Below, in pieces: positions 1 through 64,000 of a stretch of DNA of 64,000 nucleotides. The position numbers and the translations under genes were made by a program. Source of the DNA: Hypomesus transpacificus (taxonomy: Eukaryota; Chordata; Actinopteri; Osmeriformes; Osmeridae); contig NC_061081.1 in assembly GCF_021917145.1 (NCBI RefSeq), positions 8,766,100 to 8,830,099 of the forward strand, in the 5' to 3' direction. Position 1 is the stretch's first letter; every line of letters begins with the position of its first letter. The notes beneath the pieces are model-generated. The model ran no database searches. It worked only from the letters and a program-made list of their open reading frames with translations, and was not told the DNA's origin.

Positions 1-736
1 AATATTGGATGCTTGTAAACATGACTCACAACAACATTAACACAGAAATTAGTCTTAATGAGACTTCTGAAATAGTGGGTTTGAAAGCTGCATTTGCTGT
101 TTTTCCATCAAACAAGTTCCTCAGAGTCAGAGGATTATTTTGTGCCTTTGGGCTAATAGTGCACATTAGAGCTACTTGGCAGCAGTATGCTTACATTCAT
201 TACTCCTCTGTGGTGTTTCAACAAACACCTGAACATTTCATTCTGAAGAAGTCTCTGACATACCGGAACTCACTGCTTTAAGCTTTTTCTCTGGTTAAGC
301 ATTTCAAAAAGGCAAGATTGAAGACTGCTGTCGTTACTGTATGTTTTGACCATTACTCAAGTCTGAATGTGGATCGTACTAATGCAGCAAGTCAGGGCAT
401 GTTGTTTATCACTAACTTGGTGTGTCGTCTTACCACGGGTAATTGGTTTGCTATTGCGCTTCATTTAATTCATTCAACTAATCAGCCTGAGTAGGCTGTA
501 CATATTTTCAGCCAATTTGTTTCTGTCTGCTGGGATGGTTCTCTGGGGGTGGGAATGCCCAGGATTGTCACAGCCAGCACGGATATACTGTATGTTTGAC
601 TATGGGCCCTGCCAGATAATCTTAGAACAAACATTTGACTCAGAATGGCGGTACACTTGTAGATTTGTTGTCAGATACAAGTTCAAAAGCTCACAGCCTA
701 AAAGATAAGAGTTGTTCTCTCCTCAGAAAGACAGGT

Positions 737-790
737 GACATGACATGAGCTTATCCAATGGATATCCAATGGATAAGCTCATGTCATGTC
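737..790. repeat. perfect inverted repeat / hairpin
   Basis: A 21-bp arm at 737-757 is perfectly complementary to 770-790, separated by a 12-nt near-palindromic loop. Both arms contain CATGAGCTTATCCA and its complement. The arms are long and error-free, so a transcript would fold into a stable stem-loop. I see no target-site duplication marking a transposon and no flanking gene. Confidence 0.85.
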
Positions 791-2259
791 TGTCTCTACG
801 GAGACTGCTGTACTCGCAGACATAGTGTGAGCAGTCCACTGCTGAGTGGACTGGCCTTGTCAGGTTGAAGGAACAGTTCTGTGGATGCTATTTTCCAGCC
901 CATGTATAGTAAAGACCCAGCCTTTGCCATTTTACTTCAGAAGCTTAATCTTATGATATATTGATACTATCAATAATGAAAGCTTTTCCATGTGTTCTTT
1001 GTCGGATGATCCAGAAGTGTGACATCCCTGATCAATAGAAGCTCATGTATGAAAGCCAACATCAATTTAACGAAAGCTTTTAGGAGCGAGGTGTGACGTT
1101 CAACATCAAAGCCCCTGCTATAAAAAGCCATTCATTCTTCTCTAGTCTAAAGTACAATGGTGCTAAAAGTGCAATTTATTTTGCTGTTTTGAACTTCCTA
1201 CATATGTCATAGCTATTCATCCTTTCCTATAACCTTATAATATCCTCATACTGTGTAGCCTGTTTCCAAGGGGATGTTAAAATCCAATCACAAAACCTTT
1301 TCTCTTAGGTCCATTCCTTGTATCATTACTTCTACCCACAATTGGAAAAAGATTGCCTCCGTATTGACTGGAAGCGTTGTCTGAATGCATAGTGTATTTT
1401 CTGATAGTATGCCCTCATGTGACAGACTAATGTTTACATAACCGTTCGGCACCATCCCAGAAGTCAGGAAATCGCACCAGAGTGTCACCTGCTCCCTGAG
1501 CCAGACCAATACTGAGGGGGGATTTTCTGAACAATACATACAATCCAAAAGTTCAATTTGATCTTGGCAGCTTGGCAACAAATATCACTTCTCAGTGAAT
1601 GTGCCTGGCGTGTGCACGTCCAGATATAGAAGTCATCAATTAAACATGGTTTGCTATCAAATTGTACCCATAGATCCAGAAATGTGATGCCTTCTTCAAC
1701 TCCTCCATGATAATAGAATGTATTCACATGACATGCTTGTACAGGATGTGGTATGATTATCACAATGTGAAGATGTACAACTTTCGTTTCCAACATTTAA
1801 TTGGAATGGTGTCTTTCAAAAGTAACAATGTATTGTTTAACAGAATATGTTTGTAGTTCTCCTAATTTATGTTTTACACCATATCATGCCCTATTTGATA
1901 TCAAATTGATGGGAAATTGTTGCACAACTTTCTTAGCAAACTACACCTGAAGGAAGTTGAATATCAGGAAATGTCAAACCCATTGATAATCGAGTGAAAG
2001 AGTCAATATCATAGGCTCATCAATAGGCTCGTCAATATCATGTTCTATTCAACACTGTTGTAGTTAAGTGAATATCCACCATGATGTCCACCCACACACA
2101 TACAGTCTCTCTCTCTCTTTGTCTCTCTCATTCATACACAGATAGTGTCTTTCTCTGGCTTTCTCATACATACACACAAACACATATAGTCCATGCACTC
2201 AGAGAAGGTTTTAGTCTGTTTCAGCTGGAGATGCCCTTTAGCTTGGATCATGTCTACCC

Positions 2260-2595
2260 TCCGCACCTGTCTCACCTTCCAGTCTGTCTTACCTCCCCAT
2301 CTGTCTTACCCCCAAGTCTGTCTCTCCCCCCTCTCTGTCTTACCCCAAAACTGTCTTAACTCCCAGTCTGTCTTACCCCCCTCTCTGTCTCACCCCAAGT
2401 CTGTCCTACTTCCCAGTTTGTCTTACCTCCCCGCCTGTCTTACCTCCCAGTCTGTCTTACCTCCCCACTTGTCTTACTTCCCAGTCTGTCTTACCCCCTC
2501 TCTGTCTCACCCCAAGTCTGTCCTACCTCCCAGTCTGTCTTACCTCCCCACTTGTCCTACCTCCCAGTCTGTCCTGCCTCCCAGTCTGTCTTAGT
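2260..2595. repeat. pyrimidine-rich degenerate minisatellite
   Basis: An irregular tandem array of short units related to CTACCTCCCAGTCTGTCTTA, varying in length and spelling. The strong C/T strand bias keeps two frames open, but the translations are simple Leu/Ser/Pro/Cys strings with no domain, so I treat this as repeat DNA. Confidence 0.75.
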
Positions 2596-4008
2596 TCCCT
2601 GCCATGTGTGCACTGGAAGATGGCAGAAGATAACAGCTTTCCTAACAGGGTACCATTCCTAGTCTCATCCTAGCTATTTAGAGGATGTGTGTATAAAAGC
2701 CATGGGGAGCGTGTGTTTGAGGACTTAGTCCAGAGTGGTGAAGATGTGGGTACAGTCAGCTACATCATCTGCCTTTTTGACTTTACCTATGTGGAGGGAT
2801 TTCAATTGTTTTAGTCCCTTGTCTCTCTGCTTCCCTCTTAAAGTTGAACTGGGTTTTTGGAGGAGATGACCATACCACACCTCCGATCTGCCACCTTGTC
2901 CAAGCATCTGGTTATCATGCAAATAACACACTTAATACAGCTAATCCAATGTGTAACTCAGTCAGTAGCCCACTATAAATACAACCTTCTTATACCTGGC
3001 AATGATGTGTCTTTACATTTGCATGGTGGAACTTGCAGGTCTTGCTCACAACTTTATATCTCACGGAATTCTATCTGTTTTGCTGTATCCATATCCAGCT
3101 GTTGGTGTGGTCTTGGGAATTACTGTAGGAATAAAAAAAATTCTGGTGTCCTTTTGAGAGTGTGTTTGCGTGTGATATGTGGACGAATGCGTACAAACAT
3201 TGGTAGTTTGAGTTCGAAAATTATTGACAGACAGAATGGCCATCCAAAATTAGACTTAGCTGACCTTCAGTAAGTGACAAGTGCCAACCAGGTATTATAT
3301 TTCCTTTTTATTACCTGGGTGTTGTGGCATTGTTAAAACCCAACAGGTACTGTAGTTATGGCACCAGCTCATTGTTCCAAATTATCTAAGTGATTCATTG
3401 CTCATTTTGCTATTGATAGTGCAGTGTTGCCACCTTTAGAAACTGAAAGGCCTCATTTACATTGATTGATTATCTTCCCCCAAAAAATAGAGTGTGTTCC
3501 ACGAGGGCTCCACACCGTATTCATTTCATGGGAAGATGAATTATTCACACAGTTCAGCAGAGCAGTTTTTATCACTGTCTACTTTGGCAATTACGTTTGG
3601 GAACGTTGAGAAATTCTGATGTCAAACGCTGCCATTGGGAAAAAGAAGACAAAGTTTGTCTTGATGCTAACAACAGGCAGCACTAGGTGTGTGTGTGTGT
3701 GTTGAAGTGTGTGTGTGCATGCTTGTGTTGTCTCAGAGGTGACAGGGTCCAGATTACTCCTACTGAAATGTGTGATTCAACTACTAATGGCGAGAACTTG
3801 CATCTTAAAACCCTGTGGGTGTTGGCTGATGAGAGAGATGAATGAACTGAAGTGCTTGCCTCAGTCTGTCACATGGTTACCCATGAGACCACCGCAGCAA
3901 GCTTTCAGATGACATGAATCAGGTCTCTTGACAGGCCTTCTGTAAATGTCTACTCTCAAGTTAAATATGGAAAACATGGTTCAGTTATATGAGTCAACTG
4001 ACCCTCGT

Positions 4009-4152
4009 CAGGGGCGCCGTATAGGGGGGAAAGGTTAGGATGATTCTAAGGGCCCCTGACTGACAGGGGCCCCAAAAAATTGAAAAACTAATAGAAATTA
4101 TAAATATATTTTTTCTTTTTCATGGGGCCCAAAATTCCTGGCGGCGCCCCTG
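4009..4152. mobile_element. 144-bp hAT-type MITE with 8-bp target-site duplication
   Basis: The element begins CAGGGGCGCCG and ends CGGCGCCCCTG, a terminal inverted repeat. It is flanked on both sides by the same 8 bp, ACCCTCGT (4001-4008 and 4153-4160). An 8-bp duplication and a CAG-initial terminus are hallmarks of hAT transposons. The interior is AT-rich and non-coding, so this copy is non-autonomous. Confidence 0.85.
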
Positions 4153-4160
4153 ACCCTCGT

Positions 4161-7100
4161 TGGTGTGTGAAGAAAGAACCTTCAGAGTGTCGCTCGTTCA
4201 CCTCTTACTGTGAGGATGCTGAATACAAAAACCTGGACTGCAGAGGCTTGGAGTTGCTTTAGCCACCTGAAGTAGCAAGGTTTAGTCAGCTGCGGTAACA
4301 CACAGTTGCATGGTCTACTGTCTACTAAAGCTGTATATGTGTGTGTGTGTGTGTGGGTGTTGGCATTTACCGAATACATTTTTGGAGGATTGCCCCAGAA
4401 TAGCTGTGATTATGGGGAAAGGGGGGTTACTATGTCTATGTAACAACCATGGGCTGCATTTCAAGCATGGTTATTTAATGTTTCGAGAATCATGTGGATG
4501 CTATTTGCCCAGGGTTGACTGTCCACAGTTCTGGAAAAACAATAATCTAAGACAAACCTATAACATTGCACCATTCAAAAAACAATATCCGTACACACAC
4601 AGACACACGCGGTTTGTTCCCTCTTGCTTGCATTAACCTCAGAAAGGCCCTCAGAGAGGTGGTGAAGAGATTTGTCCTCCATGGTTGGCGGTTACCTATC
4701 TATTGAGCCCTGCAATTATACTGGTCTACCTCACTGCTCTGTCTGCTTTGCTTCGCTTCTTTTGCTTTGCTTCATTCTGGAATCAATATCCAATCCCATT
4801 GGATGGGTGGGCGTAGTTTGTTTAATCTCTTTCCTGCGTGGGAGTCTAGTAAAAGTAAAATGCTATTTTCACAATGAGATTCATTGAATATTTTTTTCTT
4901 AATCAATAACAGAGACTCGGGAAATCAATTTAAAACCGTCTAATCATCTTGTTGTTACGGGTATAGTTTAGTAGTATATAGTATATATAGTAGACTACTC
5001 AAAGACGGTCTTGATTTATACACATCTTCCACTCCACATGGTTATCACACTCTGTCTGAGGGGTCAGACTGCAGGTGAGGTCTGAAAGGTCCTTATACAT
5101 ACAGTAATCAACCCTCCAGGGGTGGGCCCAATAGCTCATCAGCACTTTTCCCCAATGCAATCTAGAAGTGTGAACCTTTCACCTGACGAGCATGACCAGG
5201 AATACTCACAGCATAGTGGGGTTACATGTCATGCCAGCCCCTCGCCAGTGTGGTGCCGTATGTATGCCGTGACTTTGACTAGCCTCCGTAGCAGAGATGA
5301 TTAGGCTTGGATCTCAAGAAGATGACTGGTAGCGTTTGGTGTTTAGGGGGAGAAACTGAAGAAGACACGGGATTGCAGAGTCTGTGAGTCGTTAGATGAC
5401 AGGGGTAGACCTGAACCATGTGTGAGCCCTGGCCTCAGTACGAACATTACGGCTGGCCCCAAGGGAGTGTCGTCATGCAGATGTTGCCTACACTTCCGAA
5501 TATTTCAGGGAAAACTCATCATCTATGATGCAAGTCAGAACTACTGTTGATGTACAAAGCAATTTTCCCCAACTTCAATCCCTTCTTTATCTCAGCTACA
5601 AGCCTTTCCTCGAGGAAAACCATGTTTCTCCTTGCTTGGAGTGAAAGCTTGATCATGCATTAGTGATTTCAGAGGTCCCCCAGGGACAGAGCCCCAGGAT
5701 GCCTGAATTGACTGAAGCCTGCTTTTCTGGATTACAATTCTATGCTAAACAGATCTCTGACATCTGGCCAAAAGCAGAGCATTTGCTTCTATCAGGCTTC
5801 CGTCACCGAGTGATCAAAGTGATCCTTGGGTTTCATTCTGCCTAGCAATTTGCTCGCTAGTGGAAGTCCAAAAAAAATTATGATGCCGAGGGAATACCGA
5901 TAGATCCCTTTTGGAAAAACCTTTCTCTCCTCTACCGTTCTGCACATCTTTTCTCCACAATTTATTTTATTATTGCTGTTATTTCATGGAACTTCATGTT
6001 CAAGGAGGGAACATCTGTGCCTTGTGGGGGTGATAAAAACCACAGCTCTTTCTCTCCACTCCAGTGTTAAAGGCCTCCTCAGAGAACGAGGAGTCAGTGC
6101 CCTCCTGACCTGGGGCTGCTGGCCGACTGGCAATGAGATGAGCTCGGCATGCTTCATTAGAGCGTGAAACATGACCTTGTTCTGGCTGGTAAGTGTATGG
6201 CAGCATACAAATGGACAGGCGTCCCAAATACTGGTAAGACCAGTTGGGCTCAAAATATGAAGGACACATCCAATATGGCCCGACACGGGGTTGTCTTTGG
6301 TTGTCTTTGTTTCTTATTAATGTGATTGTAAAGATTAGTTACATTTGGCTGAAGTGGAATTATGTCTACATAGCTGGTTGTTATCATGCATTTCATTTTT
6401 CAGTTTTATAACAAAGTATAAGTGAACAGACAGCCACCATTGTCACAGGACTGTGCATTCCACTGGTCTCAGCATTGGTGTCCATGAATTATGTAACACT
6501 CTCCTGCATCCTTGAATCTTTTTCAGATAGAGGATCTTGCCCATTTCTTTCAGCCCCATATGAAAAGAAGACACAGCATCAGACTTCCATAATCCGCAAA
6601 ATATGTTTTTTTTGGTCAACAAATACCCTAACACACTGGCCAATGGTATTGATTTCTAATGTGGTTCGTGGTTAAAGTGATACTGAAACATGAGTAGACA
6701 AGTCATGTTTTATTGTTTTCGAAGCTCTGGGAAGCTCCGCTAAGCTCTGGGAAGCTCTGGGGAGCTCTGTGAGATACCCAGCTCCCCTGGCTTGGTGTTG
6801 TTTGGAAGGCAGATACTCTCACAAGGTTTTTGTCTCTAGTTATTGTGGAAAAGTACAACTGGCCACGTTGTCTAAGTAGAAACTGCTATCCTTAAAAGTC
6901 TTTGTTCGGTAGATTTGTAGACTGTTGTATCAATGTGTCCTAATACAGTGGTATAGTGCTGCATATATGCAGGTGTGCAGTGTATACCCACCTCAGAAGA
7001 GACGATTGACAGAACACCCACCTACTGATAATTTGAGATACGTCTCAGTGTCCATCCGTCTAATGGGAGCTAAGCTGCAGCCGAGTGGAATGACATTCGT

Positions 7101-10100
7101 CATGTAATAAGTCCACTGGTGCTGTTATTAATAATACCGCGGCTAATAAGTGGCTAAATGTGCACTCATTCCTGCCAAGCCCAATTCTGTTAAGATAGCT
7201 GATTATTATTTATTTATTTTTTATGAGAGAACTAGAGTGGAATGGATCAGTACTTGAGTGTGTCCTTGAAGCTGGACAATAGCCCTGATTATGTTTGCAA
7301 AGGAGGATTTGCAGTTTTCCAGCAGGTAATGGACCTCTGCTGACTGTGTGTTGATCAGAGCAGAGCCCTCAGGGCTGTAGCCAGCAGCAGGTGAACATCA
7401 AACTGAATACCTAGTTTGAATCTGCTTCTTTAGCTGTAGAAAAATAGACGTTATTTACCTGGTTTTTCCCCTCAACATTCTTATTTTATGGGAGTGTCCT
7501 GTCATATGAATGGATAAAGGATAAAGTCATGGGCATAATACTTCCTGACACTTTGACCTTGATGGGTTGCATTTTTATGTTGTCCACACCGATAAAGCAT
7601 TCTGGCATCTAGTTTTGGCTGTTGCAAAGTTTGAGAGATTCCAGATGGAATTGCCTCAATTCTAGCTACAGTACTAACTTTGTGTCCTCCCGTGTCTGTA
7701 AAATGTGATTCTGGTATCTTTCTGCACCTATGTTGACCCAATCCACACCTTTCATTACAATCACATCTATAGATGAGAGTATACACACTGTGTTTGTACG
7801 TTCAGCCTCGCTTGCGACTCTAACCTTGTGATGCCAGAACTTCAAAACTAACAAAGTAATGAAGAACAAACACATATATCCTTTCTAGGTTCATGATTAG
7901 ATTGTGCCATCCAATCTCAGCCCTGGCCATTAACGATCACATTTCAGTGGTTGTAATTGGACAAGGCATGACATCACTGTAAATTAAATATATTTATAAG
8001 TAATGAAACAAATTTGTAGCAAAAACTGTAGCAAAGTGTGCTTCTAGCCTTGCAATCAAACATGGAACATGAAAGAAACATGGATTATAGCTAAAATTTC
8101 CAAGCTTAAACATTTTCCTGGAGCTGAAACATTTTGAATATGCACTTTAATGTTATTTGACACCAATTATTGCCCGTTGTGGGTAAAAGATGGTCTCATA
8201 CTCTACTCTATAAAATCTTAAGGGCATGTATAATCAGAAGACTACAGAGGGGATTTATGTCCTGTTGATGTCCTTTCCAGAGGGGAAAACAATGGCAACC
8301 TACACTGCTCAGGACGATACTTTTCAGGCGCAGTACGCTTTTACAAGACAGATGACCCCTGCCAATCCAGTTATCAAAATCAAGTCTTATTTTACAGAGA
8401 GGTAATCCATAGAAACACGATTACAGTTTGTTTGTGAGGACCTCAACCCCCTTTTATTTTAATCTGCCCTCTTCTTCAGAACAATGTGTCCTAATTAGAG
8501 GAAGATGGGAGCTTCTCAAGATGAGGCTCTTGGCATAGACGAGCACTTAATCAGTTCTAGAGAAGTTCTTGTGTCCCGGCCGACCAGATCAAATCAAGAC
8601 GACATTTCAGGATGCTTAGCGAGAGCTGGATCTGAGTGCCCCCTCCTCCCTTTCATAGACACACATGCAATCACTCAGAAACACCATTGTGCACGCACAC
8701 ACTTTCAAGCACATGCTAGTTGTAGGTGCACACACAACTGCATACATTCTCATCACATGCACACACACATTTTATTCCGATGAAAGCCCCATACAAAAAT
8801 CTTAAGCAATTCAAACCTTGTTTGAGATCATATTCCTCATCCTCTCCTCTCTGACAGTTCTTCTTGAGTCTGTATGTCACTGATTAAAACCTTGATTCAT
8901 TGGCTTCCCTGCCAGGGCCACTCGACAGACTTAACTGTTCAGTCTGTGATTAGGAACAGTGTTTGATAAATTCAGCAGAACCGTGCACTGAAACAATAAA
9001 CCCTTCTTATCACTTATCACTGCTATTAAGTGACTAATGGAAATGGTGTCTTCTCAGTTCATGTTTTTCATCTTATAATGTGTGTTTTGACTTAAAATCG
9101 TCAGGCGTTTGTGGTGCCATACTCCAAAAAAAAAAGACTTTTGAAAACATTAACAGCTGCCCTTTGAGCTTCTTTTTCTGTTGCTGTTAAACCTGCAGAA
9201 ATATGTTTTTGTTGTGTTGGTTCATGAATACAGAACAAAGCAATGGAGTTTCCTGTCCTGTTAGCCTTGAGGAATGTACGTCAACACTTCTCACCAGTCA
9301 CGTACTGTTGGTACTCTGAAGTGAGACTAGAATTTTGTCCACAGACACAGACAGTGAGTTAAAAGAATGAAACAGCCCCAACATAAGGTACATTTATCAT
9401 CACACCAACCATTTGCCAGGGCCACAGGCCTTGGTGATTACCACAGTAACTGTGCTAAGCCTCAGGCATATCACATTCCTTTAATGGATAAATGCAATTT
9501 CAGAGTGTTACTGTTGGAAACGTTAGAAATAGTCAGGGTCTGATGAACACTGTTGAATCACAGTAAGGATATGACTGGATGTTGGTCTGGAGTGTTTAAA
9601 ATCCTTTTGAGAGGGAAAGAAGGGCAAAGCCCTTCCATGTTCACTCTCACAACTGATCAATATGTTATTAAAAGCTTACTCCACTGATTCACAAGAGGCT
9701 TTTCTGTCTCCTAATACAAGTTAGGTCTCAACGACTACACATTGAAATGTAATTTTAGCATCAAATGAGACAGAACTCAAAACATAACCACATTTCTTTA
9801 TTGCAAATCTTCAATCTTCAATCCTCAACCTATTGGTAAATATGCCTGTATATGTATCCTTCATTCCCGATGTGTTACCCATTTAATTTGGATCTGATCT
9901 TATTGCTCTACCTAACTCTCTGGGAGTCACCTAGGTGATCATTAAGTCTTCTAGATATTGATGTTGTACATTTCCCTGGTTTTCTCCCATAGATCCACTA
10001 TGAAGAGGCCACGAGAACTGATTGGGTTGCACAATTCAACACTATGAATGTGCGCTTGTGACAGGCTTGCATTGCTTTATAACACTGGTGTTGTAATGAT

Positions 10101-11803
10101 ATAAAATAATAATAATAATCATGCTAAGGTGTCTGAGAAGACAGGGTTTATGTCAAGAGATCAGGCGACACGAATCATCATCATATCTGATGGATGCATA
10201 GAAATATGAATTCCCCTCTATTACCTTCCTCATTAGTATGCAATGGCAATTTATCTTTGTGTCTTCCAATATGTTTGCTTTGTTAATATTGAAGGAAATT
10301 CACTAGTTTATAGGTGTGTGGAAGAGAGCCATTCCATTTCCAAACCAATTACTCCTTACATACAGAAAACACATATTGGCATTGACTTGACATGCACACT
10401 TGGTCATGCCTGACACAGTGGTCATATAGTTACCATATAATCAATGGGGCGGGGACATCATTTAAGTATGACTCACCTCCGAGATCTACATCTTTAAATA
10501 CATAATTTTCCTTACGTATGCTTGACTAGGAGGTGCAAGGAACCTCATTGTTAGAGACTGACAATTTTGCTCCACATATGACAGGATCAATCGGAAGCAA
10601 ATTAGTTTTATTTAAAAAGAACTGCCAAACTTAAGAGTATTCAGTACTCAAGAACTGTCATGCATTTCTATGTCAGATATAGTCAAGGAAATATTTTTTG
10701 GAAGGAAGCCCACACTTTTAAGTAGTAAATGTATGACTTGGTGTTCAGCTGCCATCTTCTTTCCAAGGTAAAAACAGGCTTTGTTTTATTTCAGGGAAAT
10801 CAACTGCATAACGTAGACACTGTACTAGTTAGGACAGGGCAACCCAACCTTCCTATTCTCACCACCCTGCTAGGCTCTCACTTCACGCTCACCCGTGATT
10901 AGTCAACTCCTCCGTGGAACATAGTCCCCAAAATACACAGCACACCTTTACAGGACATAACACAATGTCCCACGCACACTCCAACCTACACTGACATAAT
11001 GTCAAGCCATCCCTCACTTTGTGATGCTCTGCAAAACCAAATAGTCCCGCCCAGCAGGAGTTTGACTTCAAGAATGCTTTTTAGGAGGTTTAGACTGTGG
11101 GAAGCCCAATTACTCGCAGGCCAAATTCACCCCTCCCACACAACATTTCTTTCCTGGTAACAATAGCATGCACATATGACAGGCTGCAGACTTATGGAAA
11201 CTACCCCCCAGGTTCTAGGCTTTGGACGAACCTCCATATGGCAGGGTTTTTAACAAGCAGGTCATTCTTATGGTGGCGGCTGCCCATTTAGACAAGGCTT
11301 GTTGCATGCGTTCCTTAACCCACGCTGCTCTCCCTCTCGGTTGGAATGTGTTTCTCCACGCATGTTCTCCTTCACAAAGTTGAAATACTACATCAAAAGG
11401 CTTGTTTTCAAATAGCAGTCATTTTGATCCTACCAGTGCATAGTCAATACAGCACATAATATAAGACTAGATGTAGACAGTTCACCAGGCCCATTTTGTT
11501 GATGCTGATGTGAAAGTCCTTCAACAGGCACTGTCCCTGCTGGCATTTGAATGGGTATCTTTCTCTTTGTCTGTCGGTCCGTCTGTCTCTCAGTCTTTCC
11601 TCCGACTGTCTTCTATTCCCCATGCCTTTTAAAGACGCCTCCCGTCGAGGTCTTTATCACATTGCTCCCTCCTGAGTGTTGCTGTTTCTAATACCCGGAG
11701 CTGGAATAGTGAAAAAGGTCACCCATGGCTGTCTACTGTCGATAAATCAAGTGTGAGGAAAGTCCCGCAGTGCTGCAGAATGAGGCAGGTCAGGTGGGTA
11801 TAT
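4161..11803. other. intergenic stretch, no gene recognised
   Basis: I see nothing that reads as a coding exon of a known family across this AT-rich stretch. Minor items are a GT run near 4339-4354, a short AAGCTCTGGG-type direct repeat near 6719-6768, and CA-rich sequence near 8690-8770. Conserved non-coding elements cannot be judged from a single sequence. Confidence 0.5.
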
Positions 11804-11994
11804 TACATTTTACATTTACATTTAGCAGATGCTCTTATCCAGAGCGACTTGCAGTAAGTACAGGGACATCCTCCCCGAGGCAAGTAGGGTGAAGTGCCTT
11901 GCCCAAAGACACAATGTCATGTAAACCGGCCGGGATCCGAACTGGCAACCTTCAGATTCCTAGCCCGATGCTCTACCCGCTCAGCCACCTGACT
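11804..11994 (-). mobile_element. tRNA-derived SINE copy (minus orientation)
   Basis: Read on the minus strand, the head is tRNA-like: TGGCTGAGCGGGTAGAGCAT resembles a Pol III A box and AGTTCGGATCC a B box. A conserved body follows (GGGCAAGGCACTTCACCCTA) and then a tail reading GGATAAGAGCATCTGCTAAA. Three other copies in this window share head, body and tail in the same order. Confidence 0.8.
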
Positions 11995-12405
11995 CATATG
12001 AGAACATGTATTAGCTGTTAGCACAAGCACTCTTCTACAAGGTTTAGAGTGCACTTCAGGAACCTCTGTTATAAATAACAACTTCGCTGAAAAAAAACTA
12101 AGTCAGGAAAATCAAAAGGTGCAGGCAGTCAGGTTACCGGTACTGTCTAAGCAAGGCCTTATTATGTTGGTGAAAGGGATCTGGAGATGCAGATAAACAA
12201 AGCCTTAACATAGCCATGTTCCCCGCTGGAGTCATTACAGACATCTCATTGATTACTGTACACAGAACCGTGCTATTTATTTTTGATGTGTATTAGAGAG
12301 TATTTGAATCTCTCTAATAAACACATACACACAAGCTCACACAGACAAAAACAACAACACTCGACAAACAAACTGCGAGTGGGGAGGGAACATAAATGAG
12401 TTACT

Positions 12406-12602
12406 GGGGGGTCAGATGGTTGAGCGGTTAAGGAATTGGGCTATTAATCAGAGGTTTGCCGGTTCGATTCCTGGCTGTGCAAAATAACATTGTGTCCTTC
12501 GGCAAGGCACTTCACCCTACTTGCTTTGGGGTTATGTCCCTGTACTTACTGTAAGTTTCTTTGGATAAGAGCGTCTGCTAAATAACTAAATGTAAATGTA
12601 TG
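12406..12602 (+). mobile_element. tRNA-derived SINE copy (plus orientation)
   Basis: Same family as the copy ending at 11994, here on the plus strand. It has an A-box-like TGGTTGAGCGGTTAAGGAAT, a B box GGTTCGATTCC, the body ending in CAAGGCACTTCACCCTACTT, and the tail GGATAAGAGCGTCTGCTAAA. The head resembles a leucine tRNA but lacks an intact cloverleaf. Confidence 0.8.
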
Positions 12603-13135
12603 TAATGCCGACTTTAACCACAAGGGGATAGTAACACAGATGCAAATGAAAGAACAAGTGAATAAAATGCAGATGTAAAACATAATCAGACCCTGTGGTT
12701 TTTAATATCTAGTACAAGCAATTCCTTTTGAGTATGTGTTATATATCAGACTATATGCCTGCCTCAGAACACTCCTGGAGTTTACTGGAGTCAAAACAAG
12801 AGTTGATTTTCTGACAGGTCTATTTGCAATGCATTGGTCATCATCGTTGGAATCACTGGCATTATCATGTCTCACTATGAATTATTGCACGCAAGCACAC
12901 ACATACACACACACTCGCAATATATTTTCAATCAGCAAAGCCTTTGAACACAAAGCAGCTCAGGTCACATCGTCCTCTAAGAGGGGTCCAATTTCAGCTC
13001 TTTTTACCTCCAAGGAGAGCAGTTACTCTCTCATTCGACCCTGCAGCTCAGCCCCACGCTTCAAACACATTCAGTTCTGAGGACCGATTTAACATTGTGC
13101 CAAATCACCCGGTGTTCCATGGAAACTCACATGTG

Positions 13136-13170
13136 TACACACACACACACACACACGCACACACACCCAA
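13136..13170. repeat. CA microsatellite
   Basis: An almost uninterrupted ACACAC run with one G interruption, in otherwise unassigned intergenic DNA. Confidence 0.9.
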
Positions 13171-14157
13171 AGCCATTCATCTCCTGGCTGAGCTGCCATC
13201 TGTCGCTAGAGTGTCCAATCTTGAAAGATGACAGAGCCCACAAGAAAGATGACAGAGCCTATTACAAACAGTGTACCACCCGTTCCTTCTCTTGTGAAAG
13301 TTACTCCTAAATTATACATGGATGATAGGGGGACTAATAGGCCTAAAGCAAGAGTGTCTTAAAGGTTGGCCATTTAGTTTTTTTTAATGACTTATAACCT
13401 TTAAAGGTGTATTCATGTTGGGGCCAGACAGTTTAAGTGACATCCCACCCTTTCAAACCAGGAGTGGTTCAGGTGCGGGGGTGGGCAGACTAATTATGAA
13501 CGCCCTGTTGAGAGGACACTGTCTGTCTGACCTTCTACGAAGGAAGAATACCTCGAAACAGTTCTACCTCACAAAACTGTCTGTATCTCAATTGTGTTTT
13601 GTGCTAAAGAGACACACACATAGAGAGAGAGAGTTAGTGAGTGAGTGAGTGTACGAATGCATGTGATCTGTTTGTTAATGTCTGCATCTGTACCTACGGT
13701 GTATTTGTTTGTCTGTGTATCTGTGCATGTGTGTGTGTATTTGTGGACCCCGTCATCGAAATTGTTTCGATAACACCCTTGTTCCACAAGGGTGTGCTTG
13801 ATCGTCAGAAAAGGTCACATAGCAAAACACCTTCACCTCCGTGCCCTTCTCAGATAGGAAAAGTTGAACTTTCACACCCAGTTCTTCATTTCCACACAGC
13901 TGGGCGCCCGTGTACAAAGCCACTTAATTGACCTATCCACACGGGCACAGGCAGGGGCACAAGCTTTACCACAGAGCTCCTTCAACTGGGAACACCATCG
14001 CTAATCCCTGGTAATTGGCATAGGAGCCCACCAGGAGGAGAGCAGGATAATTGGGAAAGGCTCTGTGACAGACACCTGTGGGTAACATCAATGGTTTAGC
14101 GCAGGGTGAGAGGAAATGGCTTTATCACACCTGCCCCCATAATCTATGGCAAACCGT

Positions 14158-14340
14158 TTTACATTTAGTCATTTAGCAGACGCTCTTATCCAGAGAGACT
14201 TACAGTAAGTACAGGGACATTCCCCCCAAGGCAAGTTGGGTGAAGTGCCTTGACACAACGTCATTTGGCACGGCGGGGAATCGATCCGGCAACCTTCTGA
14301 TTACTAGCCCGACTCCCTCACCGCTCAGCCATCTGACTTC
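14158..14340 (-). mobile_element. tRNA-derived SINE copy (minus orientation)
   Basis: Third copy of the same SINE family. On the plus strand it starts with ACATTTAGTCATTTAGCAGA and ends with CTCACCGCTCAGCCATCTGA, the complement of the tRNA-like head. It lies about 1.2 kb upstream of the tacr3 start codon. Confidence 0.8.
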
Positions 14341-15501
14341 CAGTTTTATCATTTAACCAATGAATTCTTGTAATCAAGAAGATAAAACGGCTTGCCATAA
14401 TGCTCTACAGTCCATCTCTGTGACTCATATTGCACACATGGACATGATGACTAGTGATTTGCCAGGTTTTGAAATTTCGGTGATCTGTTTCGGCTGAAAA
14501 TTGTCTCGATTACACAGGTGGTCAATAATATTTCTGAAAGTTCAGTGTATATTAAAATCCATGGGTCTTTACCATAACATAGTATTTTCATTTTTTGAAT
14601 CTTCACTTAAGTTGTGAATGTATGGAATCAAGCGACACCTAACCTGGAGGGTGTCTTAAACTTTCTAAAAGTAGTTAAGGCTAGAGGATGAGCCTCCAGC
14701 AAAAATAGCTATTGTGGGTTTTGGAGACTTTGCATACGTATGTATAAGCATACGTTTGTATAGGAATACAGCTGTACATCTGCCAAGGGAATTCATTTAT
14801 TTCGGAGAATGTGACAAGAGTCTTGGATGAATCCACGTAATTCCGTCCAAACAGAAATGGGGGCTCATGTATGGATATTCGACAACCGTGGCAACAGACT
14901 GCTATTAGGTGCCACTGCTTGCAGTCAATCACGATTACGCACGTCCTTAAAGTTTCCCCAAGCAGCACCAAACTCTGAGCTGGCCATATGCTAGCTTCTC
15001 ATGTGTGGGGACGACAAACCTGGTGAGACTCCCTTTGACTCATACATTAATTCTGTTTATATTAAAACGCGGAGAGAGGAAGTGTGATAGATGCTGGGGT
15101 GGGGAGCAGCGTGACTAATGGCACAAGGCTGACAACCACCAGACTATACCATTGTTTGGATGTAGACGAGGACTCAGCAGCTCCGTTTATTGCCTTCAAG
15201 ATTAAATTATTTTTTATATAATAGGTTTTCTGTACACGTATCGACGGTAACGTGCGCTCCGGGGTTTTGCGTAAACTGGCATCATGCGTAATTTAACACT
15301 ACGTAGACAACAACATTTGTTGAAATCATATCAACAACACATAATGTTCAGTTCTGAACATAACATAGCAACGGAGACATTGAATGACTAAACCCGTTTT
15401 TGCGTCCCAGTGCGTATTTTGGGGGTTTGTACCAATGGGACTTGTTGCTTCCACATCGACTCCATTTGAATGTAGGCTATTTGATTGAAAAGACGTGAGT
15501 A

Positions 15502-16407
15502 ATGGAGGCGACAAACAACGGATCTAACACAACAAGGAACTTTACGAATCAATTCGTTCAACCCCCGTGGCGTATTGCGTTATGGTCAGTAGCATACAGC
15601 TCCGTGCTAGCCGTGGCGGTTTTTGGAAACTTGATTGTGATCTGGATCATATTGGCTCACAAGCGGATGAGAACCGTGACGAACTATTTCCTGCTCAATT
15701 TGGCTTTCTCTGACGCTTCGATGGCTGCGTTTAACACGCTGATAAATTTTATTTATGCTGCCCATGGCGAGTGGTACTTTGGTGAAGCCTACTGCAAGTG
15801 CCACAACTTCTTCCCAGTCACCGCAGTCTTTGCAAGTATCTACTCGATGACAGCAATTGCTTACGACAGGTGAGTTGGGGACACTAAACAAGTACAATGA
15901 ATACATCAGCAAATGTTAGTGTGTAAATTGATCATTGTTATGATTGAGCCATAGTAACGCACATTGTCTTAGAGATCATTCATATTACGATTTCCACATG
16001 ACCCTGGATGATGTGTAAGTATGCTGGCTCCAGACCATTTCATTTCTATCGTGATACCAGTGAGTGAGAATTCAGCCATTGTTTTGTGAAAAGATATCTG
16101 GTGACATAACTAGAAAACCAGCCAGAGCTGATCCCCAGTGCTGAAATCTGATCCTCTGACGTCTGGACCCTGTGATGTCTGACCTGCACAGGTACATGGC
16201 CATCATCCATCCCTTGAAGCCTCGCCTGTCGGCCACTGCCACCAAGGTGGTGATCGTGAGTATCTGGGCTCTGGCTGTGGCCCTGGCCTTCCCTCTCTGC
16301 TTCTACTCCACCCTCCGCAGGATGCCTCGCAGGACCATCTGCTACGTGGCCTGGCCTCGACCCGCGAACGACTCCTTCATGTGAGGGGGCACACACACCA
16401 ATACAAG

Positions 16408-16439
<32 letters not shown>

Positions 16440-19400
16440 CCAACACACACCCGCTCCAAAGCACTTCATTATAACTGAATAGCAGATTGGGAAATTAATC
16501 CCCATCACCCCAGTAATCGTGGGTTTTTATATCTCTCCTCATTGTGTCTGGGTGGGGAAGTATACTGATAAACTATCAGATTTGCTGTCAAGAATGTTAA
16601 TCCTATGTCAATGGAAATACACTGACCATACTTACTGTTTGTGTGCAGGTACCACATCATCGTGATGGTGCTGGTGTACCTGCTGCCCCTAGTGGTGATG
16701 GGCATCACCTACACCATCGTGGGCGTGACCTTGTGGGGAGGAGAGATCCCTGGGGATTCTTCAGACAACTACCACGGCCAGCTCAGGGCCAAGAGGAAGG
16801 TGAGACACCGCTACAAACCATGTGACCTCATCTTTGATTTATTTTAATCCTTCAACCATCAAGGGAACATTGTATTTTTATTTAGTTTGATTCATTGTAT
16901 GTCTGTCCAGTGATGCCCCAATTGAAAGAGAAAGAAATAGTTTTAGAGTAGAAAATGACTTCTAGTGAATCATAACATGCATCATGTCATAACGGCCATG
17001 GTGCATATTCAGCCGTGGGAACCACAAACTCAGTCAGGTTATGTGGGGATTAAATCCTTCACAACTCGCATGATCAACATCTATCTTTTAATCTGTAGGA
17101 TTAACAAAGCAAATATCGTCCTCATAAATGACTGAGACCACAGGGTGCTCTCTGGGATTATTCGGGAACACCTATCTACGGTGCCAGGGGAGGTCCTTAG
17201 CGAAAGCTCAGATTCATTTAGATTATTCTCTGACCTGATTGCAGCAGGAGATTTAGATCGTTCGATACTTGAATAAGGTGATAAGGTATTGCAGATGCAG
17301 TCATGTGTGTGTGCACATGTGCATGGACAGAACATGTGAAACATCAACCCCATTTTAATATGTTTTGATACTTCTTGGATCTCAGTCAAAACGTTTCTGA
17401 TGTATTATCAAAGAAACCTCCAAAAAGGCCACCCTGGTTTGTTTTACATTCCACTGTGGGTGCCTGTTTAATTTTATAAATTTTCCAGAGAAATCATTTT
17501 AATTCAGGAGACAATTTGCATTATTTCATAGGAAAGAGTTGAAACAATCCAAGGGACAGCTCATTATGAATAAATTGTCTCCCGGGTTGGAGATGAGAGG
17601 TCTTTATCACTCAGTTATGGTCACTTCTCTCAGGTGTGACACAGCTGGTGGAGGTTGATAACAGAGCCTCATCTGTCTGCCCCTGAGCCCCACACAAGCT
17701 CTTCACCAGCCCGCCGTCATCACACCTGATGAGCAGCTGTGGAGGCCTCGTCAGCGGACGACCTTTCCTTCTCTTTGTGTCGGACTTTGTCAGACGGGGG
17801 GTCGAGAGCTAACCATCATGCACTGCTCTCTTGTCTCATTAGAGCCAGATGTGTCCTTCACTTTGATGCACACTAAATATATCACTAAGAAGAAAGGAGT
17901 CCGTCCTGGAGGTGGGTGGAATGTTCCTGGCAGGAAAGGGATATTGCATCTTTTTTCTTAAATGCTAGTCTGCAATATTGGTCGGGATTCTGAAAGGACT
18001 TAGCGGCTAGTAATAACAGTCCTTTTATAAAGTGGCCCTGCTAGTCATTGTGCACACTGCCTCCCCCTGGTCCAGTTCAGGAGTTCCTCTTTGGTCTAAC
18101 GGTTAGGTGTTTGGATTCCTGTATGACAGTTAGATTTCCTCTTGTTGTGCCCAGGTAAAACCTCACCCCGCTATGATGAATGTACTTCAGGTGACCATGG
18201 TTCACTTTCTAGTCCCAGATCATGCTTTTGAATGCCTGCTGCCTGCTCCGCCAGAAAACAATCAGTGTCATCTCTAATCAGGTGTTTAGAGGGGACAATG
18301 GGACAGACAGAAGGCAATCACGGCCAAATCCACAGGTTCACTTGTTCACTGGCAGTTCAGGCATGATGAAGTGGGAACAGCAGATGGTTAATGGGCACTC
18401 TCCAGAGATCAAAAGAAACCTTCCTCACAGAAAAAAACATCTTTGTGAGTGAAATCTTAAAAACCAAGCCGCCATAACATATTCAGAACTCGTAGACAAA
18501 AAGACCTGAGAAGGAATATGAGTATGTAAAGCAGTCATTGGCCACAACAACAGCGCATTGCTGCTATGGGAGAGATTGGAGGATTTTGTGGGGATCTTTG
18601 GTGACTTAAAAAGATGCATTCAGCCCACTGCTATCTCTCTGAAAACACTGGCTCCTGGAGATGAATGTCTCACTGTCTTAAAGTGATATTGGCTTCTTAT
18701 CACATGAATGTGTCTGGTAGAGGAACGGCTCAGTGTCTTAAAGTGATATTGGCTTCTTATCACATGAATGTGTCTGGTAGAGGAACGGCTCAGTGTCTTA
18801 AAGTGATATTGGCTTCTTATCACATGAATGTGTCTGGTAGAGGAACGGCTCAGTGTCTTAAAGTAATATTGGCTTTGTATCACATGAATGTGTCTGGTAG
18901 AGGAACGGCTCAGTGTCTTAAAGTGATATTGGCTTCTTATCACATGAATGTGTCTGGTAGAGGAACGGCTCAGTGTCTTAAAGTGATATTGGCTTCTTAT
19001 CACATGAATGTGTCTGGTAGAGGAACGGCTCAGTGTCTTAAAGTGATATTGGCTTCTTATCACATGAATGTGTCTGGTAGAGGAACGGCTCAGTGTCTTA
19101 AAGTGATATTCGCTTCTTATCACATGAATGTGTCTGGTAAAGGACAGTTTTTGATTGTGGTTTTTAACACACAAATACAGTATATGTATTATAGAAAAAG
19201 CTATGGTTCCTGTCCTTAAAAATGATTGTTAATGGTGTTACAGAGAGATTAAAATAGCCACCTGACAAATGAAAGGTTGGCGTTGCCCACATTGGTCTCG
19301 AGTACTTTCAACCCCACACAGACCTGGCTTAAGACAATGCGAGGCTGTGATACACAGCGTGTGACGCACAGTGTGTCGCACGCTGTTGGTGATAGTCACC

Positions 19401-20864
19401 AACCATCTGAAGAATTCTCTTTTTATCTGAAAACCCATCTTGTGCACTGCATTACTCATAAAGAAACATGCTCTCTGGGTGATGTGTCACTGACCATTTC
19501 TGCCTTTCTGCTTGATGGTTATTTTTTACAGCTCTTCTTTCCATTTTTATTCTGGTTGTAAAATACAGACTGCATTTGAATTTTGACTGGCAGGGGAAGG
19601 GCAGCTATTTTGGTGGTGTGAGAGGTGTCAACATAGGCAGTGTGGCTGTGTGCACGATTGTGTGTGTGTCCACAGGTCCCTCACGGTCATTTTAGGGGAC
19701 CAATTCGGGCAGCAATTCTGTTCTTTACCTGTTTGATTCGCTCTAAATGTATTTTCTCAACTCTATCACAAACAAGCACACATATTACACACATTTGACT
19801 CATTCTCTGGTAGGTGGTGAAGATGATGATCATCGTGGTGGTGACCTTCGCCCTCTGTTGGCTGCCGTACCACGTCTACTTCATCGTGACGGGCCTCATC
19901 AAGTACCTGAACAGGTGGAAGTCCATCCAGCAGGTGTACCTGTCAGTGCTGTGGCTGGCCATGAGCTCCACCATGTACAACCCCATCATCTACTGCTGTC
20001 TGAATAGCAGGTAGGCTAAACACACACACACACACACACACACTGACAGGGGCGGTTTTAGGCATGGGCAGACCCGTGTCACGTGGGGGGCGCACAAGCA
20101 TAAAAAAATAAAATAAATCTCTGCGCGGTTTTCTCTTATTTATCATTTCAGTTTGTGGGTAATTGGCATATTGGCGCCCCTTTCAGGCTGCTGCAGGCAC
20201 ACCGTGCTTGCTGAGACGGTGCCGTGCAGCATTTTTGGTGTATAGCAGGTATAGCAGTGCTCGTTCTGTGGGCTGTCGAGGGGCGGGCGACGGGGTAGGG
20301 GGCGGGTCAAGATTACTTCCTCGGGGGGGGGGGGGGGGGTTGCAAGTGATAAACTCTGGGCCCTGGGCGCACAATGTGCTAGGACCGCCACTGCACACTG
20401 ATATAAAGCGACTAAAGCAACGTTTTGCATTCTGCATGTCAACATAGTTTCAGTTAACCATGTCTACATCTGTGATACAGTACCGGGATACTAGAGAAAT
20501 CTGTGTTTTGTATTTACTCATCTTCTCACATTTGATTGTGACAACCCATGGAAGAGTTTGTCTCCGTTTGGATCCCAGGTTCCGGGCAGGCTTCAAGCGA
20601 GCGTTCCGCTGGTGCCCGTTCGTGCATGTGTCCAGTTACGACGAGTTGGAGCTGCAGATGACCCGACTCCGCCCTGGCAACCAGAGCAGCATGTGCACAC
20701 TGTCGCGTATGGAGACCAGCATCAGCAGCCACCGGAGCAAGAAGAAGAAGAGCCCTGCCCCCCACACCCATGGAGAGGCCGCCGCCGCTGAATGCTCTGA
20801 CCCAACCGTGGTCAGATCTAGCCTGTACAGCAACCCCGAGGATCCAAAGGAGCAGTTTTCCTGA
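15502..20864 (+). CDS. tacr3: tachykinin receptor 3 (neurokinin-3 receptor), five exons
   Basis: Class A GPCR of the plasma membrane that binds tachykinins (neurokinin B type) and in this family couples mainly to Gq. Exons: 15502-15869, 16192-16380, 16649-16799, 19814-20010, 20579-20864; all introns are GT-AG and phases agree, giving 396 aa. Visible are N-terminal glycosylation sequons, the family-typical WRIALWS and [20 protein letters not shown] around TM1, NLAFSDAS in TM2, DRY at residues 122-124 after TM3, FALCWLPYH in TM6 and NPIIYCC in TM7. [14 protein letters not shown] follows as helix 8 with a likely palmitoylated Cys. The five-exon structure matches vertebrate tachykinin receptors. 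Residue choices around TM1, the third loop and the SSYDELEL tail resemble TACR3 more than TACR1/2. It is preceded by a SINE-containing intergenic region; promoter and UTR ends are not defined. Confidence 0.93.
16391..16450. repeat. CA-rich microsatellite in tacr3 intron 2
   Basis: ACAC runs interrupted by AA, AT and CCAA, starting about 10 bp after the exon-2 splice donor. Simple repeat with no coding content. Confidence 0.85.
18668..19145. repeat. 60-bp minisatellite, about 8 copies, in tacr3 intron 3
   Basis: Eight nearly identical 60-bp units in direct tandem, each containing CTTAAAGTGATATTGGCTTC and ending in GGAACGGCTCAGTGT. Copy 4 carries a few substitutions and the last copy has a single change before the array decays. 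The unit is a multiple of three and contains no stop in one frame of each strand, so long ORFs run through it both ways. Its place inside a GPCR intron, and the near identity of the copies, argue for recent tandem amplification rather than a gene. Confidence 0.95.
20047..20393. mobile_element. 347-bp hAT-type MITE in tacr3 intron 4
   Basis: Starts CAGGGGCGGTTTTAGGC and ends GGACCGCCACTG, imperfect terminal inverted repeats. It is flanked by an exact 8-bp duplication, CACACTGA (20039-20046 and 20394-20401). The interior has a G homopolymer near 20325 and no transposase. The terminus resembles that of the element at 4009-4152, so the two may have used related transposases. Confidence 0.85.
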
Positions 20865-23490
20865 GAGCCGGACAAGGTCAGAGGCTAGCACTCGGGGAGA
20901 GGTCAACACTGGGGGCAAGGTTAGAGAGAGATCAACACTGGCTCTGTGGACCAGTGGATTCAGTATTACAGTAACACCATGGTGGTAGTTGCAGGATCTT
21001 TACTGCCATCTACTGTGCTGTAATCGTAAGTGGTGGCCGTATTATGTTTCAGAATCACGTCTAAAAAACAGAGCACTTTGAATTCAACTATTAGTACTAG
21101 AGATTGTCTTTGTTTAACTGAATCTTAACCAGTCTCTTCTTCTGTACAAACTCACAATGTGTCTCTGCGGAACCTAGTTTGCATAAGAATTTATTCTAAT
21201 TAGTAGTGATGATACCGACTTCAGCGGTTTGTTACAGTAAATGCATATTAATGTAGTAAACGATGATGCCTTTAACTTCTATATATACACAGGTATTGTT
21301 TTGACTATGGCAGGGGTACTGCATTAGACCTACATAATAATCTCTCCCTAGTCAGTACAGAGTCAGAGTCATCTTTCTAGAACATTCAGTTAAAAAGAAG
21401 TGTTACAAGGTTCCTTATGTGGATCATGAATGTCATACAGTAAATCTGTTCATTTTGGCTGATAATTGGCTGGTAGACAGATTGACAACAATGCCGACTG
21501 TGCGTCCTGGGGTAGACTTTAACCTCGAGGCACCGGACTGAAAACATATGAAATGCCTTAACGTCCATCTGCAATTTCCTGAAGTGAAAGAACATGGCAT
21601 CTCCTCACAAATTAAAAAGAATTGACAAAAAGATAAAAAAGAAACATCATGTCTGTTGTTTCTGTTATTGGTAGGCAGGCTAGAAGTGATCTTTCTGCTG
21701 AATTTAAATTATTTGAAGCTTTGTAACAATAATATTGTCACAAAAGTGTCACTTTTCTGAGAACACAGACTCACTTGCTTGTGTGTGAGTAAGGACCTGT
21801 AAATGTAACCTGGTATCACTCCTTTTTGTGCTTGTGATACCAGATTGGTAAATGTCTTAATTGGATGCTATCTGGTTGTAATTTATTATTTATTCTGTAT
21901 TCATTGAGAGGTGCATGTAGAGTGTACATAAACTTTGACCTGCTTCAGCGCATGTGCCTAAACATGTTTGCATACATATACAGCATTGTGCATTCCATAA
22001 GGATGAAAATATCAGTGCATTACTGTACAGTATAAAAGGATTATGACAGTGTTGAGGTATTAACCACAATATAAAAGCTTTTTTATATTGCGCAAAGAGA
22101 TTATGCAAGGACCTGGCTTCTCATTAAACATGACTGTCTCCTCCTGTTGTCTGCCTCTCTCTCCAGTGTCAATCACTTGCTCCACTCGCCCCCTCATCCC
22201 CTCCTCTCACTCTCTTACACCTATAACCTATTTTGGATATTCACCAAGAGTTTTTAGCTAACTGCTCATTTGTCCATCAATTACGTAAATGCAAATACCT
22301 TCGGGGGGGGTTCCAATACGTTTTTGTTCCAATAACTTAAGTGTTTTACTTTCAGTTTTTTTAGGTTAAATACTGAGCTGTTAGGTATCTGTTCATGTAT
22401 TGACCTGCTAGATCTAGATTTGTTTGTATTGCTGGTTGGCTGTTGTGAATTCAAAATATGTATTTTTCTTGTACAAATAATGTTCAACAAATGTTCTTGT
22501 ATTGAAACAAGCCTCAATCTAGTTCATTTTTCTACTCTGGCCATTATTAGGCTGTGTGCTAAACATGTGGGGTGGGGAAGGGCATGTTGAATAGCCTACC
22601 CTTAGACTTATATAGTACATGTGAGTGCTTGCCTTAATTCTTCTTAATAAACTTTGGCTCAAATCCTGTCAAGGCCTGGGGGTGCACAAACTTGCCTCAA
22701 TATCACCAGGCTGGTGCATAACGCCTTATGTTCAAGAGATTCATCCTGGCTCTTAACCAATCAGTTTACCAGACAAAATATAAACTCTGGTATATGTGTC
22801 TTTTTACGACAATGTGATTCTAACAGAACATGATTGCTTGAATTGTATACAGATATTGCAATAACATCTGATTTACACTAGTAAGTGTGGTTCAGTAGGT
22901 TAACCATAATGGTGCATATGTAAATAAACACGCCTCTTTTGTCAGTAATAGGAGATTAAATGATCCTCTATGTGGAGACATTCTACCTTCTACATTTATA
23001 TCCTTCTCCTGAGGCAGTGCTGCCAGGCCAGCAGTTATGAAGCTAGTCTAATAAACATGTTGAAGAGTTGGTCCAGCCCTCCCCCTGCATACTTTCCATT
23101 CCCTTCCTGTGGGACATGCCAGTAAGTGAAGCTTCCTCTCTCTGTCTCTCTTATCCTTCTTTGGCCTGTTGTTTCTAACTCTTTCTCACACTCACTGTGT
23201 ATGTCTGTCTCACTGCCTCTGTTTCTTTCTCTCACACGACCACTAACACAGATTCCCACTTACATTAGGACCTAGTTGAATGATGCTGTATATGGTAGTA
23301 TCAAATTTCAACTTAATGTGTCTTAAAGAGATAATGTACACTACTTGATGGGTAAGCCATGACATTTATTCTGCAGACAAACAACTTAAGGTACAACACA
23401 AATGTAACTTCCTGTTTACTTAAGTAATTGAATGTCTCCACTGCCAGCATGAGGAGGAACATGGATAATGCAGGTGAAGGCTGAGGCGGA
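20865..23490. other. tacr3 3' flank, no further gene seen
   Basis: The start of this stretch is probably the tacr3 3' UTR, but I cannot choose its poly(A) site: ATTAAA occurs near 21612 and AATAAA near 22646 and 22922. No splice-bounded coding sequence is visible on either strand. Confidence 0.5.
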
Positions 23491-23493
23491 AGA

Positions 23494-23503
23494 TTTATTT
23501 ATT
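23494..23503 (-). terminator. overlapping poly(A) signals for the ADP-ribosyltransferase gene
   Basis: On the minus strand this reads AATAAATAAA, two overlapping AATAAA hexamers, about 60 bp past the stop codon at 23564-23566. Confidence 0.6.
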
Positions 23504-23563
23504 TATGAACACAGGGAAGCTTTTTCTATGTATTTCTCTCTCTTTTTTCCTTTCTCTCTGTGG

Positions 23564-25403
23564 TCAGTCTTGGTAAGATGCAATACTCAGGAAGGCAGAA
23601 AGAGACAAAGCCATTAGATGGAACGCTTTGCTGGTTAGCCATTGCGGTGTGGAGCTTGGAACTGTAGTTGTTGCTGGAGGTCTGAGAGGGAGGAGACGTA
23701 CAAAAGGATACATTGTTTTTGAAACAGTAAACATTCTGTAACATCATCATACATGCAGCTAACCACAGTGTATACTGTGGGAGGAATCAAAGATTTCCTA
23801 TGTGCTTATGTTGATCACAATCAGTGAAACCACTATTTCTATTATTATCTAAAATACATACTTTAGGCTGAAGGACGGCCTTCTATGGCCTGGAGGGAGA
23901 CTAGTCTGGGGGTTGAGAGATCCACTACCCTTTACATCAGCCTAGATTCTAAGACTTCTTATAATGGAAGATCGTTTTGAAATACTGTAGCTATCGTTTC
24001 CATGATTGTCTGGCGGTTGAACACCAGACAATCTAACATCCAGCCAACACCTGTTGGCTGTTTATTATCTTAATTTTCTCTATTCACTATAAAAGCCTTC
24101 ACACCTTAGAGAGACTTGCATTGAATTCTGGTCTCGAGGGGCATTAGTGTCTTTTCAATCAGTTGATTGTCCAATGGTTAAAACTCAGAAGCTGAACTTA
24201 TAGTGACACCGTTCCAGTGTAGACAGACATCAAACATATTCTGTCATTGTTGGACAAAGATGGTAAGAGAATAGACAGGAAATGTGGCATTAAGGCCTCA
24301 CCCACTTTTGCTCTAAAAGGGCCTTAGTCACTGGGGCAATAAATATGAACAATTTCTTCCACAATACTGGTGACAGCCTTACCTTGGAAAGTTGTATTGA
24401 CAATCATGGTTGCTTTCATTTCTTAAACTTCCCAAGACAATCTCAATGTAGCTGTAATCGTCATCAGAATGGTTCTTCACCTCCTTTACCTGGAACACTT
24501 CTGCTGGAGACAGCAGCCAGGAGCCAACATCACTTGGCTGACAGGCGCTGTTATACAGGTCAATGGCCAAGCAGGTGGTGATGTTAAAAACGGTTTTAGA
24601 TTCTTCAACTACACTAGAAAGCTTTTCATCAGCAGAGACAAAGCTGCCGAATCTGACCTCCGACCCTACGCCTGCTGTGTACACCGTCTCAGATCCATGA
24701 AATAAAGTCTGGCACTTTGTGGGTTTCAAGACCTGGAAGGAATCCATTAGCAGGAAGTGAAAAGACTTGAACTGGAAGTCCTTGTTGTACACATTGGCAT
24801 TTCCACCCAGAGTTTCAACGGCCTTTGTGAAATCGACACGGAACCTTTTATTGTGTCCATAAATCGCCAATGCTTTGGTGTGCATTTCCTCTCCTCCTGG
24901 CATTACCATTTTACAGGTTTCTTGTTGCCAGTCTGAGCTGAGCTCAGATGTGTTGAGCTCCCGGTTCAACAACCCCCCTTTAACTACCTGGAACATCTCA
25001 TCCCGGCACTTTTCATACTGGTCATCCACTGTGTTGGGTGCCATGTCCAGATTTTTTGACTCAATCACCTGGTGAGGTTTGGAATGTAGACATATTTACT
25101 TTAGCAAACTATACACCCTGAGTTTACTGTGGTACCATCAATGTATTTATTTGTTATTTGTAACAATTACAAGTACAGGTACAATACATTGGAATTCTGT
25201 GTAGGAGGATCTAAATCTCATTTCCTAATAAAGAAATTCAAATCTTACGTGAGCAGTATTCTTAAACACAATATATACAGTATATCTACTACATATATGT
25301 AATTGTTTAACTTTTTTTCCAAAAGCCTTATAATCCCATGTGAAAGTTTTTACTTTACCTTAAGTGTAGCAACCAGGAAAAATACAAGAGTCAGTTCACT
25401 CAT
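23564..25403 (-). CDS. GPI-anchored ecto-ADP-ribosyltransferase-like protein, three exons, ExE lost
   Basis: Member of the vertebrate ecto-ART (ARTC) family, whose active members transfer ADP-ribose from NAD+ to arginine on surface or secreted proteins. Exons on the minus strand: 25403-25359 (15-residue signal peptide MSELTLVFFLVATLK), 25068-24383 (core), 23681-23564 (tail); 282 aa with consistent phases. The core shows LDMAPNTVDDQYEKC near its start, ALAIYG, FKSFHFLLMD and EVRFGSF (Arg154 of the R-S-ExE triad). The last exon ends in a hydrophobic stretch (HLMALSLSAFLSIA) typical of a GPI signal. Three-exon architecture and length are normal. Odd point: where the family has ExE ahead of a VLIPP-type strand, this protein has Val-Gly-Ser (196-198) before WLLSPAEVFQV. 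I therefore infer loss of transferase activity unless the alignment is shifted. Paralogue of the broken gene at 26.6-27.2 kb; exact ART number not assigned. Confidence 0.88.
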
Positions 25404-25512
25404 TTTGCCAGCTATGTCGTCTTTTCTGTTTTGGAATAAGACAAAATTAAAACCAGTTAAAATCCATTCAGTGTTTTTACAGCGCAACACACATTCACCC
25501 AATCCCTTGTTA

Positions 25513-25515
<3 letters not shown>

Positions 25516-25591
<76 letters not shown>
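25516..25591. repeat. long CA microsatellite
   Basis: About 37 uninterrupted CA dinucleotides about 110 bp upstream of the ecto-ART start codon. Its length makes it likely to be polymorphic. Confidence 0.97.
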
Positions 25592-25597
<6 letters not shown>

Positions 25598-25726
25598 ACA
25601 CACACAGAGTATACACACCAAACAAACTCTGTCCAGAAATTGAAATGGCCTGTGTTCGTCTTCTCTAGAAGGATCAATAAGAGAGGAACAGGACAGTATT
25701 ACTTTGATGAAAAAATATATTGTTAA

Positions 25727-25950
25727 ACTACTCCCTCTCTAGACATGTTTTACCCCTGAAACTACTCCCTCTCTAGACATGTTTTACCCCTGAAACTACT
25801 CCCTCTCTAGACATGTTTTACCCCTGAATCTACTCCCTCTCTAGACATGTTTTACCCCTGAAACTACTCCCTCTCTAGACATGTTTTACCCCTGAATCTA
25901 CTCCCTCTCTAGACATGTTTTACCCCTGAAACTACTCCCTCTCTAGACAA
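25727..25950. repeat. 34-bp minisatellite, about 6.5 copies
   Basis: Tandem copies of a unit containing CTACTCCCTCTCTAGACATG and then TTTTACCCCTGAA. Copies differ mainly by GAAACT versus GAATCT at the junction. It lies between the two ecto-ART genes, with no coding potential. Confidence 0.95.
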
Positions 25951-26637
25951 TCCTGGCCCAGATGAGACAACATAGCTCTAAAAACTTGGACTGCATATCG
26001 TTTGAGAGGAAAAGTAAGAATATCCAGATTTAAAAACATACCATTGGAAATGTTGTAGTGCTGTTAGTGAAATCACTCAGAACAAGAAAGTAAATCAGAG
26101 TTTCCTGCAGGCTTCATGAGCGGTGCCCCCTATTTTCCTCTTCACTCCCTTGTGCGGGAAACCAAGCCCCTTATCTTGGCAACACAATCATTTTTCTTCC
26201 CCTGAAGGAAATAACTTAGTGTTTTTTTTCCATGAGCTTGGTGTTGACCAGTTTTGCTAACCTTAAATCTGGCTGTCCATTCAGGATTATTGTACAGGCA
26301 CAGTGGGATTTTCTCAACGTTGTCTTTGGCAGATTTTTGCAAAATCAGTGTTGCATACCTCAGGAGCTGTGTCCTGTTGAGTCGGTCAGAATCACTGACA
26401 GTACTTCACTTTTAAGGAAAAATCTTTTGAGTGTTTTTTGTTGTGTTGAGGACCATTAATTTTTACAGACAAAAATAATAATATTTTGTATTTAAAATGT
26501 GTACATTAAAATACTGTTGTTCAATAACAATATGATAATCATTAGTGTTGAATCACACAGTGTCCTTCTGTGGAATTTCTGATGTTCGACTACCCTCTAG
26601 GGGTAACACAGAACAACAAGAATCGGATGATGAGGAT

Positions 26638-27186
26638 TCATGATGGAAGAAGAAATGTGTGTTTCACCAGATTACCTGCCCAGTGGTAGACACCCAAACG
26701 TACAACTGAGTTCACTTTTGTCATTTCAAAGTTGGTGTGAAATCCACTTATGACGTTGAAACAGCCGTTTGTCTTATTCAGCCTTCTTAGGGCGTCTGTC
26801 AATAGAAAGTGAAGAGATTTGTAGCGAAAGTCACTTTTGTAAATATCAGCATTTGCTCCTTTGGTCCTTACTTCGGTATTGAATTTATAATAGAAGATAA
26901 AGTTGCTTGTGAAAACTGCAAGTGCAATACTGTGCTCCTCCTGTGCTCCTGGTATCTGCTTACTACACCTTTTCCCATCTTTCCAAGCTTCCAAGTAATC
27001 CGAGTCTGCTTGCAGTTCTTTTTCCAGCAATCCTCCTGGTTCCAGAACTTTCTGAAGCATTCTTTCTCCACAGTTGAGATACTGGTCATCAAATGAGTTC
27101 AGCTCCATTGTCATGCCTGCTTGAGTAGCAGAGTTCAAGGCTGTTGTGCTAGCCTTGGTTACTGTACCAGCCTGACACAAGTGCAA
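26638..27186 (-). pseudogene. truncated ecto-ADP-ribosyltransferase-like gene
   Basis: The open stretch reads as the N-terminal two thirds of an ecto-ART core: LNSFDDQYLNCGERML (the VDDQY region), EEHSIALAVF, DFRYKSLHFLLTDALRRLNK and a VVRLGVY sequence where the family has VRFGSF. It then ends within about 20 codons, with no F-x-S-x-S segment, no ExE region and no GPI tail. A donor-like CAGGTAATC overlaps the last codons, so splicing to an unseen exon is possible, but nothing downstream resembles the missing part. No clear signal-peptide exon is seen upstream. Arranged in tandem with the intact paralogue at 23.6-25.4 kb, same strand. Most likely a decayed duplicate; a short soluble product cannot be excluded. 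Confidence 0.65.
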
Positions 27187-28080
27187 AAGCTGAATAAGAG
27201 GTGTGGATGTCCAAACGTCCCAGCAGCTTGGATCACACCGCAGATAGACAGGACAGTATGGAAGTCTAAGACACAGATTAAGTTACTGGTTTGCATTATG
27301 ATATGATACATGAACAGTGAGTAATATAATAGTCAACACTGGTTGCACGATAATAAAGAAAACAGGTTTGATTACAATATGGGTGTCGAAAACAAGTGTA
27401 TCTGACAAATCTTTAGCTTCTTAACATTTTGTACCACCTTATCCCTATTGGAAAGGGATCAGCAAAGCTGAACTTTGTGGACTATCTTCCCAGTGGTCTT
27501 TTTTTAACAAGACTTGATCACAAGTAATGATCAGGATAGACATTAATTCATTTCACTGCATAGTTAGACTATAGAAATCCTTATGAACAGCCACAACAGT
27601 TGCTCATTTTAAGCTCTCTGAACTGTTAGACTACTCTACAGACTGACATGGGCCAATTCAGTATATTAAAATAGGATAACTAAAATGGGATAAATAAAAA
27701 ATACAGGTCAATTGGTATTTTGCTATTGAGCAATTAAGAAAAGTCACTGGATTTTAAGCCTTCCATAACACTCAGAAATAGAAGAAGTGTGTACTTAAAA
27801 TGGTACAAACACTTGTCTTTGGAGGGGGTTGGAATAGGCCTACCCTTTTGGTGTACCCTTAGAGAGTGATTCGTTCGTTTTCTCGTGGCCGACATTTTTT
27901 TAAGTAAGGAGCCCCATTATCGTCCACCCATCTGTCGATGCTAGTTTACCCATTTAGGATTGGTTTCCAATTGAGCAAAAAACTGGAAAAAAAAAAAAAT
28001 GAAAAAAACTAGTAGGCTACTGTGAGCCAGGTTCGACAATATCTGGCCACAACGTCGCTGTGTCAGCTGGGTAGCATACT

Positions 28081-28109
28081 CTTAGTGTCGTTTTTTCACC
28101 GACACTAAG
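28081..28109. repeat. short perfect hairpin upstream of herc
   Basis: CTTAGTGTCG at 28081-28090 is exactly complementary to CGACACTAAG at 28100-28109, with a 9-nt loop. It lies 7 bp from the ISRE-like site. Confidence 0.7.
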
Positions 28110-28115
28110 AATCAC

Positions 28116-28125
28116 TTTCATTTTC
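28116..28125 (-). promoter_or_regulatory. interferon-stimulated response element-like site
   Basis: On the minus strand this reads GAAAATGAAA within GAGAAAATGAAAGTG, a match to the GAAANNGAAA core bound by IRF and ISGF3 factors. It sits about 270 bp upstream of the HERC5/6-like start codon. HERC5 and HERC6 are interferon-induced in other vertebrates, so function is plausible; the assignment rests on the motif alone. Confidence 0.5.
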
Positions 28126-28394
28126 TCAGCATTCTAGGTCTGTCAACAAAACAGATAGCACTGCCCTCAACCATGCTGCTCACACCTTATGTTTGTGGTG
28201 CACAAAACCGGTTGATTGTGTTTGAGTTTCTGTTCCGAGTAAACCATAGCCTAATCAAGGTTCATTTTCGTTTCTTGCTTTGTTGCTGCCTTTACGTAAA
28301 TGCGGAAATATATAGGCAGTTATCATCAGAGCTCTATCAGACTGTGGAAACTCAACAGTGCACCTACCTCAATATTTAGAATATAATTTTAATT

Positions 28395-31300
28395 ATGTTT
28401 TCATGGGGAGAAGACACTAATTATGGCTTCGGTTTAAGGAAGTTGGATGGTTCAAATCCAATCAATCAGAATAATTGTATTAATTTCACAAATTTAAGAT
28501 CCGATGTTAGGGACCTCTCCGCAGGTCAAAGCGTAGTCGCGTTCGTCAGGACTGATGGAAAAGCGTCGATTGTTCGGACTCGAGAGGACCAAGATGGAAG
28601 AAAGTCCACAGGAAAATTGAGTAAGCTTACGTTTTTTGGCCTTCATCTAGATAGATAGATCATGCTTTGTAAATATATGTTGATGAAAATGATGCGTGTC
28701 CCTGAAATAATGGTAGGTAATTGACATTGTAGGCCTATCTATCCTTAGAGAGTGTGAACTGTGAGGAGAAGATTCATGCAGTGAGTTGTGGTGACAATTT
28801 TGCTGTTTTACTGTCTGAGGAAGGCAAGGTTCTAATCATGGACTCATCTAACATTGTCAGGTCAGTATGTTTATGAGTCTGAGAGGCAAGTCCTTTATGC
28901 TATATAATAGCCTACTCACCATTTAAATTAATACAGATTACACTATAAATACTGTAAATCCATATTCACTTAAATGGTGTGGCGCCACACTTAGCTGCTT
29001 GTATTCTGTCTTCTTCAGGCCTCAAAAGGAATTGTGCAACACTCAAGTGAATCAAGTTGCATGTGGGGACCAGCATTCAATTGCCCTGACACAAGGTAAA
29101 GAATATACTATAATTTTATTGGAGACCCATCAATGTAGGCCTACAAATATTCCACACATACACCCTGCCTCAATTCATTCAACATTTCTAGTTTGGTGTA
29201 ATGCATTTAAATGACTAGTGTAATGTTCGTGTCCGTGGTACGGCAGGTGATTACAATATCGGTTAGTTGATTCAGTGACACACAAACACACAAACACACA
29301 GATTCCTGGAATTATAGTTTGATAGTATTACCCATGATGCCCATGCCCGGGATTCAGCTAGTGATACAAATGTTGGTTAGTGACAGTATTTTTTTTTAAA
29401 TTGCCAATTGAAAAATTGTCCAGCAAGTAGGCCAAGCAATACACCTACCACATTTAATCTTCATACTGTGTTGTGTGTGAATGTTTGGATGACCAATTTG
29501 CGCTTGCAAGAAATAACGATACCCGTGTTAATGTTGAGCAGCCTTTTCAATTACCATTGGGAGCTGAGACTAAGGGTACTTTATGATTGGATGAGGGTTT
29601 TTTGAAATCCATGGTTGCATCCCTTGGTACAATGCATCCACATGCCTATTTATTTTTCGCAAAAGCAAACATTTATTAAAACTTCACACACTTCACTGCA
29701 TATCCTTTGGTCCAGAGCCATACAATTGCTACATGTCAACTTCACACAGTGCCAGATTTGCAAGATAATCAAGCAACAGACACACACAGAGATTCCTGGT
29801 ATTATAGTATGATATTTACCGCAAAAAAATTGGTCATAGGAATACTTGTGTTATGGTGAGAATAGTTGCTAATGTCTCCCTCCTCTTTAGATGGACAGGT
29901 ACTTACATGGGGAATGAACACTTTTGGCCAGCTGGGTTTGGACCTGGGTACAGAAGGACACCGCCCCCCCCAGGTCCTGCACTCTTTGTCGGGACTTCCC
30001 CTGATCCAGGTCACCACTGGGGGGGACCACTGCATCGCCCTCTCAGTTTCTGGAGCTGTGTTCACCTGGGGCAGGAACAGCTGTGGCCAGCTGGGGCTAG
30101 GGGACACCACTGGTAAGTGGTGACAATGACAAAGATTACTTCTCACACTCTGTTTACAGTGAGTGTGTAGAGGTTATATACACATACATGGCCAATAGTA
30201 TGTGGACACCTCACTGAATGTGGACACCTACTTGTTGAACCTCATGGGCATTACTGTAATATGGATTGGTTTCTAGAATTGCCTTCACTTTTCTGGGCCA
30301 GCCTTTCAATAGACATCAATGTGGAATTTGCTGCCATTCAGCCACAAAAACACAAGGGAGATTGGAGTTTGGTGATTAGACTTTCCTTGCAGAGACTGGT
30401 CAGGTGTCTGCATACTTTTTGGTCACGTAGCATCTGCCATTAATATTTTTAATAGAAACGTTAAGTAATTTTTTGCCTAACAGAAAATCTGTTTGTGTTG
30501 CTTACTAGACAGACATGTCCCAACTCCTGTCACATTGCTTGACAGAAAGAAGACAGTTTCCATCTCTTGTGGAAAAGATCATACTGTCATTCTGACAAAG
30601 GTTGTATTCTCTGTGAACTGCCCCCCCCTTCTGCTATTTGAAACAAATGCAGTGTATTTATATCCCCCAACAACATAATTTCAAGTGCAAGATATAGTTA
30701 ATCATAATCTAAGTAGTATTTTTTCTGCCCGTAGGGAGGTGTGGTGTTCACATTTGGTGGCGGTCGGTATGGGCAGCTGGGTCACAACACTCAGACAGAT
30801 GAACACAGACCTCGGGTGGTGGCAGAACTCTGGGGGTCAAAGGTCACTCAGGTAGCTTGTGGAAGGTAGGCAACACTCCTTACATGATCCTTTATAATAC
30901 CAAGCACTGAGTCATAACATTTATATTACAGTGTTTAGAACATGCCGCACAGAGTGAGCAATGTAGTGAGAAAAAACTGACCTCAAATGTTGGATTATAT
31001 CAATACATCATAATACTACAGGGGTTTCACTTTAGCTTTGTTACTTCTGTGCAACATTAGACATCACACGCTGGCATTTGTGGGCTCCGCCAAGGTATAT
31101 TCTTTTGGACATGGAGAGCACGGGCAGCTGGGAAATGGAATCCTGACTGACCAGTCTGTGCCTTTGCCAGTACAGATATCACAGGGTATACATTATTGGT
31201 AGAATCTAAACTTTATTAACTGTTAAAACTAAGACTACCAGAGCACCATCTGATTTTGATACCAATAGCATAATGATAATGCATCAATCCACTGACAATT

Positions 31301-34300
31301 ATTTTACTTTTCAGAGAGTGATGACCAGAAAATCAAACGTATATTTGCAGGAGGAAACCATTCCTGTGCAATGACCACTTCTGCACAGGTATTAAAAATA
31401 GAAATAACAACTGTCAACAATATTATCATTATTGCTGCTTCGTAACGTAAATTATAATCAATGCTAATTAAATTTAAAGGGTGTGAATAAGGTGAGACAG
31501 AGAACATTGGATGACGGAAGGGTCGACGAATGGATCTCTAAATGTGACACAAAATCTTGGAGAAAAATACAGAAGTAAGAGCCATTTAAAAACTCGAAAT
31601 AACTATTTTTCCTCTCGAAAACCAACCCTCAAACAGAATCTTATCAGCGTTTTGAGTTGACTGGTTGCTCACCTGAGGTGACTGGTGCTCACCTGAGGTG
31701 ACTGGTGCTCACCAAGTTAAGCCTTTCTGCAGGGGCCTGGATTCAATTTCCAGGGACCATGGTCATTTCCCTGTCTCTCTCCTACATTTCCTGCCCTAAT
31801 ACAGTCACTATCTCTCATATATGTACAGTATATAATAACATATTTTAATGTAAAATTAACATAATCTTTTCAGGGAAATCAAAGCAATGTTCTCCTCTTC
31901 TTCCTGTCTAAATCAAAGTTTCCTAGACAAAAGGTTTGTGTCCTTCCCTGTATTTTTACATTCAATCTTACTCTTAATTTAATTGATTATATTGTTTAAA
32001 CAATTTGTTTTATTGTTCCATGATTATTCATTTCTATTATGATTTTATAAGCAGCAACAAGCACTACCAAACCTCTTCAAAATATAGTGGTATGGACTTG
32101 TCACTCGCAAGAAAGGTTTTCAAGAAGCTGGCAAAAAAGGAAAAAGTGTTGGCTGAGGTATTTTGGGAAAAACTTTACTTATATGTTTAATGGTAATCCA
32201 AGTCAGCCTTTAATATTTATTTGTTTACCTGAACTGACCTGTACTCTGGTGGTTGATAACTCAATTAAATCTAGACATACTGTAACCCCCTTTGCTCTAG
32301 ATTAAAACTGTGGTCCTGCACTCACTGCTCCCTACCCTGAACGAGAACCCTCTTAGTGTGGAGAGCCTGAGAGTGTACCTTATCCTCTCAGAGCTCCTAA
32401 GGGCCACAGTTGAGCCAAACCAGGTCACAGACATAGAGCTTCCTGTGGCCGTTGCGGCCGCCATCTTAAGACTGCATCCCAACAAGCTCCAGATCCTGGG
32501 TGAGGTCATTGTCAATCGACCTAAAATGGTCTACAGCCATGATGGTTATGAAGAAACATCTCTGTTTAGTGTATTAAATGTACACTAAAGCAAATTTGTT
32601 GAGTTAATCAAGTTGTATTTTCAATTTCTCCCTGAAAAATTACTTTTCATAAAAATATGTTATTTTTTATGTTTGTCTTTGTATTGACCCTTTATTGTTA
32701 TAATCTGTCATTCTATTGTGAATTTAACTTCTGCATTAAACAGTAAATTCCCCCCCCCCCCCCCCCCCCCCCACATGGTAGGAGACTTGTGGTCTTCACT
32801 GAAGCCATCTACTCTGGTCAAGCAGATAAAGGTGTGGAAGGACACCCTTTCGTTCATTCTAAGGACCCTCAGTATTACTTCCCACAGAACAGGAGTCAAA
32901 GACCTTCTCGATGTACTCCAGCATCTCTTCACAGTCAGTGTACACAGCCAATACTCCTACCGCCTTTACTCAGAATGCCATTGATGAGTCATTTTCAGTT
33001 TGGGATTTCTCTTTCTGCAACTTTGTAGGCAACCCAGAAGGCTGGAGGGACACTTAACATTCCAGTCAGTGCCTTTTGTATGGAGGATGTTGTATTCAGT
33101 TCCCAATACCTGCAGGAAGATGTGAAACGTTGGCATTTGTGGTCAAAAAAGAAGGTAAATATTTTACAATACATTTGTACAATGTACACATTGAAAATAT
33201 GCTTTTATCTTAACATACATACATACATACATTAAAATAGAGCAGATAAATTGAACCAAGCAAGTATTGCTTGGTTCAATTATATATTTGTATTAGGATG
33301 TAGAGTACTATTCTGTAATAGATGAGATGGCGAAAACGACATTAATCTTCATTATTGTGTTTATGGTAGAGAACATAAGAGATCTTGGTTGTCAGATTGA
33401 AACATTTTGTTTTTAGAAATTAGACGGGATGTCATTACCCATCATTTGCCGTTACCCATTTGTGATGAATGTGCAAAGCAAGCAATTGGTTCTAAATGTT
33501 GCTACATATCTCTCACAGGTAAGTCAGTCATGCTTCTCAGGATTATAAGGCTTTGTTTGACCGGATGCTCCATCACAGCTCTGATGTCATACAGTATGAG
33601 GACTGATGTGTAAATATGAAGGATTAAAATTGTGTGAATTGATTGCAGGGACAACTTGAAAGCAACCATGAGAATGGGATGTGGCCTTTTAGAATACCCC
33701 AGCCTTCCTCCTCTCTCTATTTTGAGTTGAGGTTGAGAAGAGCATCACTCATTGAAGACACCTTCAGAGAACTGAATGTTGCAGATCCCAGTACTTTCAA
33801 GAAGCACCTTGTAGTAAATACGACTGATTATTTACTCTGCACAAAATCTTAAAACATGAAGTGTCTATGGCTCTCCAAAAGAAGGGAGGGATGATAGAAT
33901 TGTGGATTAACACAGATGTTATGCACCGCTTTAATTTTCTCAGGTGTATTTTGATGGTGACTCAAAGTTGTCAGATGTGTACAGAAGGGACTTCTTCCTC
34001 CACGTGTTAGATAGCCTGCTGGACCCTGATTCTAAGATGTTCATGTACAATCACACCAAAACGCTGGCCTGGTTTCCTGCGATGGTAAGTCCTCACTTTC
34101 AGAACAGATAGCCTACAGGGGGTTTCATCATTAGCTCCCACTTCCAAACATTTCTTACCGGATATCATGAAAGATCTTGCAGACTGCAGCAACATAATCT
34201 ACTGAATTTGCTACCTCTTAATGGTACTTTGAGCTCACCTGGATTAATTAACTTAATTATTATTATTTGTGAATAAATTAAGCAGTTTATAAAAACATTT

Positions 34301-36367
34301 TTATTAACAGCCCATACTAGAAGAGAAGAGGTACTTCTTGTTTGGGGTTCTAAGTGGGCTGGCCTTACACGGCAACATGGTTGTACACCTGCCCTTCCCA
34401 TTGGCCCTTTTTAAGAAGTTATTGAACAGCAAGCCCTCCTTGGAGGATCTGATAGACTTCAGCTCTGATGGACAGTAAGTTAACAAAGTCCTCTTTTGTC
34501 AAATACTGGTAAAGTAGAAGAGATACTGTAGGAATAAACATTTAACTCTTGATTACTAAACTCTAATTTGAGATATCTTATGTATTTGAAGGATTTTGAA
34601 GGACATCCTAGACTACCCTGACGATGTTGTTAAAAACTTGGACATGACATTCACAGTGAGTATTGTGATTGTGACTGTACAGCCGTGGCCAAAAGTATTG
34701 GGAGCGACGTACATTTTGTGTTTGCAAAGCTTGCTGGGCCTTGGCATAAAATGACTGCTAACATAATTTCAGTAAGTCATATCATCAGCACAGGGGGAAG
34801 TGTGAACTACTTCTAGCCAGGTGAAACCACTCATTCTGATTGGATTTTAAGAGCAGATTGACTGCTGTAAAATAATGGACTATTTGCATATATTGAACAT
34901 TTTTACCACAAAAAAAACATTTGTCATTACCAAAATTTATGGCCACGACTGTAGGTTGAAATAGCAGCATAATAGTAGCAGCATAGTTTAAATCAATATA
35001 TTTACATAATCTCACTGCGTAATCCCATTTATGTAATTACATTTTGGTGTTTTTGTGAACACATTTCTTTTCATGAAGAAATGACGATACAAATGGTGAT
35101 TTTGCCAGTCAGATCATTATAAAAGAAAATGTACAGGAACATTATCTTATTTACAATAACTATAACAGCTAAACTATAACAGTCTTCATTGTTTCCTTTA
35201 TATGCAATAACAGGTGATATGGGACAACACAAGGGTTGAACTTGATTCCAAAGAACCAGAGAAATTGGTCACAGGTGAAAACAAGTAAGTTTATGACGAA
35301 GAACCTCACAACATAAGGCTAAAGTAAATGTCTCAAAAGAATGATACATTTGAACTTTTTCTGTTCTTGGTAAAACATCTTTATACCATACATTACCATT
35401 GCCAGGGTGGAGTTTTCCGAAGCCTATGTGAACCACGTCTTCAACAAATCGGTGGAGGGTGTGTTTGCAGAGTTCCGGCGTGGCTTCTTCACTGTGTGTG
35501 AAGAGGATGCGGCCCTGCTCTTCAGGCCTGAGGAACTGAGAGCGGTCATGGTTGGCTCTGAGAACTACGATTGGGAGAAACTCAAAAAGGTCCTCATACC
35601 TCTAAAGCCAGATAAGCAATATATTTATAGGTTTCATGATGCTGCCATGGTCAGCTTTGCTAATTATGATCTGTGTAGAATGTTGAGTATATGTTTTTTC
35701 ATCCCAATTTTAGAACACTGTTTACGAAGGAATGTACAATGCAGTCCATCCAACCATTGTTATATTTTGGGAAGTGTTTGAAGAACTATCCGAAGAGAAA
35801 AAGAGAGCTTTCCTTTGTAAGTACAATAAGACTGCATTATGACTCTGACTCAGTTTAATATGAGTTATACAGAGCTTTGCTGCTGCTTTAGATTTTTTTT
35901 TTTATGCCTGATTTCAATCAATCAAGATCTGTAGGGCATTTAACTTACATGTATATATAAAATGAGTTATCCAAATATTGCTAAAGGTGACACTTAAATT
36001 ACCGACTTTGTTGCATATAAACAATAGGTACATGCATGTTTCTGAAAAACGATAAAAGACTAGGTGTTTCCAGCACTGTTTTCCAGATCCACAAACTGTA
36101 GAAAGTTTCAGAATATTTTTCAGATTGTAGCCATATTTGTCTCTCTCTTTGCCAGTGTTCCTTACAGGTTGTCTTCGGGTGCCCATCTTGGGTATGGACC
36201 AGATCCGAATGCGGGTCCAAAACCTAGCAAACTCTTCCGTACACCATTTCCCAGAAGCTCTGACTTGCCACTCTCTACTACTGCTCCCCATGTACCGCTC
36301 AAAGGAGATACTGCAGGCCAGACTCATAGAGGCGCTCTGTCACAACAGAGGCTTCTGGAGGGACTAG
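28395..36367 (+). CDS. HERC5/6-like E3 ligase (RLD + HECT), 23 exons
   Basis: Small-HERC E3 ligase: an RCC1-like propeller recruits substrate and a HECT domain carries ubiquitin (or ISG15 in mammalian HERC5) as a thioester. Exons: 28395-28620, 28749-28860, 29019-29095, 29891-30112, 30509-30600, 30735-30865, 31061-31185, 31315-31388, 31480-31574, 31874-31933, 32055-32157, 32301-32499, 32782-32933, 33029-33154, 33417-33518, 33649-33813, 33944-34084, 34311-34474, 34592-34655, 35214-35284, 35406-35589, 35714-35816, 36156-36367. The sum is exactly 1000 codons including stop (999 aa; human HERC5/6 about 1020). RCC1 blades show GQLG and CGxxHxxAL motifs over residues 1-330; the first blade is divergent as in HERC5. 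The HECT catalytic Cys967 lies in [13 protein letters not shown], and the conserved Phe four residues from the end is present. Closest to the HERC5/6 lineage by the linker; HERC3/4 are less likely. Exact paralogue not assigned. Confidence 0.9.
30187..30427. mobile_element. Tc1/mariner-like MITE in herc intron 4
   Basis: Imperfect terminal inverted repeats, CATGGCCAATAGTATGTGGA at the left and the complement of TGCATACTTTTTGGTCACG at the right, are bounded by TA on each side. The TA duplication and this type of terminus are typical of Tc1/mariner-derived elements in fish. There is no transposase ORF. Confidence 0.7.
32750..32772. repeat. C homopolymer forming the polypyrimidine tract of herc exon 13
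   Basis: A run of 23 C residues ends about 7 bp before the TAG acceptor of the exon starting at 32782. It appears to serve as the polypyrimidine tract and should be length-variable. Confidence 0.85.
33249..33281. repeat. perfect 15-bp-arm hairpin in herc intron 14
   Basis: AATTGAACCAAGCAA at 33249-33263 is exactly complementary to 33267-33281 with only three bases between the arms. It is preceded by a short CATA repeat. No duplication suggests a transposon end. Confidence 0.9.
34680..34951. mobile_element. Tc1/mariner-like MITE in herc intron 19
   Basis: The left end CAGCCGTGGCCAAAAGTATT matches the complement of the right end, ATTTATGGCCACGACTG, and the copy is flanked by TA. The GTGGCCAAAAGT-type terminus is widespread in fish Tc1-like miniature elements. 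The interior is non-coding. Confidence 0.8.
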
Positions 36368-36570
36368 TCCTGCCCCACAACACCAAGTACATTCTGTAAT
36401 TATGTCTTTGATTCTCAGCTTTAAACATGTGACCTGCTATAGTTGTGCTCCTATGCCTGTGATATAATCATATCTGGTTCATTGTATGTGCCTGTAAGGA
36501 ATTTCAAGGCATGGCTAAAACATTTCTGTATCCATTCAGACCAAATGTACAGACATTTTGAATGTAATGC

Positions 36571-36576
36571 AATAAA
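36571..36576 (+). terminator. poly(A) signal of herc
   Basis: AATAAA about 200 bp after the herc stop codon at 36365-36367; the nearest downstream hexamer on this strand. Confidence 0.6.
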
Positions 36577-36715
36577 AATTAGCCCTTAATTTACCCGTGT
36601 CTCAATGCTCTCTGGCTTTCTGAAAATGAAACCACAGGTTGACTATTTCAGCATACTTGAGATGAGGAGTCGTTAGTTGAATGAACCAGTACAATAGACT
36701 TTTTCTGCGGCCAGG

Positions 36716-36721
36716 TTTATT
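36716..36721 (-). terminator. candidate poly(A) signal of osbp
   Basis: Reads AATAAA on the minus strand, about 1.6 kb past the osbp stop. If used, the osbp 3' UTR spans 38308 to about 36700 and ends about 140 bp from the herc poly(A) signal. Other AATAAA-like hexamers could shorten the UTR. Confidence 0.4.
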
Positions 36722-37720
36722 ACATCATCCTGCTACGCTCTTTCTCAGAGCACTGACGAATATCGTAACAGAGAAAGTAAAACATAATATAATGGAATGA
36801 AGACAGATGGAATGATTGGAGTGAGAAAAGCTAAAAATCCCAACGGATAAAAATAACAAAAAGCAAAACAAACAATGCATAGAAACAGACTGGTGAGAAA
36901 TAAAACTGTAGCCCACAATTTTACAATTATTAATAACAGTTTTTTTTTTCCTTTAGAGTTAACCAAATAACATTCAACTTTAACCACTGAGAAAGAGATG
37001 GTGGGAAACAAACAACAACAAAAAAGATGGTGGCCTTATTTGCTTACGCTGATATATACTTAAGTGATCTACCAACCTTCTACACTTAAACAAAATAATG
37101 CATATTCATATCATAGAATAGAGTCCTTTTATATTACATAGCTACCCAATTTCAATGCAATTACATTTGTGCTTCATACAATTGTGAAACTATAAGTATA
37201 AAGCAAAAAGTTGGACCAGCTAGTAACTAATTGTGGGTCAAGGCTGAGAGGTAGGGATAAACACACCCTCCTCAGATTATTAAACAAATGTAAGCCTACA
37301 GTTGACTCATTGTCAAAGAACAGTGAACCACTAATAAGCTATATTGGACATCCTATCCAGAAAAGAAAAAGGGAAAAAAGGAAAATATCACGGCTCTCTA
37401 AACTTGTAATCTCTGCTGTGTTCGACATCCAACGACCACAATCACTCAGGTAGTGGTTTATAATGTTAATAGCAATAATATTTGTAACTTTAATTGATAT
37501 GTATATATACAGGAATATTTGCAGTATTATAATTTTGCTTTGTATTCTTGCTTTTTCTGACTCTTGATTTTTTAATTTTATTTAAGTACACTTGAAAATA
37601 AAATGTGGATTTATCTTCTTTAGGAAAACACACAGACCTCACACACGCACACACTTCAACTCATGGAGTTTTAGAAAAGAAAGTAAAGTCCCACACTACA
37701 ATGTTTTAAATACACCCCCC

Positions 37721-37761
<41 letters not shown>

Positions 37762-38308
37762 CAGCATCTGTGAAGTATTGTGTACCACATTTCTAGTGCT
37801 CCCCTCACCAAACATCAGTCACCACATGGCTGTTCACACACAGACAGAAAAGGAGGAAGACACTCTCCCAAGTTCTTCTGTTTGACAGGTGAAAGGATGA
37901 GCTGCATCCGTCTTCACAGTGCTACTCACTACTTAAGAACGTTGGAGTGAGGAAGAGTGAAAATAGAGTGACTTAGAAATGGGAGTGAGTCTGAGTAAAG
38001 ATGGAGTGGGTGGAGAGAGGGCAGAGTTGATCTAGGGGCATCTATTTGGTGTCTGTCACTGTAATAATCAAGGCATGTAGCAGGTTACCCTGTCCAGTTC
38101 TGTCCTACCGTTTGTCTGTAGCAGCCCAAACACACGCAATATACACAGAGATGCTGGGGCAATCCATTATCTCAGCTGGAAGGTAGGGGGTGGATAACAC
38201 AGGGGGGATGCCCCAATATGCCCTCACCCCCCTTTGGTGAAATAAAGGATGTCTTGCCATATGTCTGGATAAGTCCATTTAGCTGGGGGAGGGGAGGGTT
38301 GGTTTGAA
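36722..38308 (-). other. probable osbp 3' UTR
   Basis: No coding exon of either neighbour is visible. The stretch holds AT-rich sequence and a CA microsatellite at about 37722-37758. Lying between the osbp stop and a minus-strand AATAAA, it is best explained as 3' UTR. Confidence 0.45.
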
Positions 38309-41300
38309 TCAGAAGATATCAGGGCACATGTCCCAGTTCCCCTGCTCCTTAGCCTCCCAGTAACCCCCCTTGTAGACGTGCATGGTCTCTCCCGAGACAG
38401 GGTCCTCGAACCTCTCGAACCACAGTGCCTGGTAGTTGTCCTGGTGGGAGCCTGAAGAGAACAAACCAAAAGCTGTAGAGGTGGCGACACATCGACTGTG
38501 AAGCCACATTGAGATATCTTCCTGGTGCGAGATCCAGGTAGTCATACTAGTACTACTCATACTGGTTCTAAACAGTAGTACTGGTTCTAAATCCTAGTAC
38601 ACAGCATTCATTGCTGCTGGAGGAGCTGCAAAGAAGGTAGAGACCAACACAGGAACAACACAAAACAGAGAAAATGACTATGGGGAAGGGGGAGTAGGCC
38701 TGAGAGTGGGAGAAAGCAAGAGAGAAAAGAGAACTGGACTGGTGTTACTTGCTTTTGACCGTAGATCCATTAGGGGCTTCAGAGCCTTCCACTGAAGGAC
38801 AAGATGGATAGATGAAGGGGAGAATATTGGTGAAGAGGAACTAAACTGGCATGATGATGGCCTGGGGCCTCATTTATAAAACAAAATCAAAAAGTGGCAT
38901 ATAAATGTGCTTATGGACAAAGACATTCTGATTTAAAAGCAGGCACACACTCCTTACACACTGGAAATGTAGTTTAGTATACCGTTCTCCTCATCATTTC
39001 TGAAAATACATTTCAGAATGTGCCAGTAGGCCTATTGTTTAATAGTTACAGATCTATTTATATTCTCAAAACATACGAGAGGTTCTTATGCAATTCCTAA
39101 TATCTTTGTATTTATTATCCTAAATGTGTTCACTCAGGTTACTCTTCATATATACATATAATATGAGAGAGATACCCAGACCATAATATTTCTATTTATT
39201 CTACACAATGGTAGGCTTAGGCTACCAATTTCAAAGTGTTTGTCAAGTTTCATCCTACGGCTGTAGGTCCGTAAGGCCGACCACACAGTCCACTGTCAAG
39301 TCATTCTTTTTGTAAATCCCAAACTTTGCTTGGAAAGTAGTCTACGCCTTCTTTTGTAAACAACATTGATAAATGAGGCCCCAGGTGTTGGACTGTGTGA
39401 GTGTGAATGTATGTAGGGGCCCTAAATAATACTTGCTTTGAAAAGGAGAGCTGGGTGGCCCTTGGGAAGCTGCAGCGATAAAGTGGGAAAAAATGTTATG
39501 TGTAAAAAGGTTTTTATTTAATTATTATTATGAAAAATAAAGAAAGGAGATCGATAGACATATAGACACCCAGACAGCCAGCCATGTAGATTGATAGATA
39601 GAGCTACTTGCATGCAACAGGTGTGTGAGGGGGAGAGTCTTCTGTATCAGCTGAACAAGAAAAGGGGAGGAAAAAGAGATGTCTAACCGTGTGCTTCTGA
39701 ACCCCCAAAACCAAAATACATGCAAATGTGATGCAAAACGTGTCACTATATTACTAGTAGTACTGATATGGGATACATTGTAGCTGGTTACTAACTACTG
39801 CATGCTCAACTGTAGAAGAGAGAATTTGATGGAATAATGGCATCGTTTAGATAGAGACAACCAAGTGTGTGTTGCGTGTGTTTAAGTGTGAGGGAAGCAG
39901 ATGCAGAGGTACTTGCTTTCGTCTGAAGCCTCGCTGGCCTCCATGCCAACCTCCACTGTGTCGGCTAAATGGAATGGAAACGTGGATAGAGGGATGGGGA
40001 AAAAATGAGGGGAAAAAATGATAACGATGAGATGGGCATTGAAGGATGGGCATGAATGACTAAGTCTATATACTTACCTTGTGGTACACGTGTGTGTGTG
40101 TGCGTTTATGTGTGTGGTTGAGGAAAGGTAGAGCAAGAGGGAATGGAGGAGGAGGAAGAGAGGAGTACTTGCTTTTGTGAGGTGAGTCAGTAAAGGAATC
40201 CTCATTGACAGCTTGGGGAGGGGGGGGGGGAAAGACAGACAAACAGGTGAACCACAGACTGAGAGACAGACACCCTCCTCCCTCTCCTCCCCCGATCCTC
40301 TCTCTCTGTTCTCTCTCTGTCTCTTACCCTCCTCGGGTGGGATGGTCGTCTTGGCCGCCTCCCTCTCCCTCTCCCTCCGCACGATGCGCTGCTTCTCCTC
40401 CAGCCTCTGCTTCTCCGTGTTGGCCTCGTCCCACCGCCCATCCTCCATCAGCCTCTGGTCGGGCCGGTGGCGGCTGTCGGTGGGGGCTATGCCCTCCTCT
40501 GCCTCGTTAAGGCTCAACGCTAGGGTGGAGAAGTAGTACATGGTCTCCGCTCCCTCACTGGGGTGGAGAGAGATGGGGGGGAAAGGCGGGACAAAAAGAA
40601 AAGAAGAAAAAAGAGAGAAAAGAGGAAGGAAAAAGGAAGAGATTTGGGTGAGGGGAAGGAAAGGGGGGAGGGAGACAGTGAGGGTTGAGTAGTGAGAGAC
40701 GAAAAAAAAAAAAAGAGAAATGTCAAGTGTCATCAATGCACTGTAATCTCGTGGCCTTTTCATGGTCAAAAGGATTCATCGCTCTCCAGCGGGGGGACCT
40801 CGGCCTGTACTCACGGTAGCTCGTTCTTCTTCCACAGCTCGCGGGCCTTCAGGGTCTGGTAGACCGTCTTCTGTTTGCCCTCAGCGCCATTCTCCCCCCC
40901 CTTGCTGCTCTGCATCACCCTGGAGAACTCCATCCTCTCATCCCAGGTCCCTGACAGCACAAAGTGGGCCTTACCCTCCTTGTCAGTAACCACCCCTGTT
41001 ACCTGGGGAAGACAGAGAGGAAGGGGGAATGGTGTGTGTGTGAGAGACTTGTAGTCCTGTGTGTGTGTGTGTGTGTGTGTTAAAGAGTAAGAGTGTCGGT
41101 TCTGAGTGAGATCAGAGCCTCACCTTCCTGGCCACGTCTCTGGAGAAGTAGCTGTAGGGGGCAAACTTGAGGTGACAGCGGTCTCCAGTGGTGTGGTTCA
41201 CCACATCTATCTCTCCTGACTGACACAGGCAGCAAGAGAGAGAAAAAAGAGAGATTACAGAAAAGGGGTAGGAAGGGAGAAAGAGTATTCTCATGTAATT

Positions 41301-44300
41301 GCAGTAGTGCAGTAATTGGCTGAGTTTTGGGGAGTGGCCGTACCTGGTCGATCCACAGCTTGCCTACGATAATGTTGTGAACTGTGGTGGTGACTTTCTT
41401 CCACGAGTAGTGATTGTTGCTCTTCTCAAATATGCACTGGATGGAACCTGAGGAGGGACAAAAGAGGGTGGTCAAAGCAACAACGTGACGTGGAGACAGT
41501 TTTGAAAAATAGAGGCAACTATTCTAAACACAGGCATGCAGTTGGCAGGCACTCTGAAGTCCTACCGAGGGGCATGATGGAGAGGTATTTGCCCCTGAAC
41601 TTGCTGGCAAGGGAGATCTCTTGTCTAAGAGTCCAGCCTTTTTCAGAGATGGCATGATGGGCTGCTGCAGGTGGGTGGTGGCTCACCTGGCAACAGGGGG
41701 TAGAAAACATACAGCGACGAGTCAAAGCGTTTACACTTTATACGTCAAAAACTAATGACAACTTGATTCCATAGAGTGATATCGCGGTGTACATTGCAGT
41801 AATGTACTTGAAACGTTATTGACAGACTGTAGTTGAAGAACTGACACTATTCTAACACTAACTTGCACTATTCTTTGTTTACTATATATATATATATATT
41901 ACGGTAATTAGCTAGCTACAGTTATTGAGATAGTTATTGTTGAACTGTATTTGAGTAACTGTTGTACCGTAATATTCTTTTTTTTCAACATTTAACTTAA
42001 CTGTACCACTGGAATACTGTAAAACTATAAAAAAAATGTAAAACTTGATATTCTGCTGTAATTTGTATGCACTGTTTGTACATCTGTTTGTAAAGTGTCT
42101 GCTCAAAAAGGTAATGCATGTGTACAATGTAATGTGGGTCAGCCACTAGAGGGCATATTGGAAGCCTATAGAATTCAGAAGGAGCCGTGTTTGCGTCTTC
42201 GTTTCAGCACCACAGACAAAGAACAGCTCCATCTGACTGCTGTCACTCTGCAGCCTGCCCTCTGGCATCATAATGTTCGTAGTCTTCTTCTTCTTTCCTT
42301 TTGACATTTCCTGCCCTACTTTCTTTTTCTCTCTCTCCTTCATCCCTTCTAATTCCAAATTCTCTATCCTCCTCCCTTAACGCTTTCTTCTCGCTCCCTT
42401 TCTCTTCCAGCCTCCTTCCTCCTCTTCCCTTCCCACCTGCCTCACCTGTTCGCAGAGCGAGCGGTAGCCACTCTCCTTCAGGCGGTCCAACTCAAAGGTC
42501 TCTCCCAGCAGGGGGTTGAAGGGCTTGCCCGTGCGGTACACTGTGGTGGAGTAGGAGGACACAGTGAAGGCCGCCACGTAGCACATCTGTTCCTGAGAGC
42601 TCTGGCACTTGGCGCCCTTGTCCAGCAGCTCGTAGTACTCCAGGTCTTCAGACAGGCGCTGGAGCATGGAGAGGGGCTCGTTGAAGTTGACCTGGGAAGG
42701 AGGAGGAGGACGGGTGGAAGGCACAGAACAGAGAGAGAGAGAGAGATAGGAAGTGGGGAAAAATAGGTGATGCAAGGTATGAGAGTGGGTGTAGAAAGAT
42801 GGAGATGAATTTGAAAATGAACAGAGAACATTTGCAGATTTGTCTTGGCATTTGATTTAGCTGTTGTTCCATCCCACACAGTCATGCTTCTTACAGGCAT
42901 GGGGATTTTGGACAGCTCCTTGCCAATGCAGTTCTTCATGATGCTCCACAGGTTGAGGGAGTAGTTTGGCTTGTCTGGGATATGGCTCCGCCTCTTTCTC
43001 ACTGGCTCCACCTCCTGAGAATGTGGAGACTCAGGGTTGGATGCCAGGGACTGCTCGTCAAGCTGTAAGGGAAGGACAAACATTATTGGTGAGTAATGTC
43101 TACAATAAAAAAAATACACAATACTGTTCCAACAGTGTTAGCCATCAATTAACAAGGCAATCTACAAAAACAAAACAATTGGCTTCCTGACTTCATGGTG
43201 GAGGTGAACCCCGAGGGAAGATTTGAGCTTGACTTACTGACTGATCATCCATCCCCATCTCACTGCTGAAACCACTGGCGTTACTGCCGGACCTTCTGAG
43301 AGGAGGAACCAGAGTGGGATGTTAGTTGTGTAGGAGACCGGGGGGGAGAGGGAGAGACGCGGAAAGGAGCAGACCTGTGGTACTTGGGGTCGGCCGGGAC
43401 GGTGATGTACTCTGCCGGGTCCTCCATGGCATCGAAGAACTCATTCTCGTCGTCCTCGTCGCTGGCGTCCCCCTTTCCCGAGCTCGACCCTGAGAGAGTG
43501 AGAGCCGTCATTAAACAGCAGAGAACTGTGGAAGTCTCCCCTAGCACATTCCTCGAGCCGAGCAGTCTGGTGATATCGAGCTCAAAAAGGTCAGACGAGG
43601 GTTCGGCAGGACATTACCCTTGCTGTCTATGTCAGGGTTACTGAGGGAAGGGGGCAGCACTGTGGCCCCCCTGAAGGCTCTCTCCAGGTGGTTGTGCTGC
43701 TTGGCCAGCTGCTCAAGGGTCTGCTCCAGCCTCATCCTCTGGTCCCTCTCTCCCTGCAGAGCCTTCTGCCAGTGCTTACTGTGGCTCTGGGCCAGGGCCA
43801 GGAAGTCTCGACAAGCCTGGTGAGGAGAGGGATACGTCGGTTGTTCATAAGTCTGAACAAGGCATGGCACGTAAAACATTGGAGGAAATCTCAAGACGAC
43901 ATTTGGACAACTTTGCAGTTTGCGTCTGTCCAGGTGACTCACGTTGATCATAGCGTTGGAGGTGATGCGGAACAGTGTGGCCCTCTCTGTCACCTGGCGG
44001 ATTTTATCTCCCGCCTCTCCTCCCACGCGCACGCCCTCCAGCTCTGAAAGGGATCTAGGACAGTAGAGAACAGACCATACTGAACGAGCACATTTGTGGT
44101 ATGTGTGCTGCTGTTACACCGGGTAGAGAACACATCTCTGCCATGCTCTGAGAAGGGACCAGACCCTACAGTTCCACATGCTACTGTGCTGTAGGTATTT
44201 CTGGTCCGTGAATGACCCCTGACCTCTGCAGTGCTGAGCCGTGCTTGGCGATGAGGTCGTTGCAGGTGCTGAGGTCCTCCACCTTGCTGCCCAGGGTGCG

Positions 44301-46761
44301 TAGCGTGGACTGGACCGCCGAGTTGCGGGAGCCACCGCCTTGTCCTGCAGAGGGGGGCGACGTGGGACACTCGTCTCCGGAGTCATCTGGGGGTGGAAGA
44401 GATGAGAGCATCCAGAAAAAGGCAAAACTGTTATTTATACCTCCTTACTTCCTCCCTCCACCTGATCCTTCCCTTGCCATCCATCCCCTGCTCCTTCCCT
44501 GCTTCCCCTCTCACCCTCACCCTCACCCTCCCACTTCTTTCTCCCCCCGCCCTCACCAGACTCGGCCTGCATGCAGACTGCCTTGGCCTTGGCCAGCTCC
44601 AGGGCGGTGATCCAGCGTTGGCGCTCCACCTCTGTGCTGGCTTTCAGGTGGTAGGTCTGTGCCCCGCCGTTTGAGATGACAAAGTTGCAGGAGTCCTCCA
44701 CTGCGATGTTAGCTGTGGCCAGGTTAATGGTGCCCCGGCATGTGTGGCCCATCTCTGCCTGGGTTCTGGACGAAGGGGAAGGAGAGTGTTATCTGATGTA
44801 AGTCCCATTGCGTGGGCTACATTAATCCCAGTTGCCTCTAGCAACCTATTGAACTTCTAAGCTACATTTAAGAACAGACTAATGTTTCACAAGATTGTTA
44901 AATGAAACATATAAAATGTAATGCCCTTTGTTCGACGACCATTCCTCACCTTCCATTTCAAATCCCAGTGAGATTTGGACTCTGATCTAAGATCAGCTGA
45001 GAAAGCAGCTTGCAGGGCCAGTTTAAAATCTCTTACCAAATCCCTATTTTTCAGAATACATTAAATCTGGCGTTGCCCCAGAGTATTAATACAATAACTA
45101 ATCATTTCAGGTATTGTGGCAGTAACCTAAAAAGGTATAAGTCAGCCATTTTTCCCTCCTAGGGAATCAAAACACACAATCCAAAAAGACTTGTTACGTA
45201 AACAATCCATTGTTTACGTAGATGCATTAATGTCACTTGCAATGACCAAAACTATTTGCGATGACTACTTCCAAGCACTTAGAAGCCAGCATTTGAGAGC
45301 CAAAATTCCATACAGAAAAAAGACAGAAGATCTAGGAATAGGAATATGGCAGAGGCAGAATTAATGAGTACCATGTAGGCGTATCACTTGATCTTAAAAC
45401 AGATGGACCAACAGTGCTATTTACAGAAATGCACACACACACAAACACAAACACACACACACACAGACACACACAGTGTTAGGATAAATTAATTATTGAC
45501 GGACCACAGAGGGGAGAAGGGTATGGCTCCAAACCTGATTAAGCAAACAGGCCAGAAGCCAGGATTTTATTTCTCTCAGGTTGGCAAACACACAGACTCA
45601 CACCCTTCTGGGGAATACTGAAGACTGTGTGATGTTGTTTCATACCAGCAAGTTTGAAATCCTACAGCAGTACACATACCGTACACAACTAATTACAATG
45701 GCACCATTATAAGTATAAGTATAACCAAACATTTAATGTGTCCCATTATATATTTATTTTGACTGTCTTGACTTGCCCTTGTCCTGACCGACCGCAGGGT
45801 TGCCCCTGTGAATGGGAGACAAAAGTGTTGCTTGCATCATCCTTACCTGTAGTACGAGAGGAGACCGTTGCTCAAGACAAACCATCTCCGCTGGTAACCC
45901 TTGATGTAATTGGTCCATTTGAAAAGCCAGCCTTTGTACGTGTCTCCGGGGGTCGGAGTGGGCGCCTTGGGCTCCGACATCACCAAAGGCCCAAGCTTGG
46001 CGGTGTCAGGTTGGACCTGAGGAAACAGGCAGCCGAAAATCACACTGACAGTTCAGCAACAACTTTCAAAGCCTGCAGAGCGGTTTATGCAAGATAGCCC
46101 CCAAGGTTGATTAGACAGCACTATATGCTACATCATGTGTTAGCAGCAGGTCAATTACTCACATGTGGTGAAAACAGAGAAATACAGTGTGTTGTAGCCC
46201 AAATGTAAGTTTATTAGACAAGCAACCAAGAGGATGTTGGTTTCCTTCTTTTTTTTTTCTTCTTTTTTTTTGTGTTAACAGTATGACATTGTCAATGTAT
46301 TTATCATTATGTCTATGCGGGATACTATTGGGTTGATAAATGCAACTTCCACACACAGTTGTCCAGCTGGGAAAGCTCAATGCGACTAAAATTCGATGTG
46401 CTAACTAACAAGACAGACATGGAGTTGAGATCAGGATATCTGCTAATCTCTGAGCTGGATGAGAACCTGCAGACTCGTGAGTTAGCAAGATAGCTAAGAG
46501 TAAACAACCCCATGTCTTTAACATAAACTATAATGACAGACATCTATTATCTAGTCATTGGACTAAAACACACAATACGTCGTAAAGTCACTACATTTCT
46601 ATGCTTTACAGTGCAAACTACAGTAACACAAGCAAACGGTAGCTTGTTAGAGGCCTAACAACTAGCTAGCTCTAGCTAGTAGGCTAACACTAAGCACATC
46701 CTCATGTACAGTAGTTCATTGACTTCGGACTTACGACAATTACAGGCGGCGGTGGGTCCAT
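38309..46761 (-). CDS. osbp: oxysterol-binding protein (OSBP), 16 constitutive exons
   Basis: Lipid-transfer protein at ER-Golgi contacts that exchanges cholesterol for PI4P. Exons on the minus strand: 46761-46735, 46016-45847, 44765-44557, 44386-44224, 44054-43943, 43816-43618, 43489-43375, 43295-43238, 43062-42895, 42691-42446, 41686-41566, 41447-41344, 41219-41124, 41002-40815, 40557-40328, 38451-38309. They sum to 783 codons (782 aa; human OSBP about 807). The PH domain starts at [20 protein letters not shown] (about residue 36). A coiled-coil region precedes a complete FFAT motif, EFFDAME (310-316), for VAP binding. The lipid-binding domain begins near [20 protein letters not shown] and carries the signature EQVSHHPP at 488-495, split by intron 10. 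The C-terminus is CPDIF. The Ala/Gly-rich N-terminus of mammalian OSBP is absent. Some stretches ([20 protein letters not shown]) recall OSBP2, but the overall fit favours OSBP1. Divergent from pcm1 and convergent with herc. Optional micro-exons lie in the last intron. Confidence 0.93.
38753..38791 (-). other. osbp: candidate osbp cassette micro-exon C (39 nt, GC donor)
   Basis: On the minus strand an acceptor CTTGTCCTTCAG precedes 39 nt that read, in the osbp phase, [16 protein letters not shown]-type donor follows (AAA then GCAAGTA). It enters after one base of a codon and leaves after one base, so inclusion adds 13 residues without shifting the frame, and the junction codon with the last exon becomes AGC (Ser). 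Expression is not shown by the sequence. Confidence 0.5.
38862..39384. mobile_element. inverted-repeat element in the last osbp intron
   Basis: CTGGGGCCTCATTTATAAA at the left is answered by GATAAATGAGGCCCCAG at the right, 523 bp apart. The interior is AT-rich and non-coding. Inverted termini suggest a non-autonomous DNA transposon, but I see no convincing target duplication. It lies between candidate micro-exons B and C. Confidence 0.6.
39917..39964 (-). other. osbp: candidate osbp cassette micro-exon B (39 or 48 nt, GC donor)
   Basis: Two acceptors are possible on the minus strand: CATTTAG before 39964 (48 nt) or GACACAG before 39955 (39 nt). Both are multiples of three and keep the osbp phase. 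The peptide reads (A-D-T-)[13 protein letters not shown], strongly acidic. The donor is again AAA followed by GCAAGTA, and the junction Ser codon forms as for cassette C. Confidence 0.5.
40173..40211 (-). other. osbp: candidate osbp cassette micro-exon A (39 nt, GC donor)
   Basis: A long C-rich tract ends in an AAG acceptor on the minus strand, followed by 39 nt reading [13 protein letters not shown] in the osbp phase. The donor is AAA then GCAAGTA. It has the strongest acceptor of the three cassettes and lies only about 115 bp downstream of exon 15. The T-D-S-P sequence is a plausible proline-directed phosphorylation site. Confidence 0.55.
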
Positions 46762-49581
46762 GTTTGCTATCAAGCTAGCAGCAAAAAGAATACATCTTAC
46801 AATATCAATAAATACATTATAATATTTGATAGTAGTAAATACAAATGAAACCAACCTTGAACACGTTCGCTGGCTAGATACGTAACCAATAACAAATAAA
46901 CTGACGGTATATCCTTAGAATAGAATCAGCCCTTGCTAGTTTGACAGCTCGTTCCTGTCAGTATCGGTCACTCAGTCATTTGGAAAGCCTGAAATCTTTG
47001 ATGTGTTTCCAGCTAGCTAGTGTGCGAGCTGACAACCTGCGTTTTCAGGTCTGCGGGTTTCTGGTGTGTATCACCATCTAACTAATTGACAACATAGCTA
47101 GTGTAACAGACATTTGTTTAATACAGGTTTCGAAACATCCTGCATCCCTCATTACATACCTTTAAAGTACCGGTGTGCAGTCAGAGACATTTACAAATAG
47201 ACGACACTGATCAGTGCATCCGTTGTAGTAATTACCAAAATAAGAGTCTTTCAACAATACACTGATACAAGCACAGTGATATGCTATAAAAGAGAATGGT
47301 TTTGCTATTTTTTGCCATTATCCGAATTTAACGAAAAGACGCATTATTTAGTCATAGGCACTTTCATTGCTAATAATGTGCAATATTTTAGTTGGGCATC
47401 ATGTGCATCGGGCTCTTAATGCTGTTGATTGCGGCTTGTTTTTGTCCAACTAAACACATTTCTATTAACCATTAAGTTATCCAATACTTTTAATTGTTTT
47501 AACCAAATGCTCTTGCTATTTATTGATGATCCTTGTTGCTGAGTTTGCAATGCCATAAAATATATGCAAACATAAACAACGATTAATTTATACATTTGAA
47601 GTAGCCTATAAATGGACAACGTAAAACATAGATGCCAATTAAGTGTACACTACAGATGTGCCATAAAAGTCACACAATAGTGTCGGACTTTAAATTCAGA
47701 TACACTTAAAACTAAACTTTGAAAGTGTTTTCTCATCGTAGTTACACTAGCCTACCTCAACTTTCCTAACGTCACTGCAGTTTACAATAAAAATAAGTCC
47801 GTAAGAAAAAATAGTGCCGTAGGCTTGTGTTTATTTTCCAAAATAAACATTATTTTCCACTCAACTAGACAGTTAAATATGTGTAGATAGCTGGCACTAA
47901 CTATGCAGTGTTTGTTGAAGCGATGTGCTAAAGTGTGAAATCATTCGTTTGTGTAAAGGCCACTGATGATCACTCCGCTTACGACGAAAGAAGGTGGCTG
48001 ACATTCGGTCGACTTGCAGGATTGAGTGAGTGAAGTGAATTCCTATAGAATATCAAAGCATTCACACTTCTCGTCTCCACAATATTTGGATTTATCTCAT
48101 TTGAGTTATTATCCTGGCTTCGAGAATGAGCCAATAAAAACAAACGGCTTCCACATTTTCTGAAGCACGCACTGAGGTAATTAATTATTTAGCTGCCTAC
48201 TCAAACTAGCTAGCTAGCTAGCTTCTCTAAAATGCTCTAAAATAAAACTAGCATAGCTAGCTTAGCGTTCCGTTTGTCGTGATTTTCTCCAGGACCGTGC
48301 CTAACTAGCTAGACTAGTTTAGCACTTTACGACTCTGCTAGCCTGCAGCAGTCTCGAAACAAGCTAGCAATTTATTCCCAATCAGAACAGTGTTTACTTC
48401 TTGTCAGCCTGCTAGCAATCCGCAATGACAAGTCGGCCTAACTGCGTTGGTGTAGCAAGTCTACTGTACCTACCCAGTAGTAAGTACTGATAGCCAAACG
48501 TTAGTCGACAAGCTGACTCTGGTAGTTCAGCTTACTTAAAAACGAGTTCGCTAGCTCAGCAACTAACTGTGCAACGTAAACTCTTTAGCATGCAGCTAAA
48601 AAAATAGCAAGCAACATATCTAAACATTCTTAGCTGGATGGCTAGTTAGCTTCTCGCTAACTAGCTGGTGATGGGACGTCACCCCTGTTTTTCGCGGGGA
48701 TGGGGGTCAGGAGTTGCTATGGTGACATTGGGTTTTCGGGTAATCTAGATATATATCTAGGTAGCCAAGATTTATCTACATGTTTTAGCTACAGATATTA
48801 GCTCAATTGTTGGTAAAATTAGTAACTATTTATTCAGGCAAAAGTTATTCTGTAGTTCCTACAGTTTTAATACAATATTTGCTCGTGCGACCAACCGTTT
48901 GTTGCAAAGTTTCTTAGCGGGGGGTAAGGTGTTGTCATGACATTCACTGGTTACTCTCAAGTTAGTTTGTAACTAATAACATCCGACTGTGCTGTGGCAG
49001 AAAGGTCGCGCTTGGCTGTGTCGTTGTGGAGGGAATTTGTGATTATTTCCCGGGAATCATCCTACCGGCTCCCAGCGTTCATTTAAACAGAAACTCATTT
49101 TGAACGGTACTCACAAGGTTAGTTAGTAAGAACCATTGGCAACTCGTTATCACCCCAGTCTTCAAGGAAATATTAGACCTAATTGTGTCTTTTAGGACGG
49201 TTAACTATCCACACTAGGTAAGATAACGTTATTAGACATTGTCTCACATGTGACCTTCAATTGTTTGATTAATCAACTACAATCAATGTACTGCTTTCTG
49301 GAAAAAAACTCACATGCTGTGGTTTATGATAATACACATTACCATTTAAGAGGTTACAGTATATTTGTTCTGCCTTCTTCAGACTTGAATGTTAGCTTTT
49401 TATGGTGTCATATCTTCAGCAAAATATGTATTTGGTCTGTGGGCCTTCTGTTGGATTTTGTAAGTTCATTCATTTTTTCATATTTCTTTGTGTGGAGGTA
49501 CTTAAGTAGGCTGTGTTCTCAAGCTCTTCTCTTTGTGTTGACTAATGTCATTGTGAACTGAACAGGTGGTGAGCGGTGGGC
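46762..49581. promoter_or_regulatory. divergent intergenic region between osbp and pcm1
   Basis: About 2.8 kb separates the two start codons, so both promoters and 5' non-coding exons should lie here. The DNA is strikingly rich in AGCTAGCT/CTAGCTAG strings, for example near 46666-46685, 47010, 48205-48224, 48300 and 48640. I cannot place a TATA box or transcription start with confidence. The coding exon of pcm1 opens after an acceptor at about 49565, so at least one non-coding pcm1 exon is expected upstream. Confidence 0.6.
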
Positions 49582-52500
49582 ATGGCAACAGGGGGAACTC
49601 CATTTGATGACTGCTCAGAGCAAGAGCTCCACAACTGGACGGTAACAAACAGCAGCCTGGAGGACAGGCTCAACAACATGGTACGTGGAGCTTATTAACA
49701 TTGAAATGCCTAAAGTAAGAACTTCCACAGGATTTTTAATGTCTTAAAAAACAAACAAACAAACAACAACAAAAAAGAGATGACTACTGTATATGTGGGG
49801 CAGAGTCTGTTACAGTCTCATGAACACACTCACATCAATCCTTGACCTCCCATCCCTCCGTGGGTGACCCTTCACCTCCGTTGCTGATCAGGACTGGGGC
49901 GTCCAGCAGAAGAGGGCCAACCGGTCCTCCGAGAAAAACAGGAAGAAGTTCTCCGGCATGGCCGAGACGGCGCGGCTGACTAACGACATCTCGCCGGAGT
50001 CCACCCCTGGGGCCGGGCGGCGAAGGGCACGAACCCCTCACTCCTTCCCCCACATCAAGTACACCACCCAGATGTCTGTACCGGACCAGGCTGAGCTGGA
50101 CCGGCTACGGCAGAGGATCAACTTCACCGACCTGGACGAGGTGAGAGCCACAGGAAGGATGCTCTGGATCCTTCACCTGCACAACAATATTGCGCCTCTG
50201 AGTTTGTTGATTTCAAGCTTTGAGTCACTATTTATTGACAGTAAGATAGAATGACTTCCGTGTCCCCCTCTATACACTTTTTCCCTATATCCAGAGGAGC
50301 ATCGGTAGTGACTCCCAGGGCCGTGTTACAGCCGCCAACAACCAGAGGCAGCTGGCAGAGAACAAGAAGCCTTTCAACTTCCTGCCGTTGCACGTCAACA
50401 CCAACAAGAGACAGGACAAGCTTCTCCTGCCCTCTTCCTCGGCCCCTGCCACCCCCGCGGTGGCTAAGAAGCAGAGCCTCAGCTTCAGGGGAACCCTGAC
50501 CCTGGCTAAAGAGACGCCTGGTCGGGACCGTGGGCCGGAGAGAGGGCCCCCCAGGGAGGATGGGCGTGAAGGGCCTGGTATTGACAGCAGCCAGGTAACG
50601 CAGATCGCACATGCTGAACTTTTGGGCACTTTTCCTGTTTTGTAGCCCTCCAAAAAGCCATTTAAGTTCTAGCTGACATACAGTATCGACGTCTGGAATA
50701 AACACATTTTCATGTCAGTCCAGTCATGTAAAAAGGTCAGCCTTTTTCTTACGGGACAGTAACATTTCATACACGTCTCATAACCATTCCCCAGTGTGCA
50801 CTCCCTCTTGTGGAAACTAGAGCGAGGATTGGAAAAAGATACAGAGAAAGAAATAGAAAAGGAGAGCGCAAGAGATGATGCAGGCAGTTCGTATTTAGGG
50901 CAATTTATAAATATGCCACCCCTGGTGCGGAGTGAGTTTGGCATCGTCCTCTCCCTCGCTCTGCCCTCCTTTTAAACCCTTCAAGTCTGTACACTGGCTG
51001 AGGATCTTTACTCCTCTCACAAGACCTCTCTCCCTCCCTGTCTTTCTCACCACTTGCTCTTTTTGCTCGCTCGCTCACTCACACAACCTCGTACTCTATA
51101 ACGGTCACACCACACCGCACTCATGATATGGGACTCTGACGACAACACTCTTAATCTCGTTGGTTTTACGACACACAAACCTGACCCGCGCTCCCACCCC
51201 GGCGGTGATCCCCAGGTGGTGAGCAAGCTGGTGCAGATCCGGGAGTACATCAGCAAGGCCAGCTCCATGAGGGACGACCTGGTGGAGAAGGAAGACGTGC
51301 CGGCCAACGTGGAGCGCCTGTCTCACCTCATCTGCCACCTCAAGGAGCAGGAGAAGTCCTACCTGCGCTTCCTGCAGAAGATGCTGGTCAGTTGTCTATT
51401 TGATAAAAACGTGTGTGTATTATATACATACACACTTCTCTTGCTGTTGGTTAATTCCCCTTACTGTTGGTTTATTCTGTATGTATTCATTTTTTTTTTT
51501 GCGAGTACGACGTTTGCAGACTAGTGTTGTTTACATCGTCGAGCCTTTCTCAGCTATGACTCAGCTTTGTGCCTTTCCACATGCCTCTTGGTTCTAGACT
51601 ACTTGGCAGGGTGTTGTTGTGGAAGAGCTCCATTACACAGGTTGTGGCTGGGATGTATTTTTAATGCCTGCGTTCCTGTGTGTCCCTGAAACGCACACTG
51701 CATCTGACAGACAGACATGCCAGCCTGGTCTCCTGTTCCCTTGGGTGGAAAAACTGGGACACGAGACTGTTGCTTTTACCTCAGTGCTGCGGGGCATGTG
51801 TGCTCAGTGTGCGTCGTGAGGGTTCAGGCGTGGTGTTCAGACCCTGTCTGCGACTCGACGACACGTAGAGCTGGGTTGAAATGTGCTGTGGTGCTTCGCT
51901 GCTCCCTGCAGGCCAGGGAGAACCAGGAGGACGAGGAGGGGACGCTGGACTCAGCCGTGGGCTCAGGCTCCGTGGCAGAGAGCACCTCCCTCAACATTGA
52001 GGTGCGATCCTCCGACGTGTCCAACGCCACTGTAAGCAACACACACACACTAACCAAATGCTTTCCTATTCTTGTATGCATACTCACACCCATGCATACA
52101 GACACACTGGTCAGTTTATCCGATCATCTTTTCGATTGTTATTTCGTTGTGTGTGTGTGTGGTCCAGGGCGGCGGTGCGTCCAGCCGGGGCGAGCAGAAG
52201 GAGGAGCTGGAGAACCTGCGCAAGCAGCACGAGCTGCTGAAGAAGATGCTGGAACAGCAGGAGCAGCTGAGGGCCCTGCAGGGCCGCCAGGCCGCGCTGC
52301 TCACCATGCAGCACAGCGCAGAGCACGCCATCGCTGCCATGGACGACGCAGGTCTCACTCACACTCACGTGTTCCTTCACTCACTCTCATACTCACTCAT
52401 TTACAAGTCTGACACGGTCTCACATACTCACACACACAGTCACTCAGTCTTTCTTTTGTCTCCCTTACACACTCACACACACACACACATGAACAAACAT

Positions 52501-54205
52501 ATGAGTTTGCATTCACGTGTGCTTCTCCGCCCCATCGCAGCAGTGGTGACGGAGACCACGGGCAGCGTGTCGGGCCTGAGCATCACCTCGGAGCTCAACG
52601 ACGAGCTCAACGACCTCATCCAGAGGTTCCACAACCAGCTCCACGACACCCAGGTACAGGACATAAACCCTGCTACAACTGCTGGCCACCTTAAGCTTGT
52701 TGACGGCAACAAAAGATCACGGCAACAAGCGAAACTCTGACATCTTTGTGTCTATGTGAAACTGTATTTAATGAAAGACACTGTGTATCCAGACAATGTT
52801 TTATTGTCCCAAAATAGTTCAATTTTGTCCTACTGATAACATGGGTTTGTGTGTGTGTCTTCCCCCAGACCAAGGCAGTCCCAGACAACCGTCGCCAGGC
52901 CGAAAGCCTCTCCCTGTCCAGGGAAGTGTCTCGGTCGCGGGCCTCCCAGCCTCCCCCTCCTCCCTCGTCCCGCGCCTCCCTCCTCTCCTCCTCCCCCCTC
53001 ACCACCTCCTCCCTGCCCCACGGCTCCGCGGCCAGCGCCAAGCTCACCAAGCTGCAGGAGCTGCAGGACAAGAAGCAGACCATGGACAAGATCCTGCAGG
53101 AGCTGCACTCTCTCCGGGACCAGACGCTCAACAACAACTCCTGTAAGACCCCAGACGAGGGCTGGGGGCCGCATGGTGGGGCTGTTCTATTAGTGCAGCT
53201 GAGGGGAGCATTAAGAAGTGGTAATCCGCTTGCTGTGTCCTGTATCCCCAGGTCGAGGCCTTCCCGTGCCCAGCCAGCGCAGCCTGAGTGTGGCTGCGGG
53301 CTCGACACCCCGCCCCTCTGCTCTCTGCTCCAACGGGAGCTCCGCCTCCTTCCACAGCTCACACCAGGACACCTCCAACTCTGCAGACAAACTCAGGTAC
53401 GCGCACCACACGTGCCATCGCTAGATACATTACACTTGCTCTGATTGCAGCAGGTAGCCTCCCGTTAGTTGGTAGCTACAGTAAACATGGTGGATAAGCT
53501 AAAAGTTTGAAAGTGGGGCTGTATTTTGCTCAAAAGGATTCCAACATTGGCATGTTCAACAAAGTATTTAGTAATAGTTTAAGTTGATATTTACCTTCAT
53601 TAATGTAATTTAATTTAGGTTTTTATTGGGCACCACGATAACCCAATCCTAAACGGGACCAGAGCCAGCCACATCAGACTGATGTAGTAACGACATCCTC
53701 TCCTTCCCTCTGTCGCCGCTCCTCGTTCCTCCACAGAAAGCTGAAGGAGGTTCACAAGCGTCTGAACGAGCTGCGGGAGCTGGTGCAGTACTACGAGCAG
53801 ACGTCCGACATGATGGTGGACACCGTCAACGAGAACGTGAAGGAGGAGGACGAGGAGGACGAGACTGAAGACGGCTCCATGTTCGAGGCCATGTTCGACT
53901 CGGAGCAGGAGAACCGGCCGCCCGTCACCAACATCAGAAACCCTCAGCACAGCGGGAACTGGACCGACATGAACAGCCTGACCGACGGACGAGGAGGAGG
54001 AGGGAGAGTAAGAGGAGGGACCAACAACCGCGACGGCAGACTGAACACGGAGTGCGAGATCAATAACCGCTCTGCTGCTAACCTCCGAAGCCTCAACATC
54101 CCCTCTGTCATAGGTAGGACAGACACACTGATACACACACTGGGTGACACTCTCTCTTTCTCTCTCTGTCTCTGTCAATCTCTCTCTCTCTTCCCCACTC
54201 TGCCT

Positions 54206-54238
<33 letters not shown>

Positions 54239-57021
54239 GGGCACATTGTGGGACCAACCATCTTTCTCACACATGCGCACGCACATGCACGTTTGGCTGA
54301 ACACTCCCCTACCTCTGCCACCCTCAGAGTGCCAGTACAACCAAGACCATCCCAAGGACGACAACGAGGAGGAAGAGGACGAGGAGGGTCTGGAGGAGGG
54401 GGCACGTGGAGGCAGGCGGAGGGGGCGGCCCAGTGACGGGTCTGGCTCCAGCCGCAGGAGCAGCCTGGCTGGGGACGACGCCGACTTTGCCCAGAAGGTC
54501 CACCGCCTGCAGACGGCCAAGCAGAAGCTACGACAGCTGCAGGAGCTGGTGGCCATGGTGCAGGTGAGGGAGGGAGACAGAGACTGATGGATAGATACAT
54601 GGATAAGTGTCATTGTGTGATGGCTAATATAGAATGTGTGACGCCCCTCTCTCTCTCCTGGTCTCAGAGTGATGACACGGACGCCACCACAGCCAATGAG
54701 GACGAGGCGCTGCACCAGCAACCCAACAACACCAGACACACAGCACCTGGGGGAGGGGGGGGCGGGGGACCCAAGACGCCCCGAGAGGTCAGCCTGTCTG
54801 ACAAAGCTAGGTATGGGCACCACACACACACAGTCTCTTTCTCTCAAACACGTGGATCATCTGTGACTGTGCCAATGACGAGCGGTTGTGATTGGTCAGG
54901 GAGAAGTTGTACGAGGAGAAGCTGCGTCAGCAGCAGCAGGAGCTCAAGCAGCTCCACGAGGAGCGCCAGAGACTGCTGGAGATCCAGGGCAAGATCCAGG
55001 ACCTGCAGTGGGCTTGCCCCGACCTGCAGGTAACACACACACCACAGTGGTACTGCAGCACACTGTACAAATACTTATTTCACCATGTCACACAATTAAC
55101 TCTCGCTCTCTCTCTCCCCCCTAGTCATCCATGTCCAGCACGATGAGTCAGCAGGGCCCTGTGATGAGGAACCTCCCAGGAGCGTCCTCCACCCCCACGC
55201 TGCAGCCCAGTGGCACCACCCCCAAAGCCAACGCTGCCACGCTCAAGCCCACGGCCGAGGCTGCCAGCGCCTCAGTCACAGACAACGAGGTGAGCCTCGT
55301 CCCAGTTAGCACACATGAAGAACCCACACCCTGCACTTCATTACTAACACCATTAACAGGACATTCCCTGGCCACCAACACATAACCACACACCATCTCC
55401 CGCTTATCTGAACCATCCTCTTCCTCCTTCCCCCCCTCCTCCTTTTCCTCTTTCCCCCCCCCTCTCTCCTTCTCTCTCTAGCAGCTGTGGTCGGAGATGC
55501 GTCGCCACCAGATCCTGCGTGAGGAGCTGCGTCAGCGCAGGAAGCACCTGGAGGCTCTGATGGCCGAGCACCAGCGCCGCAGCAGCGGCCCCGAGCTCCA
55601 GGCCGCCTCCCAGGCCCTCAGCAGGGACGAGAGGTAGGACGCAGGAGGGCGCTGGCTTCACAACTCAATCCACTGTCCCCGAGGAACATTCAGCCCATCC
55701 AAGGATTTGGAATAGGTCCATTTATATCCAAAAGCCATATTTATAGTTATCTACTTCTGTAACACTGCCATATGGCTGTAAAGGGACAAGGTTGTTAAAG
55801 TAACAAAAATCATTTTGTAGACATTGCTGGAGCTGTGTTAACCCCTCCCCACCCCCTCACTGATCAATACATCCAACTAATTGATTGGGCGTGTCATGTT
55901 TGATCTTTACAGAACCATGGCAACCTGGGGTGGCTCCACCCCCTGCCAGCTGGACGAGGATGAGGACGGCTACACGTCCGAGATTGGAGCTGAAGAAGAA
56001 GAAGAAGAGGAGGAGGATGAGGAAGAGGTGGAGGGGGCTGAGAGTAGCTCCAGCGATGACGTCCATATCTACTCTAACAGCTGGAACCAACGCAGCCACA
56101 GCACCAGGAAGAACATGACCAGGTTAGAGCTCCCCGCCCACCTGACTGGGTGGACCTGGAGTCCCCACCAGCGCTCGCCTCTGGGGTTTCTCACGCGGTT
56201 GATGATGCCAAAGCAGCCAATCAGGCACTAACTTTCTCTGTCTTTTACTCTCTCCCCCCTCTGTCCATCTCTTCATCTCTGTCCTCCTCTCTCGTCTCTC
56301 CAGCAACCTGAAGCCTCCTCAGCCGTTCTCCGACAGCACGGGCCGTCCGTCTCCGAGGGCCAGAGCCAGGGCCAAGCAGCAGCTCCAGGCCCAGGGCCTC
56401 CAGCAGCCAGCAGCAGCAGGACCAGCAGCAGGAGGAGGAGGAGGAGGGCCAGGGAGCTCTAGGCGCCAGGAGAACCTGCGCTGGGCCTCAGAGCTCTCCT
56501 TCTCTGAGGGCTCGCGCCACTGGCAGGAGCAGGTCACCCAGCTGCAAAGACAACTGGACTTCAGCACCAGCATGTGTCAGACACTGCTGCAAGACCAGCA
56601 GGTGGGTGCACACACACACACACACACACACCCATGCAGGTCCCGCACACGTCTTTTTCCACAAGGGTCTCTGTCAGGCGTGCTTTGCGATGTCACTAGT
56701 GATGTATATTGACGTGTGGGGGCAGTTGTGGAATTCACGGTCGTTCTCAAATGAAGGTGCCAGCGCTGTCATCCCTTTGAGCTCAACCTGTCAGATCTAG
56801 TTCAAACATTGGACAGTGAATGAATTCCATTCATTCTGTTACCCTCCTGTCTGCCTTCCATGTCCATTCCTGCAGACGCTGTCCTACATGCTGCAGACCC
56901 TGCTGACGGGCCAGTACAGCGTGCTGCCCAACAACCTGGCCTCTCCCCAGGTCCACCTGGTCATGCACCAGCTCAACCACTGCTACAGTCAGCTGGCCTG
57001 GCAGCAGAGCAACGTCCAGAG

Positions 57022-57062
<41 letters not shown>

Positions 57063-60000
57063 GCAAGCACAAGGTCTCAGCACTCATTTAGAAGGCAGTC
57101 AGCATTTCAAAAAATGTTTGTGTGTAATATAGACAGTGTTAATAACTGAAATGTCACATTTGATTAGAATCTCTGTGTCATTGTGAGTCTGTAGTGTGAT
57201 TGTGTAAGGTGTGTCCTGTGTGCCCCTCCTCTGCCAGGCTGAAGCAGGTCCTGAGTGAGCTCATCCAGCAGCAGCAGCAGCAGCCTGTGTCGTCAGGTCA
57301 GCAGGCCCAGGCCTCCCCCCAGGCCTCTCCCCAGACCTCCTCCCAGGATTGTCCTCCTCCCCCCTCCAGCTCCCCCAGCCTCTTCCTGCCCTTCGCCTCC
57401 CTGGCGCCGCCTCCCTCCTCGGGAAACGCATTCTACCTGCCTGGTCTGGCCCCCGCCTTCTCCCCCCTGCCCGTCGGTATGAACACATGCAGACACACAC
57501 ACATTCACTGTTCAGTCACATGCCTCACACACAGTGACCTTGACCTAGCTTTTGACTTGAGACTGTGCACTGGAGGATGAAATACAGTACCAGTCAAAAG
57601 TTTGGACACGTTTTCCCAAGTGTGTCCAAACTTTGACTGGTACTGTATATTATAGGATTTGATGCACCGGATGTGAAATGAATAGTGATTCACACAAGAT
57701 TGAGTAGTGTTTAAGTGCTGATTTAACAAAGAAAAAAAAAAATTGTTGTGTGAATGAACTATTTCTAATATTCAACCAAACCCTGTTGTGTGTCTCCTAT
57801 ATCTGTCAGGGTTTAACTTGAACCCCCTCTTCCCATCCGTGACTGGGGACTTCCCTCAAGCTGAGGGTGCTCAGGCCAGCCCTGACCAGGTGCACCTCCA
57901 GCTGGACCCCAACACCTCAGCCAGGACCGAGTACATGAGCTTCCCCCCTCCCCTGCAACGCTCGCCACTAAACACCTCCACAGAGAAAAGGTAGTGTGTG
58001 TTTGCATGTGTGCCTGTGTGTTTGCCTGTGTGTGCACAGGGATGAGTGTCCGGCTGTGTGTCACGGTGCATTGTAAACGGCACGTGTTGATGTGATGTCC
58101 CCTGGTCCCCCTCACCTGCTGTCTGTGCTCCAGGCCTGCGAGCCAGAGAGAACCTGGCTGGCTCAACACCTCCCTCCCAGCCAACACCACCACCCTCCAC
58201 AACCACCACCCTCCAGCCAACAATACCTCCATCCACAACCGGCTGCAACCCCAGGACTCGCCCTCCCTTTCCCACCCCCGCCCCATGGGCTTCGACCCCC
58301 AGGGCTCCCAGGAGAGCTTCAGCAGCCTCGCGGACCCTGTCGACCCCACCACCGTCACCAAGACCTTCAGGGCGGGACGCAAGGCCTCGGCCCAGGCCAG
58401 CCTGGCATCCAGGGACAAGACGCCAACCTCCAAGGGCCGCCGGCGCAGGAGCAAGGGACAGCCCAAGAACACAGGTACGGGAGCAGACACCCCGAGACCT
58501 TTTCACACTGGGTGGAAGCATTTCTACACACGAGTCCAACACCTTCAACATTAACCCTGTTTTTACTATCTAGTCATCCCCAGACAGGTAGACCCAGGAT
58601 GTAAGGGCTGTCAAGTCCCAGTTCCTAAGTCAGGCTGTTTGCGTTATGTCGACGATGTCGGGCCACACTGTCGCTTGACGTGGTGTCCACCTGTCCCCAG
58701 GGCGAGAGAGTGACAGTGTGTCCAGCGCTGCAGACGTGGTCCAGCAGAGGGCGCTGAAGCCCCGTCCCAGGGACCTCAACCAGAACCTGCTGGACAGACT
58801 GACGCAGGAAAAGCTGGACAGCAAGACCAAACCTGGCAACAAGCCCAACGACCTCTCGTCAGGTAAAGGTCTGGGGGGGAGGGAGAGGGATGTCCATGAT
58901 TGGTGGTGTACCTCCTGGTGGGAAATATTTGAAGAATCCCATTTTCTCCACAGAAAACCCAATTCAGGGTTTTCTTTACGTTGTCACTCCAACCCAAATG
59001 AGTTATTTTATTTTCAGGTGCATGCTCTGTGTCTCAGTTAAAGTTTTATCCTTATTTAAGTTTGCGTCCTCATGTTTGTGTTCCACGCCTGTTTTGGTGT
59101 TTTAATTTAAAATTTGGGGGTTGCTTTTGTCACTTTTTGTCTTTACTTTGTCCGATTCTTCACAGCCTATGCTTGGAGAACACCCTTCCTGTCTAACAGA
59201 ATAGCATGTACTGAAGCACCAGGTAAACTCACCCTGCATCCCCTAGCATGTCTAAGATTCCATCACCCCGACAGAGCTAGGCGACCCTCTTGCTAATCTG
59301 CCTGGGCTTTTATAATTCATTTAATTGTTATTTCTTAAATGTGCCATTCCCACTCAGGCATGCGCTGTTTCTAACTGACACTCACACCAGAACCCTTATG
59401 TCTGATTTACCTAGGTTCCATTTGTACCTCAAAGACTAGAAGCACAACACAGAACGCTTTGCTGTTAAATGTTCATTTTAAATCCCCTGATAAGAAAGGC
59501 TCACCATGATATATTTTAAGGAGTTAAGTTCTGATAGTTTTTTTTCTTTTTTCCCCCCATCTCTCTTTCTTTCCCCATAAATTTCTCCATATCTCGATTC
59601 CTGTCTTTCTCCTTGTTCCTCTCTTATTTCCTCTGTGTGTCCCTCCCTCGTGTCAGATGCCAGCAGTGAGTTCTCCCTGTTTGAGGCCCTGAGGGAGACC
59701 ATCTACTCTGAGGTGGCCACGCTCATCTCCCAAAACGAGGCCCGACCCCACTTCCTTATTGAGCTGTTCCATGAACTGCAGCTGCTCAATACCGACTACC
59801 TGCGCCAGAGGGCGCTCTACTCCCTGCAGGTTGGTACCGTCACTTCCCCACTGGGTCTCCTATTTTAGTGACAACAATAGTTACATGGGGAATCAAAAAT
59901 AAATGATCGCTCGGTTAATCATAACACTTCAGAGACCGCTGTGGAGTTGCAGCACTTAACCCCCTGTACCTGTGTGTCCCGTCCTCCAGGACATTGTGAC

Positions 60001-62878
60001 CAGGCACCTGACGGAGAAGAGCGCGGCCAAGGACCAGGCCTCGTCCCTGGGACCCGCGGCCTGGGCTGGGGGCTCCCAGTCGGAGCTCACGCCCAGCGAG
60101 AGTCTGGCCACCAGTGATGCGGTGGGATTCCATTTGACTTTTCCTTTCAGCTTTCACCATACATCCCTCCATTTACATTTAGTCATTTAGCAGACATTCT
60201 TATCCAAAGCGACTTACAGTAAGTAAAGGGACATTCCCCCTGAGGCAAGTAGGGTGAAGTGCCTTGCCCAAGGACACAACTTCATTTTTCACTGCCGAAA
60301 ATCCAACCGGCAACCTTCTGATTAATAGCCCGATTCCCTAACCGCTCAGCCAGCTGACATTTCCTGTCAGCCTCTCTGTTATCCACCTTCCTCTCCGATC
60401 TCTCTCATTCTCTCTCTGTGTCCTTTGTTCCTCCTGTCCGTCGCCATCGGATCTGAATCCCTCCTGTCAGGTCTGGTGAGGAGAGGTGTCTGTGGCTCCG
60501 AACCTCCCTGACAGAACCCAGACGTATGTTCCTTTGTTCTGTGCCACGCTCCCCGAGGTTCCGCTAATTGGAAGTGCCGCCTTTTGTCTCTCTAAATAAC
60601 CTGACTTTGTTCCGGCGTGATGGATGAAGCGTTCGGATTCTGTCCACAGGAGACCACCATTGTCCCTGCTCAGTGTTACCGCTAATTCCTCTCGTCTTGA
60701 CGCATCCATCATGGGAGTTTTGGGCTTGTGGTTTCAAGGAGAGGTCGTGGGCGGCAGGGTCGTGGGCGGCAGGGTCGTGGGCGGCAGGGTCGTGGGCGGC
60801 AGGGTCGTGGGCGGCAGGGTCGTGGGCGGCAGGGCCGTGGGCGGCAGGGCCGTGGGCGGCAGGGTCGTGGGCGTGTCTCTTGATAGATCTCCTGTTTTCC
60901 TCCTCACTGTGGTGGGGGATGATGGATGAAGGCCTATTGTCTGGGAGGTGTCATGTTTCAGAAGTCAGGATTACGCTGCGCTTCAAGTGACTAGATTGAA
61001 ACCTGTTACATTTGGATCTTTCGTAGGGTATTGCCCACGTCACTGATTAAGCAGGACAGATTCCCTCCCCGGGGTACCTCAGAGAGATGTTCTGTCATCC
61101 TCTTGTTATACGGCCTCTCTCTATACACGTGTGTGTGACAGGTGTGTGACAGGTTTGTGTGACAGATGTGTGTGTCTGTCTTCCCTTCAGGAGGGCTCAG
61201 AGAAGAACGTGAGGATCAAGCCGGAGTCCAACCGGAGGAGGAATGTGGGAGACCGTGTGGACGACGATGACAGCAGCATGTCCACCTCCTCCAACCTGGA
61301 GCCTTTTGCCAACGATGACCTAGGTAGAGGACGGGCAAACGCCGGGACCTGGGTTCATTTCCCCAGCATCGATATCATGTGCTCTGCTTAATGGCTTTGG
61401 GGAGCGAGAGCTGAGCTGGAGATTACACTAATATCCCTTTTGTTCCCTCGCTCGCTGTCTTTGTCCCTCTCTCGCTGTCTCCCTCTGATCCTCTTTGTTT
61501 CCGTTTCTATCCGTTTCATTTTCTACTATTTCCCTTACCTTTCTCCCTCCCCTTTCTTTGTCTAATTCTTCTAAATCCCCCCCCCCCTTTTCTTCCTCTC
61601 CATGCTGTCCTGTTAGGTAACACGGTGATTCACTTAGACAAAGCTCTGGCCAGAATGAGAGAGTACGACCGCATGAAGTCTGAGTTTAACCCCTGCAACG
61701 CCCCTGCTACTACTATCACTAATGCAGCCGCTGCCTATGGCCCAGAGGCCTGTAGGGCTGAGCGTACTCCTGCTAGCGCTGCTCAGCTTCTAGAAGGTAC
61801 CAGGGCTTGTCTGAATCCTCCCATCCTTGTGTCCTTCCTAAGTGCTGCGGGTGGCTCCACTGCTACTAGTCTGGTTTTAATTACACTAGTGCTGTCAGTT
61901 TAACGCGTTATTAACGGCGTTAACGCAAACCCAAATTAACAGCGTCAATTTTTTTATCGCGCGATTAACGCTCTTTTTGACCTAGCAAACTTTGTAGTTT
62001 TTTTTCACATTCTGTTGCAACAACCACTGACGTTAGAAAAACTACAATACCACACCGGATCTAGCTAGACCGGAAACAAAACAACAGGCACGCCACAACC
62101 ACTTGTTTGGGCTTGCGAGCCGGCTAAACAGTCGTAGCAGAGCCCGTTTACGGATATTAGACATTCTCTGGTAGTAGGCTAACGTTATGTTTTGAGTTTA
62201 TTGCCAGCGCCAGACGCCGAAATGGATGCCAATAAGATTCTGAATGGAAAGTTTACTTTTAAAAGGTTGCCAAATGGTTCCATTGACAAGACCAAAGTGA
62301 TCAGTGTGTTCTGTCGTTGTGAACTGAGCCGGAGGGAATGAGCTATCATCGCAGCACGTCGTGGAGTCGAAAATATAATTTTGATGGCACACAGCCAAGC
62401 ACACAGCTGATGCGAATTCTCCGCCTGCTCGTCAAAGCCAGGCGATTGCAATGTAAAAAAAACATTTGCACGAAGCAATCCGAACCACTTTTCCATGTCG
62501 ATAAGAGCATTACAATTTGAAAAAAGAATGGATGAAAAAGAAATCAAGGGACATTTAAAATAGATACAAATGTGCGATTAATTGAGATTAATCGCGAGTT
62601 AACTATGACATTAATGCGATTAATCGCGATTAAATATTTTAATCGTTTGACAGCTCTAAATTACACTAACCCTAACCCACATTTGAGACCTGTTGATGGT
62701 GTGTGTGTGTGTGTGTGTGCAGGGGCGGGCGACGTGCGCTGCCCCCAGATTGATACCCAGCAGCTGGACCGACAGATCAAGGCCATCATGACGGAGGTCA
62801 TCCCCTTCCTCAAGGTGGGAGAGGACACCAGTCACACACATCATGATAGTCTCCCCCTCTCTCTCTCATTCACTCACA

Positions 62879-62914
<36 letters not shown>

Positions 62915-64000
62915 CACTCACACTGTTTCTCTGTCTCTCTCTGTCTCTCTCTCTGTCTCTCTCTCCAGGAGCACATGGAGGAGGTGTGCTCTCTCCAGCT
63001 TCTGCAGGCTGTGAGGCGCATGGTCCTCACCCTCACCCAGCAGAACGACGAGAGCAAGGAGTTTGTACGCTTCTTCCACCGCCAGCTGGGAGGCATCTTG
63101 CAGGTAGGAACCGCAATACACACAACACCAGCAGCTACGTTGTGGGTGGCTAGCTATGTTTTCTGTTGAAAAAGTATTTGTAGGCCCACTTGAATAAACG
63201 ACTCACAAAGGTGTGTGACAAAAGGGAGATGATTGCAGACCACACGTCTTTCCAACTACTTACAGGAGCATTTATTGGGAGGGCAAATAATTGTTGTGGT
63301 GCAACCTGTTTTCACTTCTCTCCAAAAGGCTCGCTAATTACTGCACTCTGTGTTTTTTGTACACTTGCAAACCTTATAATTATATAATTGTGTATAATCG
63401 TTATAATCGTGCGCTGTAGCATTGCTGTCCCAATGATGACAAATATTGCCACAACAAGTGGGATTCTAAAGATCTAAATTATAGAGCATAATGGGAAACC
63501 AATGTTTCTATCGTCAAACAATATATATTGTCATATCACTCAGCCCTACCAGAAACGGGTAGGAAGCACAACACCAGCAGGCCAGTCTCTCTAGATTGGA
63601 GGACATGATATCTGAGGTGCAGCGGACAGCAGTCCATGGACCTTGCTCAGTCCCATAACAGACCGCTTCTGCCCTCCCCCCTCCCCACCCCCAGGACTCC
63701 TTGGGTAAGTTTGCGGGACGTACCCTGAAGGACTGTGGCGAGGACCTGCTGGTGGAGATCTCTGAGATCCTGTTCAACGAGCTGGCCTTCTTCAGGCTCA
63801 TGCAGGACCTGGACAGTAACGGAGGTGGCCCCATGGGGGGGGGCAGACACAGACCCAAGAAGATAGCCGAGCAGAACAACACCAAACACTTCCACCCACC
63901 TGAGGTGAGAGGCGTGTGGGTGTGTGGGTGTCATTCTGTGAGGAGGCTTTGAATTGTGTACTAAAATATTAATGTGTCCCACCAGGAAAAAGAGACAACC
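49582..64000 (+). CDS. pcm1: pericentriolar material 1 (PCM1), 3' end outside window
   Basis: Scaffold of centriolar satellites that brings proteins to the centrosome and cilium base. 31 coding exons: 49582-49680, 49892-50140, 50295-50594, 51216-51386, 51912-52031, 52168-52351, 52541-52653, 52869-53142, 53252-53396, 53737-54113, 54328-54563, 54668-54810, 54900-55029, 55125-55289, 55482-55633, 55913-56122, 56304-56601, 56876-57021, 57238-57476, 57810-57990, 58134-58474, 58701-58862, 59166-59222, 59657-59829, 59990-60121, 61191-61323, 61617-61796, 62723-62814, 62969-63103, 63695-63904, 63986-64000. They sum to 1854 codons, open throughout; human PCM1 is 2024 aa. Landmarks: MATGG start in a good Kozak context, NRSSEKNRKKF, QAELDRLRQRINFTDLDE, repeated coiled coils (EQQEQLRALQGRQAAL, QQQQELKQLHEERQRL), acidic runs, a Gln run after LSELI, DPVDPTTVTKTF, and SQNEARPHFLIELFHELQLL in the PCM1 C-terminal domain. 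The 57-nt exon at 59166 is less certain. Divergent from osbp. Confidence 0.93.
57025..57060. repeat. CA microsatellite in pcm1 intron
   Basis: A run of about 18 CA dinucleotides starting four bases after the splice donor of the exon ending at 57021. Confidence 0.95.
57585..57645. mobile_element. Tc1-type terminal-repeat hairpin (61 bp)
   Basis: CAGTACCAGTCAAAAGTTTG reads into its own near-complement, CAAACTTTGACTGGTACTG, across a short spacer, with TA on each side. The sequence is the familiar fish Tc1-like terminal repeat. The element is reduced to two back-to-back termini with no interior. Confidence 0.85.
59166..59222 (+). other. pcm1: candidate optional 57-nt pcm1 exon
   Basis: TTCTTCACAG precedes and GTAAAC follows a 57-nt stretch whose phase fits both neighbouring pcm1 exons, adding 19 residues (A-Y-A-W-R-T-P-F and so on) without a stop. 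I do not recognise the peptide from other PCM1 proteins. It could be a fish-specific alternative exon or chance. Confidence 0.45.
60170..60358 (-). mobile_element. tRNA-derived SINE copy in pcm1 intron
   Basis: Fourth copy of the window's SINE family, minus orientation: ATTTAGTCATTTAGCAGACA at its left end, AAGTAGGGTGAAGTGCCTTG in the body, and the complement of the tRNA-like head (ACCGCTCAGCCAGCTGAC) at its right end. Confidence 0.85.
60744..60872. repeat. 15-bp GC-rich minisatellite, about 8.5 copies, in pcm1 intron
   Basis: Direct tandem repeats of GTCGTGGGCGGCAGG, with GCC replacing GTC in two neighbouring copies. The unit is a multiple of three, so the array stays open as a V-V-G-G-R repeat, but it lies in an intron with no supporting splice sites. 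Confidence 0.95.
61887..62658. mobile_element. hAT element remnant (772 bp) with exact 8-bp target duplication
   Basis: Terminal repeats TAGTGCTGTCA (left) and the complement TGACAGCTCTA (right) are flanked by the identical octamer AATTACAC at 61879-61886 and 62659-62666. Subterminal regions are rich in TTAACGCG/TTAATCGCG strings, typical of a common fish hAT family. From the ATG at 62222 a short reading frame (MDANKILNGKF onward, with VFCRCELS) resembles the start of a BED zinc finger. It is broken by a stop and continues in another frame with SYHRSTS. No catalytic transposase is present. It lies wholly inside a pcm1 intron. Confidence 0.9.
62880..62968. repeat. CT-rich microsatellite doubling as a polypyrimidine tract
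   Basis: CT repeats interrupted by CATTCACTCACACTG and CTGT units run directly into the CAG acceptor of the pcm1 exon at 62969. Confidence 0.85.

Follow-up and report, generated by a model that had tools for sequence, protein, structure and literature searches.

Why does the last intron of a fish osbp gene contain several short open blocks that end at one and the same GC splice donor, and are these blocks exons? At contacts between ER and Golgi, OSBP swaps cholesterol for PI4P, and it is a target of antiviral and anticancer drugs. We examined the question in a window of 64,000 nucleotides of the Hypomesus transpacificus genome (contig NC_061081.1, positions 8,766,100 to 8,830,099), where osbp lies on the minus strand and was modelled with 16 coding exons that encode 782 residues without microexons. 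The 15 ordinary donors of this model are GT without exception. The predicted protein carries EFFDAMED, the known FFAT motif, in exon 7, as well as the ORD and what we take to be a PH domain, and its top match in the PDB is human OSBP (7v62_A, 2.1e-183). By the 16-exon model, the PDB match and a tree built from 203 ORD columns, the gene is closer to human OSBP than to OSBP2 and belongs to OSBP. A genome search with the OSBP C-terminus recovered three further copies having exons 15 and 16, namely a second osbp (L040) and two genes (L041 and L042) that we take to be osbp2 (OSBP2). In the ORD tree the window gene and L040 are sisters (99/100) and human OSBP falls outside the pair, which places the duplication on the fish side; L041 groups with L042 (support 100). 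An 82-residue stretch of the ORD found no tblastn relatives in one scan each of the viral contig and genome contig collections.

The original prediction had proposed three in-phase microexons in the last intron, and when the intron was read again their positions and lengths proved correct (A, B and E in Table 1). All three stand, but the number does not, as two further candidates (C and D) had been overlooked, C owing to a donor that follows CAT and not AAA. The sense strand of the intron contains GCAAG five times, in every case as GCAAGTA and in every case as the donor of a candidate microexon, and its antisense strand contains no GCAAGT; introns 1-14 of the gene, 4228 nt in all, contain 3 GCAAGT. 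Each of the five candidates runs from an AG acceptor to GCAAGTA, is open, has a length that is a multiple of three and is of phase 1-1, and at 33-48 nt all would be internal exons within the 51-nt bound of a microexon, with a usable acceptor and donor. Their acceptors score 6.4-11.6, as compared with 6.0-13.7 for the ordinary acceptors of osbp; that of exon A is AAG, a weak form, both in the window gene and in L040. The introns that follow would be of the GC-AG type, GCAAGTA being present in 5/5 and also at exon A of L040, with A or T instead of G at position -1. The terminal residues of the five peptides are formed by split codons, and where they meet the last exon A, B, D and E each form a Ser codon, as had been claimed for the three original sites, but C forms Cys (TGC). 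Two states each for A, C, D and E and three for B make 48 inclusion patterns, and every one of them reads on without interruption to the normal stop; this extends to five exons the earlier statement that phase 1 is kept, that stops are absent and that all patterns are open. Skipping is frame-neutral in all 48.

Table 1. Coordinates of the last osbp exons, the candidate microexons and related features (positions are those of the window unless another contig is named)
Feature	Position	Strand	Remarks
osbp exon 15 (ORD C-terminal helix region)	40328..40557	-	donor AGG/gtaaga, ends in phase 1; matches 7v62_A
Last intron of osbp, 1876 nt	38452..40327	-	host of the microexons
Microexon A, 39 nt	40173..40211	-	donor AAA/GCAAGTA; conserved in L040 (1181-1143)
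Microexon B, 48 nt (39 nt via second acceptor, 39955)	39917..39964	-	donor AAA/GCAAGTA
Microexon C, 39 nt	39612..39650	-	donor CAT/GCAAGTA; not in the original prediction
Microexon D, 33 nt	39437..39469	-	donor AAA/GCAAGTA; not in the original prediction
Repeat element with 20-nt terminal inverted repeats (CCTGGGGCCTCATTTATAAA)	38861..39385		inside the D-E intron
Microexon E, 39 nt	38753..38791	-	donor AAA/GCAAGTA; third site of the original prediction
osbp exon 16, last coding exon	38309..38451	-	split codon, then 46 residues and stop
osbp copy L040	contig C25		
osbp2-like copy L041	contig C22, near 5.12 Mb		
osbp2-like copy L042	contig C270		

The chance expectation was taken from a null of 520,600 strand-bases, comprising both strands of the window minus positions 38001-41000 and of 20 segments of contig C22, each 10 kb long. 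A unit was counted where an acceptor above threshold stood 15-60 nt upstream of the donor, at a multiple of three and with no phase 1 stop. The null contained 36 GCAAGTA (0.13 per 1876 nt), and open in-phase units ending in GCAAGTA numbered 1 at acceptor thresholds of 3, 4 and 5 and 0 at a threshold of 6; the looser GCAAGT gave 11, 7, 6 and 5 units at thresholds 3-6, that is, 0.040-0.018 per intron. The last intron of osbp holds five units at every threshold tried, and all five pass 6. The five observed are thus to be set against 0.0036 open GCAAGTA units expected per intron, a figure that comes from a motif picked post hoc, a hand-written vertebrate acceptor profile and a null not restricted to introns, and the sites are, as first supposed, hard to ascribe to chance. 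The densest cluster of GCAAGTA in the null (L026) has 3 within 1.5 kb and includes an 829-nt duplicated stretch.

We then considered where a donor common to five exons could have come from. Among the 10 pairs of exon bodies at the DNA level, none showed a similarity matched by fewer than 5% of shuffles, and among the 10 pairs of peptides the lowest value was 4% of shuffles (C-D). The five do not, therefore, have the similar bodies of a tandemly duplicated exon array; tandem duplication of one exon was rejected, and with no detectable kinship among the exons the common donor is not accounted for by simple duplication. The 19-21 nt repeat families within the intron consist of the donor and a few adjoining bases. 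An origin from a repeat element was also rejected, the intron as a whole matching nowhere else in the genome: 10 of its 13 non-self matches are to one end of the repeat element in the D-E intron, an end found at 10 or more other places in the genome, and 3 are to a GA-rich stretch at the start of the intron.

In the second osbp copy, L040, the last intron is 390 nt long and exon A is in place with the same GC donor. Between the window gene and L040, exon A is identical at 31/39 nt (peptide AIDEDSFTDSSQKS in the comparison), with 4 synonymous and 4 nonsynonymous differences, and the 11 nt that span its donor, AAAAGCAAGTA, are identical in both. The dN and dS of exon A are 0.13 and 0.74, values that carry a wide error at 14 codons, as compared with 0.093 and 0.73 for 375 aligned ORD codons. 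Exon A and its GC donor are kept in L040 with a dN/dS like that of the ORD, and it is therefore very likely that A is a genuine coding exon whose GC donor is conserved. Exons B-E are absent from the 390-nt intron, and the argument for them therefore rests on phase, openness, donor identity and number. The L040 intron after A is weakly colinear with the B region of the window (2/300 resampled sequences reach the score), a weak hint that B was lost from L040; the same comparison with the C-D stretch, the D-E stretch and the stretch after E gave scores reached by 132/200, 138/200 and 19/200 resamples, respectively. Conservation of A alone in L040, together with the lack of similarity of B-E to A or to one another beyond the donor, would agree with an alternative in which only exon A is real and B-E are chance acceptor-donor pairs or dead exons. 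However, four units are left without A where 0.0036 are expected, GCAAGT is split 5 to 0 between the sense and antisense strands, and the weak colinearity suggests loss of B, and we regard this explanation as unlikely. A GC-donor microexon was found in the same intron of neither osbp2-like copy, nor was an exon resembling A found in L041. The homologous intron of L042 has a possible 18-nt microexon of phase 1-1 at 7224-7241 (+), encoding ECDYDS and followed by a strong GT donor.

Every GCAAGTA also contains an overlapping GT, and the true donor might be CAA/GTA, 4 nt downstream, in which case exons of 43, 52 and 37 nt would break the reading frame, with truncated or unstable transcripts as the outcome. 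The dinucleotide normally used is GT, and the predicted U1 duplex energies are nearly equal in the two registers, B having 7 paired positions in both; duplex energy did not discriminate and was rejected as a test of register. However, the five lengths are multiples of three in the GC register only, the coding selection on exon A is seen in the frame of the GC register, and the bases past the GT vary from copy to copy, GCAAGTA being the same in all five and in L040, as the original prediction had stated for its three sites. The GC register is thus favoured by frame conservation, not by duplex energy, and use of the overlapping GT is highly improbable.

Overall, in-phase microexons with a common GC donor are still the best reading of the intron, now backed for exon A by its conservation in L040 and with five exons rather than three. 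It is probable, judging from the DNA, that they are weak-donor cassette microexons which lengthen the linker before the last 46 residues of the ORD. That all five are spliced appears quite probable; that their inclusion is alternative and regulated appears somewhat less so, but still rather probable. Each phase 1-1 exon would have an ordinary AG acceptor at one end and a GCAAGTA donor at the other; in this donor the T-to-C change at +2 would cost one pair with U1 and weaken its binding, and pairing at +3 to +7 would partly compensate. The predicted U1 duplexes of the five GC donors, at -2.8 to -3.3, are all weaker than those of the 15 ordinary donors (-4.3 to -11.6). With a donor weakened at +2, the exon would be spliced in only with help, and a possible helper is the pyrimidine-rich DNA just downstream of A; the pyrimidine content of the 30 nt after donors A-E is 97, 73, 60, 63 and 77%, and pyrimidine tracts can recruit TIA-type helpers. 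Skipping of any microexon would leave the frame unchanged, and inclusion would add 11-16 whole residues each, mostly rich in Ser/Thr/Pro and acidic, at the linker that joins the C-terminal helix of the ORD to the last 46 residues. Weak donors on frame-neutral exons are what would be expected of cassette exons. The microexons could alternatively be real but constitutive coding parts whose GC donors are kept by descent, which would agree with the purifying selection on exon A, similar to that on the ORD, and with the constitutive GC-AG introns conserved across vertebrates that the available text of one survey describes (PMC7242645). We consider this doubtful, given that 5/5 exons are phase 1-1 and skippable and 5/5 donors are weak, that the segment is missing from human chain 7v62_A, which has no insert at the microexon position, and that GC makes up less than 1% of mammalian donors (PMC7242645).

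Counts of splicing-factor motifs in the intron were left out of this argument because they come from nine tests, uncorrected. RBFOX-type TGCATG occurs 2 times against 0.4 expected (6.8% of resamples), PTB-type CTCTCT 4 times against 1.3 (4.8%), TTTT 31 times against 18.6 (3.6%) and TGTGT 8 times against 2.5 (0/500 resamples); the remaining splicing-factor motifs in the intron were not above expectation, and there is no SRRM4-type excess of TGC (20 seen, 23.4 expected). Both TGCATG lie near exon C (39605-39735, minus strand), one of them overlapping the GC donor of C. Two further sites on the minus strand were noted. At 40078-40070, CACAAG/GTAAGTAT joins a near-perfect donor directly to AG, with no other acceptor between the site and exon A, and may be a recursive (zero-length) splice site between A and B. 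In the region of 38627, after E and ahead of the last exon, ttctttgcag/CTCCTCCAGCAGC looks like a strong acceptor; in phase 1 it leads to a short tail and a stop, and it is possibly an alternative end or a cryptic site.

Vertebrate neural microexons are small cassette exons that keep the reading frame and modify surface loops. The osbp candidates are also short and frame-preserving; they differ in lying at the long end (33-48 nt), in the one GC donor that all five share and in the absence of an SRRM4-type TGC excess. RPS24 of mammals has three consecutive microexons of 3, 18 and 22 nt (PMC11162997), and resembles the arrangement proposed for osbp in that a series of microexons follow one another close to the 3' end of the gene and are combined variously, but the RPS24 lengths are not all multiples of three and the accessible text of that paper makes no mention of GC donors (PMC11162997). 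The tested case is intron 10 of let-2 in C. elegans, in which, as far as the consulted portions of two reports go, regulated use of the adjacent exon depends on a weak GC donor (PMC2490688, PMC7242645). The likeness to our reading of osbp lies in the weak GC donor and the regulated neighbouring exon, while let-2 has one such donor in a collagen gene and osbp has five in a row, on microexons of a lipid-transfer gene. More generally, the same survey text gives GC-AG introns a share of about 0.8% in the protein-coding genes of human and mouse, and reports that genes which have them are more often alternatively spliced (PMC7242645). In a study of zebrafish brain injury, two unannotated osbp exons newly emerge and Ptbp1a/b mRNA is also raised (PMC8162057); the text available from that study does not give the position of the two exons, which may or may not be the microexons described here. 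A description of these osbp microexons was not found in the open-licence PMC main text that was searched. As cassette microexons, the candidates are ordinary in kind; their number and common GC donor are unusual.

The peptides were first thought to sit just after the ORD. They would instead be inserted inside its C-terminal part, before the last 46 residues; counted back from the end in the 7v62_A alignment, the insertion point falls at residues 761/762 of human OSBP. According to the excerpted text of one cell-assay study, human OSBP without residues 754-807 does not support poliovirus replication, and the deleted protein still reaches the replication organelle and was treated by the authors as functionally null (PMC9786093). 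Joined together, the five peptides make 66 residues with 14 D/E, 2 K/R, 15 S/T and 4 S/T-P sites; the expected acidic character applies to 4/5, D having no D or E. The core of exon A that is common to both osbp copies is EDSFTDS. VAP is an ER protein. The FFAT motif by which VAP proteins are bound reads E-F-F-D-A-x-E after an acidic stretch, in the passages available from one report (PMC7610837). A relaxed FFAT-like pattern, written post hoc, fits 0.7% and 3.3% of the sequences obtained by shuffling the two exon A peptides, and within the protein of the 16-exon model it fits nowhere but at the known FFAT; the resemblance of EDSFTDS to FFAT, a partial match, is a lead only. Taken furthest, the intron could be a bank of five GC-donor modules yielding up to 48 C-terminal linkers, with GCAAGTA as a common handle for joint tuning via U1 or a helper factor and with exon A, the oldest module, as a second, phosphorylation-tunable FFAT-like VAP site besides the FFAT of exon 7, a combination that we think distinctly unlikely.

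If the exons are used, they would constitute an unrecorded layer of control in fish OSBP, adjoining the region whose deletion disables human OSBP, and the five weak, identical GC donors within one intron would offer a natural test bed for the control of microexons by GC donors.
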